64,000 bases of DNA from Robiginitomaculum sp. (GTDB lineage Bacteria > Pseudomonadota > Alphaproteobacteria > Caulobacterales > Maricaulaceae): the NCBI GenBank assembly GCA_021776565.1, contig JAJFFQ010000058.1, positions 1-64,000 of the forward strand, written 5' to 3'. This document shows positions 1 through 64,000 of the stretch, one piece after another (positions within the stretch are counted from its first letter, which is position 1; every line of letters starts with the position of its first letter). A program made the position numbers and the translations under genes. Below the pieces are notes generated by a model. It had not been told where the DNA came from. It did not search any database and saw only the letters and a program-made list of their open reading frames with translations.

Positions 1-48
1 TGGGGCGTAAATGCCCTGATGACCCAAAAGTTCAGGTGGGCGCAGCAT

Positions 49-66
49 AAAAGAGACCACGGTCTC
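49..66 (-). terminator. intrinsic terminator-like hairpin
   Basis: Minus strand GAGACC-GT-GGTCTC followed by TTTT. Confidence 0.5.
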
Positions 67-165
67 AATCAGAGGACGCTCCCTCAGGAGACGATACGGT
101 CGCCGGGATTGTACCCCTGACGCGCGCCGCAGACACCGCCTGTACCTAACCTAGGCCGGATGGAT
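53..165 (-). ncRNA. ssrS: candidate 6S-like RNA downstream of zapA (boundaries approximate)
   Basis: Non-coding space directly 3' of zapA on the same strand, the conserved alphaproteobacterial location for 6S RNA. Several hairpins on the minus strand (GGGgtacaatCCC, CTCCtgagGGAG). No family model was run; position is the main evidence. Confidence 0.42.
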
Positions 166-216
166 ATAGATTTGGAGGGGGTAATGCAAAAAGAAACATG
201 GATTTACTGCAAAACT

Positions 217-585
217 TTACAGATTTTTGCCGTCATCAAGCTGTTTGGCGAGTTTTTCGATACGACTGGCCGCATGGGCAAGGGTTGTAACCGCACTCTT
301 TGTCCCATCGATACCCTTGAGTTCGCCTTCGGCGCTATTGGCTTCAAGTTTGGTAATTTGCGCCGATAATGTGCTGGTGGTTTTTTCTGCTTCGCGCAGC
401 TTGTCGGCCAAAACCAGAGCGGCCATTAAAAACAGCCGCAAATCACCGATCTGACCAACCTGATCGGCAAGCTCGCTAACGTGGGTATCAAACTGTCTGC
501 CAAGAGCGGCCACGGCCTCTTCTTCGCCATCTTCACAGCCAACTGCAAAAGCACGACCGTTTACAGAAATTGAAACCTTGCCCAT
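217..585 (-). CDS. zapA: cell division protein ZapA
   Basis: 122 aa; N-terminus VSISVNGRAFAVGCEDGEEEAVAALGRQFD is typical of ZapA; paired with a DUF4164-like gene. Confidence 0.9.
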   Translation of the reverse strand: MGKVSISVNGRAFAVGCEDGEEEAVAALGRQFDTHVSELADQVGQIGDLRLFLMAALVLADKLREAEKTTSTLSAQITKLEANSAEGELKGIDGTKSAVTTLAHAASRIEKLAKQLDDGKNL

Positions 586-881
586 CAGACCTCCCCAAGT
601 GCATTACGCACTTCGGCAATGGCAACATCCAGAGCGGCCCCGGCCTCTTTGGCAGCGATTTCAAGGGCATCTGCCCGCGCCTGAACGGCATCAAGCCGGG
701 CAGCAAGGCGGGCGCGATCTTCATCCACGTCACCGGCATCGCGGGCATCTTTCATGCGTGCCAACATAGCGGTAGTACTGGCATCCAGATGATCCAGTGC
801 CGTATTGAGTTGTGCGCTGGCTTTTTCAAGCTCTTCCTGCGCGGCCTTGCCGGACGAATCGCTGTTTTTAGTATTGCTCAT
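585..881 (-). CDS. DUF4164-like small coiled-coil protein
   Basis: 98 aa Ala/Glu-rich coiled coil directly upstream of zapA, matching known alphaproteobacterial synteny. Confidence 0.7.
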   Translation of the reverse strand: MSNTKNSDSSGKAAQEELEKASAQLNTALDHLDASTTAMLARMKDARDAGDVDEDRARLAARLDAVQARADALEIAAKEAGAALDVAIAEVRNALGEV

Positions 882-1035
882 ACCTCTATTGTGACGCGTA
901 AGCGTCGCGCTGCATAGCCCTGCTGCCTATGGCCACATGCAACTGGACGTAACTCGCTGTCCGGGGTATAGGCCAAAGTATAGTTTCAACGTGTGCGAAT
1001 CTACTTCGCGCCGGGTTTTATAGCGGGAGTATTCA

Positions 1036-2043
1036 ATGGCAGTACGGGTAGCGATCAACGGGTTTGGCCGCATTGGCAGACTGGTTTTACGATCCATAAT
1101 CGAACATGGACGCACCGACATCGAGGTGGTTGGCATAAATGACCTTGGCCCGGTCAACACCAATGCCCATTTACTCAAATATGATTCGGTTCATGGCCGC
1201 CTTGATGCAGAAGTCACCACCGATGACGACGACATATTTGTGGGTGGCAAGGCCATTCGCGTTACCGCCGAGCGCGATCCTTCCAAGCTGCCCTGGGCTG
1301 AACTTGATATCGATGTGGCACTGGAATGCACCGGATTTTTCCTCTCCAAGGAACTGGCGGGCAAGCATTTGCAAGCCGGGGCCAAGCGGGTGTTGCTATC
1401 GGCACCGGGCAAGGATTCTGATAAAACTATCGTCTACGGCGTCAATCATGATGTGCTGGGCGCTGATGACATTATTGTCTCAAACGCTTCTTGCACCACC
1501 AATTGTCTCTCGCCCGTTGCCAAAACCCTTAATGACGCTGTGGGCATTGACCGCGGCTATATGACCACCATTCATGCCTATACCGGCGACCAGCCAGTGC
1601 TGGATCGCCTGCACTCTGATCTTTACCGCGCGCGCGCCGCGGCTCAGTCCATGATCCCCACCTCAACCGGTGCCGCCAAGGCGGTTGGTCTGGTCTTGCC
1701 AGAATTGGCGGGCAAGCTGGATGGTTGCTCAATCCGGGTGCCGACACCCAATGTCTCCTGTGTTGATCTGACCTTTGATGCGGGCAGGAAAACCAGCGTG
1801 GACGAGATCAATAATGCCATTATTGCCGCTGCCGATGGGCCGCTTAAAGGTATTTTGGGTTATTCAGATGAACCTCTGGTTTCCATTGACTATAACCATA
1901 ATGCCAATTCCTCGACCTTCGCTTTGCCACAAACGCAAGTGGTCGATGAAACTTTTGTGCGTATTTTGACCTGGTATGACAATGAATGGGGCTTTGCCAC
2001 CCGCATGTCTGATACGGCCATTGCTTTGGCGGCCTTTATCTAG
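1036..2043 (+). CDS. gap: type I glyceraldehyde-3-phosphate dehydrogenase
   Basis: [31 protein letters not shown] and [12 protein letters not shown] motifs. Confidence 0.98.
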
Positions 2044-2054
2044 GGGTTGACGCT

Positions 2055-3248
2055 GTGGCGTTTCGCACACTGAATGATGCCGATGTAGAAGGTAAGCGAG
2101 TTCTGGTGCGTGTTGATTTTAACGTACCAATGAAAGAACGCGTGGTTAGCGATGACACCCGTTTGCGGTCGGCCTTGCCCACCATTCAGGATTTACAGAT
2201 ACGCGGCGCAAAAGTGATCTTGTTATCGCATTTTGACCGTCCCAAAGGTGAGCGCGTAGCGTCTATGAGCCTTGCGCCTGTGGCCCCGGCATTGGGTAAA
2301 CTTCTGGGGTCAAAAGTTACCTTTGCCAATGACTGTGTGGGCGCGCCAGCACAAAGCGCCATAGCCGCAATGGGGCCAGGCGATGTACTCTTGCTTGAAA
2401 ACACACGGTTTCACCCGGGCGAACAAAAAAATGACCCGGCACTGGCACGAAGGATGGCCGATCTTGGCGATTTATTTATGCTGGACGCATTTTCCGTAAC
2501 CCATCGCGCTCATGCTTCAACAACTGGAATTGCCCACTATCTTCCCAGCTATGCTGGCAAGGCCATGGCCCGCGAGCTGGAGCATTTGCAAAAGGCGCTT
2601 GGTGAACCACGTCATCCGGTACTGGCTGTTGTCGGTGGCGCCAAGGTTTCCACCAAGATCGACTTGTTGCAAAACCTGGTCGAAGAAGTGGATATGTTGT
2701 GCGTGGGCGGTGGCATGGCCAATACGTTCCTTCATGCCCTGGGCAAGCCGGTGGGGGCCAGCCTGTGCGAGAAAGACCTGGCCTTTACCGCCAATGCCAT
2801 TATGGCTGCTGCCAAAACAGCTGGTTGCCAAGTATTGCTGCCCATTGATGTCGTGGTCGCGCAAAAATTTGAAGCCGGTGTTTCCAGCCGGACATGCAGC
2901 CTGGATGAGGTCGGCGACAAGGACATGATACTGGATGCCGGGCCAAAAAGTGTCGCGGTCTTGAAGACGGCAATGGACACTGCCAGAACTGTGATCTGGA
3001 ACGGCCCACTTGGTGCGTTTGAATTATCACCCTTTGCTGCTGCCACAGACGCTGCGGCGCTTTATTGCGCTGATCTGACACGTGCGGGAAAGCTTGTTTC
3101 GGTTGCAGGCGGGGGCGACACTGTCTCGGCATTAAACAAAGCCGGTGCCGCAGACGGTTTTAGCTTTATTTCGACGGCAGGAGGTGCTTTTCTTCAATGG
3201 ATGGAAGGCAAGGCCTTGCCTGGTGTAGATGTATTGAAAATTAAATAG
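2055..3248 (+). CDS. pgk: phosphoglycerate kinase
   Basis: [42 protein letters not shown] motifs; follows gap. Confidence 0.98.
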
Positions 3249-3261
3249 TGGGGAAACACTG

Positions 3262-4278
3262 ATGAACATTGACGAACTTTGCAAAACGGCCAATGCCATG
3301 GTGCAAAAAGGCAAAGGTATACTGGCTGCTGACGAAAGCACCGGCACCATCAAAAAACGCTTTGACAGCATTGGTGCGGAGTCTACGCCGGACAGTCGCC
3401 GGGACTGGCGCGAAATGTTGTTTCGTACCGAGCCAGCCATGCAGGATAGTATTTCCGGCGTCATCCTGTTTGATGAAACCCTGCGCCAAAGCGCCGTTGA
3501 TGGCACGCCTCTGGTGGAACTGATCCGTAGTGCCGGTGCTATTCCAGGCATCAAGGTTGATATGGGCGCACAGGATATGGCCGGTTTTACCGGTGAGAAA
3601 ATCACCGCTGGCCTTGACGGTCTTCGCCACCGTATGAAGGAATATTACGATCTGGGCGCACGCTTTGCCAAATGGCGCGCGGTGATCGAAATCGACGCCA
3701 ACCGGCCCTCCGCCGCCTGTGTAACCGCCAACTGTCATGCTTTGGCGCGCTATGCCGCCATTTGTCAGGAAGCCAGTATTGTCCCCATCGTCGAGCCGGA
3801 AGTTCTCATGGATGGTGCCCATGATCTGGAACGCTGTTACGAGGTTACCCAGTGGACGCTACAGCACCTTTATATGGAATTATTCATGCACGGGGTTGTG
3901 CTGGAAGGCACGGTTCTCAAACCCAATATGGTTATATCCGGTAAAAAATGCATCAATCGCGCCACTGTGGAAGCGGTGGCCGAAGCAACGGTAAAATGCC
4001 TTAGATATTCTGTTCCTGCCGCCGTACCGGGCATTGCCTTTCTGTCTGGCGGACAATCAGACATCGAGGCTACTGCACACCTGAACGCCATGAACACAGG
4101 TGCTAACCTGCCGTGGCATTTAACCTTTTCCTATGGCCGGGCGCTGCAAGCGGCACCTCTGGCGGCATGGGGTGGCAAACCCGAAAATCATGACGCAACC
4201 CAGGCCGCCTTTAACCACCGCGCCAAAATGAATGGCCTGGCGACACGGGGTGAGTGGAATGACAGCATGGAAGGATAG
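3262..4278 (+). CDS. fba: class I fructose-bisphosphate aldolase
   Basis: KGILAADESTGTIKKRF, VPIVEPEVLMDG, GIAFLSGGQSD motifs of class I aldolases. Confidence 0.97.
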   Translation: MNIDELCKTANAMVQKGKGILAADESTGTIKKRFDSIGAESTPDSRRDWREMLFRTEPAMQDSISGVILFDETLRQSAVDGTPLVELIRSAGAIPGIKVDMGAQDMAGFTGEKITAGLDGLRHRMKEYYDLGARFAKWRAVIEIDANRPSAACVTANCHALARYAAICQEASIVPIVEPEVLMDGAHDLERCYEVTQWTLQHLYMELFMHGVVLEGTVLKPNMVISGKKCINRATVEAVAEATVKCLRYSVPAAVPGIAFLSGGQSDIEATAHLNAMNTGANLPWHLTFSYGRALQAAPLAAWGGKPENHDATQAAFNHRAKMNGLATRGEWNDSMEG

Positions 4279-4282
4279 AATT

Positions 4283-4858
4283 ATGCCACAAAACCTGAAA
4301 ACCCTTATAATGATTTTGGCTGTGTTGTCCCTGTCTACAATTGCGTCACCCGGCATCTCTCAGGAAAATGGCAAAAAAGACGGTAAAACTGAAACTGCGG
4401 CCACATTGGCAGCTAATCCCGAAGATATCGCCAGCATTGAAGCCATTATTGGCGCGCTTTATGATGTTATTTCCGGCCCGGCCAGGCCGCGCAACTGGGA
4501 TCGTATGCGCTCACTTCTGGTGCCGGGTGCCCGCTTTATCGTACGTAATGCCAAGGCAGAAAATGGTCTGCGCGTCCTCACTCTAGAGCAATATATCGCC
4601 AGTTCCGGAAGCTATTTTCTAAAAAATGGTTTTTTTGAAACCGGTATTCATAATGAAATCGTTCATTATGACAGTATCGCCCATGTGTTCAGTACCTATG
4701 AATCCCGCCACGGGGAAGGCGAAGAGCCATTTGCGCGCGGCATCAATTCTATCCAGCTTTTGCACCATAATGATCGCTGGTGGGTGGTTAGTGTTTACTG
4801 GCAACAAGAATCTGAAGATACGCCCATACCGACAGAGTTCTTACCATCTGGGCAATAG
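4283..4858 (+). CDS. secreted SnoaL/NTF2-like (DUF4440-type) protein
   Basis: N-terminal signal peptide-like segment; 'IEAIIGALYDVISGPARPRNWDRMRSLLVPGARF' resembles NTF2-like folds. Start moved inside the ORF to MPQNLKT. Confidence 0.65.
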   Translation: MPQNLKTLIMILAVLSLSTIASPGISQENGKKDGKTETAATLAANPEDIASIEAIIGALYDVISGPARPRNWDRMRSLLVPGARFIVRNAKAENGLRVLTLEQYIASSGSYFLKNGFFETGIHNEIVHYDSIAHVFSTYESRHGEGEEPFARGINSIQLLHHNDRWWVVSVYWQQESEDTPIPTEFLPSGQ

Positions 4859-4911
4859 AACTACACATCCATAGGGTGGGGCACACTGGCAATGACGAGC
4901 TTGAATTTTAG

Positions 4912-6411
<1,500 letters not shown>

Positions 6412-6416
6412 AGGAT

Positions 6417-6791
6417 TTGAATATGGTCAAGCCAGGCACCGTTACCCCCATTCTTCGGATATTTGACGAAACCAAAACCCGTGAATTTTATCTTGATTTT
6501 TTGGGGTTCTCGATTGATTTTGAGCATCGTTTTGAAGATGGGCTACCGCTTTATATGGGCGTGTCATTATCTGGTTGCCACTTGCATTTGTCCGAGCATC
6601 ACGGTGATGTCTGCCCCGGTGCGCATGTGAGAATCTTGAACGAAAATGTCGATCAGTTCTGCTCTGACCTTGCTGGCAAAGCCTATAAATATGCCCGGCC
6701 CGGCGAGGCCGAAGAAACACCCTGGGGCACCAAAGAGGTGACGCTGTCCGACCCCTTTGGCAACAAACTGACCTTCTATCAGCAAATTTAG
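6417..6791 (+). CDS. glyoxalase superfamily (VOC / bleomycin-resistance-like) protein
   Basis: PILRIFDETKTREFYLDFLGFSIDFEHRF ... VTLSDPFGNKLTFYQ pattern. Confidence 0.88.
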   Translation: MNMVKPGTVTPILRIFDETKTREFYLDFLGFSIDFEHRFEDGLPLYMGVSLSGCHLHLSEHHGDVCPGAHVRILNENVDQFCSDLAGKAYKYARPGEAEETPWGTKEVTLSDPFGNKLTFYQQI

Positions 6792-7258
6792 GCGGCCTTT
6801 GCCCCATCATCCAAAAAGACAGCCAGCTTGCCAAAGGCGGCGCTCCAGCCGCTGCGAATAATTTCGCTCAGCGCAATGCCACCATCCACATTCATGTCTG
6901 GAATACCCGTAAGGACAAGTTGAACAAGAGTGCCACTTTCAACCTCTGTAAATTCCACCACAATTGCCATGGGATCATTGGGGTCGCCCGAGGCGTAGGC
7001 CAAACGTGAGGGGGGATCATATTTCGTAAACACAGCGTTTCCCGGAACCACATGGATGCCCTTGACGGTTATCTCATGGGTGTATGTGCCGCCGACGCAT
7101 GGTTCAATTTCTGATTTAACATTGGTTGTATCAGCGCACCCCCACCATTGCTCAACCTTGCTGGTTTTTATCCAGGCATCAAACACGGCTTCACGCGGCG
7201 CATTATAAACGCGCGTTACCGTTAATGTGCCATCTGCATATGATGTTTCAGTGTTCAT
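6788..7258 (-). CDS. SRPBCC (AHSA1-type) domain protein
   Basis: MNTETSYADGTLTVTRVYNAPREAVFDAWIKTSKVEQWWG is typical AHSA1/SRPBCC; the start lies inside the longer listed ORF. Confidence 0.9.
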   Translation of the reverse strand: MNTETSYADGTLTVTRVYNAPREAVFDAWIKTSKVEQWWGCADTTNVKSEIEPCVGGTYTHEITVKGIHVVPGNAVFTKYDPPSRLAYASGDPNDPMAIVVEFTEVESGTLVQLVLTGIPDMNVDGGIALSEIIRSGWSAAFGKLAVFLDDGAKAA

Positions 7259-7589
7259 TTTTTGCTCCTGTTTTTTGTAAATAATCTTCCACAGCATCGA
7301 ACTGTGCCTTCCAGAACTTTGTGTAATGGGTGATCCAGTTGCTGGCCTCTTGCGCAGCTTTGGCATTAACCCGAACAAAGTTTTCCCGCCCGTGCCTGGT
7401 GCGTTCAATGAGGCCCGCGCGCTCCAGAACCCGCAAATGCTTGGAAACGGCGGGTTGTGACATGGCATAGGGTTTGGCCAGTGAAGACACATTGCACACA
7501 CCGCCCGATAACTGGGCCAGCATCCCCCGGCGGGTCGCGTCCGACAATGCGCCAAACACCAGATCAAGTTGATTTTGATTCATAACCAT
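7248..7589 (-). CDS. ArsR-family winged-helix regulator
   Basis: LSDATRRGMLAQLSGGVCNVSSLAKPYAMSQPAVSKHLRVLERAGLIERTRHGREN; overlaps the downstream SRPBCC gene. Alternative start at 7583. Confidence 0.92.
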   Translation of the reverse strand: MVMNQNQLDLVFGALSDATRRGMLAQLSGGVCNVSSLAKPYAMSQPAVSKHLRVLERAGLIERTRHGRENFVRVNAKAAQEASNWITHYTKFWKAQFDAVEDYLQKTGAKNEH

Positions 7590-7613
7590 AAGGTTATATA
7601 TTCGGGTATAACC
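7583..7613. promoter_or_regulatory. candidate ArsR operator (overlapping inverted repeats)
   Basis: TAACC-ataa-GGTTATA-ttcggg-n2-TATAACC at the start of the ArsR gene: GGTTATA (7592-7598) and TATAACC (7607-7613) form an inverted repeat, and TAACC (7583-7587) pairs with GGTTA. Confidence 0.5.
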
Positions 7614-7887
7614 GATTTGTCAACGCCTGTGCCCCTTCCTTGGTGACCATCGTCGCCGGTGAGGTGATTGAGCGTCCGGCCAATGGGGTATGGAAATTAT
7701 AAAAGATCAAAATATAGTGGTTGACAGCTTCATATCCACCACATGTCTGGTCGGTTACCCGCTATAGGAGAAAAATTATCCAATTTTTGCCCTTGCCATA
7801 AAGGTTAATATAGTTAAGAAATTACCCTGACGCGTGTATAACAATTCAAAATTACGCGTCCTGGGGAAACATAAAGGGGAGTACACT

Positions 7888-8196
7888 ATGTCCACAGCAA
7901 AAATAATCTGGATCGTCGGCGTTCTTGCAGCGATCGTTTTATCATTTATGAACACAGGCTATGACGGTGCCATTATTGCCGTGCTTGGTTTGGCCGGCGG
8001 GTTTTTCGTCGACAAGGATCATCGCCTGGGTTTGATCGTTTCAGCAATCTTTCTGGCAGGTGGCGCAGGCGCGCTGAACAGTATCCCGGAAATCGGCGGT
8101 TATTTCACGGCGATTCTGAGTAGCTATGGTGGCCTGTTGGCTGCGGCTTCGGTGATGGCCATTGCGCGCACCACCTTTGATCGCCTGAAACCTTAA
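7888..8196 (+). CDS. small hydrophobic membrane protein
   Basis: 102 aa with several predicted hydrophobic helices; start at MSTAKIIW. Confidence 0.6.
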   Translation: MSTAKIIWIVGVLAAIVLSFMNTGYDGAIIAVLGLAGGFFVDKDHRLGLIVSAIFLAGGAGALNSIPEIGGYFTAILSSYGGLLAAASVMAIARTTFDRLKP

Positions 8197-8220
8197 AAAC
8201 AAAAAATCAAAATAATTATA

Positions 8221-8250
8221 GCGGGTGCCTTCGGGTGCCCGCTTTTTTTG
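8221..8250 (+). terminator. intrinsic terminator
   Basis: GCGGGTGCC-TTC-GGGTGCCCGC hairpin followed by TTTTTTT. Confidence 0.85.
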
Positions 8251-8350
8251 TGACATAAGGTCAAAACTATACCCGATCCGCGCCCCCGGCTGGATAAGTC
8301 TGGGTGTTTTGCACGCGCCCCCTCCGCCCCACCACAATTCATTGTGGTGG

Positions 8351-8382
8351 GACACCTCCCCCGTAAACGGAGGAGGAAAGCG
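8351..8382. repeat. dispersed repeat 'GACACCTCCCCCRTAAACGGAGGAGGAAAGCG', copy 1
   Basis: 31 of 32 bases identical to 49796-49827. Confidence 0.85.
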
Positions 8383-8403
8383 GTTTTTTCTTTCTTCCCC
8401 CGC

Positions 8404-8690
8404 CCTCATCCTGAGCCTGTCGAAGGATGGATTGCCCGAACCAGTCGGCAATGACAAGGGCGGGGATAACCTGCCATTTATCCCCATCCACGCTCACAAG
8501 GGTCGTTTAAGGGACACGACCTGACCCTTGGCTGACCCTTGGCTGACCTTCATCTGTCCCTTAGCTGACCCTTATGAGGGCTAATTTGACCCTTAAATGT
8601 CCCTTGGCGACCCTAAGAAATGCGGGGATAAAGTGTGCTTGTCCACGCCATGCCCGGCACCGCTATAATCACGCAGTTTGGAATTCAGGA
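8404..8690 (+). repeat. composite non-coding repeat element, copy A
   Basis: Ordered blocks shared with the reverse complement of 61530-61850: CCTCATCCTGAGCCTGTCGAAGGA, TTATCCCCATyCAC, AAGGGTC, CTTCATCTGTCCCTT, TGACCCTTA, CCGCTATAATC..GCA.TTTGGA. Confidence 0.75.
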
Positions 8691-10094
8691 TTACATTTGC
8701 ATTGTCCAGCCCTCAACGCCCATGGCCGCCTGGCGCAGGGCTTCACTGAGGGTCGGGTGTGCATGACAAGTGCGGGCAATATCTTCGGATGCGGCACGAA
8801 ACTCCATAGCCAACGCCGCTTCGCCGATCATTTCTGAGACATTGGTCCCCATCATGTGCACGCCCAGAACTTCGTCGGTTGTTGCATCGGCCAGCACTTT
8901 GACGAAGCCTTGTGTTTCATGATTGGCGCGGGCGCGGGCATTGGCGGTAAAGGGAAACGCGCCTTTTTTGAAAGCTATGCCGGCCTCTATCAGTTCTTCT
9001 TCGGTGCGGCCCACCCAGGCAATTTCCGGCGCGGTATAGACTACTCCCGGGATGACAGCATAATTTACATGTGCGGCCTTGCCGACGATGGCCTCGGCAC
9101 AGGCCGTGCCTTCTTCTTCGGCCTTGTGGGCCAGCATGGGGCCAATGGTGCAATCACCAATAGCCCAGATGCCCGGCACACCGGTTTGCCAGTTTTTTGT
9201 TTCGATAAAGCCGCGTGGGTCGGTCTTCACCCCGGCAGTTTTTAGCCCCAAGCCTTGCGTAAAGGGACGACGGCCAATGCACACCAGAACAACATCGGCC
9301 TCAAGTATTTGCACATCCCCGCCCTTGGCTGGCTCCATAGATAGTTTCAGCTTGGTTTTTAGTGTCTCGATGCCAGTGACTTTCATGCCCAGATGAAAGC
9401 CCATACCCTGACGCTTGAAAGCACGCTGGGCCTGTTTGGCAATTTCGCCATCTGCACCTGGCAATATACGCGGCAGGTATTCAACCACGCTAACCTTGGC
9501 ACCAAGACGTCGCCAGACCGAGCCAAGCTCCAGCCCGATGACACCGGCACCAATAACCACCATGGTCTTTGGCACGCGTGGCAAGGCCAGTGCGCCGGTG
9601 GAGGAAACAATGCGTTTCTCGTCAATTTTCGTCCCCGGCAATGGCGTCACTTCGGAGCCTGTGGCGATGACGATATTTTTGGTGACAAGAGAAATTGTCT
9701 TGCCCTTGGCATCGGTAATTTCTACTGCGCCTGGCCCGGCAATACGCCCGGTTCCGGTTATATGCTCGACCTTGTTTTTCTTGAACAGGAACGAAATGCC
9801 CTTGGTTAGGCCATCAACAGTTTCACTTTTGGAAGCCATCATTTGTGCCAAGTCCAGCGAAACGCCATTGGTTTTGATACCCAGGGCTGCATAGGAGGTG
9901 TTGATGTTCTCATAGGCCTCCGAAGCGTGAAGCAAGGCCTTGGAGGGGATACAACCCACATTCAGGCAGGTGCCGCCCAAGGTTGCCCCCTTTTCAACAC
10001 AGGCGACCCTCAAACCCAATTGTCCGGCCCGTATGGCGCAATTATAACCGCCCGGCCCACCGCCAATAATAACCAGATCATAGGTGTCTGCCAT
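8691..10094 (-). CDS. lpdA: dihydrolipoyl dehydrogenase
   Basis: DLVIIGGGPGGYNCAIRAGQLG, GGTCLNVGCIPSKALLHASE, MCHAHPTLSEA-like C-terminus (CHAHPTLSEALRQA). Confidence 0.97.
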   Translation of the reverse strand: MADTYDLVIIGGGPGGYNCAIRAGQLGLRVACVEKGATLGGTCLNVGCIPSKALLHASEAYENINTSYAALGIKTNGVSLDLAQMMASKSETVDGLTKGISFLFKKNKVEHITGTGRIAGPGAVEITDAKGKTISLVTKNIVIATGSEVTPLPGTKIDEKRIVSSTGALALPRVPKTMVVIGAGVIGLELGSVWRRLGAKVSVVEYLPRILPGADGEIAKQAQRAFKRQGMGFHLGMKVTGIETLKTKLKLSMEPAKGGDVQILEADVVLVCIGRRPFTQGLGLKTAGVKTDPRGFIETKNWQTGVPGIWAIGDCTIGPMLAHKAEEEGTACAEAIVGKAAHVNYAVIPGVVYTAPEIAWVGRTEEELIEAGIAFKKGAFPFTANARARANHETQGFVKVLADATTDEVLGVHMMGTNVSEMIGEAALAMEFRAASEDIARTCHAHPTLSEALRQAAMGVEGWTMQM

Positions 10095-10226
10095 GGAATC
10101 GCCTTGTCCTTGCTCAAAATTCGCTTCATACGTGCAATGTAGTCAGGATGACGTCAACCATCAAACAAAGTCCGACTCATTTCGCCCAATAGTTTGACAA
10201 GCGCAATCCGTCTGTCCTTCACAACT

Positions 10227-10442
10227 TCAACGCCAATAGTGCATCAGTTCTGAAACAAACCCGTCGCGCAATTCAAAGTGATGATAAAAACTGCCGCGTG
10301 TCCTTTTTGCCGCTACACACAGGCGATCAATACGCATGGCCTCCGGGCCTTTTTCGCCGAGCAAGGTAAGTGCGGTTTCCATCCAGTCACGGCTGGAAAA
10401 ACGTGCCATATCCTCAGCCCAATCCCAATCCAGCCAGGCCAA
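10227..10442 (-). pseudogene. truncated TetR/AcrR regulator (HTH domain only)
   Basis: 71 aa: DWMETALTLLGEKGPEAMRIDRLCVAAKRTRGSFYHHFELRDGFVSELMHYWR then stop; ligand-binding domain missing. Confidence 0.6.
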
Positions 10443-10791
10443 GCGCGGCTATCAGTGCAAAAAATAGCCATTGTGGAAAATGCAAAAATTTTAGTCTGCG
10501 TGTTACGATCATGGAAAGTGAGAAGAGAAAAAAAGCTATTGCCAATAGCGTTGCTGACCAGGCCAACAGGTTATATTTTGCATTCGTTGCCGCTAACAAA
10601 TACATGATGGCCATCGCTGCAAGGGTAAGGGTGACAAGATGCCACCCATACCAGCTGGTATATTTACTAATTGTATCAATCTCTCGTGTCGCCAGGATTG
10701 GCCTGATAACAAACCGACCACCAACAATGACATGGGTCAGGCAAACACAAAATGTCCCAATTCCAGCCAAGGCAAACCAGATGTTCATCAT
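10414..10791 (-). CDS. hypothetical multi-pass membrane protein
   Basis: 125 aa with about four hydrophobic helices; overlaps the TetR-fragment start. Confidence 0.6.
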   Translation of the reverse strand: MMNIWFALAGIGTFCVCLTHVIVGGRFVIRPILATREIDTISKYTSWYGWHLVTLTLAAMAIMYLLAATNAKYNLLAWSATLLAIAFFLFSLSMIVTRRLKFLHFPQWLFFALIAALGLAGLGLG

Positions 10792-10868
10792 TTCCCCCCT
10801 CTCTTCAATCTGTACGACTGAAGTAAAATAAAGCGATACAGTCGATCAGCCTGCGAAGGCATCTGCTG

Positions 10869-11750
10869 TTACGTCAACGAACCACCCTTTATGAGCGTAT
10901 CATAATCCTCGACCATCTGGCGGGACATATCGCCAGGTGTGTAGGCAATGCCTTTAATTTCATTCACCGGGGTAATTTCCACGGCTGAACCGACAATGAA
11001 ACATTCTGAAAAGCTTCGCAATTCATCTGGCATGATATGGCGTTCATGAACGATCAAGTTTCGGGCATGGGCGATTTCCATAACCGTTGCCCGGGTAATA
11101 CCATCCAGTATCCATTGCGCGCTGGGGGTATGTAGTTCGCCATCGCGGACAAAGAAAATATGCGCGCCGGTACATTCAGCAATGCGGCCTTCATAATCCA
11201 GCATCAACGCATCGTTATATCCGGCCTGGGCGGCGGCATCCTTGGACAGGGTGCAGATCATGTATAGCCCGGCGGCCTTGGCCTTTACCGGCGCACAAAC
11301 AGCTGGCGGACGACGCCAGTCAGCAATGGTTAAACGAATCCCCGCCATTTTATCGGCAAAATATGTGTCCATTTCCCATATTGCGATGGCAGCATGAACC
11401 GTATTATTCTTGGCAGAGACACCCAATTGCGTCGCCCCGCGCCAGGCAACAGGACGCACATAAGCTTGCTCTATTCCCGACATTTCCCGCAATTCAAGTT
11501 TGGCAGCCTCAAATTCATCGACACTATAAGGAAGTTCAAAACCCAACAGTTTACAGGAGTTTATAAGCCGTTTTGTATGGGTGCGGCTTTTGAAAATCTT
11601 GCCATTATAGGCACGCTCACCTTCAAACACGCAAGAACCATAATGCAAACCATGGGTTTGTATGGAAATCTGCGCCTGGTCGCTGTCTATGAACGCTCCA
11701 TCCATCCATAGTTTGCCACTGGTTTGCCGAAAAAGGAGGGAGCTGGCCAT
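10869..11750 (-). CDS. ilvE: branched-chain amino acid aminotransferase
   Basis: LHYGSCVFEGERAYNGKIF, AYVRPVAWRGATQLG, YNDALMLDYEGRIAECTGAHIFFV, DGITRATVMEIA. Confidence 0.95.
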   Translation of the reverse strand: MASSLLFRQTSGKLWMDGAFIDSDQAQISIQTHGLHYGSCVFEGERAYNGKIFKSRTHTKRLINSCKLLGFELPYSVDEFEAAKLELREMSGIEQAYVRPVAWRGATQLGVSAKNNTVHAAIAIWEMDTYFADKMAGIRLTIADWRRPPAVCAPVKAKAAGLYMICTLSKDAAAQAGYNDALMLDYEGRIAECTGAHIFFVRDGELHTPSAQWILDGITRATVMEIAHARNLIVHERHIMPDELRSFSECFIVGSAVEITPVNEIKGIAYTPGDMSRQMVEDYDTLIKGGSLT

Positions 11751-11923
11751 AAAAAGCCTCATTATTGTTGTTTGATGGTGTTAGATGTTGAACTGCACGG
11801 GTTTTATCAGTGCATGACAACAATGACAAACCGCGTTAGCTGTTCACATCATCAGCAACGATTTCTTGCTTTTCTCGTCAGCTAAACATTTAATATAGCC
11901 GCGCAGAATGGTGGAGACCCCAA

Positions 11924-12634
11924 GTGAGCACAACAGAACAGGGAAAAGCACATTTACTGGTCGTCGACGACGATAATCGCATCCGCTCGCTATTAAAAAC
12001 CTATCTGTCAAAGTACAATTACCGGATCACAACTGCACCAAACGCCGTAAAAGTACGGCGTTTGTTCAAAACCCTGACATTTGATCTGGTGGTACTGGAC
12101 ATCATGATGCCCGGTGAAGACGGCATAAGCCTGACCCGGTTTATTCATGAAACCAGCGCCATTCCAGTATTGCTGCTTACCGCACGAGGCGAAGCAAGCG
12201 AGCGCATAGACGGTTTGCGGGCCGGAGCTGATGATTATTTATCCAAACCGTTTGAGCCAGAAGAATTGTTATTGCGCATCGCCGCAATTTTAAGGCGCCA
12301 GCATACCCACACCCATGATGGTTCCATGCTGAATTTTGGGCCATGGCAGTTTACCCCGGCTACGGGCGAGCTAACCGGCCCTCATGGGCGGGTGGCGCTG
12401 ACCGACAATGAAACACGACTTCTTGGTGCCTTGGCCAAACGTCCGGGAGAAGCCTTCAATCGCCTTGCCCTGGCGCGGGATTCAGCCGTGGCCGAACGCT
12501 CCGTCGATGTCCAAATGGCACGTCTGAGGCGAAAAATTGAAGAGAATCAACGCCACCCGCAATTTTTACAAACGGTTAGAGGCGAGGGCTATCGCCTGTT
12601 GGCCCGCCACACAACAGAGCAAAACTCTTCATGA
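11924..12634 (+). CDS. OmpR-family response regulator (PetR-like)
   Basis: Receiver domain LLVVDDDNRIRSLLKTYL..VVLDIMMPGEDG..KPFEPEELLLRI plus winged-helix output domain; located divergent to ilvE as petR often is. Confidence 0.92.
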   Translation: MSTTEQGKAHLLVVDDDNRIRSLLKTYLSKYNYRITTAPNAVKVRRLFKTLTFDLVVLDIMMPGEDGISLTRFIHETSAIPVLLLTARGEASERIDGLRAGADDYLSKPFEPEELLLRIAAILRRQHTHTHDGSMLNFGPWQFTPATGELTGPHGRVALTDNETRLLGALAKRPGEAFNRLALARDSAVAERSVDVQMARLRRKIEENQRHPQFLQTVRGEGYRLLARHTTEQNSS

Positions 12635-14004
12635 GTATCAAGAATAAATATACCACGCTGAGGCACAGGATATTCAAACGGCGGCGTTTGCGCGATTTTA
12701 CCCCAAAAGGCTTGTTTGGGCGCTCACTTCTTATCATTGCCTTGCCAGTAGCATTGATGCAAATTGCTGTTTTGTGGATGTTTTTTGACTCGCAATGGGA
12801 AACGGTGACCACCCGCCTGTCTGAGGGTGTTGCCGGAGATGTGGCAGTAATCGTCACTCAGTACCAACAAAACCCAGGCACAGAAAATTTTGCAAATTTG
12901 TCACAACTTGCTCAGGAAAAAATGCACCTTTCGGTAGTTTTGCAACCAGATGGCGCTTTACCTACCAGTCTGCGTTCGTCCATTTTCTCAGTGCTGGATC
13001 GCACTTTGCGCGGGGCATTGGACAACAAGCTGGAGGCACCGTTTTGGTTCGATACAACTCGCTATCCGGCTTATGTGGATATACGTGTTCAGACAAAAGC
13101 AGGGCTTTTGCGTTTTATCGCCCCGCGCGACAAGGTCTTTTCAACCTCTGGTCATATCTTCGTTTTCTGGCTGATCGCAGCCACTTTTATACAAACCGGA
13201 ATTGCGATTATTTTTATCCGCAATCAGGTCAAACCCATTCAACGACTGGCAAACGCCACCGACCGTTTTGGCAAGGGGCAGGATTATCCTGGTTTTTCAC
13301 CTTCTGGCGCACGGGAAGTAAGACAGGCAGCTTCGGCCTTTCTTGAAATGCGCAATCGGATTGTACGGTTTGTTGAGCAGCGCACCGCCATGCTTGCCGG
13401 GGTTAGCCACGATCTGCGCACGCCATTGACGCGGTTAAAATTACAATTGGCCTTGATGGATAATCATACAGGCATTGGAGATGCTCTTCAGGACATCAAG
13501 GAAATGGAACATATGCTTGATGGTTATCTTTCCTTTGCCCGTAATGAAGCAGAAGAAGACAGCGGTTTTGTAGATGTGAGCGCCCTGATTACCCATTGCG
13601 CACAGAACGCCCGGCGTGGCGGCGCGCAAATTGAACTGCAAATCGAAAAAAACCTTGGCGTTTCAGGTCGTCAGGATGCCCTAAGGCGATGTCTTGGTAA
13701 TCTCATTGATAATGCCGTGTGTTATGGTGAGACGGTCTGCATTACCGCTTACCATGACAAGACAAGCGTTATTGTGCTTGTTGAAGACGATGGGCCGGGT
13801 ATTGAAGATCACCTTGTCGAGGAGGCGTTTCAACCCTTTAACCGCCTTGATCCATCGCGCAATCTCAATTCAGAAGGCGTTGGTCTTGGCTTGTCCATTG
13901 CCAGAGACACGGCGCGCGCCCATGGCGGTGACATTAGCCTTGGTCGATCTAAAATAGGTGGCCTGCGCGCCCTTTTACACTTACCAGAAGACGTTCAGGA
14001 TTGA
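12631..14004 (+). CDS. sensor histidine kinase (EnvZ/PetS-like)
   Basis: Two TM segments, HAMP-like region, MLAGVSHDLRTPLTRLKLQLAL H-box, and an HATPase domain (GNLIDNAV, VEDDGPGI, GVGLGLSIA). Confidence 0.95.
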   Translation: MSIKNKYTTLRHRIFKRRRLRDFTPKGLFGRSLLIIALPVALMQIAVLWMFFDSQWETVTTRLSEGVAGDVAVIVTQYQQNPGTENFANLSQLAQEKMHLSVVLQPDGALPTSLRSSIFSVLDRTLRGALDNKLEAPFWFDTTRYPAYVDIRVQTKAGLLRFIAPRDKVFSTSGHIFVFWLIAATFIQTGIAIIFIRNQVKPIQRLANATDRFGKGQDYPGFSPSGAREVRQAASAFLEMRNRIVRFVEQRTAMLAGVSHDLRTPLTRLKLQLALMDNHTGIGDALQDIKEMEHMLDGYLSFARNEAEEDSGFVDVSALITHCAQNARRGGAQIELQIEKNLGVSGRQDALRRCLGNLIDNAVCYGETVCITAYHDKTSVIVLVEDDGPGIEDHLVEEAFQPFNRLDPSRNLNSEGVGLGLSIARDTARAHGGDISLGRSKIGGLRALLHLPEDVQD

Positions 14005-14825
14005 ACACCCAATTGACTGGATCGGCGTGCGGCGCTGCTCACAGCCCGCCGCATAATCTCTGCAAAGCCACCTGATCCCATGAGCACATCCATTGCTGCC
14101 GCAGTGGTGCCCCCTGGTGAGGAAACTTCGGCACGTAATTGCGCCGGATCGCAACCCCGTTGACGTAACAGTTCACCCGCGCCGGCAACGGTTTCGCAAG
14201 CCAGTTTTTGGGCAAGAGCCGGCTCCAGTCCTTCGGCAACACCGGCGGCAGCCATAACCTCGGCCAACAGGAAAACATAGGCAGGGCCAGAACCGGAAAC
14301 CGCCGTGACAGCATCAATGGCCTTTTCTTCATACACCTGCTCAACAATGCCTGTCGCCCCAAGCAGGGCGGTTGCCCGTGCGCACGCCTGTTCATCCACG
14401 CTGGGTGCTGCGACAAATACCGTTGCGCCGCGCCCGATGGCGGCTGGCGTGTTGGGCATGGCACGAACAAGTGGTCGTGCCCCGTAATAATCCTGTAACC
14501 GGTTCAGGGTCAGCCCGGCTGCCACTGAAACAATCATTGTGCCTTGCGGTAATATCCGGGTGAGGGTTGCAGCCACCTCAGCCATAATCTTGGGCTTAAC
14601 AGCCAATACAACGGTTTCAAGCAAACTGGACTGGTCTTTATCCAGAGATGGTACAATCATGATTTTGAAACGTTGGGCAATATCTTGTGCCGTTTTCGAT
14701 GGTACTGGATCAACAATGACAAGCCAGCCTTGCTGGTCAATCAACCCCTGATCGAGCCAGCCGGCAACAAGCGCCATACCCATATTGCCCGCGCCGATAA
14801 GCGCCAGGCGAGGTTTGCGCGCCAT
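13995..14825 (-). CDS. proC: pyrroline-5-carboxylate reductase
   Basis: LALIGAGNMGMALVAGW, RAMPNTPAAIGRGAT, TAVSGSGPAYVFLL, SSPGGTTAAA. Confidence 0.96.
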   Translation of the reverse strand: MARKPRLALIGAGNMGMALVAGWLDQGLIDQQGWLVIVDPVPSKTAQDIAQRFKIMIVPSLDKDQSSLLETVVLAVKPKIMAEVAATLTRILPQGTMIVSVAAGLTLNRLQDYYGARPLVRAMPNTPAAIGRGATVFVAAPSVDEQACARATALLGATGIVEQVYEEKAIDAVTAVSGSGPAYVFLLAEVMAAAGVAEGLEPALAQKLACETVAGAGELLRQRGCDPAQLRAEVSSPGGTTAAAMDVLMGSGGFAEIMRRAVSSAARRSSQLGVQS

Positions 14826-15325
14826 CAGGCTTCCCCTGCGGTTTCAAACATGGCTGCTTCAACGGCCTCGGAAGGGCTTTTGCCCGCCCACAGCACAAAA
14901 TTGAGCGCCGGGATCAAACGTTCTGCGGCACCGCTGGCAGCATTGGTCATTGCCGCCAATTGCGACGGGGTTGGCAAAATGGCATCCGGCAATGGCAAAG
15001 CGTAACGATAGATGATGGTGCCGTCTTCACTCCACAAATCAAAATGCCCGCTGGCCAGCCGTTCATTCACCCGCACAAGAAGGTCGCAAACATCCTGGCG
15101 GCGACGGGGTTTAACCTTGGCATCAATGCCCAGGCAAAGATGCAGAACCTCATTGTCCGGGCGCCAGGCAAACCAAAGCGGATAGTCGCACCATTGCCCC
15201 GGAACAGAGAAATGTATTTCCTGCTCGCCAATGCGTTCAAAGCCAACGTCTTCTGCGCTTAAAATGTATTCAACCAGATCAAGCGGGTCATTGGCAATCG
15301 CAATGCTTTCAGGGGTGATTTCCAC
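14825..15325 (-). CDS. YbjN domain-containing protein
   Basis: 166 aa with YbjN-type pattern (DVCDLLVRVNERLASGHFDLWSEDGTIIYRYALPL); adjacent to proC as in many alphaproteobacteria. Confidence 0.85.
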   Translation of the reverse strand: MEITPESIAIANDPLDLVEYILSAEDVGFERIGEQEIHFSVPGQWCDYPLWFAWRPDNEVLHLCLGIDAKVKPRRRQDVCDLLVRVNERLASGHFDLWSEDGTIIYRYALPLPDAILPTPSQLAAMTNAASGAAERLIPALNFVLWAGKSPSEAVEAAMFETAGEA

Positions 15326-15451
15326 TTTTGTTTCCTTAAACGACTAACTGGGAGGGTCTCGAATCGCCTCTCGATATTCTAAAGATAACGGTAACGTTGC
15401 GGCGGGGTTGGAGGCAATGCCACTGATTCATTTATACGTGAAACGCAAATA

Positions 15452-15739
15452 TCAGGAAGATGCCTTTGGCTTACGCGGCTTTGCCGATGCAGGTTGTTTA
15501 CCTGCGGTTTTGATCGCTTTAATCTGCGCCCGCAGTTCCTGATTATCGTCAAGAAGTTTTTGTGTAAGTGCCTTTTGCGCTTCAAATTCCTCTCGACTGA
15601 CCAAATCCATATCGGCAATAAAGCGGTCAGCCTGCGCACGGATGATGGACTTGACCTCCTCACCCGCACCGGCGGCAGCACCGGCAGCACTGGTCATAAT
15701 ATCTGCCAGGTCGTCAAAAATTGGGCTGCGAGTTTGCAT
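15452..15739 (-). CDS. accessory factor UbiK family (BMFP) protein
   Basis: IFDDLADIMTSAAGAAAGAGEEVKSIIRAQADRFIADMDLVSREEFEAQKAL. Confidence 0.85.
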   Translation of the reverse strand: MQTRSPIFDDLADIMTSAAGAAAGAGEEVKSIIRAQADRFIADMDLVSREEFEAQKALTQKLLDDNQELRAQIKAIKTAGKQPASAKPRKPKASS

Positions 15740-15826
15740 GATCGCCTCTTGAGCAAAGCGCACGGTGCGCGGTATATCGTTATATGGGCTGCGCAAGCGT
15801 GCAAAGCAATGCTGTCAGGGTTTGAT

Positions 15827-16672
15827 ATGTCAGATTTTAATTGCTCACCAATACCAGGGTTTGATCCGGTTGTTATCCATCTGTTCGGCCCCATTTCACT
15901 TCGGTGGTACGCGCTTGCCTATATTGTCGGGCTAACCCTTGGGGCCTGGGTGTTTCATCATATCTTGAAAAATCCCTCTTTGTGGGCACCCAGAGGGCAA
16001 AAAGGTACGCCGCCAGCCTCACCGGCCATAACCGAGGATTTGCTGTTCTGGTGTACTTTGGGCGTCATCCTGGGCGGACGGTTAGGATTTGTCCTGCTTT
16101 ATCGCACCGAATGGATATGGCAGGAGCCGCTTTCGATCTTACAGGTCTGGCAGGGCGGCATGTCCTTCCATGGCGGTGCCTTCGGGGTATTGCTGGCGGT
16201 ACTCTATGTTGCACTGTCACGCAAAATAGCCGTCTGGCGTCTGGCCGATGTCGTTGCCGCCGTTGTGCCTATTGGGCTTTTCTTTGGCCGCATCGCCAAT
16301 TTCATCAATGGCGAGCTGTATGGTCGTCCTTGGGATGGCAGTTGGGCCATGCGCTTTCCTTGCGATGCGGATACCACACTGCCCTTGCGTCATCCCAGCC
16401 AGCTTTATGAAGCCGCCTTGGAGGGCATCGTGCTGTTTATCATATTGCGCATTGCCATCACACACTTTCGCACGTTGACGCGACCGGGACTGACCACCGG
16501 GCTGTTTGCGCTGGGTTATGGCGTATTTCGCACGGCGGTCGAGTTTGCACGTGAACCGGATGCGGCTCTTATTTTTGGCCTTACACGCGGCATGGCTTAT
16601 TCCATACCGCTCTGGCTTGGGGGGCTGATTCTGATTGGTCTTGCCATAAAAAATCCGTCGGTCAAAAAATGA
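15827..16672 (+). CDS. lgt: prolipoprotein diacylglyceryl transferase
   Basis: LRWYALAYIVGL, GGRLGFVLLYR, WQGGMSFHGGAFG, GRIANFINGELYGRPWDGSWAMRFP. Start at MSDFNCSP. Confidence 0.97.
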   Translation: MSDFNCSPIPGFDPVVIHLFGPISLRWYALAYIVGLTLGAWVFHHILKNPSLWAPRGQKGTPPASPAITEDLLFWCTLGVILGGRLGFVLLYRTEWIWQEPLSILQVWQGGMSFHGGAFGVLLAVLYVALSRKIAVWRLADVVAAVVPIGLFFGRIANFINGELYGRPWDGSWAMRFPCDADTTLPLRHPSQLYEAALEGIVLFIILRIAITHFRTLTRPGLTTGLFALGYGVFRTAVEFAREPDAALIFGLTRGMAYSIPLWLGGLILIGLAIKNPSVKK

Positions 16673-17781
16673 ATATGGCGGCACTCGCCAGCATCGGACT
16701 ATCCAAACGGCTGGCCGAGCGCATCCGGGCCGGCGGCCCGATCAGCACAGGTGTGTTTTTGGGTGAAGCCCTGTTCGACCCACGCGAAGGGTTTTACGCC
16801 ACCAAAGACCCCATTGGTGCGGGCGAAGATTTCATCACTGCACCAGAGATCAGTCAGATGTTTGGCGAACTTGTTGGTCTGTGGCTGGCGCAGGTATGGC
16901 ATCAACTGGGTAGCCCTGCCCCGGTGCAACTTGTCGAGTTCGGCCCCGGGCGTGGCACCATGATGAAAGATATTTTACGTGCTGGCCGCGCCGTGCCGAA
17001 TTTTTCCAGCGCATTGCAGGTCAGCCTCATAGAGGCCAGCCCCGCACTGATGAATGTGCAAGCGGGTATGCTTGAGGCCGCCCCATGCCCGGTCAACTGG
17101 AAAACGACCTTAAGCGATGTGCCGCCGGGGCCATGCCTCATCATCGGTAATGAGTACCTTGACTGTCTGCCGGTGCGCCAGTTTGTGTACCAAAGTGATG
17201 AATGGCATGAACGTCTGGTTGATGTGAACGAGGCCGGTGATTTTAGCTTTGTGCTCAGTCACTCACCAGCTTCTGTCGTTGATCTGGGTATGATTCCACC
17301 TGCCTTGCGAGAGGCAAAGGAGGGCGCACTGGTTGAAGTACGCCCGGGCATGGCGCCGCTGATGTGTGAACTTGCCGCACGATTTTCACATGCCCCCGCT
17401 ATGGCCCTGTTTATTGATTATGGCCATACAACAAGCGAATTTGGTGACACCTTGCAAGCCATTACCGCCCACAAGAAAGTTGATCCTCTGGCTGCACCCG
17501 GCACGGCAGATTTGACCACCCGGGTAGATTTTGAAGACATAAAACGGGTTGCAAAAGCTGCCGGATTGCGTGTCGCCGGGCCGACAACGCAAGCAAACTG
17601 GTTGAAACGTTTGGGTCTGGAATACCGGGCGGCAGACCTGGCTCGTAAAAATCCTGAGCAAAAACGAAAACTTGCCCGGCAAATTCATCGGTTGAGTGAC
17701 GAAGCGCAAATGGGTGCATTATTCAAGGTGATCGCCATATTTTCCAAAGACACACCGGCACCCGAAGGTTTTGACGCATGA
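16669..17781 (+). CDS. SAM-dependent methyltransferase, MidA/NDUFAF7 family
   Basis: FYATKDPIGAGEDFITAPEISQMFGELVGLW, LVEFGPGRGTMMKDILRA, NEYLDCLPVRQF. Confidence 0.95.
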   Translation: MNMAALASIGLSKRLAERIRAGGPISTGVFLGEALFDPREGFYATKDPIGAGEDFITAPEISQMFGELVGLWLAQVWHQLGSPAPVQLVEFGPGRGTMMKDILRAGRAVPNFSSALQVSLIEASPALMNVQAGMLEAAPCPVNWKTTLSDVPPGPCLIIGNEYLDCLPVRQFVYQSDEWHERLVDVNEAGDFSFVLSHSPASVVDLGMIPPALREAKEGALVEVRPGMAPLMCELAARFSHAPAMALFIDYGHTTSEFGDTLQAITAHKKVDPLAAPGTADLTTRVDFEDIKRVAKAAGLRVAGPTTQANWLKRLGLEYRAADLARKNPEQKRKLARQIHRLSDEAQMGALFKVIAIFSKDTPAPEGFDA

Positions 17782-18506
17782 GCAATGTGCCGGTCTTTGA
17801 GGCAGAAGCCCTGAAAAATTCGAGTATTCGCCACGGATTTTTCGGACGATCCGACGATGCTTCCTCCGACGTTTATGCTGAGGCTATGGGCATCACTGCA
17901 CAGAACCTGATCGGCATACACCAGATACACTCTGCCAGAGCAGTTCATGCAAAACGACAATGGCAAAACGGCATGCCCAAAGCCGATGCACTGGTCAGTG
18001 CAACGCCGGGACTGGCCTTGCGTCTTCTGAGCGCCGATTGCGCACCCATTTTGTTGGCCGACCCGGTGGCAGGTGTGATCGGGGCCGCTCATGCCGGTTG
18101 GCGCGGCGCGTTGGATGGGGTCATCATGGCTTGCCTTGAGGCCATGAGAGACCTGGGAGCAAAACCGGTAAACATTCGCGCCGCCATCGGGCCTTGCATT
18201 GCCCAGACCAGCTATGAGGTCGGGTCAGAGTTTTTGCAAAGCTTTATCAAAACTGATCCTGCCCATGAGTGCTTTTTTGTGCGCGGCAAGGCAGATCACT
18301 GGCATTTTGATCTCAAGGCATTTTGCCTACATCAATTGCGCAATGCCGGTGTAGAAAAGATCGAAGTGATGCCTCAGGATACATGTGCACAGGAAAACGA
18401 ATTTTTTAGTTATCGACGGGCCACATTGCGTGGCGAATCGGATTATGGACGCAACATCAGTGCTATTGTTTTACAGCCAAGGGCAGAAACAGGCATTGAC
18501 GCATAA
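17778..18506 (+). CDS. pgeF: peptidoglycan editing factor / purine nucleoside phosphorylase (YfiH family)
   Basis: [51 protein letters not shown]. Confidence 0.95.
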
Positions 18507-18552
18507 GGTGCGCTGCGGCACAGGACGCGAACAAACAGTGAGGGGGTTTTTG

Positions 18553-19485
18553 ATGAAGCTTTTAACGGCAAATGCCAATCGCTCTTTGGCCAGGGACATT
18601 GCCGGTGTTCTTGACCTGCATTTAACCAAAACCAATGTGCGCCGTTTCGCTGATAATGAAATATATGCGGCTATTGATGAAAACGTGCGTGGTCAGGATG
18701 TTTTTATCATCCAGTCCACATCCTACCCCGCCAATGACCATCTCATGGAATTACTGATCTGCATGGATGCACTAAAGCGCGCCAGTGCACGGCGCATTAC
18801 CGCAGTGCTTCCCTATTTCGGTTATGCCCGGCAGGATCGAAAGTCCGAGGGTCGAACACCAATCTCAGCCAAACTGGTGGCCAATCTTATCACCACTGCC
18901 GGGGCTGACCGGGTGCTGACCATGGATTTACACGCCGGGCAAATTCAGGGGTTTTTCGACATCCCCGTTGATAATCTTTTTGCCGGCCCGGTGCTGCGCG
19001 AAGATATTCGCGAGAACTACGGCACTGAAAACCTGATGCTGGTTTCGCCCGATGTTGGCGGCGTGGTGCGGGCGCGCGGCATTGCCAAACGTCTGAATGC
19101 AGATATTGCCATTGTTGATAAACGTCGGCCAGAAGCTGGCAAATCTGAGGTGATGAACATTATTGGCGATGTTTCGGGACGCAAATGTATTCTGATTGAC
19201 GACATAGTTGATAGCGGCGGCACGCTGGTCAATGCAGCCCATGCGCTGCTGGAAAAAGGCGCAACCGGGGTCTCCGCCTATTGCAGTCACGGCGTATTAT
19301 CAGGAGAAGCCGCCGAAAAAGTTGAAAAATCAGAGCTAAAAGAACTGGTCATCACTGATTCAATCGAACAACCTGAGGCCGTAAAGCAAGCCGGAAAAAT
19401 TCGTGAAATTTCCGTGGCACCGTTGTTAGGTAAAGCCATCAGACGCATCGCCAACGAAGAGTCTGTGTCTTTACTGTTTGATTGA
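18553..19485 (+). CDS. prs: ribose-phosphate pyrophosphokinase
   Basis: [62 protein letters not shown]. Confidence 0.97.
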
Positions 19486-19487
19486 TT

Positions 19488-20621
19488 CTATTCCTTGACC
19501 GGTCGCAATTGCAGCAATTGTCCATCCGAACCGTTGGTCAGGATATAAAGCATCCCACCCGGGCCATTTCTTACATCGCGAATACGCACGTCCAGACTTT
19601 CCAGTAATTTTTCCTGTGTGATAACTTTTGTGCCATGGAACTTCACCCGGCGTAAATGCTGCCCGGCCAGCGCGCCAAGAAAAATATCGCCCTGCCATCC
19701 TGGGAAGGCATCGCCTGTGTAAAACGCCATGCCTGAGGGCGCAATTGAGGGCGTCCAGTGCAAGAGTGGCGAAGTCATGCCGGGACGCTCGGTATAATCA
19801 GAAATAATTGTTCCCGAATAATCAATACCAAACGTGGCCTTTGGCCAACCATAGTTTTCACCGGCCTTGATAATGTTGATCTCATCGCCGCCCATAGGGC
19901 CGTGCTCATGCGCCCACAATGCACCGGTTTGCGGATGCAGTGCCATGCCTTGCGGATTACGGTGACCGTAGGAATAAATCTCGTGCGCAGCATTATCGCG
20001 GCCCACAAACGGGTTATCATCAGGCACCTTGCCATCGGGGTGAATACGGATGATTGAGCCAAAATGACTGGCCAGATTTTGGGCCTCATCCATATAGCGA
20101 AAACCCTCGCCAATACTGGCATAAAGCATACCATCACGACCAAAAACCAGACGTGAACCAAAATGACTGCCGCCACGTTTTTTGGTGGTGTTGGCACTAA
20201 AAATTACATCCAGAGCCTTGATCGCTAGACCATCAAAACGCCCGCGGGTAATCGCGGTGTGATTGGACTTTCTGGTGCCCGCCGCATAGGAAAAGTATAC
20301 AAGATGATCCGCCGCAAAATCAGGCGACAGGGCAATATCCAATAGCCCGCCCTGCCCAAGCACCAAAGGTGCCGGAGCGCCGGGTATGTCTGTCTTTTTA
20401 CCAGTTTGAAGATTGACCCGCACCAGTCCGCCAGAGCGTTGGGTAACAAGCGCGTCGCCGTCTGGCAGAAATACCAACCCCCACGGCGTATCAAGACCGC
20501 CGGTAATTTCAACAATGTCAAATTTGGCTTGATTGCTGTGCTCCTGGCCGATAACTCGTGGTTCCGCAACCGCCACATGGGCGGCGGACAACGCCAACAG
20601 TAAAACGACGCGTACAATCAT
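19488..20621 (-). CDS. secreted PQQ-dependent aldose-type sugar dehydrogenase
   Basis: GLDTPWGLVFLPDGDALVTQRSGGLVRV, EIYSYGHRNPQGMALHPQTGALWAHEHGPMGGDEIN. Confidence 0.93.
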   Translation of the reverse strand: MIVRVVLLLALSAAHVAVAEPRVIGQEHSNQAKFDIVEITGGLDTPWGLVFLPDGDALVTQRSGGLVRVNLQTGKKTDIPGAPAPLVLGQGGLLDIALSPDFAADHLVYFSYAAGTRKSNHTAITRGRFDGLAIKALDVIFSANTTKKRGGSHFGSRLVFGRDGMLYASIGEGFRYMDEAQNLASHFGSIIRIHPDGKVPDDNPFVGRDNAAHEIYSYGHRNPQGMALHPQTGALWAHEHGPMGGDEINIIKAGENYGWPKATFGIDYSGTIISDYTERPGMTSPLLHWTPSIAPSGMAFYTGDAFPGWQGDIFLGALAGQHLRRVKFHGTKVITQEKLLESLDVRIRDVRNGPGGMLYILTNGSDGQLLQLRPVKE

Positions 20622-21079
20622 TACTGGACGGTTATGGTAATGGGTGTGGATGCTTTCACCCCTTTGTGCGGCACATGGGTATAATCGCCCAGCATCAGTT
20701 GCAGTGTGTGTTGCCCGGGGGGCAGATCAATGACAGTTTCGGTTTGGCCGCCGCCAAAATGAATGTGCTGCTCATCAGCAGGGATGGCAAATTCCTTCTC
20801 TTCCACGCTTAACACCGTGTCGATCAGCAAATGGTGATGGCCGGTTTTGGCCTTGTCTATACCCGCAGGAGCAATGCCGTAGCCATAAAGCCCGAACACC
20901 ACACGAACCGGCGTGTTCACCACGTCACCGTCATGCAGGTTAACAATATAAACTGCCGGGCCGTTATCTGCATGGGGTTTGGTATCTGAAATTGCGCCTT
21001 GTTTACAAGCAGCAAGCGCCGATAAAGCCAGGATTGCCCCAAAGACTTTCAGGCCAATTATTTTGTTGGGTATTTTCAT
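20621..21079 (-). CDS. DUF4399-like lipoprotein
   Basis: Lipobox-like LSALAAC; GHHHLLIDT..IHFGGGQTETVIDLPPGQHTLQLMLGDYTHVPH. Confidence 0.85.
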   Translation of the reverse strand: MKIPNKIIGLKVFGAILALSALAACKQGAISDTKPHADNGPAVYIVNLHDGDVVNTPVRVVFGLYGYGIAPAGIDKAKTGHHHLLIDTVLSVEEKEFAIPADEQHIHFGGGQTETVIDLPPGQHTLQLMLGDYTHVPHKGVKASTPITITVQ

Positions 21080-21145
21080 AAACACATCCTCGTTTTCGTA
21101 TGTCGCCAAGTCAACATAACACAGGGCGCAAGAATACCTTATCAC

Positions 21146-23008
21146 TTAGTCGTCAAATTCACCGTCAAAAAGTTCAGAGAAAAATGGATTTTGATCGCCA
21201 AAACCGCCGAATTTTACAATCACCAGATCCTCGGACGGCACCATGTGCATTTGCATATTGCCAAACCCCCAGGCAGCAAAGGCATCATCCGGGCCAGAGG
21301 GTATCATTTGTCCGTGCTCTGCAAGATGACGTTCTGCATCTGCGGGGATGGAATCCCCGGCGGCTGACCAGCTTGTCCCCACTGGCCGGTTGAGCCAGAA
21401 AGACAGGCCATAGCCACCAAAGGAGGGCGTGTAATAATGTTTGCACCGGCGCACAGAGACTTGTGACAAAATCTGGCTTCCCTCCCACAGGCCATCATCC
21501 AGTATCAAGCGCCCATATTTAATCCAGTCACGGGCAGTGATTTGCGCCGAAGCGGCAAAATTGGGCTTGCCCCTGATGTCGCGTTGCCAGGCAGTGACCT
21601 GCGCCCCGATCGGGTCAAGCGCGCGCGTTTGCACCATATCAGCCGGATCGAGACCACCGGTTATTGTATTACCACTGATTTTCCCACCGGTTTGCAGCTC
21701 AAAAAGAGCGGTGAACCCATGAAACCCTGCCGACCCATAAAGGGCGTTTATCCCGGGGGCTGTATTCTGGCTGGCAAAGATCGTGGCCATATAAATATTG
21801 GACAACTGGGCAAACCCGGCGGGTGTAACTTGCGGCAAGGCGGCGGCCAGAGAGATCATGTCGCGACCCCGAATGAGGCTTTTCCACTCTGTTTGCGGTG
21901 CCGTCCCATCGGGTGCCCAGGCGTCAATGGCACCCCAGGCATAGTTATCAGGATCAAACAGGCCATCATCCCGGGCTATCGCCGCCAGGGCACAGGAAAA
22001 GCTCTTGGTTCCCGAAAATATATTCTCGGCCACATCAACCCCACCATTACCCCAGTATTGTTCAAACAGGGTCTCACCATTGCGCTGAATGAGTAATGCC
22101 CGCGCGCCATTGGCTTGCGCCCAATTGCTGGCGGCAACCAGATCAAGCGGGGTATATGATGGCAAAGGTTCCGGCGCGGTGATGGCCACACTGGAGGTGG
22201 CCAGTGTTTCACCGCCAAGCGTTTCCATACGCAATACGGCACGGGCCAGTTGCGGCAAAAAAGGTATGCCCAGACGATCAGAGGCTTTGGCAAATATACT
22301 GAACGTGCGTGCCTGATCGGGTGCAAAATGAACATCAAGTGTCGCTGTTGGTGTTGCAAGACACTGGCCGCCAGCATTGGTTTCACAGAGGCTTAACGCA
22401 ACAGGCCAGGTATATTCACCGCCATCGGCGCTGATCCTTAGATCCCCCCCGGCACCGATATTAACCATTGCCGCAGCCATGGCCGAGGCACCGCCCGGTT
22501 CATCAATGCGCGCCACACCATCACCGGACAGACTAATCATAACCGGAATTAAATCAGGCAGAGGTGTATCGCTGATGTTCACACGCAAGGTATTCACGCC
22601 CGGAAAATTTGCGGCTCTGGTTTCATCACAAATAAAGCCAAAGCCCAGATCGCGCCCGGTTATTTGCGCGCTGCCCACCACTTCAACAAAGAAATTGCGC
22701 ACCGTGCCTGCGGCAATATCTACAGGTGTGTTTGGCGTGCCTATCAATTGATTGGCGCCATTGGTGGTTTGATAGCTAAGGGCAATCGGCACATCACCGG
22801 AATAACCTAAGTCTAGTTCCACCCGGCAATTATGCGCATCCTTATCGCCAAAGTTTTGCATCACGGCAAAAACGCTCAAGGGTTCATTGACCACACCCGT
22901 CCGTGCGCCCGGCAAAACGGCAGCGTTCAGGGCCGCATCAGCCAGACCCGTGCTGGTCATGCTGGCCAATAGCGCCAAACCAATGAGCAGGTTCACAATA
23001 ATGCGCAT
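21146..23008 (-). CDS. secreted serine hydrolase (beta-lactamase/PBP-like) with N-terminal Ig/CARDB-like region
   Basis: C-terminal half IFSGTKSFSCALAAIARDDG (SxxK); N-terminal half with beta-sandwich-like repeats and a signal peptide. Confidence 0.8.
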   Translation of the reverse strand: MRIIVNLLIGLALLASMTSTGLADAALNAAVLPGARTGVVNEPLSVFAVMQNFGDKDAHNCRVELDLGYSGDVPIALSYQTTNGANQLIGTPNTPVDIAAGTVRNFFVEVVGSAQITGRDLGFGFICDETRAANFPGVNTLRVNISDTPLPDLIPVMISLSGDGVARIDEPGGASAMAAAMVNIGAGGDLRISADGGEYTWPVALSLCETNAGGQCLATPTATLDVHFAPDQARTFSIFAKASDRLGIPFLPQLARAVLRMETLGGETLATSSVAITAPEPLPSYTPLDLVAASNWAQANGARALLIQRNGETLFEQYWGNGGVDVAENIFSGTKSFSCALAAIARDDGLFDPDNYAWGAIDAWAPDGTAPQTEWKSLIRGRDMISLAAALPQVTPAGFAQLSNIYMATIFASQNTAPGINALYGSAGFHGFTALFELQTGGKISGNTITGGLDPADMVQTRALDPIGAQVTAWQRDIRGKPNFAASAQITARDWIKYGRLILDDGLWEGSQILSQVSVRRCKHYYTPSFGGYGLSFWLNRPVGTSWSAAGDSIPADAERHLAEHGQMIPSGPDDAFAAWGFGNMQMHMVPSEDLVIVKFGGFGDQNPFFSELFDGEFDD

Positions 23009-23124
23009 ACAAACTCCTGTGACCAATACTATTGAAACGCAATCATGGCGAAATTCCGTCTCTTTGACTGGAATTTGCGTTCATTCTGAAAAGCAAGGGT
23101 AACACAACACACACCCGGGCGTTG

Positions 23125-24273
23125 TCAGGTTTCCGTGATCGCGGTTGGTGGCACGACCAGTTGTGCTGGTTTTTTTTCTTCTCCCCCCTGATCCTCAAGC
23201 TGCAAGTCGCCTATTTTTTCACTACGGTCACGGATTTTTCCGGTGGAAATAAGTATCTGGTCAATATCGCGTTTTGATTGGCCAAAATGTTTGTCCAGAT
23301 CATTTACCCGCCTATCAAGACGGCCAATATCGCCCAGCAATACTTCAACTTCGCGCTGGATCACATGGGCCTGCTCGCGCATTTGCGCATCCTTCATCAC
23401 TGCACGCATTGTGTGCAGTGTCGCCATAAAAGTAGTAGGCGCAACAATGGCAACACCGGCGCGAAAACTTTTTTCTATGAGGTCTGGAAATTTCGTGTGC
23501 AAATCCATGTAAATTGCCTCGGACGGCAAAAACATAATCGCCGGTTTGGCTATGTTTTCTGCCGACAGATATTTCTCCGCAATGTCACGTACATGCCTGG
23601 TAACAGCCGTGGTAAACAGCTTGCCAGCAACTTTTTTTGCCTCCGCATCAGGGGCTTCATTCATGGCCCGCCAGTCTTCCAGTGGAAATTTGCTATCTAC
23701 CGCGATGTCATCATTTGGAGTGGGCAAGTGAATAAGGCAGTCCACTTTCTTGTTATTGCTTAGTACACACTGAAAACCATAGGCACTTGGTGGCAGAAAA
23801 TCTTTTACCAAATCTTCCATTTGGATTTCGCCAAAGGCACCGCGTGCCTGCTTGTTTGAGAGTATGGATTGAAGGCCTCTGACTTCCTGACTTAAGTCGT
23901 TGATGTTCTTTTGCGCCCGATCAATCAGCGCCAGCCGTTCAGCCAGGGTTTTTAATGACTCCCCGGTTTTTTCGCGGCTTTGCTCAAGGCTGTCGCCCAG
24001 ACGCTTGCTCATCTTGTCTAGACGCTCGTCCAGCGTGCGTTTCAGTTCGCCATGACCGGTTTGGGTGCCATTGGCCAGCTGGCCCAGGGCACCCTGCATT
24101 TGCGCCTGTTGTTCAACAAGACGGTTCAGATGCTCTTGCATATCTGAACCAGCACCCCGTGTGCTGCGCAATATCAGCCAGCCAACGATCAGTGTCAGCA
24201 CAATTGCCAACAGGGCGCTGCCCCCCATTAACACCATTGGATTAGCGAAAAAGTTCATTGATTGTTCTTCCAT
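23125..24273 (-). CDS. rmuC: DNA recombination protein RmuC
   Basis: GAFGEIQMEDLVKDFLPPSAYGFQ, AVDSKFPLEDWRAM, IMFLPSEAIYMDLH, VAIVAPTTFMATLHTMRAV. Confidence 0.95.
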   Translation of the reverse strand: MEEQSMNFFANPMVLMGGSALLAIVLTLIVGWLILRSTRGAGSDMQEHLNRLVEQQAQMQGALGQLANGTQTGHGELKRTLDERLDKMSKRLGDSLEQSREKTGESLKTLAERLALIDRAQKNINDLSQEVRGLQSILSNKQARGAFGEIQMEDLVKDFLPPSAYGFQCVLSNNKKVDCLIHLPTPNDDIAVDSKFPLEDWRAMNEAPDAEAKKVAGKLFTTAVTRHVRDIAEKYLSAENIAKPAIMFLPSEAIYMDLHTKFPDLIEKSFRAGVAIVAPTTFMATLHTMRAVMKDAQMREQAHVIQREVEVLLGDIGRLDRRVNDLDKHFGQSKRDIDQILISTGKIRDRSEKIGDLQLEDQGGEEKKPAQLVVPPTAITET

Positions 24274-24347
24274 AAAACACTGTATACATGATTCGTGCTA
24301 CAGAGGAGCGGCTTGACGAAAACCTTTTGACTTCCTAGGTCAGAACC

Positions 24348-24875
24348 ATGGCGATCAGAGACATCCTTATTGTTCCTAACCCTCAGCTAAAACAGGTTTC
24401 CAAACCCGTTGAACGTGTGGATGACGAAACACGTGCGTTGATGGATGATATGCTGGAGACCATGTATGACGCGCCCGGCATTGGTCTGGCGGCCATTCAG
24501 GTGGGCATACCTTTGCGCATTATCGTTATGGATCTGGCGGGAAAAGACGAAGACCCGGCTCCACAATTTTTCGTCAATCCGCAAATTCTTGAAGACGTAG
24601 AAGACTTGCTGCCCTGGGAAGAAGGCTGTCTTTCCGTACCTGACTATTATGAGGAAGTGGAACGCCCCAGGCGGGTTAAAATTCGCTATCTGGATTATGA
24701 TGGCAAAGAGGTCATTGAATGGGCAGAAGAGCTATATGCGGTGTGTATTCAACACGAAATGGATCATTTGAACGGGGTTTTGTTCATTGACCATTTATCG
24801 CGCTTGAAACGTCAACGCGCCATCCGCAAGGTACAAAAGACGGTACGCGAAAAAGCCCTGGATGCGGCGGAATAA
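24348..24875 (+). CDS. def: peptide deformylase
   Basis: [45 protein letters not shown]. Confidence 0.98.
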
Positions 24876-24883
24876 GACCTCTG

Positions 24884-25816
24884 ATGACACTACGCACTGC
24901 CTTTATGGGAACGCCTGAATTTGCCGCAAAAGCACTGGCCGCACTGGCCAGTTCAGGCCATGACATAGTGTGTGTCTATACCCGGGCACCCCGCCCCGCG
25001 GGACGTGGCAAGGCCTTGCAACAAAGTGCCGTACATAAACTGGCGCTGACACTGGGCCTCAAGGTGCGCACACCAAAAACCTTGCGCAATGAAGACGAAC
25101 AGGGCGCTTTTGCGGCGCTTGATCTGGATGTTGCCATCGTGGCTGCGTATGGCCTGATCCTGCCGTTGGAAATTTTGCAGACACCGCGCCTGGGTTGTCT
25201 GAATTTGCATGGCTCGCTATTGCCGCGCTGGCGCGGGGCAGCCCCAATACAGCGCGCCATTATGGCCGGGGATACCATCACCGGCGTACAGGTTATGCAA
25301 ATGGAAGAAGGGTTGGATACGGGGCCGGTACTGCTCAGTGAAACTGTTTCTATAGAGACCAATGACACCGCAGGGAGTTTACACGACAAGATGGCTCAAA
25401 CCGGGGCTGCGCTACTTCCCCGCGCGCTGGATGCACTGGAAACTGGATCGCTGCAAGCCATTGCACAAAGCGAGACAGGCGTCACCTATGCCAAGAAAAT
25501 TGATAAAACAGAGGCACGCATTGACTGGTCACGCCCGGCGGTGGAACTGGATCGACTGATCCGGGGATTATCACCGTTCCCGGGGGCATGGTTTGCATTG
25601 CCAACCGACAAGGGTGGGGTGCGGGTCAAGGTGTTGATGTGTGAACCGGGGCATGGTGACGGCCCACCCGGCACAGTGCTGGATGATAATTTACTGATTG
25701 CCTGCGGCTCCGGGGCATTACGTCTCACACGCCTGCAACGCGCGGGAAGGAGCGTGCAGATGGCCGATGCTTTCTTGCGAGGTCAATCCATTGACACAAA
25801 CACGATACTCACATGA
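24884..25816 (+). CDS. fmt: methionyl-tRNA formyltransferase
   Basis: [54 protein letters not shown]. Confidence 0.98.
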
Positions 25817-26550
25817 CCCGCTACAAACTCACTATAGAATATGACGGTGAGCCGTTTTGCGGCTGGCAACGCCAGGACAATCAACCAAGCGTTCAAGGCG
25901 CGCTGGAACATGCTGCCAGTGCATTGGATGAACAACCCGTGGAAGTGTTTGGTGCCGGACGCACAGACGCCGGTGTCCATGCGCTGGGCCAGAGCGCACA
26001 TCTGGATATGACCAAGGATTTGACCACCGATACGGTGCGTGATGCCCTCAACCATCATTTAGGTCGCAATCCGGTCGCGGTTCTTGACGCTGAAATTGTC
26101 GGTGATGACTTTGAGGCGCGCTTTGATGCCGTTGAGCGTACCTATCTTTATCGTCTCATCGACCGGCGGCCGCCCTTGACACTGGAGCAGGGCAGGGTCT
26201 GGCGTGTGCCGCAATTTGTCGATGCCGATGCCATGCATGAAACCGCGCAGGTGCTTGTCGGCCATCATGATTTCACGACGTTTCGCGACACCAACTGTCA
26301 GGCCAAAAGCCCCACGCGCACCATGGATGAAATCCGGATCAGTCGCGTGGGCGATGAAATCCACTTGTTTTTTCGAGCCAGGTCATATTTGCATCGTCAG
26401 GTGCGCTCCATCACCGGATCACTGGTTGAAGTTGGCATTGGTAAATGGGCCAAAGCAGACATGCACAATGCACTACAATCATGCGAGCGGGCCAAATCTG
26501 GCCCCGTGGCACCGGCACACGGATTATACCTGAACTCGGTTAGCTATTAA
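25813..26550 (+). CDS. truA: tRNA pseudouridine(38-40) synthase
   Basis: [58 protein letters not shown]. Confidence 0.97.
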
Positions 26551-27344
26551 CGCGGACGCTGACGGGGTTGGCGTGGTTTATCCACTGTCTCGGGTTCTGG
26601 AAGCTGGCCAGGCAAAGTTTCATCGCTGGTTTGCGCGTTCGGGCTTTGTCGTTGTGAGCGTGTTCTGATAAGTTGTCGGCAGAATGGGTCTTGTGGCGGC
26701 TTTTTCACCATTTCCGTTTTGGCCCATAAAGCATCCGATGCCGGAAGAGGTTCAATGCGGGCCAACCGGGTGCGCAGGTTTTGATCGAGTGTATTGCTGC
26801 CGTAAATTTTACGGCGCGGATTAGCATCATAACGCGCCAGCCACAGCTTTGCTTCTGACAAGTCTGCACCTGTGGCCCCGCCAGCACCTAACGTTCGGGC
26901 CAGAGCGGCTTGCGAATCCGGCCACCCTGCTGCTGCGGCCTGATGCAGGAGCGAAAGTCCTTTATTGTTCAAGGCCTCTTTTGATTGGTAATAGGGTTTG
27001 TCAAAATTGATTTTGCTGCGCCTGTTAAAAAACTTTGGCCGCACCTGTAACGCACCTGTCCATAATTTTGCCGCCTCCAGTGCACACATACCACCGCTAT
27101 GCACGGCCAGTTCCCATCCGGCACCCTCCTCACCAAGGCAGATAAATATGGGCAGCGCCTGATCGCAATTGCCGTTTTTGGCGATCGCTTGCGCGTATTG
27201 AAAACCAAACTCTGCCGGAGTGCCGCCAACTGGTGGGTTTTCACGATCAATTCGGGCGCTGGAGGAGCTGCACGCAGCGGTGATGAGCGCCAGACCGAGA
27301 CTGGCAAAACGAAAAACCCTGAACCCTGTGTGTTCTTGTTTCAT
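26547..27344 (-). CDS. putative Sel1-like-repeat lipoprotein
   Basis: Lipobox [10 protein letters not shown]; '[47 protein letters not shown]' resembles Sel1/TPR-like repeats. Confidence 0.6.
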
Positions 27345-27637
27345 TTACGCAGCGATTTCAGGATACGAAGCACAATAAAAACGGGAACAACCAGAATAGC
27401 ACCCAAAATGAAATACTCAAAAGCCCAGTCCATGGCATCGGAAAGCGCATGCCAGGTCTTGACCCAGGCACGGGTAAAGGTGCCAAAAAAATCACTCCAT
27501 ACCGTTGCCGGGTCTATGTTCAGCAACGCCAGAACAATGCCAACAACAACACTGATCGCCACCAGTCGAATAACCCCCCCCGGGGAAATGGCGAAAAGAC
27601 GTTTAAGAAAAGGCCTGGGCTTTGTTTCATTCATCAC
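27341..27637 (-). CDS. small integral membrane protein (DUF6460-like)
   Basis: 98 aa, two hydrophobic segments: VIRLVAISVVVGIVLALLNIDP and YFILGAILVVPVFIVLRIL. Confidence 0.55.
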   Translation of the reverse strand: MMNETKPRPFLKRLFAISPGGVIRLVAISVVVGIVLALLNIDPATVWSDFFGTFTRAWVKTWHALSDAMDWAFEYFILGAILVVPVFIVLRILKSLRK

Positions 27638-27766
27638 AAAAATACCTTATACTACGGACTGCATATTTGAATGTTAGCAAAATGAATGTGCCGTGAACAC
27701 CGTTGCGGCAATTTTGCCAGTCCAAATATCACTGGCTGGGGCCATGTAACGCGTAAAGGAACCAAA

Positions 27767-28441
27767 ATGATGCATAAACATACCGTAGATTTACTGGAAC
27801 GCCTTTTGGCGGCCACACAAAATGATCGTATAAAATGGACCGAAGTACCGGGCAAAACCGCATACAGTTATCTTGCCGGAGATTTTGTTGTTCTGATTGA
27901 TACCAACACCGAACGCACCTCGTTTCGACTTTCAGATGCCAAAGGACGATCTCTTGAGCAGGCCGACACCGATGATCTTAATGCGGCCAGTCTTAAAAAC
28001 GGGAATACGGCTCTCAGTGCAGTGCATAGCATCCATGCCATAGCCAAGCGTCAGGCCATGGGAACCGATGAGGCCATTGCCTCGGTGCTTGGGCATTTGC
28101 AACACCTCGACCTGAATGATGAGGCAAAAGCCACAGAAGAAGCAAACCATGAGCCAAAAGACTTAGGGCATGAAATATCTTCTGAAGATGAAGCTGTTGC
28201 AGATGTGATTAGTCCATCTGATGGCGGGACAGAGATCGCTGAAACACCAGAGGCTGAATCACAGGATACGGAAGCCACATTAGCTGAAAATGCAGAGGAC
28301 GAGCCAGTAGAAGGCATTGCTGAAGACCATCCTGTTGAGGAAAGCCCTGCCCCCGTCGTTGAAGAAGCAAGCCCGGAACCCACAATAAAAATCAAAAAGA
28401 AAAAGCGATCCCTGCTCAATCCCTTTGGCGGTAAAAAATAA
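27767..28441 (+). CDS. hypothetical protein with long acidic C-terminal region and basic tail
   Basis: Ordered N-terminus followed by a Glu/Asp/Ala/Pro-rich segment ending KIKKKKRSLLNPFGGKK. Confidence 0.6.
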   Translation: MMHKHTVDLLERLLAATQNDRIKWTEVPGKTAYSYLAGDFVVLIDTNTERTSFRLSDAKGRSLEQADTDDLNAASLKNGNTALSAVHSIHAIAKRQAMGTDEAIASVLGHLQHLDLNDEAKATEEANHEPKDLGHEISSEDEAVADVISPSDGGTEIAETPEAESQDTEATLAENAEDEPVEGIAEDHPVEESPAPVVEEASPEPTIKIKKKKRSLLNPFGGKK

Positions 28442-28452
28442 AGACCAAAAGG

Positions 28453-30657
28453 TTACTCACCGTTTTCTGTTGTCACCGGGAAACCACGATCACGCATCAG
28501 CGCCTCAATACGGGCATCACGGCCACGAAAAGCACGATAGGCATCCGCCGGATCTACTGCATTGCGAATGGAAAAGAGATTATCGACCAATTTTTTCGCC
28601 AATGCCTTGTCGTAAAAGCCACCCGGTGCCTCGGCAAAGGCCTCGGCTGCATCGGCGGTCAGCACGTCGGCCCACATATAACCATAATAACCAGCCGAAT
28701 AGCCTTCACCGGAAAAGATATGACCAAAATGCGGGCTGCGATGACGCATGGGCAATTCGGCTGGCATGTTCAGGGTCGCCAGGGTTGAACGCTCGAAAGC
28801 ATCAACATCCAGCCCTGCCGGATCGGTGGTGTGATAACGCATATCAACCAGTGCCGATGCCAGATATTCGGTGGTGGAGAAACCTTGATTAAACGTTGCC
28901 GCTGCCTTGATCTTGGCCACCAGTTCTGCCGGGATAGGCTCGCCGGTTTCGTGGTGAATCAGAAATTTGTTGATGACCTCATCGGTGGATAACCAACGCT
29001 CCAGCAATTGTGACTGGAACTCGGTATAATCACGCACCCCACCGTTCAGTGTCGGGTAATCGACTTTGGACGAAAAATAATGCAACGCATGGCCAAACTC
29101 GTGAAAAAGTGTCTGCGCATCATCCCACGAAATCAGCACCGCTTCGCCGGGTGCGCCCTTGATGAAGTTTGAGTTGTTGGAACCCAGAACTGTCTTCTTG
29201 CCATCAAAATTTTCATAGCTGCGATAAGTAGTCGCCCAGGCGCCGGAACGTTTGCCGGGCCGTGCATAGGGATCAAGATACCACAAACCCACATGAGCAC
29301 CGGTTTCGCGGTTCGTTACTTCCCAAACGCTCACATCTTCATGGAAAACCGGCACTGAACCAGAGGGAACGGGGGCAAAATCAAAGCCAAACAACTCACC
29401 AGCAACAAAAAACAGGGCACCGCGCAGCTTGTCCAGTTGCAGATATTGCTTCACTTCATCGGAATTAAGATCATATTTAGCCACCCGCACTTTTTCTGCA
29501 TAGAAACGATAATCCCATGGGGCAATGGTAATACCGGCCCCTTGCACATCAGCGATGGCCTGCATATCGGAAACCTCTTCCTTCACGCGGGCAATGGCTG
29601 CTGGCCAAACCGCCTCCATCAATTCCAGCGCCCGTTCGGGCGTTTTAGACATCCGGTTTTCCAGCCGCCATTGCGCATAATTATCATAGCCCAGCAGATG
29701 GACGCGCTCATTACGAAGATTAAGAATTTCGGCAATAATGGCGTTATTGTCATGGCTATCCGCATTATCACCACGGCTGTAATACGTGCGCCAAACAATT
29801 TCGCGCACATCACGTTCAGTAGAAAACGTCAAGAACGGAGACATGGACGAGCGTGTATTGGTAATCGCGTACTCACCTTCATGATCGCGTGATTTTGCCG
29901 CAGCAGCAGAAGCTTGCACAAAGCTCTCTGGCAGACCGCCAAGCTGCTCCTTGGAGATATAGGTCACATAACCTTCTTCATCGGCCAGAACATTATTGCC
30001 AAAATCTGTGTGCAATTTCGCAAGGCTTTGATTGATTGCCGCATAACGTTCCTTGGCTGGCCCATCCAGCGTTGCGCCATTGCGGGCAAATCCATCATAG
30101 GTCAACAGGGTCAGACGCTGTTGGTCAGGGCGCAGGGCTTTCATTTCCTCGCCTTCATAAACTGCACGCACGCGAGCAAAAAGCGCAGCGTTTTGCGTAA
30201 TTTTAGAGCCAAACTCAGAGAGCTTCGGGGCCATTTCACCCTGAATGGCACGAAATTCCGGCGAGGACATATTGGATGACCAAATGCCCCAATACGAAAA
30301 CACGCGCCCCAAATCGCGCCCGGTGCGTTCCATGGCGACTATGGTGTTTTCAAATGTCGGTGCATCCGGGTTATTGGCGATCTCATCAATTTCCGCCAGG
30401 TTTTTGGCCATACCCAGTTCCAGCGCAGGTTTTAATGCAGCCAGCTCCATCTGGTCAAAGGCCGGAACACCGCTATAGGGGCCAACCCATTCGGCCAGCA
30501 ATATATTGTCGGTCATGGGCGCATCCTCATTTGCCTCTTGGGTTTGTACATATCCATCTTTATTCGCAACACCATCAGCAGGTGCCTGTGGTTCGCTACA
30601 GGCCGCAGCAAGGATGAGTGTTGATATGGCAGCACTGGAAAGAAAAAATTTGCGCAT
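28453..30657 (-). CDS. M3 family metallopeptidase (peptidyl-dipeptidase-like), lipoprotein signal
   Basis: TLFHEFGHALHYFSS (HEXXH), FSGEGYSAGYYGYMWADVLTADAAEAF; N-terminal lipobox LILAAAC. Confidence 0.95.
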   Translation of the reverse strand: MRKFFLSSAAISTLILAAACSEPQAPADGVANKDGYVQTQEANEDAPMTDNILLAEWVGPYSGVPAFDQMELAALKPALELGMAKNLAEIDEIANNPDAPTFENTIVAMERTGRDLGRVFSYWGIWSSNMSSPEFRAIQGEMAPKLSEFGSKITQNAALFARVRAVYEGEEMKALRPDQQRLTLLTYDGFARNGATLDGPAKERYAAINQSLAKLHTDFGNNVLADEEGYVTYISKEQLGGLPESFVQASAAAAKSRDHEGEYAITNTRSSMSPFLTFSTERDVREIVWRTYYSRGDNADSHDNNAIIAEILNLRNERVHLLGYDNYAQWRLENRMSKTPERALELMEAVWPAAIARVKEEVSDMQAIADVQGAGITIAPWDYRFYAEKVRVAKYDLNSDEVKQYLQLDKLRGALFFVAGELFGFDFAPVPSGSVPVFHEDVSVWEVTNRETGAHVGLWYLDPYARPGKRSGAWATTYRSYENFDGKKTVLGSNNSNFIKGAPGEAVLISWDDAQTLFHEFGHALHYFSSKVDYPTLNGGVRDYTEFQSQLLERWLSTDEVINKFLIHHETGEPIPAELVAKIKAAATFNQGFSTTEYLASALVDMRYHTTDPAGLDVDAFERSTLATLNMPAELPMRHRSPHFGHIFSGEGYSAGYYGYMWADVLTADAAEAFAEAPGGFYDKALAKKLVDNLFSIRNAVDPADAYRAFRGRDARIEALMRDRGFPVTTENGE

Positions 30658-30741
30658 GGGAATACCCCTTTGTTAAAGTCTTGTCCTTGTTTAACCTCTT
30701 GCTATCAATGGTGACAGTTAATTATCAGCAAGGGTATCGAG

Positions 30742-31188
30742 ATGAAAAATAAAATTTTACCGAGCATTTTGTTTGCCATAACTTTACCAGTAATGGCCCA
30801 CGCCAGCTGTGACACCCTCGCCGGGCGCTGGGTGAATGCCCGGGGCTCTGTTATTGTTCTTGAAAATACCGATGCACAAACGGGTAGGTTTAAGGGCGAT
30901 TTTTTGTCCGAAGCCTCGATAGAGAACGGGGCCATTTTTGCGATTGCCGGTTGGGTCAATTCATCACAGGCTACATCTGTTCGCCCGGATGTTGTGCAAT
31001 CACTGTCTTTCACCGTACGCTGGGGAACAACGGGCAGCATCACCGCCTGGACGGGGTTTTGCCGCAAAACCGACAAGGGAGCAGAAATAGCTACCTTGTG
31101 GCATTTAGTGCGCAGTAATAGTGAAAACGATTTTGACCACATCCATTCCGGCAGTGATGTTTTTGTGCGTGACGAATCTACGCTGTAA
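30742..31188 (+). CDS. secreted avidin-family protein
   Basis: Signal peptide MKNKILPSILFAITLPVMAHA; CDTLAGRWVNARGSVIVLENTDAQTGRFKGDF, LSFTVRWGTTGSITAWTGFC and EIATLWHLVRS match the avidin/streptavidin beta-barrel pattern. Confidence 0.85.
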   Translation: MKNKILPSILFAITLPVMAHASCDTLAGRWVNARGSVIVLENTDAQTGRFKGDFLSEASIENGAIFAIAGWVNSSQATSVRPDVVQSLSFTVRWGTTGSITAWTGFCRKTDKGAEIATLWHLVRSNSENDFDHIHSGSDVFVRDESTL

Positions 31189-32929
31189 AGTCTTCCAGCA
31201 AGCCAATGAATTCAGGCGTTAGAGAATCGCGGGTATCCGGGTTGGCCCAAAACGGGTTCATGAACACCAGGCGCAACAGGGCCAATTGTCCCACATCACA
31301 TTCTCCGCCATAGGTGCCAACATGCGCCTCAATCAACGCACCATAACTGTGCGCATCGAGCACGGTTTTAGAGACAGAAAAATCAGGGTGTGCCTGAAAT
31401 TTTGAATAAACGGCCAGTGTGCGCTCATTTGAAACGCTCAAAGGTTCGTCCGGTTTGGCCAGTGAAAAACAAACGATGTTAGTGTCCGAAGGATCAAGCG
31501 GGCGCACCAGAGGATTGGCCTTGACCATATCTGCCTGAAAAATTTTGCGAGACTGAATACCAGCGGCAATAATTTTACCAAACTTGTCAGGCCCAAAACC
31601 CAGGGTTTTACCGGTTAGCCAGGTGGCCGCCGCACCAGCGCCAGAGCGCGACCCTTCCAGTGTGCAGCGCCATTTATCCTTCGTATCTGCGCGATCAATA
31701 TAGGGCGCCTGAAAGCTGGATGCCCGATAGGCATGCTCATCACGGCAAACAAATGCCCCGCAGGAATAAGGCACATAGCCCAGTTTATGTGGATCAATGG
31801 TTACCGATTGCGCCCGCGCAATGGCCCGCAGTGCATCTTGTTGTTGTTTCGCCAGGACTTGCTCTGCTTTGCCACCCAGCATGGTACAGAAAAATCCACC
31901 ATATGCCGCATCAACATGATGCCAGATATGTATGTTGTCTTGCTTCAACGCATCCAGCATATCTGCAATTTTATCGACAGGGTCTATTTCTCCTGCTTCG
32001 GTGGTGCCGGCGACACTGGTCAGGCACAGCACCGGCCGGCCCGCAAGGCGTGCGTCATCGACGCGCCCGGCCAAGGCCGTCATGTCCACCCGGCCTTGCG
32101 CGTCCAGTGGTGTATTCCAGAACGAATCTTCGCCAATACCAAACAAATTGGCCGCCTTTTGCCAGGAAAAATGCTTGTTTCCCGGGGTAATCAGAACCGG
32201 GCCAAGATAATCTCGCCCTGAACATTTACCAATCCGTTTGGCGATCTCAAAGGGATTGCCAAGAACCATGCTGGCCGCACGTAAAGCGCTCTCTTCAACC
32301 TCTCGATCGTCGCGCAATTGCTCAAATTTTCGCCACCCCATGTGTGCCGCCATAAATGGATCAAGTTCATCGCCGTCACGTTCAGCCAGAACAAGGGCCA
32401 GTGACAAGGCATGATCCAGCCGGTAACGCGCCCGCCACACTGCCTCAAAGTTGGCAAATGTTCCCCCGCTGGTGAAATGACCCTGGGCAATTGCGGAATC
32501 ATACCCCACCATCTTGGCCAGCATGGCAATGGCTTCGGATTCCATACGCGCGCCAACTTTGGCAACTTCGCGCGAGGTGTTGTTGGGGTTGTGCAGCAGC
32601 GTTGCAAAATGGCCCAGCAGCGCCGGTAGCGACAGCTCGGACACCATATGGCCGATATAACGCGGGGTAAATTTTGGCACTTCAGAGCGCAGCATCACCA
32701 GTAAATTTCGCAATTCCTGACCCAAAACTTCGCGCTCACGCAGAAATGTCGGTGATAACCTTCGTTCTTCTGAAATAGCCTCAGGATCATCGGCAAAAAT
32801 TGAACGCCGCCAGTCATACCAATGATCCAGTATGGCCTGAAATTCGCCGCGCACCCACGAGCCATTCTCTGACTTGGGGCCAAGAAAGTAAGCATCTGCT
32901 GCAAATGGGGTGTCATTCGGATCAGTCAT
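31178..32929 (-). CDS. group II PLP-dependent decarboxylase / aminotransferase-fold protein
   Basis: FTSGGTFANFEAVWRARY, IWHHVDAAYGGFF, SVTIDPHKLGYVPYSCGAFVCRD. Confidence 0.9.
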   Translation of the reverse strand: MTDPNDTPFAADAYFLGPKSENGSWVRGEFQAILDHWYDWRRSIFADDPEAISEERRLSPTFLREREVLGQELRNLLVMLRSEVPKFTPRYIGHMVSELSLPALLGHFATLLHNPNNTSREVAKVGARMESEAIAMLAKMVGYDSAIAQGHFTSGGTFANFEAVWRARYRLDHALSLALVLAERDGDELDPFMAAHMGWRKFEQLRDDREVEESALRAASMVLGNPFEIAKRIGKCSGRDYLGPVLITPGNKHFSWQKAANLFGIGEDSFWNTPLDAQGRVDMTALAGRVDDARLAGRPVLCLTSVAGTTEAGEIDPVDKIADMLDALKQDNIHIWHHVDAAYGGFFCTMLGGKAEQVLAKQQQDALRAIARAQSVTIDPHKLGYVPYSCGAFVCRDEHAYRASSFQAPYIDRADTKDKWRCTLEGSRSGAGAAATWLTGKTLGFGPDKFGKIIAAGIQSRKIFQADMVKANPLVRPLDPSDTNIVCFSLAKPDEPLSVSNERTLAVYSKFQAHPDFSVSKTVLDAHSYGALIEAHVGTYGGECDVGQLALLRLVFMNPFWANPDTRDSLTPEFIGLLEDFTA

Positions 32930-33012
32930 AATACGCGCACTATAACCTTTGTTGCTTTACCGCCAGAACAATTATCGCGACGCAGTGACGCAGTGTTAGT
33001 TAGCAACATTCC

Positions 33013-33045
33013 AAAGGTGTCATTACCGGGCTTGTCCCGGTAATG
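33013..33045. repeat. palindromic intergenic repeat (ATTACCGGG-cttgt-CCCGGTAAT)
   Basis: Perfect 9-bp arms; resembles the palindromic repeat at 48781-48805. Confidence 0.6.
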
Positions 33046-33109
33046 GCAGGTTAACATTAGTCTGTAGAACTGGATTACCCGAATAAATCGGGCAATGACA
33101 ATAAACGTC

Positions 33110-34280
<1,171 letters not shown>

Positions 34281-34293
34281 AAGTTATGGTTAA

Positions 34294-34899
34294 TCAAACC
34301 TTACTATTGTTTTGCGCCGCATAAACCGGTGAATAAGAATACCGGTGGATCGGGCATGGCCCAAGCTGTTCCAGGGCGGCTTTGTGTATAGAGGTCAGAT
34401 AACCCTTGTGGCGGGCAAAACCATAACCTGGATAGAGCCGTTCGGCCCGCACCATCAGACGATCACGCACCACTTTGGCAATGATAGACGCCGCCGCGAT
34501 AGACAGGCTTTGGCAATCGCCCTTGATAATCGCTTGCGCTGCACAGGGCAGGTCTTTGGGCAGACGGTTGCCATCAATGAGCGCCATTGCCGGGGTTTCA
34601 GGCAAGGCGCAAACGGCACGGCTCATGGCCATCATGCTGGCCTGCAGGATATTCAGGCGGTCAATCTCCTCTGGCTCGGCCATGCCAATGCCAATGCGCG
34701 CAACGCCTTGCAGCTCGCCATAAAGTATCTCACGACGCAATGCGGTCAGTTTTTTGGAATCATCTAGCCCGTCCGGTATATTTGCCGGATCAAGCACAAC
34801 CGCCGCCGCAACCACCGGGCCAGCGCCCGGCCCGCGCCCCACTTCGTCGACCCCGCAAACCAGGCCGGAGGAAGCATTTTCTAGAGTGAAATCAGGCAT
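34294..34899 (-). CDS. rnhB: ribonuclease HII
   Basis: VCGVDEVGRGPGAGPVVAAAVVLDP, DSKKL, AASIIAKVVRDRLM. Confidence 0.97.
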   Translation of the reverse strand: MPDFTLENASSGLVCGVDEVGRGPGAGPVVAAAVVLDPANIPDGLDDSKKLTALRREILYGELQGVARIGIGMAEPEEIDRLNILQASMMAMSRAVCALPETPAMALIDGNRLPKDLPCAAQAIIKGDCQSLSIAAASIIAKVVRDRLMVRAERLYPGYGFARHKGYLTSIHKAALEQLGPCPIHRYSYSPVYAAQNNSKV

Positions 34900-34936
34900 G
34901 TTCCTGCCTTTATTTCATCCCACCCAATATATTTAT

Positions 34937-35908
34937 TCATTTTTCAGGAGATGGTTCTGGGGCTGAACCAGAAAATTTATCTGTAACTTTGTCCTTGAGT
35001 TTGCGGAATTTCTTGGACAGCTTGCTCAGGCGTTCATCCCATTCCGGGTCAGGTTCCTGACCTTCAATGGCTTTGAAATATACCTGCATCAGCGCATAAA
35101 TCGCCAAAGGTTCCAGCAAGGCGGCCTTGAATGACCAGGCCACAATAAAGGTCACAACAAAACCGACAAACCCGATATTGCCCGGCAAAACCGCCATCAA
35201 AGCCAGCACCGGAGCCAGCAGGACAAAAAATATGACAATTGTCAGCAGCCACATAAACAGGCTGAGCCAAACCGCATTTTTTACAATTGTCTTGGCATTT
35301 TGCGCATAAAGGATCAGCCCCTTGCGGCTGACTTCCCAGGGGTTGCCATCACCTTCGCGAATAATGTGGGCCAGTATAATTTCATCAACATAGGTCAGCG
35401 ACATACGGATCACCGCATTGACCATTTGCATGAGGTTTTGCAATCCGGGAATGGGTAAAATGAATGCAATGCCGGACAGGGTTCTGGTAATGGCTTTGAT
35501 GACGCCTTTGATGATCTGGTCGATGGCAAACAGCAATGAAGCCTGGGCAAAACGCTTTTTCACCTCAGCAGTGGCAAAATCAATCTGGCCTTTACCGGCG
35601 GGCAAATCCTTGCCGTCATAATGATAAACCAGCACCGCAATATGACCAGCCTTGACCAGATAGAGAATATATTCACGGGCAAAATAAAGCACACCAGAGG
35701 CACCGGCAAAGCCAAACAATGCCCCATACATGGCCCCGGCTCCCTCGCCCTCTCCAATAGAGGTGAAACCATAGCCAAGTGCGCCGCCGACCCCCGTGGC
35801 GATAATATATAAAAGCGCAATACCGAAATAGATGGCCATGCGTAACACAATAAACGGTGCGGTGCGCACCATGGCGGCAAATGATGCGCCTAAGCTAAAA
35901 TCCCACAT
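34937..35908 (-). CDS. hypothetical multi-pass membrane protein
   Basis: 323 aa, several hydrophobic segments and a charged C-terminal tail; first of the 34.9-39.9 kb cluster. Confidence 0.7.
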   Translation of the reverse strand: MWDFSLGASFAAMVRTAPFIVLRMAIYFGIALLYIIATGVGGALGYGFTSIGEGEGAGAMYGALFGFAGASGVLYFAREYILYLVKAGHIAVLVYHYDGKDLPAGKGQIDFATAEVKKRFAQASLLFAIDQIIKGVIKAITRTLSGIAFILPIPGLQNLMQMVNAVIRMSLTYVDEIILAHIIREGDGNPWEVSRKGLILYAQNAKTIVKNAVWLSLFMWLLTIVIFFVLLAPVLALMAVLPGNIGFVGFVVTFIVAWSFKAALLEPLAIYALMQVYFKAIEGQEPDPEWDERLSKLSKKFRKLKDKVTDKFSGSAPEPSPEK

Positions 35909-35919
35909 TCCGGTTTTCC

Positions 35920-36654
35920 TTATTGCTTGCCCATCATATCTAAAATAGCGCCCACATCCGGGCCTTCGGTGACATCATATTTTTTATACAGCGTGTAATT
36001 GCTGTTATCGCCGCCATTATTAAGCGTCACTTTGGTGGCCAGAATTGTGGTTCCCATCACCGATTGTTCCAGCATAAGGCCATTGGGCATAAAACAGCCA
36101 TTGCCGATTGGTCCGGAATACACATTGCATTTGTGACCAGCGATGGTTTTGGTTTCCCCGGTTGGGGTATAATCCAGAGCCGCAAGGAAAGCCTCGCTCG
36201 TGTCCTTGGCATTTTTGCCTTTCATGCTGGCGGCCAGTTCATCATAATTCGAGTTTGTGGTTCTTTTGGCGGTACCCTTGTCCAGGTCGATTGAATAAAT
36301 AATGTCCTTGATAATGATGTTGTGGGTGTTTTGCTCTTGTGTGAAACCACCAAACCCGACCTTGGTATGCTGAATATCTACCTGTTCCTGAGCATATTTG
36401 CGGTGGCATTTTGTGCTGGTGCCATTAGCCAGCTTACCGGACATGGAATAGTCCACGCACGCTGCCTTTAGCGGATGCAGTTTCAGGCCGGAAAAATTGT
36501 CTTTTGCTTTTTCCTTTTTGGCAGCTTTTTTCTTTTCAGCTTTCGTGTCGGTGTTGGCAATTGTTGCTTCATCGGCATTTTCATTATTTGCGGTTTTGTC
36601 AGAACTGCACGGCCCGGCGAGTATGACCACGCCTACAAGTAAGATGAATTTCAT
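35920..36654 (-). CDS. hypothetical lipoprotein
   Basis: N-terminal MKFILLVGVVILAGPCSSDK lipobox, Lys/Ala/Glu linker, then a Cys-containing domain (GHKCNVYSGPIGNGCFMPNGLMLEQ). Confidence 0.7.
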   Translation of the reverse strand: MKFILLVGVVILAGPCSSDKTANNENADEATIANTDTKAEKKKAAKKEKAKDNFSGLKLHPLKAACVDYSMSGKLANGTSTKCHRKYAQEQVDIQHTKVGFGGFTQEQNTHNIIIKDIIYSIDLDKGTAKRTTNSNYDELAASMKGKNAKDTSEAFLAALDYTPTGETKTIAGHKCNVYSGPIGNGCFMPNGLMLEQSVMGTTILATKVTLNNGGDNSNYTLYKKYDVTEGPDVGAILDMMGKQ

Positions 36655-36684
36655 AATGATCTCCTGTTGATAAACCTGGTGTTT

Positions 36685-37956
36685 TTATTGATCCGGTGAG
36701 TTGGGTCGGGGCTTTGGTTTGGTAGAGTCGTCTGCCCGTGTCGCTGTACTCGTGGCCGTGTCACGATCGGATTTTGTCTCACCTTTATGGGTGTCATTAG
36801 GCGTTTTGACAGGTTTGATAGTGTCCTGGGGCGGTAGAGTTGCTACTGCTTCGTCAAGAGCACGCTGTAATTTTTCGAGAAGCTCCGCAGCCTCGGCGTT
36901 TATGGCATTTTCGTCCTTACGCACGGCGTTTAGCTGATCTTCTACCTGTCCAAGGACATCCTCCCGTGCCTCTTGTGCTGCACCGGCTTCGGTTTTTGTC
37001 TGACCATCATTATGATCTGCATTTGGCCGAGGCCCGCGATCATCTTGCGGGGTACGAATGGTCGCATTGCCTGCATAGAACTTCAGGCAATTGGGCGGCG
37101 GGTTTTCAAAATTCTCCCAGGCGGGAAATTCGCTCAGGCACAGTTCTTTTAGGGCTATGAAATCAGTTAACTCGCGGTTGAAATCTGCCAGCTGCACAGT
37201 GTGTTCACGTAGCTCGTCACGGTTAATATAGTTCGGTGAGGATGGATCTCGCATATCCTGTAGATAATCAAGATCAAATTGAAAATCTTCCAGTCTTTGA
37301 TCTGGAAATTTTGGTGCGTCCGGATTGGGGTTTGGTTTACCTTCAATCAATATGGGATTCAGTGGCGGATTGTTTCTAAGGTCTGTAAAATCGGCTTTTG
37401 TATCTTTTTTGAATGCTTTTTTGATTTTTAAGGTGCGTTTAGCCCTATGATATTTTCGGGCATATGCATAAAAATTCCCTTCATAAATGTCTTCAAGTTG
37501 CTTTTTATCCAAAAGGCGACTGACTATTTTATTGGTTGCCCGGGCAAGCCCGGTTGTTTGACTGTCATAGCTTTGTTGATTTATCGATCCTGCATCAAGA
37601 GCTGTGTCGAGGTTGTCTCGTATGCGTCCTGATGCAGCGTAAACCTGATCGACTTCCCTGGTTATTTTCTTATTGTTGAGATAGGCCTGTTCCGACAATT
37701 GATCGAATTTATCTTTCTTTTCTTTAAGCGCATCTATCACCAACTGTTCCTCATCCAGTTGGTCGCACTCCTGTTTAAGTTGTCTTTCAAATATACGGAC
37801 TTTAGTTTGCCAGTCATCAAGCTGCTGGGAATACCCGGATGTTTGCGCGTTTGCCGTTATGGCAGGAAGCGTGAATGTCGCCATCACACCAGCCAAAACG
37901 CAGCGCGCTGCGCCTGAGAGAAGGCAATGTTTTTGTATCCGAATGGAGTATTTCAT
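36685..37956 (-). CDS. hypothetical secreted coiled-coil protein
   Basis: Signal peptide-like N-terminus (LAGVMATFTLPAITANAQT), heptad-rich core, Thr/Pro/Lys-rich C-terminus. Confidence 0.65.
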   Translation of the reverse strand: MKYSIRIQKHCLLSGAARCVLAGVMATFTLPAITANAQTSGYSQQLDDWQTKVRIFERQLKQECDQLDEEQLVIDALKEKKDKFDQLSEQAYLNNKKITREVDQVYAASGRIRDNLDTALDAGSINQQSYDSQTTGLARATNKIVSRLLDKKQLEDIYEGNFYAYARKYHRAKRTLKIKKAFKKDTKADFTDLRNNPPLNPILIEGKPNPNPDAPKFPDQRLEDFQFDLDYLQDMRDPSSPNYINRDELREHTVQLADFNRELTDFIALKELCLSEFPAWENFENPPPNCLKFYAGNATIRTPQDDRGPRPNADHNDGQTKTEAGAAQEAREDVLGQVEDQLNAVRKDENAINAEAAELLEKLQRALDEAVATLPPQDTIKPVKTPNDTHKGETKSDRDTATSTATRADDSTKPKPRPNSPDQ

Positions 37957-37972
37957 GGTGTTCTTCTTTTCA

Positions 37973-39871
37973 TTATTTCAAAACCACGGTTTTGCTTTCG
38001 CCAGCGATCAGTTCAAATTCCAGCGGGGTTATACCGGTGAAATTCTGTGGCTTGATGCGGTAACGGCCCGGCGGCACTTTTAGAACCGCACCCGGCCTCA
38101 TAAAGGTTTTGATCGGCTTTTGACCGTCCAGAGGAACCAGGGACGCACGGTCTGGCGTTTTGTCGTAATCAGCATCAGCATAGCTCATGGAAATATGGGC
38201 AGTGGGTTTGGCCATGACTTTTGCGGTCACGGTTTTGTCGTGCTCGACCATCACTTCAACCGGATCAAAATAACCCTTGCCGCTATGGCCAAGAATTCTG
38301 TACCGCCCAGGTTTTGCAATCCTGACCTTACCCGGAGAAGCTGTTTGACTGCCAATGGATTTTCCATCTGCATCAAGGGCATGAATATAGAGATAACCGC
38401 CTCTTTTGGAAATAAAATCCCGATCATCCCCCGCATATTCAGCCACAATAAAACCGGCGGACATTGGCACTTCAATGATCTGCTCATCCTCGTCGGTTAT
38501 GGTGATCGTTATCCCTTCAGGCAGCGGGTTAAGTACTTGCGCTCTGGGGAATTTATCGCGCAGCTCATAGGTACCCGGCAGGGCGGTTGCGAAATTGCTG
38601 GTATGAAGGCCATAAACAGGATTGTCGCCCTTGAATAGCTGGCCCGTACGCTGATCGGTCTCGCCGTTGGGCAGCATATACTTGACCAAGAACCTCACCG
38701 TTTTGACCAAAGTAAAATCAAGCACCGTGTGTTCCGCCTCGGTTAACGTGGCCTCAACTTTCAGCTCGTTATCTTTATTGGGAGTGGAGCGAAACTCGTA
38801 AGCACCGGGGCGGGCCAATGCCTCATCAAAGCGGCGAAAGCCGAAAACTTTTTTGCCGTCTTGAAAGGCGGTAACAAAGCTGCCTTTGTGGTCTTCGCCG
38901 TCCTCGGAAAAGCTGGCACTGACAATCGCCGGGCGGGTGACAAGAACATCAACTTTGGTGTCACCCCGGTCTTCGACTGTCACCTTTTGCCGAACCGGTT
39001 TATAAAGACTGCCATCTTGTAGAACCACGCCCACTTCAATTTCATACTCGCCCGGGCCTTCAAGGCCGTTGCGACCATTACTGGAAATGTCCTTGATTCC
39101 CTCACCGCCTTTGAACAGCTTGCCATTCATGACAAATGAGCGGCCTTCCTTGTCAACACCATTGAGGATCAGAGCATAGCCCTGTGTTTGTGGCAACGGG
39201 TTGGGATCGCCGGGGGGAATGACCGCAGCCTCGTTCATCGCTTCAAGCAGCTCCCCTTCGGAACCAGCATCAAAATACGTCCCGCCAGAGGTCTCGGCGA
39301 TACAGGACATGGCACCGCGTTCCATATCGTTCAGACCAACGCCAACCACATGAACGCGAATGTTGATGCCAGAAGCGTTCCATTGGCGCATCAGCTCACA
39401 CGGATCAATATCGCAGGTTTCAATCCCATCACTGATAAGAAGAATGTCGCCGGTTGCGCCATCAAAATCCTTCAAACCTTCTCGTAAAGAGTAGGTGATG
39501 GGGGTTTTGCCAGTAGGGCGAATGGAACCAACTGCAGTATTGATGGAGGTTTTGGCGGCATCGGCCCCGGCAAAGGAAACCATAAGTTCGGAATCCCGGC
39601 AATCACCAGCACGGCGATGACCATAGGCGCGAAAGCCGATCTGCCGCGTTGCAGATGTTCCCTCAAGAAATGAGGCCAGGGCGCTACGTCCGGCTTCGTA
39701 TTTACGGGACTTGTCTGATAATTCGCCCCACATGGAACTGGAACTGTCATAGATAACCAGAACCCGCTTTGTCGGGTCGGGTGCAGAATTGTCATCTGCG
39801 GCCTGGGCCGCAAGACCAATCATACAAAAACCCAGAATAAAAACCAGAACGTGAATGATAAATTTAGGCAT
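37973..39871 (-). CDS. secreted von Willebrand factor A (VWA) domain protein
   Basis: Signal peptide; KRVLVIYDSSSSMWGEL (DxSxS MIDAS), GKTPITYSLREGL, ILLISDGIETC; repeated beta-domain C-terminus. Confidence 0.92.
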   Translation of the reverse strand: MPKFIIHVLVFILGFCMIGLAAQAADDNSAPDPTKRVLVIYDSSSSMWGELSDKSRKYEAGRSALASFLEGTSATRQIGFRAYGHRRAGDCRDSELMVSFAGADAAKTSINTAVGSIRPTGKTPITYSLREGLKDFDGATGDILLISDGIETCDIDPCELMRQWNASGINIRVHVVGVGLNDMERGAMSCIAETSGGTYFDAGSEGELLEAMNEAAVIPPGDPNPLPQTQGYALILNGVDKEGRSFVMNGKLFKGGEGIKDISSNGRNGLEGPGEYEIEVGVVLQDGSLYKPVRQKVTVEDRGDTKVDVLVTRPAIVSASFSEDGEDHKGSFVTAFQDGKKVFGFRRFDEALARPGAYEFRSTPNKDNELKVEATLTEAEHTVLDFTLVKTVRFLVKYMLPNGETDQRTGQLFKGDNPVYGLHTSNFATALPGTYELRDKFPRAQVLNPLPEGITITITDEDEQIIEVPMSAGFIVAEYAGDDRDFISKRGGYLYIHALDADGKSIGSQTASPGKVRIAKPGRYRILGHSGKGYFDPVEVMVEHDKTVTAKVMAKPTAHISMSYADADYDKTPDRASLVPLDGQKPIKTFMRPGAVLKVPPGRYRIKPQNFTGITPLEFELIAGESKTVVLK

Positions 39872-40000
39872 ATGCTTCCCCCGGGAAGTTGACATCAGTT
39901 TGCGTCCCATAATCACAGTCTTCCCGTAATCACTCGCTGCGCCAAGCTGTACACATGTGCTATTGAATTTTGAAGCTGTGTCAAAACGCGAGAACGCGCG

Positions 40001-43000
40001 TCAACGTATCACTTTATCAGTCTGAAATCCAATTTGTTTCCAGATCAGGAATACCGCCGGGATGACCAAGAGGGTCAGCACGGTGGCACTGGCCATGCCG
40101 CCCACCATGGGCGCGGCGATGCGGCGCATCACCTCCGAGCCAGTGCCACTGCCCAACATGATGGGCAATAACCCGGCAATCACCACCGCCACGGTCATCA
40201 TTATCGGGCGCACCCGCATCAATGCGCCTTCGATAATGGCGATGCGCAGATCTTCAAGCGTGAAATCGCGGCGGTCCTGTTCAGCAATATTCTGCTGCGC
40301 CTTTAGGGCTTGTTCTAAATACACCATCATCAACACGCCGATCTCAACGGACACCCCGGCAAGGGCAATAAAGCCTACGCCTACGGCCACCGACATATTG
40401 TAGCCAAGAATATCCATCAGCCACAGACCACCCACAAGCGCCAATGGTAAGGTTGAGATGATAATCAACACCGGTGCCACGCGGCGAAAGTTCAGGAACA
40501 ACAGCAAAAGGATAATCACCAGGGTCACCGGCACCACCACACTAAGGCGCTCTTTGGCCCGTTCCATATATTCATACTGACCAGACCAGTTCAGTGAATA
40601 TCCCGGCGGCAGAGTAATGCCCTCCGCCACCGCAATTTTGGCATCCGCGACGTATGAGCCAATATCACGCCCGGCAATATCCACATAAATCCAGCCGTTC
40701 AGGCGTGCGTTTTCACTGCGAATCACGCCTGGCCCCTCAGCAATGGAGATGCTGGCCACCCGTTCCAGTGGAATTTGTGCGCCCATTGGCGTAACCACCG
40801 GCAAGGTTCTCAGCTTGGCCAGACTATCCCGGTAATCGCGCGGGTAGCGCAAATTGATGGGATAACGCTCCAACCCTTCAACGCTCATGCCAATGGTCAT
40901 ACCGCCAATAGCGGTGCGCACCACGTCTTGAACATCGGCGATATTCAGGCCAAAACGGGCGGCTTCCTTGCGGCGAATATCAATGTCGATAAAGCGCCCC
41001 CCCGTGACCCGTTCGGCATAAACGGAAGCAGTGCCGGGCACGGTTTTGATGACGTCTTCAATTTTCATGCCGATCTCGCCAATCACATTCAGATCAGGTC
41101 CGGCGACCTTGATACCCACCGGGGTTTTAATCCCCGTGGCCAGCATGTCGATGCGGTTCTTGATCGGCATGATCCACACATTGGTCAGGCTTGGCACCTG
41201 CACAATACGGTCCAACTCGGTTTTCAATTTCGCCGTGGTCATACCCTCGCGCCATTCAGCCTTGGGTTTAAGCTGTATGGTGGTTTCCACCATGGTCAGC
41301 GGTGCCGGGTCGGTAGCCGTATCGGCGCGCCCGGCCTTGGCATAGGCGGTTTTGACCTCTGGCACGGTCATAATCAGCTTGTTGGTCTGTTGAATGATTT
41401 GCGCCATTTTGCCTGCCGACACAGCAGGAAAGGCGCTTGGCATATAAAGCAAATCGCCCTCGTCCAGATCAGGCATGAACTCGCCGCCCATGCGCGATAA
41501 CGGCACAGCAGCGCTGCCCAGCACAATCATGGCTACCACAATCATCATAATCGGGTGTTTCAGCACAATATTGATGAAGGGGCGATAAATGGCAATCAGG
41601 GCTCTGTTGATCGGGTTTTTGTGTTCGGGCAGGATTTTGCCACGAATAAAATACCCCATCAGCACTGGCACCAGGGTAACCGAAATGCCCGCCGATGCCG
41701 CCATGGCATAGGTTTTGGTAAAGGCCAGAGGATGGAACAGGCGTCCTTCCTGGGCCTCCAGCGCAAAAATTGGCACAAAGCTGAAGGTGATAATCAGCAG
41801 CGAGAAAAACAGCGCCGGACCCACTTCCACGGCGGCCTCTGTCACAATGCGCCAACGGTTTTCGGGCGTTAGCGGCTCTTTTTCAATATGCTTGTGCATA
41901 TTTTCGATCATCACAATCGCCGCATCGACCATCGCCCCAATGGCAATGGCAATACCGCCCAGCGACATGATGTTGGCGTTAATGCCCTGCGCATTCATAA
42001 CAATAAAGGCCACCAGAATACCCAAAGGCAGGCTAAGCACGATGACCATTGCCGAGCGCAGGTGAAACAAGAAAATGGCGCAGACCAGAATAACCACGAT
42101 AAACTCTTCGGTGAGCTTTTCACGCAATGTATCCACCGCCCGCTCGATCAGGGCAGAACGGTCATAGGTGGTCACCACCTCCACTCCCTGGGGCAGGCTG
42201 GCTTGCAAGGATTTCAGTTTTTCCCTGACCAGATCAATGGTGCGCAGGGCATTTTCGCCGTAACGCATAATGATCACGCCGCCAACGGCCTCACCTTCGC
42301 CGTTCAGCTCACCAATGCCGCGCCGCAATTCTGGCCCCAGCCGAATTTGCGCCACGTCTTTGAGTAAAACAGGCGTGCCATCTTTGGTGACTTTGAGAGG
42401 AATGGCGCGCAAATCATCTTCTGATTTGATATAACCAGAAGCACGAACCATATATTCCGCTTCGGCCATTTCAATCACCCGGCCCCCGGTTTCCTGATTG
42501 CCCCGCTCTATGGCGGTGCGCACTTTGGCCAATGGCAGATCATAGCTGCGCAATTTATCGGGATCGACGATCACCTGATATTGCTTGACCATGCCGCCAA
42601 TAGTGGCGACTTCGGAAACACCGGGCACGGTTTGCAGTTCATATTTTAAGAACCAATCCTGAATTGAACGCAATTGCGCCAAATCATGCCCGCCCGTGCG
42701 ATCGACAAGGGCGTATTGATAGACCCAACCAACCCCGGTAGCATCCGGACCAAGCGCCGGTTTGGCGCTGGCTGGCAAAGTGGGGATCACTTGCGAAAGA
42801 TATTCAAGCACGCGCGAACGCGCCCAATAGATATCTGTACCATCCTTGAAAATGATATAGACAAAGCTGTCGTTAAAAAACGAATAGCCGCGCACGGTAA
42901 TGGCGCCCGGCACCGCCAGCATAGCGGTGGTTAAGGGGTAGGTCACCTGATCCTCAACCACTTGCGGCGCTTGGCCGGGGAAAGAGGTTTTGATGATAAC

Positions 43001-43138
43001 CTGCACGTCAGAGAGATCTGGAATGGCATCCAGCGGGGTTTGTTTAAGGGTATACACGCCCCAACCGGCCAGAAGTAGCGCCAACATAACAACCAAAAAC
43101 CGATTGCCGATGGACCAGCGAATCAACCGGGAAATCAT
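40001..43138 (-). CDS. CusA/CzcA-type heavy-metal RND efflux transporter
   Basis: 1045 aa RND: MISRLIRWSIGNRFLVVMLALLLAGWGVYTLKQTPLDAIPDLSDVQVIIKTSFPGQAPQVVEDQVTYPL. Confidence 0.96.
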   Translation of the reverse strand: MISRLIRWSIGNRFLVVMLALLLAGWGVYTLKQTPLDAIPDLSDVQVIIKTSFPGQAPQVVEDQVTYPLTTAMLAVPGAITVRGYSFFNDSFVYIIFKDGTDIYWARSRVLEYLSQVIPTLPASAKPALGPDATGVGWVYQYALVDRTGGHDLAQLRSIQDWFLKYELQTVPGVSEVATIGGMVKQYQVIVDPDKLRSYDLPLAKVRTAIERGNQETGGRVIEMAEAEYMVRASGYIKSEDDLRAIPLKVTKDGTPVLLKDVAQIRLGPELRRGIGELNGEGEAVGGVIIMRYGENALRTIDLVREKLKSLQASLPQGVEVVTTYDRSALIERAVDTLREKLTEEFIVVILVCAIFLFHLRSAMVIVLSLPLGILVAFIVMNAQGINANIMSLGGIAIAIGAMVDAAIVMIENMHKHIEKEPLTPENRWRIVTEAAVEVGPALFFSLLIITFSFVPIFALEAQEGRLFHPLAFTKTYAMAASAGISVTLVPVLMGYFIRGKILPEHKNPINRALIAIYRPFINIVLKHPIMMIVVAMIVLGSAAVPLSRMGGEFMPDLDEGDLLYMPSAFPAVSAGKMAQIIQQTNKLIMTVPEVKTAYAKAGRADTATDPAPLTMVETTIQLKPKAEWREGMTTAKLKTELDRIVQVPSLTNVWIMPIKNRIDMLATGIKTPVGIKVAGPDLNVIGEIGMKIEDVIKTVPGTASVYAERVTGGRFIDIDIRRKEAARFGLNIADVQDVVRTAIGGMTIGMSVEGLERYPINLRYPRDYRDSLAKLRTLPVVTPMGAQIPLERVASISIAEGPGVIRSENARLNGWIYVDIAGRDIGSYVADAKIAVAEGITLPPGYSLNWSGQYEYMERAKERLSVVVPVTLVIILLLLFLNFRRVAPVLIIISTLPLALVGGLWLMDILGYNMSVAVGVGFIALAGVSVEIGVLMMVYLEQALKAQQNIAEQDRRDFTLEDLRIAIIEGALMRVRPIMMTVAVVIAGLLPIMLGSGTGSEVMRRIAAPMVGGMASATVLTLLVIPAVFLIWKQIGFQTDKVIR

Positions 43139-44373
43139 GGTCTTTCCTCTGATGATGGCGCGCCCATGCGCAAGGCTGTGCCTTTAAGGCTGGCCTCACT
43201 ATCAATCAGAAACTGACTGGAAACGACTATGGTTTCGCCCTCGTTCAACCCCTCAAGGATTTCTACCTGGTCATCGGATTCCATACCGGCGACAACCCGG
43301 GCCGGTTGAAACTGTCCATCATCCAGCGCCAAAATCACCCGGGTGGATTTACCGGTGCGGATCAAGGCCTCGCGATCAATGGCCAGCACGTTGCTTTGCG
43401 CGCCCGCCATGATACGCAATTTTGCATACATATCCGGCTTTAGCGCGCCGCCGGGATTATCAAAGCGCAAACGTACCTGCACGGTGCGGGCGCTGGCGTT
43501 CAGGCTGGGATAGACATAATCCACCGTGCCCGACCACAGGCGACCGGGCATGGCATCAAGGTGCATCTGCACATTTTGACCCGGGCGCACCCAACTGCCT
43601 TGCGTTTCAAAAACCTCGGCCAGCACCCAGACGGTGGAAAAATTGGCCAGCATCATAATCTGCCGGCCCGGTTTGACAAAAGCGCCCTCACCAACCCCTA
43701 ACTTGGTGATGATACCGTCTTGCGGGGCGGTAATGCGCACCAGGCGTCTGGCCTTGCCGGATTTCTTAATGCGGGCAATCTGCGCTTCGCTCATCCCCAA
43801 AGCATCAAGACGGCTTTTGGCAGCGCGGATCAATGTCTGCCTGCCAATACGGATGGCTTGCAGATATTCCTCTTGCGCACTGACCAGAGGGCGCGAGTAA
43901 AGGTCAAACAAGGGTTGGCCCTTACGCACCGCATCGCCTGGTGTCTTGATAAAAAGCTTTTCTATCCAGCCCTCGGTGCGCACATCAATACTGGTGGTTT
44001 CATCATCATTGGCACGCACAAACCCGATGGTATCGATGGTGCGGTGCAGTGTTGTCCGGCGAACTGTGGCAAGACGCACGCCAATGTTGTTTTGCACCAC
44101 TGGATTGATGCGCACCAGATTACGCTCATCCATAGCTTTATCTTCGTCCGCATAAACTGGGACAAGATCCATGCCCATGGGTGATTGCCCGGGGCCATCC
44201 CGGCGATAATCAGCATCCATGGGTGCTTTCCAATAAAGAATTTTTCTTGTCGTGGATGAAGCCACAGAACTGGTCTTAACGATGCTTGAACCCGTCATTC
44301 TGGCCAGTATATAACCGCCCGCAAGCCCGGCGCTTAACACCATTGCGACCAGTATAATAGTTGATTTATTCAT
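43135..44373 (-). CDS. CusB-type periplasmic adaptor (membrane fusion) protein
   Basis: ILYWKAPMDADYRRDGPGQSPMGMDLVPVYADE metal-binding motif and MFP fold pattern. Start at MNKSTIIL. Confidence 0.93.
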   Translation of the reverse strand: MNKSTIILVAMVLSAGLAGGYILARMTGSSIVKTSSVASSTTRKILYWKAPMDADYRRDGPGQSPMGMDLVPVYADEDKAMDERNLVRINPVVQNNIGVRLATVRRTTLHRTIDTIGFVRANDDETTSIDVRTEGWIEKLFIKTPGDAVRKGQPLFDLYSRPLVSAQEEYLQAIRIGRQTLIRAAKSRLDALGMSEAQIARIKKSGKARRLVRITAPQDGIITKLGVGEGAFVKPGRQIMMLANFSTVWVLAEVFETQGSWVRPGQNVQMHLDAMPGRLWSGTVDYVYPSLNASARTVQVRLRFDNPGGALKPDMYAKLRIMAGAQSNVLAIDREALIRTGKSTRVILALDDGQFQPARVVAGMESDDQVEILEGLNEGETIVVSSQFLIDSEASLKGTALRMGAPSSEERP

Positions 44374-45616
44374 TGTTATCTCCATCCAGATAGAGAAGCG
44401 CCGCATGGGCCTTTTGACGGTCAATACGCAAACGCAATAGCGTCAGTTCGGTATCCAGCACCATAAGCTCGGCGCGCACCAGTTCGGCAAAGTCCGCCGT
44501 TTCATTTTCATAACCAATCAGGGCCGCCTCGGCAGTATTTTGCGCGCCGGTTAGCACATCGGTCTGGTACAGCGTTATGCGCTCCCCCAGCCGCACCCAC
44601 CCAGCGTAAGAGCGACCAAGTTCGCGGTTCAGATCCAGCAATTGCGCATCGCGACCAAGACGTGTTGAGGCTTTCAGGCGTTTAACGGCACTTAAGGAGC
44701 GATCCTGACGATTGGCGGTAAAAAGCGGCACACTTAAACTTACCCCGATACTGCCAAAATCCGGGCGATTGTCTCTGGCACCATAGGCGCCCTCAACAGC
44801 AAAGCCCGGTTTATATTGCTCACCGGCAATATCTATATCGCGGTCACGAGCGGCCAGTTTTGCATCAAAGATTTTCACACTGGGATGGCGTATCAATCTG
44901 GCCTGCATCTCTTGTGCTGCAAGAAATGGTCGCAAGTGCGGAAACTCGTCCGCCAGGGGCCGGGCTGCATTGGCAATACCGATCAGGCGGATCATGTCAG
45001 TCCGCTTCATGTCAGCCTTGCGGTCGATCTCGATCAGGCGCGCGCCAAGCAAGGAGGCCTCCAGATCAATTCGCAACACATTTTGCGCGCTGGCCCGCCC
45101 ACTGGCAAACTGCGCTTCGGCCACACCGCCAAGGTCAATAATATGTGTGCGGGCTTGCTCGGTAATCCGCCTTGCCCCGTGCCAGTAATACATTTCGAGC
45201 CAGGCAGTTCGCGTTTGCAGGACAATCTGACGCAAGGCCAGTGTTTTGCGCATCCGCTCGACCACGGCCTCGCTTTGGCGTTTGGCCCGCGTCAGGCTGC
45301 GGCTCTTGCCTTTGGGAAAGTTTTGACGAACCCCAAGCGATAATTGCGTCATGCCTTCGCGGTTTATATCAAATGATGAAAGCGGCACATTTTGCATACG
45401 CGCCATAACCACAGGGTCTGGCAACTGGCTATCAGCAATTGCACGATCTTCCAGCGCCAGCGCGCGTTGTTCAAACAGCATGACGCCGGGATCATTGGCC
45501 TGCACGGCGATGGTCACGCTCTCGTCAAGACTTAACGGAGATTGCGCCAAGACGGGAAACGTCAGCAACATACCAGCCAGCAGGGCCGGTATAAAAACGG
45601 GTATTGGTAAGGGCAT
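44366..45616 (-). CDS. TolC/CusC-type outer membrane efflux protein
   Basis: Signal peptide; LSLDESVTIAVQANDPGV ... SVPLFTANRQDRSLSAVKRLKAS typical of the OEP family. Confidence 0.93.
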   Translation of the reverse strand: MPLPIPVFIPALLAGMLLTFPVLAQSPLSLDESVTIAVQANDPGVMLFEQRALALEDRAIADSQLPDPVVMARMQNVPLSSFDINREGMTQLSLGVRQNFPKGKSRSLTRAKRQSEAVVERMRKTLALRQIVLQTRTAWLEMYYWHGARRITEQARTHIIDLGGVAEAQFASGRASAQNVLRIDLEASLLGARLIEIDRKADMKRTDMIRLIGIANAARPLADEFPHLRPFLAAQEMQARLIRHPSVKIFDAKLAARDRDIDIAGEQYKPGFAVEGAYGARDNRPDFGSIGVSLSVPLFTANRQDRSLSAVKRLKASTRLGRDAQLLDLNRELGRSYAGWVRLGERITLYQTDVLTGAQNTAEAALIGYENETADFAELVRAELMVLDTELTLLRLRIDRQKAHAALLYLDGDNNE

Positions 45617-45668
45617 AATTGCCTCTTTCTCAAAAATTGAATCTTTAGTTTGGACGCCATTGCGCCCA

Positions 45669-45688
45669 CGTCCGTATCAATACGGACG
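45669..45688. promoter_or_regulatory. perfect palindrome CGTCCGTAT-CA-ATACGGACG between two cluster genes
   Basis: 9-bp perfect arms with a 2-nt centre; no adjacent U-run on either strand. Confidence 0.4.
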
Positions 45689-45703
45689 ATGAAAAATAAA
45701 GAT

Positions 45704-46057
45704 TCAGCTTCGAGGAGGCGGCGCATCCAGCCGGGTGAACCGGCCAGTTCTTTTTTGATTTACTTTGGTTTGACGGCTTGTCTTGACAGTCATTTGGCTC
45801 AACTGAGCATCTGCCAACACCGCAACCATGGCAAATGTCGTGGTGCAGACAAGCGCACAATTCATGTCATCCGGGCAAGGGTCGCCACGATCTTCATCGC
45901 AGCAATCATGGCCCGTTTGCACCATCATGTCTTGCATATGTTCGACACAATTTTGCTCAGGGCTTGCACCATCCGTATGTGCAAATGCAGATGGCATGGT
46001 TGCAAGCGAAAACACCACCAAAGCCAAGGCTGCCATGGCGGTTTTCAGGTTTTTCAT
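45704..46057 (-). CDS. small secreted Cys/His/Met-rich protein upstream of the metal efflux operon
   Basis: Signal peptide; HTDGASPEQNCVEHMQDMMVQTGHDCCDEDRGDPCPDDMNCALVC. Confidence 0.7.
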   Translation of the reverse strand: MKNLKTAMAALALVVFSLATMPSAFAHTDGASPEQNCVEHMQDMMVQTGHDCCDEDRGDPCPDDMNCALVCTTTFAMVAVLADAQLSQMTVKTSRQTKVNQKRTGRFTRLDAPPPRS

Positions 46058-46165
46058 TGCTGATAAGAAAACCATGCTTTCACCTTAACCAAGGCCCAGT
46101 ATACAGCAAAAAGGCAAAAGTGACCACCGTTCACATCACTATTTTATGGTAATGGTAAACAAGTA

Positions 46166-47614
46166 TTACGACACCCAGAACCGGGGCAGGAACAGCACCA
46201 GCACGGTGAACAATTCCAGTCTGCCGACCAGCATGGTCAAGGCCATCACCCATTTGGCAAAATCAGGCAGGGGCGCAAAGTTTCCAGACGGGCCGACAAT
46301 ATCGCCTAACCCCGGCCCGATATTACCGATGGCACTGGCGGCACTGGAAATGGCCGTTGTGGTATCCAGCCCGGCAAACGAAAGAACAATAGCGGCGGCA
46401 GCAAAGCAGGCAAAATAGACAAAGAAGAAATTATAGACCGAAAACAGTGCGGATTTTGGCAATGGTTGACCATTATACCTTAGCGGTTTTACCAGGGTCG
46501 GGTGGATCATCCGGCGTACATGGGCGCGCAGACCTTCAATGGCCACCTGAAAACGGAATATCTTGATCCCGCATGTGGTCGAGCCAGCACAACCACCAAC
46601 AAACATAAAGACAAAAAACGCAGGCGTCGCCATAGAACCCCAGACCTGATAATCCCCCAACGCATAACCCGTACCGGTAACGATAGAGATCACATTAAAA
46701 GCGGCCATGCGCAGCGGGTGGATATCGCCCTCATATCCCAACAGCACCATATAAAAGCCCATGGAAGCGATCAGCACAAAAATCAGAGCAATAAAGCCGC
46801 GCACCTGTGCATTGCGAAACAATGCCGCCGGATCGCCGCGCACCGCCAGAATATAGGCAGCAAAGGGCAAAGCGGCCAGCACCATAAAAACGCTGCCTGC
46901 AATGTCGGCGCCATTTGCTGAATAGGTGGCAAACGAGTTGTCCGCATTTGCAAAACCGCCGGTGGCGATGGTGGTCATGGCCAGGCACATGGCGTCAAAG
47001 GCCTCAACCCCCAGCATCCAGTATACCCCGCCGCACAGGATCGTGAGGCCCAGATAGGCCGCACCAATGCCAATGGCGATGGTTTGCGCGCGCGGCAATA
47101 CCTTGCCCATTGGCTCGAACCATTCGGCCCGAAACAACTGCATACCGCCAACTTTCAGCATCGGCAAAACCGCCATGGCCACAATAATTATACCAACCCC
47201 GCCAATCCATTGCAGCAAGGCCCGCCACAGCAAAATGCCCTTTGATTGATCCTCAAGGCCGCTCATCACCGTGGAGCCAGTGGTGGTCAGCCCTGACATG
47301 GCCTCAAAATAGGCATCAGTTAGCGACATGGGAACCTCGCCCAGCATAAACGGCAAAGCGGCAAAGGCGGCCATAATCACCCAGGAAAAGGTGGTCAGAA
47401 TGAAGGCGGCGCGGATATTCATGCGTAGTTTTCCGCCCCGGGCGGCCAGCATCAATATGGCCCCGGCAAACAGGGTAAGTGCGGAGGTGGTGGCAAAGCT
47501 GCGCCATCCATCTGCACCGGTCACGAAATCGGCCAGCATCGGGGCCAGCATAAACGCCCCCAACAGAACCAGAAGTGCGCCGATAACCAGAAATATAGAG
47601 CGGACGCTATTCAT
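46166..47614 (-). CDS. TrkH-family potassium uptake protein
   Basis: SGLTTTGSTV, ATGGFANADNS, TGTGYALGDY, GGCAGSTTCGIKIFR selectivity-filter repeats. Confidence 0.96.
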   Translation of the reverse strand: MNSVRSIFLVIGALLVLLGAFMLAPMLADFVTGADGWRSFATTSALTLFAGAILMLAARGGKLRMNIRAAFILTTFSWVIMAAFAALPFMLGEVPMSLTDAYFEAMSGLTTTGSTVMSGLEDQSKGILLWRALLQWIGGVGIIIVAMAVLPMLKVGGMQLFRAEWFEPMGKVLPRAQTIAIGIGAAYLGLTILCGGVYWMLGVEAFDAMCLAMTTIATGGFANADNSFATYSANGADIAGSVFMVLAALPFAAYILAVRGDPAALFRNAQVRGFIALIFVLIASMGFYMVLLGYEGDIHPLRMAAFNVISIVTGTGYALGDYQVWGSMATPAFFVFMFVGGCAGSTTCGIKIFRFQVAIEGLRAHVRRMIHPTLVKPLRYNGQPLPKSALFSVYNFFFVYFACFAAAAIVLSFAGLDTTTAISSAASAIGNIGPGLGDIVGPSGNFAPLPDFAKWVMALTMLVGRLELFTVLVLFLPRFWVS

Positions 47615-47729
47615 CGCTTGTGGTCTTTTCCCAGATCATATTCCTGTCTATGTCAAAACCGGCACATCGGGCAAGCACTTGCGCACATCAAAAGAATCGC
47701 CCCAGCGTCTTCTTGATGGAACAAGAAAT

Positions 47730-48761
47730 ATGAGTACTGCGCAAATACTACCCGATCATCAGATCATTGATTGCATCAATAGTGGCATTATCAGCTTTGA
47801 GAAACCGCTGGACAGCGATCAGGTGCAACCCGCCAGCATGGATTTACGTCTGGGAAACCGTGCCTATCGTCTGCGGGCCAGCTTTCTTCCCGGGCGCAAT
47901 ATGCCCGTTGAGCGTCGGTTGAGTGCCCCCCTGGTGATGCACGAAATTGACCTGTCTGGCGGCGCGGTGTTGGAAACCGGGTGCATTTATCTGGTGCCGC
48001 TTATGGAGGCCTTAAACCTGCCTGGCGATATTTGCGCCCGTACCAATCCCAAAAGCTCCACCGGGCGCATTGACGTGTTTACCCGGGTTATTACCGATGG
48101 TGCCATTGCCTTTGATACAATTGCACCCGGCTATACCGGTGGTTTGTGGCTGGAGATCAGTCCGCGCACGTTCTCCATTCTTGTGCGCCCCGGTGATCGG
48201 TTATCGCAAATCCGTCTGCGCCGCACGTGCCCGGACGCCAAAACCACCGCTTCAAAATCTCTTGAGGTTTCGCTGGCGCTTAATCCGGGCGCGCTGGTTG
48301 GTTTTCGTGCCAAGCGCCATGCGGGGGTGCTGGATCTGCGCAAAATAGCCGGTCATGACCCGCGTGATTTTTGGGAGGCACTAACCCTGCGCGACGGCGC
48401 TCTGGTGCTTGACCCGGGTGAATTTTATATTCTGGCCTCCAAGGAAGCCATTTGCATTCCGCCGGGTGAAGCCGCCGAAATGGCCCCGATTGCGCCTGAA
48501 ATTGGCGAATTTCGCGTGCATTATGCCGGGTTTTTTGACCCCGGCTTTGGTTTCGATGGTGCAGGTGGTGCTGGTGCAAAGGCGGTATTGGAAGTGCGGG
48601 GCCGCGATGTGCCGTTCATCCTTGAGGACGGCCAGACCGTCGCCCGTCTGGTGTTCGAGGCCATGAGCGATATTCCATCCGCGCTTTACGGCACCACAGG
48701 CTCCAACTATCAGGGACAGGGCCTGAAGTTGTCCAAGCTTTTTAGGGCATGGGAGGGGTAA
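47730..48761 (+). CDS. dcd: 2'-deoxycytidine 5'-triphosphate deaminase (long form)
   Basis: LPDHQIIDCINSGIISFEKPLDSDQVQPASMDLRLGNRAYRL, ARTNPKSSTGRIDVFTRVITDG. Confidence 0.9.
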   Translation: MSTAQILPDHQIIDCINSGIISFEKPLDSDQVQPASMDLRLGNRAYRLRASFLPGRNMPVERRLSAPLVMHEIDLSGGAVLETGCIYLVPLMEALNLPGDICARTNPKSSTGRIDVFTRVITDGAIAFDTIAPGYTGGLWLEISPRTFSILVRPGDRLSQIRLRRTCPDAKTTASKSLEVSLALNPGALVGFRAKRHAGVLDLRKIAGHDPRDFWEALTLRDGALVLDPGEFYILASKEAICIPPGEAAEMAPIAPEIGEFRVHYAGFFDPGFGFDGAGGAGAKAVLEVRGRDVPFILEDGQTVARLVFEAMSDIPSALYGTTGSNYQGQGLKLSKLFRAWEG

Positions 48762-48780
48762 GGGTAGGGCCTCCACTGTG

Positions 48781-48805
48781 TCATCCCGGGCTTGATCCGG
48801 GATCT
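48781..48805. repeat. palindromic repeat TCATCCCGGGCTTGATCCGGGATCT
   Basis: ATCCCGG..CCGGGAT hairpin, a frequent alphaproteobacterial intergenic sequence type. Confidence 0.7.
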
Positions 48806-48826
48806 ATGATGCAGTGGTTTACAATA

Positions 48827-49546
48827 CTACATAAAATTTTTACGCCTTCGAAATGCGCGAATATCTTTTGCTGCAAGATCGAACCATTCACCCTTCTTGC
48901 GTTTGCCCCGAAAGCGATTATGCCAATACGCCTCTATGCCACTTGGATCGTCTGTTTCTATGCTGTGGATTGGCTTTATTGTTTCGGGAAGGTGCAAGCC
49001 TATTTCATACCGGCGACGGTCGATGGAATTTGTTCTCCCAATTTTGTAATATTTTCCAGATTTCATTAAATAAACATACTCGGTTTGGGAATCCTCAATG
49101 TTATCACTGGGATGTACTACTTCTTCTGTTTTTGCATTTTCAAGCATTTCAATAAGGTGGCTCGGAGCACCAGTTTTTTGTGCATACTTTATCGTTTGTG
49201 AAAGTCTCTCGTTTTTCCTGCCAAGCCGCTTTTCAAACGTAGTACGGGCTGGAAATGATTTGTCGTTCCTCGCTTTGAGCAACAAATCACCCTCTGTTGG
49301 GACTCGCCCTAATTCTTCCGTGAAATTCAGATAGGTTTGTAATAGGTTTTCAATTGGGAAGGGTGCCGTTTTACTGTTTGCTTGAAAACCAGCCTCAATT
49401 AAGACATCCCCCCACTTGGTCCAATACTGCCCATACCAGGCACTTCGGGATATTCCAGTTACCTTCTCAAATTTTTGCCGCCCAGGTGCCTTGCCTTCGA
49501 TTTTTGCAATTCGCTTAACTTCTTCAATAATTTGATCGCGGGTCAT
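48827..49546 (-). CDS. GIY-YIG nuclease-family protein (T5orf172/MUG113-like) with N-terminal homing-endonuclease-associated-like repeats
   Basis: YVYLMKSGKYYKIGRTNSIDRRRYEIG ... GIEAYWHNRFRGKRKKGEWFDL; two N-terminal helical repeats (GKAPGRQKFEKVTGISRSAWYGQYWTKWGDVLIEAGF; GRVPTEGDLLLKARNDKSFPARTTFEKRLG). Confidence 0.85.
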   Translation of the reverse strand: MTRDQIIEEVKRIAKIEGKAPGRQKFEKVTGISRSAWYGQYWTKWGDVLIEAGFQANSKTAPFPIENLLQTYLNFTEELGRVPTEGDLLLKARNDKSFPARTTFEKRLGRKNERLSQTIKYAQKTGAPSHLIEMLENAKTEEVVHPSDNIEDSQTEYVYLMKSGKYYKIGRTNSIDRRRYEIGLHLPETIKPIHSIETDDPSGIEAYWHNRFRGKRKKGEWFDLAAKDIRAFRRRKNFM

Positions 49547-49795
49547 GCTTTTATGTTTACAGCAGAAGAGTTAGTAGATGCAACATACCCGCAAACCGTC
49601 ATTGCGGCCCTCGCTTTTGCAAGGACAGGCTCCAGCCGCAATCCAAAGCGAGGTATCAAAATAGACCTCGGCCTTCGCTGGAATGACCAGATGTCTGTTG
49701 AGTATTTTTCCATGCTTTGAGCAATTGTGTTTCAGGTTTGCATTTTCCGGGATGATTTGTTCTGTTTCCTCCTTCCCCCCTCCGGCAGCTTCGTT

Positions 49796-49827
49796 GACAC
49801 CTCCCCCATAAACGGAGGAGGAAAGCG
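49796..49827. repeat. dispersed repeat 'GACACCTCCCCCRTAAACGGAGGAGGAAAGCG', copy 2
   Basis: 31 of 32 bases identical to 8351-8382; followed by the hairpin CCCCCGC-AA-GCGGGGG. Confidence 0.85.
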
Positions 49828-49933
49828 TACGTATTCTTTCGTCCCCCGCAAGCGGGGGAAGTGGCCGCAATAGCGGTCGAGGGGGGATAAGGTTGTTGCG
49901 TCCAGAACTGTTTGGGGTTTGATAGGCTTTTGC

Positions 49934-50401
49934 CTACATAACCAGCAAGTCAGCGCAAATGGCCTCAATACCCGCCTGGTCTTCTTCATCAAAGGCACCG
50001 GCTTGCGTGGAATCCACATCCAGCACTGCGCAGAGCGTGCCGTGCGCGTCAAAAACCGGCACCACAATCTCTGACCTGGTGGCGCTGTCACAGGCGATGT
50101 GATCGGCAATGGCATGCACATCGGCAATGAGCTGCGTTTTGCCGGTACGCGCAGCAGCACCACAAACCCCACGTGAGAACGCGATACGCAAACACCCCAG
50201 CGTGCCTTGGTATGGCCCCACCACCAGCTCGTTTTTCTTGTGCGGGTCAACTTCATAAAACCCTGTCCAGTAAAAGCGTGGAGCGAAGGCCTGGTTAAGT
50301 AGGCAAACAGCACTGGCAAAGCGCGCCGTACGGCTGGTCTCACCGGCGATAACCGCGTTAATTTGCTGGTGTACTTGCGCATAAAGGGCTGGTTTCGACA
50401 T
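49934..50401 (-). CDS. GAF-domain free-methionine-(R)-sulfoxide reductase-like protein
   Basis: FYWTGFYEVDPHKKNELVVGPYQGTLGCLRIAFSRGVCGAAARTGKTQLIADVHAIADHIACDSATRSEIVVPVFD. Confidence 0.92.
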   Translation of the reverse strand: MSKPALYAQVHQQINAVIAGETSRTARFASAVCLLNQAFAPRFYWTGFYEVDPHKKNELVVGPYQGTLGCLRIAFSRGVCGAAARTGKTQLIADVHAIADHIACDSATRSEIVVPVFDAHGTLCAVLDVDSTQAGAFDEEDQAGIEAICADLLVM

Positions 50402-50432
50402 GGGGTTTCTGCCTTTTCCAAAGGTGCAAAGT

Positions 50433-51512
50433 CTATGTAGTTGCGCGATCAGCCTGTGCCAAGACCTTGACCATAACGCTCGGCAGCGCCTCATTGTCCA
50501 GCGCATCCAGTGCCGCCCACCAGCCTTCATTGGGTACATAGGCCTTGGATGCTGTGAAGCTAAATACCTCAAGCTCCAAAGTAAAATGCGTAAACACATG
50601 ACCGATAGTGCCACAAAAATGCCATTTGGCCGGTGCGGGCGCTATTTGCAGCCAGAGTTCATGCGTTTTGTTTTCTTCAGTCCAGTTTGTTCCCGGCACT
50701 TCACTCATGGCACCCAACAAACCTTTGGTCGGGCGGCGGCGCAACAAAACACTATCCTTGCGATAGAGCACAAAAGCAGCGCCATAGCGCACTGGCTTTC
50801 GCGCTTTTACTGTGCGGCGCGGATATAGTTTTGGATCGCCCGCTTTGGTGGCGGCACAAAAGCCCGCAAGAGGACAAGCGCCACAATCAGGGTTTTTAGG
50901 CCGACACACGGTCGCGCCCAAATCCATAAGCGCCTGGGGCCAGTCTGCCGCCCTTTCCCGGGCCACATACTGCGCAGCAAGAGCTTTAAGTGGCGCCCTG
51001 GCACGCGGTAGCGGTACCTTGAGCCGATGCAGACGCGCCATCACCCGCTCTATATTACCATCCACCACATTGGTCGGGGCATGGTGGATGATGGCCATCA
51101 TCGCCGCCGCTGTATAATCGCCAATGCCGGGCAGAGCGCGCAATTCGGCCTCGGTTTGCGGAAAAACACCATGATGGCGCTCTACAACCTGCCGGGCGCA
51201 GGCGTGCAAATTACGCGCCCGCGCATAATACCCCATGCCAGCCCATGCGGTTAGCACATCGTCCAGCGACGCGGCGGCCAGATGTTCAACTGTCGGCCAA
51301 CGGGTTAAAAATCTTGCATAATACCCGCGCACACTGGCAATAACGGTTTGTTGCAGCATGACCTCACTCAGCCAGACGCCATAGGGATCAGGTTTTACGC
51401 CCCGTCTGCGGGCATCGGGCCGTACCCGCCAGGGCAAATCGCGACCCTGTTGGTCATACCAGGTCAGCAGTGCCGTGCGAACGGCGTCTATGGTTTGTTG
51501 CGAATGTTTCAT
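50433..51512 (-). CDS. mutY: A/G-specific adenine glycosylase
   Basis: LPWRVRP, SEVMLQQTVIASVRGYYARFL, LPGIGDYTAAAMMAI, C-x6-C-x2-C-x5-C cluster (CRPKNPDCGACPLAGFC). Confidence 0.96.
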   Translation of the reverse strand: MKHSQQTIDAVRTALLTWYDQQGRDLPWRVRPDARRRGVKPDPYGVWLSEVMLQQTVIASVRGYYARFLTRWPTVEHLAAASLDDVLTAWAGMGYYARARNLHACARQVVERHHGVFPQTEAELRALPGIGDYTAAAMMAIIHHAPTNVVDGNIERVMARLHRLKVPLPRARAPLKALAAQYVARERAADWPQALMDLGATVCRPKNPDCGACPLAGFCAATKAGDPKLYPRRTVKARKPVRYGAAFVLYRKDSVLLRRRPTKGLLGAMSEVPGTNWTEENKTHELWLQIAPAPAKWHFCGTIGHVFTHFTLELEVFSFTASKAYVPNEGWWAALDALDNEALPSVMVKVLAQADRATT

Positions 51513-51578
51513 ACTCTTTTGGCGATTTGTGACAGTAGCTTTGTTGAATCAGTGCTCATAGAGGCGCATCATGGCCTG

Positions 51579-52181
51579 ATGAACGCGCACAATAAAGATG
51601 GCTCACCTTCTTTGGCCTTGAAAACCCGCTTAACGCAACAGCGCGCCCGTACCCCCATGGATCCGGAGCGTGCGGCCCAGTTATTGCGCATGCCCACCCG
51701 TCCCGCTGCCCGCTCTGTTCCCAAAATTGGCCGCAAGGTTTTAGGTCTGGTGCGTCCATTACTGCGCGGTAATGGCGCCAGTCTTAACGAGCTTTCCATG
51801 CGCTGGCCGGAACTGGCCGGGGCCAGGCTCTTGCGCATTTGCCAACCGGAAAAATTATCGCGCAGTCGGGAGGGCACGGTCCTGACCATTGTCGCGCGCG
51901 GCGGTGCGGGCGCAGCACTGGTTGAACTGGAAGGTGAGGCGCTGATCTCACGGATCAACACCGCCTTTGGCCGGGATTTTGTTGCTCACCTGCGTATCCG
52001 TCAGGGCAGAATAGGTGCCCCAATTGCACAAACAGACACATCAACCCAACTGATCGGCCCGTCTCCTGCGCAACTGTCTGTATTAAAAGAAAAACTGGAT
52101 CGACTGCCTGCCGGGCCGCTACGCGAAGCAGCACGAAAACTGGGTCTTGCCATGCTAACCCGCACTGTTCAGAAAAATTAG
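51579..52181 (+). CDS. DUF721 (DciA-like) protein
   Basis: WPELAGARLLRICQPEKLSRSREGTVLTIVARGGAGAALVELEGEALISRINTAFG; between mutY and DsbA/smc, a known alphaproteobacterial arrangement. Confidence 0.8.
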   Translation: MNAHNKDGSPSLALKTRLTQQRARTPMDPERAAQLLRMPTRPAARSVPKIGRKVLGLVRPLLRGNGASLNELSMRWPELAGARLLRICQPEKLSRSREGTVLTIVARGGAGAALVELEGEALISRINTAFGRDFVAHLRIRQGRIGAPIAQTDTSTQLIGPSPAQLSVLKEKLDRLPAGPLREAARKLGLAMLTRTVQKN

Positions 52182-52206
52182 ATTGCCAATTTTAGAGAGA
52201 TTATTC

Positions 52207-52863
52207 ATGCAAGTTTTACGTCGGTTTATTGTTACGCTTCTTCCGCTTGCCCTATGTGCCGGACTGACAGCGTGCTCTGGTAATAGCACCAGTGAAAACG
52301 CACGGTCTTCGGGCGAGCGCGATGATGACATGGCTATAGGTGACCCCAGGGCACCCATTGTAATGGTCGAATATGCTTCGCTGACCTGCCCCCATTGCGC
52401 GAAATTTCATGAAGATATTTTTCCTGAACTGAAAGCCAGATATATCGATACGGGCAAGATGCGATTTATTTTTCGCCAACTGCCCACCCCACCGGTTCCC
52501 TATGCCGTTGGTGCCGAAGCGGTGGCGCGATGCGCTGGCCCTGATAACTACTTTGGTCTTCTGGATGTGCTTTATGAAAAACAGAACTATTGGGTGCGGG
52601 CCAGCAACCCGCGCAGCGCCCTGATGGAAATTGCCGCCACAGCTGGCATATCTCAGGAGGATTTTGATGCCTGTGTCAGTGATGAAGCCAACATCACCCG
52701 CATACAGGCGTTTAGTAAAATCGCCAATGAAGACTTTAACATCACCGGTACACCGTCTTTTGTCATTAACGGCGAGCGGCGGCCCCATGTTGCGGGCCGT
52801 CCCTATGGTCTTGAAGATTTTACCGCCGTCATTGATCCACTGCTGGATCATCTCGACAATTAG
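52207..52863 (+). CDS. DsbA-family thiol-disulfide oxidoreductase lipoprotein, copy 1
   Basis: Lipobox LTAC; VMVEYASLTCPHCAKFHEDIFPELK (CPHC); GTPSFVINGE. Confidence 0.93.
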   Translation: MQVLRRFIVTLLPLALCAGLTACSGNSTSENARSSGERDDDMAIGDPRAPIVMVEYASLTCPHCAKFHEDIFPELKARYIDTGKMRFIFRQLPTPPVPYAVGAEAVARCAGPDNYFGLLDVLYEKQNYWVRASNPRSALMEIAATAGISQEDFDACVSDEANITRIQAFSKIANEDFNITGTPSFVINGERRPHVAGRPYGLEDFTAVIDPLLDHLDN

Positions 52864-52916
52864 AGTCTTGCACAGACCCAAGAATCGTAAGTTTATAACC
52901 ATTGTGGAGAATTTTC

Positions 52917-53615
52917 ATGTTTAGTTTACGTCGTTTCCTTGCCGTCCTGACCCCGCTTGCCTTATGTGCCGGACTTGCCGCCTGTTCTGGTGGTGGTTCT
53001 GATACTGATGGACGTTCATCCGCCGAGCGCGATGATGACATGGCCATGGGCGATCCCAAAGCCCCAGTGGTTATGATTGAATATGCCTCGCTAACCTGCC
53101 CCCATTGCGCGGATTTTCATGAAGATGTGTTTCCGGAACTGAAAAACAAATACATCGATACCGGCAAAATGCGCTTTGTCTTCAGGCAATTCCCAACCCC
53201 GCCGGTTCCCTATGCCGTTGGCGGCGAAGCGGTGGCAAGATGTGCTGGGCCGGACAAATACTTTGACCTTTTAGATGTGCTTTATGAGAAACAGCGTTAC
53301 TGGGTCACATCCAATAATCCACGCAAAGCCTTAATGGATATTGCCGCTACGGCCGGCATATCCCAGGAAAGCTTTGATGCCTGTGTCAGTGATGAAGCCA
53401 ATATCAAACGTATTCAGGAGGTCAGCAAAACCGCCCAGGATGAGTTCAAGATCACCGGCACGCCATCTTTTATTATCAATGGTAAATTGCGGCCACGGGT
53501 GCGCACAATAGAAAGCTTTGTTGAAATAATTGACCCGATACTGGGGATTAAGACAGAACCCAGAACAGAGAATAATGAAGAAAATACAGATGATGTAGAG
53601 AGCGGAGACCACTAG
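52917..53615 (+). CDS. DsbA-family thiol-disulfide oxidoreductase lipoprotein, copy 2
   Basis: Lipobox LAAC; VMIEYASLTCPHCADFHEDVFPELK; close paralogue of the preceding gene. Confidence 0.93.
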   Translation: MFSLRRFLAVLTPLALCAGLAACSGGGSDTDGRSSAERDDDMAMGDPKAPVVMIEYASLTCPHCADFHEDVFPELKNKYIDTGKMRFVFRQFPTPPVPYAVGGEAVARCAGPDKYFDLLDVLYEKQRYWVTSNNPRKALMDIAATAGISQESFDACVSDEANIKRIQEVSKTAQDEFKITGTPSFIINGKLRPRVRTIESFVEIIDPILGIKTEPRTENNEENTDDVESGDH

Positions 53616-53619
53616 GCTC

Positions 53620-56600
53620 GTGCAATTCACTGCAATCAAACTGGCGGGCTTCAAGTCCTTCATCGACCCGGCGGAGTTTCGCATAGAGCCGGGGCTGACC
53701 GGCGTGGTTGGCCCCAATGGTTGTGGCAAGTCCAACATTCTGGAGGCCTTGCGTTGGGTGATGGGCGCAAATTCTGCCAAGGCCATGCGTGCCGGTGCCA
53801 TGGATGAGGTGATATTTTCAGGCTCGGCTGGTCGCCCGGCACGTAATCATGCCGAGGTTGTACTTATTGTTGACAATGCAGATCGTAGCGCCCCGGCGCG
53901 CTTTAATGATAATGATACCCTGGAGGTTTCGCGCCGTATTTCCCGTGGTGCGGGTTCCACCTATCGCATAAATGGTGCCGAGGTACGGGCGCGCGATGTG
54001 CAATTATTGTTTGCCGATGCTTCAACGGGGGCAAATTCCCCGGCATTGGTGCGTCAGGGGCAAATATCCGAACTGATCGCTGCCAAGCCACAAAACCGCC
54101 GCCGGGTACTCGAGGAAGCAGCCGGTATTTCCGGTCTGCATAACCGCCGTCATGAAGCTGAACTGCGCTTGCGTGCTGCAGAAAACAACCTGGCACGGCT
54201 GGATGATGTCTTTGGCGAGATCGAGGCCCAGCACGCACAGTTAAAACGGCAAGTGCGCGCGGCCACGCGTTATCGCAACCTGTCAACACAGATCCGCGCG
54301 CTGGAAGCCTTTGCCGCGCATTTACGCTGGAGTGAAGCCAGAGCACAGGTAAAAACCCTGCAAGACGAACTAGGCACCATTACCGCCATGACCGGCGAAC
54401 TAGCCAGTGCCGCCGCCGCCGCACGGACAAAGGCTGAGCAAAACACCGAAGGGCTGGATGCCTTGCGCCAGGAAGAGGCCGTTGCCGCCGCCTTGCTGGC
54501 CCGCACAACAGCCGCCGTAGAGGTTATTGAACGCGATGCCAAAGAGGCGCAAACTCGCATAGAACAATTGCAAACGCGCCTTGAAGAACTGGGCCGTGAT
54601 CGTGAGCATGAAACAATTCTGATTGAAGATGGCAAGGACACCATCGCCCGCCTTGAGAATGAAGCACGGGCCTTGCAAAGCGTCGGCATAGATGAAAATG
54701 CCGTAGAAGAACTGTCTTGTCGCCGCGATGAAACCGCCGAAGCACGCACCAGGGCCGAGGCAACATTATCTCAAATTCAAATCAAGCACGCCGGGCAGAT
54801 TGCAAATCGCCGTGCCGCAGAGCAAAGCTGCGCCCAGACCAATGCACAGTTTTCGCGCGCCCGTGATGAGGTATCACGGGCACAATCTGCCCTTGAAAAC
54901 ATGATTGAGGGCGATAGCGCCCTTACCGGTTATCAGGAGGCCAAACAGGCGGTTCAGGATGCTGAAACCGCACTGGCAACCAGGCGGCAAAGCCTGGTTG
55001 AACTTGAAATGGCGCGCCTTGCCAGCGAAGAGACAGAGCGTACCAACCGGGAGAGCTTTGATGATGCGCGGCGCCATCATGCTGCCCTGCAAGCAGAAAC
55101 CGATGGACTGACCAAAGCCTTGTCAGGGCAGGAAACCGGGGACTGGCCCGACATTGCTGAACAAATTAATGTACGCCCGGGTTATGAGCGCGCTATTGCC
55201 GCCGCTCTTGGTGATGATTTACAGGCCTCGGACGACAAGGGTGCGCCGATACATTGGCACGGTGCCTCAGAACCAGACGCACCATTACCCAAAGGCACGC
55301 AAACGCTGGCCAGTTTTATAGAGGCCCCTGCTGTGCTTGGCGCCCGACTATCACAAACCGGTCTGGTGGAGGCCCATAAAGGTGCCGCGCTGGCGGAGGC
55401 TTTAACGCCCGGCCAGCGCCTTGTCAGCATTGAAGGCCAATTATGGCGTTGGGATGGATTGCGCACCAGCGCCGAAGCCCCGGCCCCCGCCGCTCACCGT
55501 CTGGAGCAACGTAATCGCCTTGCTGCACTTTTGCCGCTTTGCCAAAGTGCGCAGGATGAAGCGCAAAATGCCCGCACTTTGTGGCAACAAGCCAAAGAGA
55601 CGGTCAGCGTGACACGCGAGGCAGAAAAAAACGCCCGAAAAACCCTGCCCGAAGCAGAACAGGCATTAAGACTGGTGTTGGCACAAGCAGCTGAACTGGA
55701 TCGCCAGCACAGCGCCGAGGCCGCCCGCGCCCAAACGCAAAAACAAGCCCTGGTGCGCTGGCAAGCTGTGCTTGATGAAGCGCAGAAGGAGGCAACAATA
55801 GCGGACACGGCACTGGCCGCATTGCCAGTGACGGATAATGAAGCTGGTGAACGCGCCATTGCGCAAGCAGAAGACCATGCAGCCACGGCCCGTGCCAACG
55901 CCGCCGATTCCGATGGTGCCTTGCGGGCGCTGGTTCGAGAGGCCGAGGCGCGCTCATTGCGATTAACCGCCATTGAGGCCGAACTGGATCAATGGCAAAC
56001 TCGGGCCAGAAATGCGGCGTCGCGCAGTGAAGCCCTAGCCGTGCGCGAAACAACGATTAGCGAAGATCTGCGCCGCGCTCGCCTTGCGCCTGATGAAATC
56101 AATACGCGCCGGGCAGAAGCCTTTGCCGCCTCTGAAACAACCGAAAAACGCCGAACAGTTGCCGCCAATGCACTGGACGAGGCAGAAACCAAACGCCGCA
56201 CAGCAGAAACACAAGCACGAGAGGCCGAAGCAGAAGCAGCAAAACTGCGAGAAACCCGCGCAGGAAGTGAAGCACGTCTTGTGGCGGCGCAAGAACGTCT
56301 TGGTGAAATTGTTGCCCGCATTGGCGAGACTTTGCATTGTCCACCCCAAGCCCTGGCTGCCCAGGGTGAAATTTTAAATCAAACGCCAGAAAATGCCCCC
56401 GAAGCAGAACAGAAACTGGATACATTGCGCCGTCAGCGCGATGGCATAGGGCCAGTGAATTTACGCGCTGCCGAGGAGGCCGAGGAGGCCGAAGAACGCT
56501 TGCAAGCCATGACCGCTGACCGGGATGATTTAATGGCGGCCATCAACAAATTAAGACAGGGGATTGGCAGTTTGAACGCCGAGGGGCGCACACGCCTGCT

Positions 56601-57072
56601 GTCCGCTTTTGATGAAATTAACGCTCATTTCCAATCCCTGTTCCTGACACTTTTTGGCGGCGGACAGGCAGAGTTGCGGTTGACAGAATCAGATGATCCG
56701 CTGGATGCCGGTCTTGAAATTTATGCCAGCCCGCCCGGCAAAAAGCTGGATACCATGTCATTGCTTTCTGGCGGTGAACAATCACTGACGGCAGTGGCAC
56801 TTATTTTTGCAGTATTTTTATCAAACCCGGCCCCGGTTTGTGTGCTTGATGAGGTCGAAGCGCCGCTGGACGATGCCAATGTGGATCGGTTTTGCGCCAT
56901 GCTGGACGAGATGCGTCGGCGCACCAATACCCGATTTGTCATCATCACCCACAATGCTGTTACCATGTCACGGGTTGATCGATTGTATGGTGTGACCATG
57001 GCCGAGCGCGGTGTATCACAACTGGTTTCTGTAGACCTGCAACGTGCAGAAACCCTGGCTGCTGCGCAATAA
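53620..57072 (+). CDS. smc: chromosome segregation protein SMC
   Basis: 1150 aa: LAGFKSFIDPAEFRIEPGLTGVVGPNGCGKSNILEALRWVMG, long coiled coils, LLSGGEQSLTAVALIFAVF. Confidence 0.98.
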   Translation: MQFTAIKLAGFKSFIDPAEFRIEPGLTGVVGPNGCGKSNILEALRWVMGANSAKAMRAGAMDEVIFSGSAGRPARNHAEVVLIVDNADRSAPARFNDNDTLEVSRRISRGAGSTYRINGAEVRARDVQLLFADASTGANSPALVRQGQISELIAAKPQNRRRVLEEAAGISGLHNRRHEAELRLRAAENNLARLDDVFGEIEAQHAQLKRQVRAATRYRNLSTQIRALEAFAAHLRWSEARAQVKTLQDELGTITAMTGELASAAAAARTKAEQNTEGLDALRQEEAVAAALLARTTAAVEVIERDAKEAQTRIEQLQTRLEELGRDREHETILIEDGKDTIARLENEARALQSVGIDENAVEELSCRRDETAEARTRAEATLSQIQIKHAGQIANRRAAEQSCAQTNAQFSRARDEVSRAQSALENMIEGDSALTGYQEAKQAVQDAETALATRRQSLVELEMARLASEETERTNRESFDDARRHHAALQAETDGLTKALSGQETGDWPDIAEQINVRPGYERAIAAALGDDLQASDDKGAPIHWHGASEPDAPLPKGTQTLASFIEAPAVLGARLSQTGLVEAHKGAALAEALTPGQRLVSIEGQLWRWDGLRTSAEAPAPAAHRLEQRNRLAALLPLCQSAQDEAQNARTLWQQAKETVSVTREAEKNARKTLPEAEQALRLVLAQAAELDRQHSAEAARAQTQKQALVRWQAVLDEAQKEATIADTALAALPVTDNEAGERAIAQAEDHAATARANAADSDGALRALVREAEARSLRLTAIEAELDQWQTRARNAASRSEALAVRETTISEDLRRARLAPDEINTRRAEAFAASETTEKRRTVAANALDEAETKRRTAETQAREAEAEAAKLRETRAGSEARLVAAQERLGEIVARIGETLHCPPQALAAQGEILNQTPENAPEAEQKLDTLRRQRDGIGPVNLRAAEEAEEAEERLQAMTADRDDLMAAINKLRQGIGSLNAEGRTRLLSAFDEINAHFQSLFLTLFGGGQAELRLTESDDPLDAGLEIYASPPGKKLDTMSLLSGGEQSLTAVALIFAVFLSNPAPVCVLDEVEAPLDDANVDRFCAMLDEMRRRTNTRFVIITHNAVTMSRVDRLYGVTMAERGVSQLVSVDLQRAETLAAAQ

Positions 57073-57125
57073 AATAATTATAATTTTTTATTTAATATCA
57101 ATGTATTATAGAAATCATACTTGTC

Positions 57126-57139
57126 TTGACTTGAATCAA
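57126..57139. promoter_or_regulatory. FNR/FixK-like box TTGAC-TTGA-ATCAA upstream of the F0 operon
   Basis: Matches TTGAY-N4-RTCAA; lies 46-75 bp upstream of plausible atpI starts. Confidence 0.5.
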
Positions 57140-57185
57140 GAGCGCAGATAAATTGCGCCGCGATCCTGGGCAATTCTCAGGTGTT

Positions 57186-57536
57186 ATGAGATCAAACCTG
57201 ATGACCGATGATGACGATTTACCCAAAGCCTCTGCCGAACTTGAAAGCCTGGGGGCACGCCTGGATGCACAAGCACGGGCAGCTAAAATTGAAGATGAAA
57301 TACGGCGCACCGCAACGCAAGCTCTGGGCGGTGGATTTAGAATTGCAGTTGAGATGCTTGCAGCACTGGTCGTCGGCACCGGTTTGGGTTATATGGCCGA
57401 CCAACTGCTTGGCACCTTGCCGTGGTTCATGGTCGCGGGCATCTTTTTGGGCTTTGCAGCCGGGATGAAAAACATGATCCGTTCCGCGAAACGTATGCAC
57501 GCAAAGCGGGATGGTAAGGACGATAAAACGGGTTAA
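57186..57536 (+). CDS. atpI: ATP synthase protein I (AtpI)
   Basis: GGGFRIAVEMLAALVVGTGLGYMADQLLGTLPWFMVAGIFLGFAAGMKNMIR; precedes atpB. Alternative starts at 57153 and 57201. Confidence 0.88.
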   Translation: MRSNLMTDDDDLPKASAELESLGARLDAQARAAKIEDEIRRTATQALGGGFRIAVEMLAALVVGTGLGYMADQLLGTLPWFMVAGIFLGFAAGMKNMIRSAKRMHAKRDGKDDKTG

Positions 57537-57550
57537 TTGCGCCAGTTCAT

Positions 57551-58327
57551 ATGGGGCGCACTTTTGAGGGAAATGGGCTAGTGGATCCGCTTCACCAGTT
57601 TAATATTGAACGTTATGGGGAATTCCATCTTTTCGGGATGGATTTGTCCTTTACCAATTCTTCGTTTTTTGCCCTGTTGGCGGTGGCTCTGGTGGTTGCA
57701 TTTCTGGCCTTTGGGTCGCGCAAACGCGCATTGGTGCCGGGGCGTATGCAATCACTGACCGAACTTTTCTATGAGTTTGTCGCACAAATGGTACGCTCAA
57801 CCATGGGCCAGGAAGGCTTTCGGTTCTTCCCGTTAATTTTCTCTCTTTTTGCTTTTGTGCTGACCTCTAACCTGCTGGGCATGTTTCCCTACTTCTTTAC
57901 GGTCACAAGCCATATAGCCGTCACTGGCGCACTGGCGCTGATGGTTATCAGCGTTGTTCTCATTTACGGATTTTCTCGGCACGGATTAAAGTTTTTCAAA
58001 TTATTCGCTCCCTCAGGCCTACCAATACCGCTATATTTTGTTATTGTCCCGATTGAGATCATCTCGTTTCTGGCGCGTCCGTTCAGCCTTTCCATCCGAC
58101 TTTTTGCCAACATGATGGCTGGTCACGCACTAATGAAAGTGTTTGCCAGCTTTGTTATAATGCTGGGTGGTGCCGGAGCGTTTAGTGTTCTGGCCATTTT
58201 GCCATTTTTGACCAATACTGCGGTGGTCGGGCTTGAGTTTCTAATCGCATTTTTACAAGCCTACGTGTTTGCCCTTCTTTCGTGCATTTATCTTAGCGAC
58301 GTCTCGGGCGAACATATTGGTCACTAA
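57551..58327 (+). CDS. atpB: F0F1 ATP synthase subunit a
   Basis: LAVALVVAFLAFGSRKRALVPGRMQSLTELFYEFV, ARPFSLSIRLFANMMAGHALMKV. Confidence 0.97.
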   Translation: MGRTFEGNGLVDPLHQFNIERYGEFHLFGMDLSFTNSSFFALLAVALVVAFLAFGSRKRALVPGRMQSLTELFYEFVAQMVRSTMGQEGFRFFPLIFSLFAFVLTSNLLGMFPYFFTVTSHIAVTGALALMVISVVLIYGFSRHGLKFFKLFAPSGLPIPLYFVIVPIEIISFLARPFSLSIRLFANMMAGHALMKVFASFVIMLGGAGAFSVLAILPFLTNTAVVGLEFLIAFLQAYVFALLSCIYLSDVSGEHIGH

Positions 58328-58366
58328 CTGAACCTTTGGATTAACTGGTTATTTTGGAGAAACATA

Positions 58367-58594
58367 ATGGAACCAGCAGCAGCAAAACTTATCGGTGCGG
58401 GCATTGCCTGTATCGCTCTGGCCGGGGCCGGCATCGGCATTGGCACAATCTTTGGCGCATATTTGCAAGGTGCATTGCGCAATCCGTCAGCCGCCGCAGG
58501 GCAGTTCACAAACTTGCTTATCGGCTTTGCTTTGGCCGAATTCACCGGCCTTCTGGGCTTTGTGATGGGCATGCTTCTTCTGTTCGTATTTTAG
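58367..58594 (+). CDS. atpE: F0F1 ATP synthase subunit c
   Basis: AAAKLIGAGIACIALAGAGIGIGTIFGAYLQGALRNPSAAAGQFTNLLIGFALAEFTGLLGFVMGMLLLFVF. Confidence 0.98.
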   Translation: MEPAAAKLIGAGIACIALAGAGIGIGTIFGAYLQGALRNPSAAAGQFTNLLIGFALAEFTGLLGFVMGMLLLFVF

Positions 58595-58617
58595 GGTTTT
58601 CCTATTAAACGCATCGG

Positions 58618-59217
58618 ATGATGATGATGATTGTGTTTTTCGATACCGGCAAAGCAGCAGAACATGCCGCAGAGGCCACAGAGCACGCCGTGGAAGCGGC
58701 CCAGCATACCAGTTCTGGTATGCCGCAGCTCGATATTTCCACATTCCCCAGCCAGATTTTCTGGCTGGCGATTGCCTTTGGATTGTTGTATCTGGCGCTT
58801 GACCGGTTTTTGATCCCGCGCATTGGCGGAGCCATTGAAGAACGCAAGGATCGCATTGCCGACGATCTGGATATGGCGGCCCGTAAAAAGGCAGAAGCCG
58901 ATGAGGCCATCATCGTTTATGAAAAAAGCCTTGCCGAGGCCCGTTCCAAAGCCAGTGTAATCGCCGCCGAGAACCGTGCCATACTGGATGCGCAACTGTC
59001 CGAAGAAAGTGCCGCACAGGAAGCTGAACTGGATAAGTCTGCCTCCAAGGCCGAGGCCAAAATTGCCAAAGCCAGAGCAGAAGCAATGCAACACGTAGAA
59101 AAGATTGCGGTGGATGTTGCCGGCGAGCTTGTGGCTATACTCGGCGGTATCAAAGCTGATCCCAGAAAGTTGGAAAAGGCACTTGAGACCGTACGTGCAG
59201 GAAGTGCAGCACCATGA
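58618..59217 (+). CDS. atpF': F0F1 ATP synthase subunit b'
   Basis: GMPQLDISTFPSQIFWLAIAFGLLYLALDRFLIPRIGGAIEERKDRIADDLD. Confidence 0.93.
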   Translation: MMMMIVFFDTGKAAEHAAEATEHAVEAAQHTSSGMPQLDISTFPSQIFWLAIAFGLLYLALDRFLIPRIGGAIEERKDRIADDLDMAARKKAEADEAIIVYEKSLAEARSKASVIAAENRAILDAQLSEESAAQEAELDKSASKAEAKIAKARAEAMQHVEKIAVDVAGELVAILGGIKADPRKLEKALETVRAGSAAP

Positions 59218-59765
59218 CCTTGATGAACACCATTCTTTTAGAAACTGCCGAGCACGGTGCAACGACCCCGGGTATTTTTGATCTTTCAGATCCACGCCTT
59301 TGGGTGTTTTTTTCGCTGGCCATTCTGGTGGCTGTGGTCGTGTGGAAAAAAGTTCCTGCGCTTTTGATGAAATCCCTGGACGAGCGGGCTGATCTCATTC
59401 GTAGCGAGCTGGACGATGCCCGTCGGTTGCGCGAAGAAGCCCAGGAATTGCTGGCCTCATATGAGCGTCGCGGGCGAGAAGCACAAATTGAGGCCGAAGA
59501 TATTATTGCCCTGGCCAAGCACGAAGCCGAACTGTTCGCCCAGGATGCCCGCGAAAAACTGCAAGACGTTCTGGCCCGTCGTGCCGAAACCGCAGAGCGT
59601 AAAATCGCCCAGGCAGAAACCCGCGCAGCAGCCGATGTGCGTGAGCACGCCGCCGCCCTGGCCAGCACTATTGCAGAAATTGCCCTAGCGCAGTCTTTGA
59701 CCAAAACTGCCCAAGGCAAGTTGGTTAATGATAGCATTGAGGAACTGGGAAACAGCCTTCAATAG
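59214..59765 (+). CDS. atpF: F0F1 ATP synthase subunit b
   Basis: LSDPRLWVFFSLAILVAVVVWKKVPALLMKSLDERADLIRSELDDARRLREEAQELLASYERRGREAQIEAEDIIALA. Confidence 0.95.
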   Translation: MTLMNTILLETAEHGATTPGIFDLSDPRLWVFFSLAILVAVVVWKKVPALLMKSLDERADLIRSELDDARRLREEAQELLASYERRGREAQIEAEDIIALAKHEAELFAQDAREKLQDVLARRAETAERKIAQAETRAAADVREHAAALASTIAEIALAQSLTKTAQGKLVNDSIEELGNSLQ

Positions 59766-59776
59766 GCTTACTCGCC

Positions 59777-60052
59777 TTATTTGCGCTTTCTGGTTTTGGC
59801 AAAAAATCCACGGACATGCTTTCCTGTATTAGGGTATTTGGCCAAAAAACTGCCCATAGTTTTTCGTGCCCGTTTTGAGTTGCGCACCAGTACCACCACA
59901 CCACTGGCGGTAACAATACCACCCACCGGAAGCGGAAAGGGAATGAGCGGTATACCAACAGCAATGAGCGCCACACCGCCCGCGATACGGGCTTTGCGTT
60001 TTAACGCCTCTTTGCGTGTTTCATTCTCGGTATCGAGAGGTTCAAAATCCAA
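59777..60052 (-). CDS. small membrane protein (possible TTG start)
   Basis: ARIAGGVALIAVGIPLIPFPLPVGGIVTASGVVVLVRNSKRARK; TTG at 60052 preceded by GGAGAGGAG-like RBS on the minus strand; the listed ORF extends to 60118. Confidence 0.55.
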   Translation of the reverse strand: MDFEPLDTENETRKEALKRKARIAGGVALIAVGIPLIPFPLPVGGIVTASGVVVLVRNSKRARKTMGSFLAKYPNTGKHVRGFFAKTRKRK

Positions 60053-60108
60053 CTTAATCTCCTCTCCCCAACTTACACAATTTAGGTATTCTTTGCCAGA
60101 AACGCAAG

Positions 60109-60732
60109 TTAGCGCCAATAGGAAATCAACGGGGCAATTTCTGGCCTGGGACGCTCTCTTATCGGCTCTTGCCCTGTGCCAAGATGAATAAATCCCGCCA
60201 CCCGCTCATTCGCGATCAGACCAAGGTCAGACGCGATTTTCGTATCAAATGCGATCCACTGACTAAGCCAGTTTCCAGCCCACCCGGCGGCGTTGGCAAC
60301 CAGCAGCAAATTATAACAAAGCGCCCCGGCAGACAGTTCCTGCTCCCACACCGGGGTTTTATGCGCTGGATCAGGGCTGGATATAACCGCCACCACAACC
60401 GGCGCGCAACTAAACCTGCGGCGTTCCCGGGTCAGATCGTCTGCGCTTGCCTGCGGGTGCAGTTCCAAAAACCGCTTGGCAAAAACCGTACCGACCTGTT
60501 GCTGTGCGGCACCGTCAAAAATTATAAACCGCCAGGGAGCAAGCCGACGATGGTCGGGCACCCGCGTGGCTAAGCGCAACAGCTTTGAAAGCTCGATCCT
60601 GTCAGGGCCAGGCTCACTCAAGGCCGGGGCTGGGCATGACCGCCGGGTATTGAGAAACGCCAACACCTCATCACTGGGTTGCGCACATGCCAGCATGGCA
60701 TCCGTGGCAGGTGGTGGTGGTATGATAGGCAT
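60109..60732 (-). CDS. nitroreductase-family protein
   Basis: TRRSCPAPALSEPGPDRIELSKLLRLATRVPDHRRLAPWRFIIFDG ... AGWAGNWLSQWIAFD..LGLIANERVAGFIHLG. Confidence 0.93.
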   Translation of the reverse strand: MPIIPPPPATDAMLACAQPSDEVLAFLNTRRSCPAPALSEPGPDRIELSKLLRLATRVPDHRRLAPWRFIIFDGAAQQQVGTVFAKRFLELHPQASADDLTRERRRFSCAPVVVAVISSPDPAHKTPVWEQELSAGALCYNLLLVANAAGWAGNWLSQWIAFDTKIASDLGLIANERVAGFIHLGTGQEPIRERPRPEIAPLISYWR

Positions 60733-60816
60733 AGAGCTTCTTTCAGGTTAGGTGTGAACTCATAAACTTTGACGCCACAGGCATATAGGCCTTATAAGGT
60801 TCAGGAAAAGGGGCGC

Positions 60817-60836
60817 GCTTTGCAAGCAGGCAAAGC
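60817..60836. promoter_or_regulatory. candidate TetR operator GCTTTGC-aagcag-GCAAAGC
   Basis: Perfect 7-bp arms, 6-nt spacer, in the nitroreductase/TetR divergent intergenic region. Confidence 0.5.
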
Positions 60837-60856
60837 AGGAAGGGAAAAATATTTAT

Positions 60857-61519
60857 ATGAGTAGTACTGATGTGGCACCGGAATGTTGTTGTGCAACGCC
60901 AGCGGAGCGTCGGCGCGAAAAAATGCGCGATACTATTATTACAGCGGCCCAGGCCATCTTTACCAAAGACGGCGAGGCTGGTCTTTCCATGCGTCGTCTT
61001 GCCGAAGCCATCGATTATTCCCCGGCGGCATTATACAAATATTTTGCCTCCAAGGACGATTTGTTTGAAGCCGTGCGTGAGCAATTTTTTGAACGTCTTC
61101 TCAAGCGTATGGATCAGGCTTTAAACGGCTCTGGCACCACTCAGGAACTTTTTGAAGCATGCGGGCGTTCCTATATTGAAACCGCACTGGAAGAACCAAG
61201 CACCTTTATGATGGCCTTTACGGGCCTTAAAGAAGACACAAGACCTGTTGAGGGCACCTTTGGTTATGCCGCCGCAGAACAACTGGAGTGCATGATTAAA
61301 CAAGGCATTGACGAGGGTATTTTGCGCAAGGTTGATCTGGCCCTGGCCGGCAAGGCGGTATGGGCTGCCGTACATGGCCTGACGATATTACTGATCCAGA
61401 TCCCGACAATGCCCGGCGGAGTCACCCATGAAAACGACTATACCAGAGAAGACATAATCCGCTTTCATACTGATTTTATCTGGCGTGGCATGGCTGCACC
61501 CGGGACAATTGCCACTTGA
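60857..61519 (+). CDS. TetR/AcrR-family regulator
   Basis: RDTIITAAQAIFTKDGEAGLSMRRLAEAIDYSPAALYKYFASKDDLFEAV. Confidence 0.95.
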   Translation: MSSTDVAPECCCATPAERRREKMRDTIITAAQAIFTKDGEAGLSMRRLAEAIDYSPAALYKYFASKDDLFEAVREQFFERLLKRMDQALNGSGTTQELFEACGRSYIETALEEPSTFMMAFTGLKEDTRPVEGTFGYAAAEQLECMIKQGIDEGILRKVDLALAGKAVWAAVHGLTILLIQIPTMPGGVTHENDYTREDIIRFHTDFIWRGMAAPGTIAT

Positions 61520-61529
61520 TATGAAGTAT

Positions 61530-61850
61530 TTTCACCATCCAAATTGCACGATTATAGCGGGTCTTGAGCGGGTGGGGATAAGTATTTTTCACGTGCTCAT
61601 CTAGCGAGGTTTACTGTCGCGATAGTACAAGAATCACGTGCTCATATAACGGGCGCCAGCACTGCGATAACACCAGTCAATAAAGGACAATAAGGGTCAT
61701 TTGAGTATCATTTATGGGTCAGTCAAGGGACAGATGAAGGGTGCCCGAGGGTCAGGCCATGACCCTGAAGTGACCCTTGAGCATGTGAATGGGGATAAGA
61801 GACTGGCTATCCCCGGCTTCCCCCTCTCCTTCGACAGGCTCAGGATGAGG
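61530..61850 (-). repeat. composite non-coding repeat element, copy B (inverted relative to copy A)
   Basis: Reverse complement carries the ordered blocks of 8404-8690; also has an 11-bp direct repeat CACGTGCTCAT at 61590-61600 and 61635-61645. Confidence 0.75.
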
Positions 61851-61900
61851 GGAAATATAACAACCTCACATAAAGCCTCATCCTGAACTTGTCGAAGGAT
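61827..61900. repeat. large inverted repeat TCCTTCGACAGGCTCAGGATGAGG / CCTCATCCTGAACTTGTCGAAGGA
   Basis: Arms 61827-61850 and 61876-61900, about 25-nt spacer, few mismatches. Confidence 0.8.
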
Positions 61901-62297
61901 GAAAGACGTTTGTATTTCATGCAAAAACCCCAAACTTATCCAACGCTGGCACTGATCGGGTAAGATTATGACTGGTTGGCAACCTCACACATGACATTGC
62001 CCGGCCACCCTCCGACTTGTTAGGTGGTTAGGGCAATCCAGATACGAAATAAAACTGGATTATCGGAACAAGCACGATACTAACATGAATGGGAAACAAT
62101 GAACGCCGACCTCATGCAGAAATAGTGACGAGTGCCCTAAAAACATTGAATTGCAACAGGAGTGTTCACTTTGGGCAGGCTGTTTGGTGAACTAAAAGGC
62201 ACAGAAACGCTTGCTTTTCCAGCCTGTTCATATTCTTATTTATAAGCTGTTTTAGTAGTGTTTCCAACGCAATGATAGTGAAAGCCGGAGAGACAGG

Positions 62298-63650
62298 TTG
62301 CGAAAAATATTCGGTGTAAGTGGCTGGTGGTACGCGGGTTTGAGCGTTTTATTCCTGTTTGGGGCGCATTTGGCCGATGGTGCCAACACCAGTGCTCTTG
62401 CCATGGGTTTTTCAGTTCTGACCCTTGTCTTGTGCCTGATTGGCCTTGCGCTTATTCCACAGTCACTTTGGGTACTTACAGAGCCATCTCTAAAGTGGAT
62501 TGCGGCCCTCTTTGTGCTCACCCTGATTTATGTTGGATTGCAATTGACGCCATATTTGCCGAGCGGCGGACACCCCTTTTGGGCATGGACGAGCACCCTT
62601 GAGGCTATAACACTGGACAAGGACGCAACCTACAGGGAACTGCTTAAACTGGCCGCTTTGGGATCTGTTTTTATAGTAGGGATGATTATTGGAGCCGATG
62701 ATCGTCGCGCCTTGCTTTATATCAAAATGACGCTTGTTGTCGGTGTAATATTCACGCTTTGGGCATTTTTTGTTTATACAGCAGATGCCCGTTCTGCACC
62801 CAATGGGTATGTACAGGGGTATTTGCGTTTACACGCCAGTTTTCAATCGGCAAACAACGCGGCCACGGTAATGGGCATTTTGGCTATTCTGGCCCTGGCC
62901 TCTCTCATACGTTCGGTAAAAGAAATCACCCACAAGACATCAAGTTCGGCGCAATTTATTGAACGTTTTATTATCCGCTCCCCGATTGCCTTTATTGCAC
63001 TTCTTCTATCACTTATCGCGTTGATACTTACCGCTTCAAGAGGCGGCATAGCGGCCAGCCTGGTTGCCATGCTTGTGTTCATTGGTTGGGAACTGTCTGG
63101 TCGCAAGAGCCGTAGGGGAAACACCAAAAACTCTATCGGCATTTTATTGCTGGCTATGGCGCTGTTTATACTGGCCTTTATGACCTCAGGTGATTTATTT
63201 TTAGACAGATTGTCCGCTGAAAAATGGATTAATGTCGAACGAAATTCTATCTATGTCGCACACTGGCAAGCGATACTGGCCGCACCATGGACTGGCTATG
63301 GCATGGGTAGCTTTTATCTGGTCAATGACACATTGCTGAACACCGAAAATTGGCGTTCATTGCACGCAACCGGAGCACTCCATAATGTGTATTTGCAATG
63401 GCTGGAAGAGGCCGGCATCATTGGCGCTATTTTGATGTGGGCGACGCTGGTTCTCATTTTTCGGGCTATTTTTACAGGTCTTAAGCACCGTCGCAGAATG
63501 CGCACATGGATACGGGCAATTTTGTCTATTACCTTGTTGATTCTGGCTCATGGCATGGTCGATTATGGCCTGCAAGTCCCCTCAATTGCGCTGGGCTGGT
63601 CAATGTTGTTGGGTATGGGATTTGGCCTTGGTGCAGAGCGACCATCCTAA
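62298..63650 (+). CDS. O-antigen ligase-family (WaaL/Wzy-like) membrane protein
   Basis: About ten hydrophobic segments; SLIALILTASRGGIAASLVAMLVFIGW and LHATGALHNVYLQWLEEAGIIGAILMW are typical of the family. Confidence 0.88.
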   Translation: MRKIFGVSGWWYAGLSVLFLFGAHLADGANTSALAMGFSVLTLVLCLIGLALIPQSLWVLTEPSLKWIAALFVLTLIYVGLQLTPYLPSGGHPFWAWTSTLEAITLDKDATYRELLKLAALGSVFIVGMIIGADDRRALLYIKMTLVVGVIFTLWAFFVYTADARSAPNGYVQGYLRLHASFQSANNAATVMGILAILALASLIRSVKEITHKTSSSAQFIERFIIRSPIAFIALLLSLIALILTASRGGIAASLVAMLVFIGWELSGRKSRRGNTKNSIGILLLAMALFILAFMTSGDLFLDRLSAEKWINVERNSIYVAHWQAILAAPWTGYGMGSFYLVNDTLLNTENWRSLHATGALHNVYLQWLEEAGIIGAILMWATLVLIFRAIFTGLKHRRRMRTWIRAILSITLLILAHGMVDYGLQVPSIALGWSMLLGMGFGLGAERPS

Positions 63651-63782
63651 GCTGGTCACCACGCCTACAAAAACGCCGCATACCCAAACTCCCCCCTCTT
63701 GCCCCTTATTGACATTCCTGTTCATACCATTTACTTTGTAATACAAAGAACTTTTCATAAAATTTATGAAAGATAATGAGTA

Positions 63783-64000
63783 ATGACCAATGAAACCACA
63801 ACAAAATTTGAGGGCAATCTTGCGGCGGCATTAAAAACCGAAAGACTTAGCGCATATGCGCGTTTGCGAGGAGGCTTTCCTGTTCCTCTGGCGGGTGCCA
63901 CCTATTGGGCGGTGCTGGCCATTGCCGGACACATGCTGGCACCCAGTATTTGGTATTGGGTTGCCCTGTTTGGAAGTGGCACAATATTCCCCTTGGCGCT
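63783..64000 (+). CDS. partial membrane protein running off the window (DUF7010-like?)
   Basis: Open frame MTNETTTKFEGNLAAALKTERLSAYARLRGGFPVPLAGATYWAVLAIAGHMLAPSIWYWVALFGSGTIFPLAL to the window end. Confidence 0.5.
   Translation, partial: MTNETTTKFEGNLAAALKTERLSAYARLRGGFPVPLAGATYWAVLAIAGHMLAPSIWYWVALFGSGTIFPLA

Follow-up and report, generated by a model that had tools for sequence, protein, structure and literature searches.

Avidins are best known for biotin sequestration, the opposite of a use in capture and release, and the inter-subunit Trp of streptavidin is supplied by the neighboring subunit. Bacterial avidins form a known and diverse family, which has been surveyed in 118 species (PMC8033661). 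In streptavidin, Tyr is one of the residues that hydrogen-bond biotin (PMC8776744), and a streptavidin monomer without the stacking of the neighbor's Trp120 binds biotin with a Kd of ~2 nM (PMC12105034). Rhizavidin-type dimers, which have no Trp110, close the pocket with a disulfide between the L3,4 and L5,6 loops, and bradavidin II, for which a biotin complex is available (4GGZ), has a dynamic oligomeric state (PMC5398887). The only genetic test of the role of a bacterial avidin found in the literature was conducted in the biotin auxotroph Rhizobium etli CFN42, in which a rhizavidin mutant lost growth on subculture, biotin or the gene restored it, and the authors' reading was biotin storage (PMC8914248).

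The avidin gene analyzed here lies in a window of 64,000 nucleotides (the whole stretch of DNA under study) from a marine-type bacterium. By profile and predicted structure, its product is a genuine secreted member of the avidin family and ordinary in its fold, with two changes in the biotin pocket. Among solved structures, xenavidin is the best match, and xenavidin and chicken avidin have in common with the window avidin an equivalent Cys pair, the barrel, and most pocket residues; however, Tyr33 and Trp110 are present in chicken avidin, whose L3,4 loop is longer, and vertebrate avidins did not group with the window avidin in the tree. Rhizavidin and shwanavidin are likewise bacterial and secreted, have no inter-subunit Trp, and, in the case of rhizavidin, can occur in hosts auxotrophic for biotin, whereas the window avidin has no L3,4-L5,6 disulfide, a longer loop between strands 4 and 5, and an N-terminal Cys pair not present in those two proteins. 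Bradavidin II (4GGR), which is nearly identical to the L032 protein, is similar in that Phe replaces the ureido Tyr and a counterpart of Trp110 is missing, but it carries the L3,4-L5,6 disulfide and lacks the N-terminal Cys pair.

Gene Structure and Predicted Fold

The main features of the locus are as follows:

28453-30657, minus strand: neighboring M3 peptidase gene (Dcp-like), divergent; lipobox-type N-terminus by eye
30658-30741, no strand: 84-bp intergenic region, common to the avidin gene and the divergent M3 peptidase gene, from ORF positions
30742-31188, plus strand: avidin-family gene, single copy in the genome, encoding a 148-aa precursor; supported by profile, phmmer, and predicted barrel
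30742-30804, plus strand: putative signal peptide, residues 1-21, with AHA cleavage motif, by eye
30808-30810, plus strand: Cys23, predicted to form a disulfide with Cys107 that links the N-terminus to strand 6, analogous to Cys4-Cys83 of chicken avidin, by alignment
30823-31170, plus strand: predicted eight-stranded barrel (AlphaFold; strands 28-32, 37-44, 49-55, 65-73, 84-94, 99-110, 113-127, and 130-143)
30901-30903, plus strand: Phe54, at the position of biotin-contacting avidin Tyr33/streptavidin Tyr43, by alignment
31060-31062, plus strand: Cys107, second half of the predicted disulfide, by alignment
31132-31134, plus strand: Phe131, at the position of inter-subunit avidin Trp110/streptavidin Trp120, by alignment
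31178-32929, minus strand: neighboring pyridoxal-dependent decarboxylase gene, convergent with the avidin gene, whose 3' end it overlaps by 11 bp

The ORF of 148 codons, from an ATG start to a TAA stop, is exactly that of the initial annotation, which had proposed a secreted protein; the N-terminus (MKNKILPSILFAITLPVMAHA, followed by SC) has the features of a signal peptide with a signal-peptidase-I-like AHA site (by eye), and the avidins of two other genomes of the genus (G017 and G007) have the same type of signal peptide. No promoter match above chance was detected in the 84-bp intergenic region, and neither a linked transporter or regulator nor a biosynthetic cluster or export system was found near the gene. 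Coding on the opposite strand was dismissed: the exact reverse frame is interrupted by several stops, and nothing supports a long overlapping minus-strand ORF (30705-31142). Elsewhere in the window, a tandem pair of genes (52183-52863 and 52902-53615, plus strand) encodes thioredoxin/DsbA-like lipoproteins.

The avidin-family identity and barrel suggested by the initial annotation were both borne out. Residues 26-141 matched the Pfam family PF01382 (Avidin) with an E-value of 6e-22 and 78.6 bits, against a curated cutoff of 24, and a phmmer search of the PDB returned xenavidin as the best match (4.8e-13), followed by shwanavidin (7e-8), AVR4 (5.5e-7), and, lower, wilavidin, so that the assignment is not a matter of chance. 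It is the sole avidin in its genome by Pfam search. AlphaFold predicted eight strands in avidin order from a two-row alignment (pLDDT 69.9, pTM 0.64) and again an eight-stranded barrel from three rows (pLDDT 72.2). The top PDB matches of the predicted model in Foldseek were avidins (probability 1.0), with a TM-score by target of ~0.8 to xenavidin and shwanavidin for a model whose pLDDT is only ~70. Among viral structures, the sole match below 1e-3 was a protein of a giant virus (BFVD A0A481Z7D4, Pithovirus LCPAC201) that carries an avidin-family annotation.

Biotin Pocket and Cysteine Pair

The window avidin was aligned by MAFFT with chicken avidin, streptavidin, rhizavidin, shwanavidin, and bacterial relatives, the residue letters of avidin and streptavidin being verified against the PDB. 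The pocket residues initially listed as kept proved to be so: avidin Asn12, Ser16, Trp70, Ser75, Thr77, and Trp97 correspond to Asn32, Ser36, Trp94, Ser99, Thr101, and Trp120. Thr35, Phe79, and Asn118 are also regarded as kept, in the form of Ser56, Trp103 (also reported initially), and Asp139, and the Leu14 equivalent is Arg34. Two positions are altered. Avidin Tyr33 is replaced by Phe54, a change which the initial annotation had overlooked and which bears on affinity as well, and Trp110 is replaced by Phe131. The latter had been read as Phe or a neighboring residue, and the call is now firm because the relative encoded on an IMG/VR contig (L160) aligns gaplessly in this region (NDFDHIHSGSDVF in the window avidin vs. 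YSWDHILTNSDVF in L160, and WNLVRSSSQYSWDHILTNSDVF vs. WHLVRSNSENDFDHIHSGSDVF). Phe54 is Phe in the G000, G017, and G007 avidins and Tyr in the Xanthomonas, Burkholderia glumae, and IMG/VR relatives; Phe131 is Phe in all three genus avidins and in none of these relatives. Phe in place of Tyr33 is found in bradavidin II as well, and it may occur in agroavidin, to judge by the titles of PDB entries for F46Y mutants.

Cys23 and Cys107 are the sole Cys residues of the protein, and neither lies in L3,4 or L5,6. They occupy the positions of avidin Cys4 and Cys83, a pair at the end of the barrel, as initially stated, although the spacing between the first Cys and the first-strand Trp is greater by one residue in the window avidin. 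The pair does not mark a mosaic with vertebrate avidin, as it is conserved across the three avidins of the genus, the plasmid avidins of Xanthomonas and B. glumae, and the IMG/VR relative. The description of the pocket as rhizavidin-like is not supported: the L3,4-L5,6 disulfide of dimeric avidins is absent, and the Trp slot stays aromatic with a loop length equal to that of Trp-bearing relatives. The L3,4 region, said to be short, is so in comparison with chicken avidin but not with streptavidin, to which it is about equal in length. The protein may be non-tetrameric, as initially suggested.

Judged from its sequence, the window avidin most likely binds biotin, and its affinity would probably be lowered. 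It seems very unlikely that it is a degenerate avidin without biotin binding, which either has another structural role or is being lost; two key contacts are indeed altered, and fibropellins show that the avidin fold is able to lose biotin binding (PMC8033661), but the frame and signal peptide are intact and most pocket residues are kept. Another possibility, also quite unlikely, is that Tyr33 to Phe, Trp110 to Phe, and Leu14 to Arg34 tune the pocket to a shifted ligand, such as dethiobiotin, biocytin, or a biotin antimetabolite. This would suit the fact that the changes of Tyr and Trp are fixed across the genus avidins but missing in the nearest relatives, and the biotin site of streptavidin also takes acidomycin (PMC13336041); however, the remaining ureido and tail contacts are kept, and bradavidin II, with Phe at Tyr33 and no Trp110, forms a biotin complex.

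Biotin Metabolism of the Host

The host genome contains the biotin ligase BirA, which indicates that the cell uses biotin. As stated in the initial annotation, no biotin genes lie near the avidin gene, and bioB was found to be missing genome-wide as well: the sole sub-threshold match elsewhere, a weak one, is accounted for as lipoyl synthase. BioY was not found in the host genome either. Of the other 17 genus members, 16 likewise gave no bioB match over the cutoff, and as some of these are 98-99% complete, genome incompleteness is an unlikely cause. From its gene content, the host is very probably auxotrophic for biotin, and in a survey of aquatic genomes, 57% of Alphaproteobacteria were classed as biotin auxotrophs (PMC9561691). 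BioA was discarded as a marker of auxotrophy, as related aminotransferases are too numerous and the majority of family genomes that do have bioB score under the bioA cutoff. The absence of bioB also speaks against a pocket shifted toward antimetabolites, as biotin-synthesis inhibitors should not harm a bioB-less host.

Distribution and Origin

Within the host's family, 20 of 59 genomes gave avidin Pfam matches, compared with only three of the 18 genomes of its genus. The three genus avidins are 60-68% identical, with dN/dS of ~0.14-0.22 at near-saturated dS, and are under purifying selection, a further point against a degenerate protein. In the window genome and G017, the gene lies between the M3 peptidase and pyridoxal-dependent decarboxylase genes. 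Among the sister genomes whose slot was readable, the same slot spans 96-102 bp and contains no avidin in G004, G006, G007, and G012, whereas in G002, G003, and G010 the slot (30658-31177 in the window) contains another small secreted-looking protein of ~120-150 aa on the opposite strand, with a C-terminal KRLVHYY. The G007 avidin sits at a different locus from those of the window genome and G017. As sister genomes have either no gene or a different one in the slot, the avidin gene was probably acquired horizontally.

The placement of the genus avidins was not resolved in the first tree; in a later one, to which plasmid avidins were added and from which very long branches were dropped, they were separated from the lipoprotein-type avidins of the family. 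A joint clade of these two groups was rejected (p-AU 0.037, from a short alignment). Outside the genus, the nearest rows by path were the plasmid avidins of Xanthomonas and B. glumae and L160. A joint clade of these three with the three genus avidins was absent from the best tree but could not be rejected (p-AU 0.225). The placement thus carries moderate weight, because the alignment is short and sequences had to be added and removed.

The avidins of Xanthomonas phaseoli/citri, B. glumae, and L160, which are encoded on plasmids or a phage-like contig, are 35-39% identical to the window avidin. They have in common with it a signal peptide, the Cys pair of the N-terminus and strand 6, and the length of the loop between strands 7 and 8, and the DH..SDVF motif is shared by the window avidin, the Xanthomonas avidins, and L160; the difference is that they have Tyr and Trp at the Tyr33 and Trp110 positions, where the window avidin has Phe twice. 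The L160 avidin (1998-2453) is flanked by KilA-N-like and repressor-like proteins (by eye) and is possibly prophage-borne. A phage origin of the window avidin was rejected, as it had no match in PHROGs or phage records. A scan of genome contigs returned a single relative. In B. glumae (L163, NZ_CP045091.1, plasmid pWSGX3), the avidin gene (13385-13846) adjoins genes for type I polyketide synthases, a carbamoyltransferase, an extra bioB, methylmalonyl-CoA mutase, and an MFS transporter, a neighborhood reminiscent of the streptavidin antivitamin clusters of Streptomyces; no report of this combination in B. glumae was found in a literature search.

These relatives raise the question of whether the window avidin is a secreted biotin-sequestering weapon or anti-grazer protein that removes biotin from the environment, so that competitors or predators starve. 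Such a role has been proposed for streptavidin, which works in a biotin-pathway antibiotic network in Streptomyces (PMC13336041). The closest relatives on plasmids or a phage-like contig, one of them inside a PKS cluster with an extra bioB, and the patchy, slot-like presence, which suits a competition gene, are in its favor; however, the surroundings of the gene contain neither a biosynthetic cluster nor an export system, self-starvation of a biotin auxotroph would follow unless bound biotin were recovered, and the loss of the Trp seal and ureido Tyr speaks against maximal affinity. On balance, such a use appears rather unlikely.

Lipoprotein-Type Avidins of the Same Family

The other avidin of the host's family (L008, L016, L017, and others) resembles the window avidin in its avidin domain, its export, and its mostly bioB-less hosts, but mostly has a lipobox, retains Trp110, has Phe in place of Trp70, contains no Cys pair, and is often encoded directly downstream of an NhaC-family transporter gene. 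Among genomes of the same family outside the genus (G018-G058) that are at least 90% complete, bioB is missing in 10 of 12 carriers of lipoprotein-type avidins vs. 3 of 25 non-carriers (Fisher p = 4e-5), whereas independent pairs on an rpoB tree (~2 in the same direction and 0 in the opposite one) were too few and not significant. The link between these avidins and loss of bioB is suggestive, in a lineage separate from that of the window avidin. One avidin carrier (G040) has a broken bioB remnant (L126, contig 3, 347000-351000).

The NhaC-family gene was observed upstream and co-oriented in 10 of 17 lipoprotein-avidin loci (L045, L049, L051, L052, and L054-L059), mostly within a few bases and often overlapping, with a carboxylesterase or another lipoprotein sometimes in between. 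The transporter was rejected as a partner: it gave no match at 1e-40 in the window genome, G017 has only a distant paralogue, and close homologues occur in avidin-free, bioB-positive genomes.

A Proposed Role in Biotin Capture and Reserve

The best explanation is that the window avidin is an exported protein, looser than streptavidin, which serves its auxotrophic host as a biotin catcher and reserve, a reading to which we give a nearly even chance. The protein would be exported to the periplasm or outside, where it would fold with one disulfide, biotin would be bound more loosely than by streptavidin, and bound biotin would be a captured and stored vitamin. The rhizavidin of auxotrophic R. etli provides the experimental precedent for this reading, and the raw association of lipoprotein-type avidins with bioB loss favors it indirectly. 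Whether the use is nutritional rather than offensive is about evenly balanced. With no inter-subunit Trp seal, no dimer-locking disulfide, and the ureido Tyr lost, the protein would both load and release biotin; that it evolved as a low-affinity, reversible avidin for vitamin capture, acting as a periplasmic carrier or reserve in this manner, is a more specific proposal and unlikely.

Against the capture reading, the avidin does not track auxotrophy: it is present in only three of 18 genus members, though nearly all are bioB-less, and the gene has no linked transporter or regulator. A weapon also fits better with relatives on plasmids, one of which (B. glumae) lies in an antibiotic-like cluster, and the association of lipoprotein-type avidins with bioB loss comes from the different lineage described above.

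An avidin with two weakened contacts in an apparent biotin auxotroph provides a direct test case for the role of bacterial avidins. Were the window avidin to release biotin and sustain growth where biotin is scarce, the avidin fold would serve nutrition besides warfare, and an avidin that is looser by nature would also be of use as a reversible biotin reagent.
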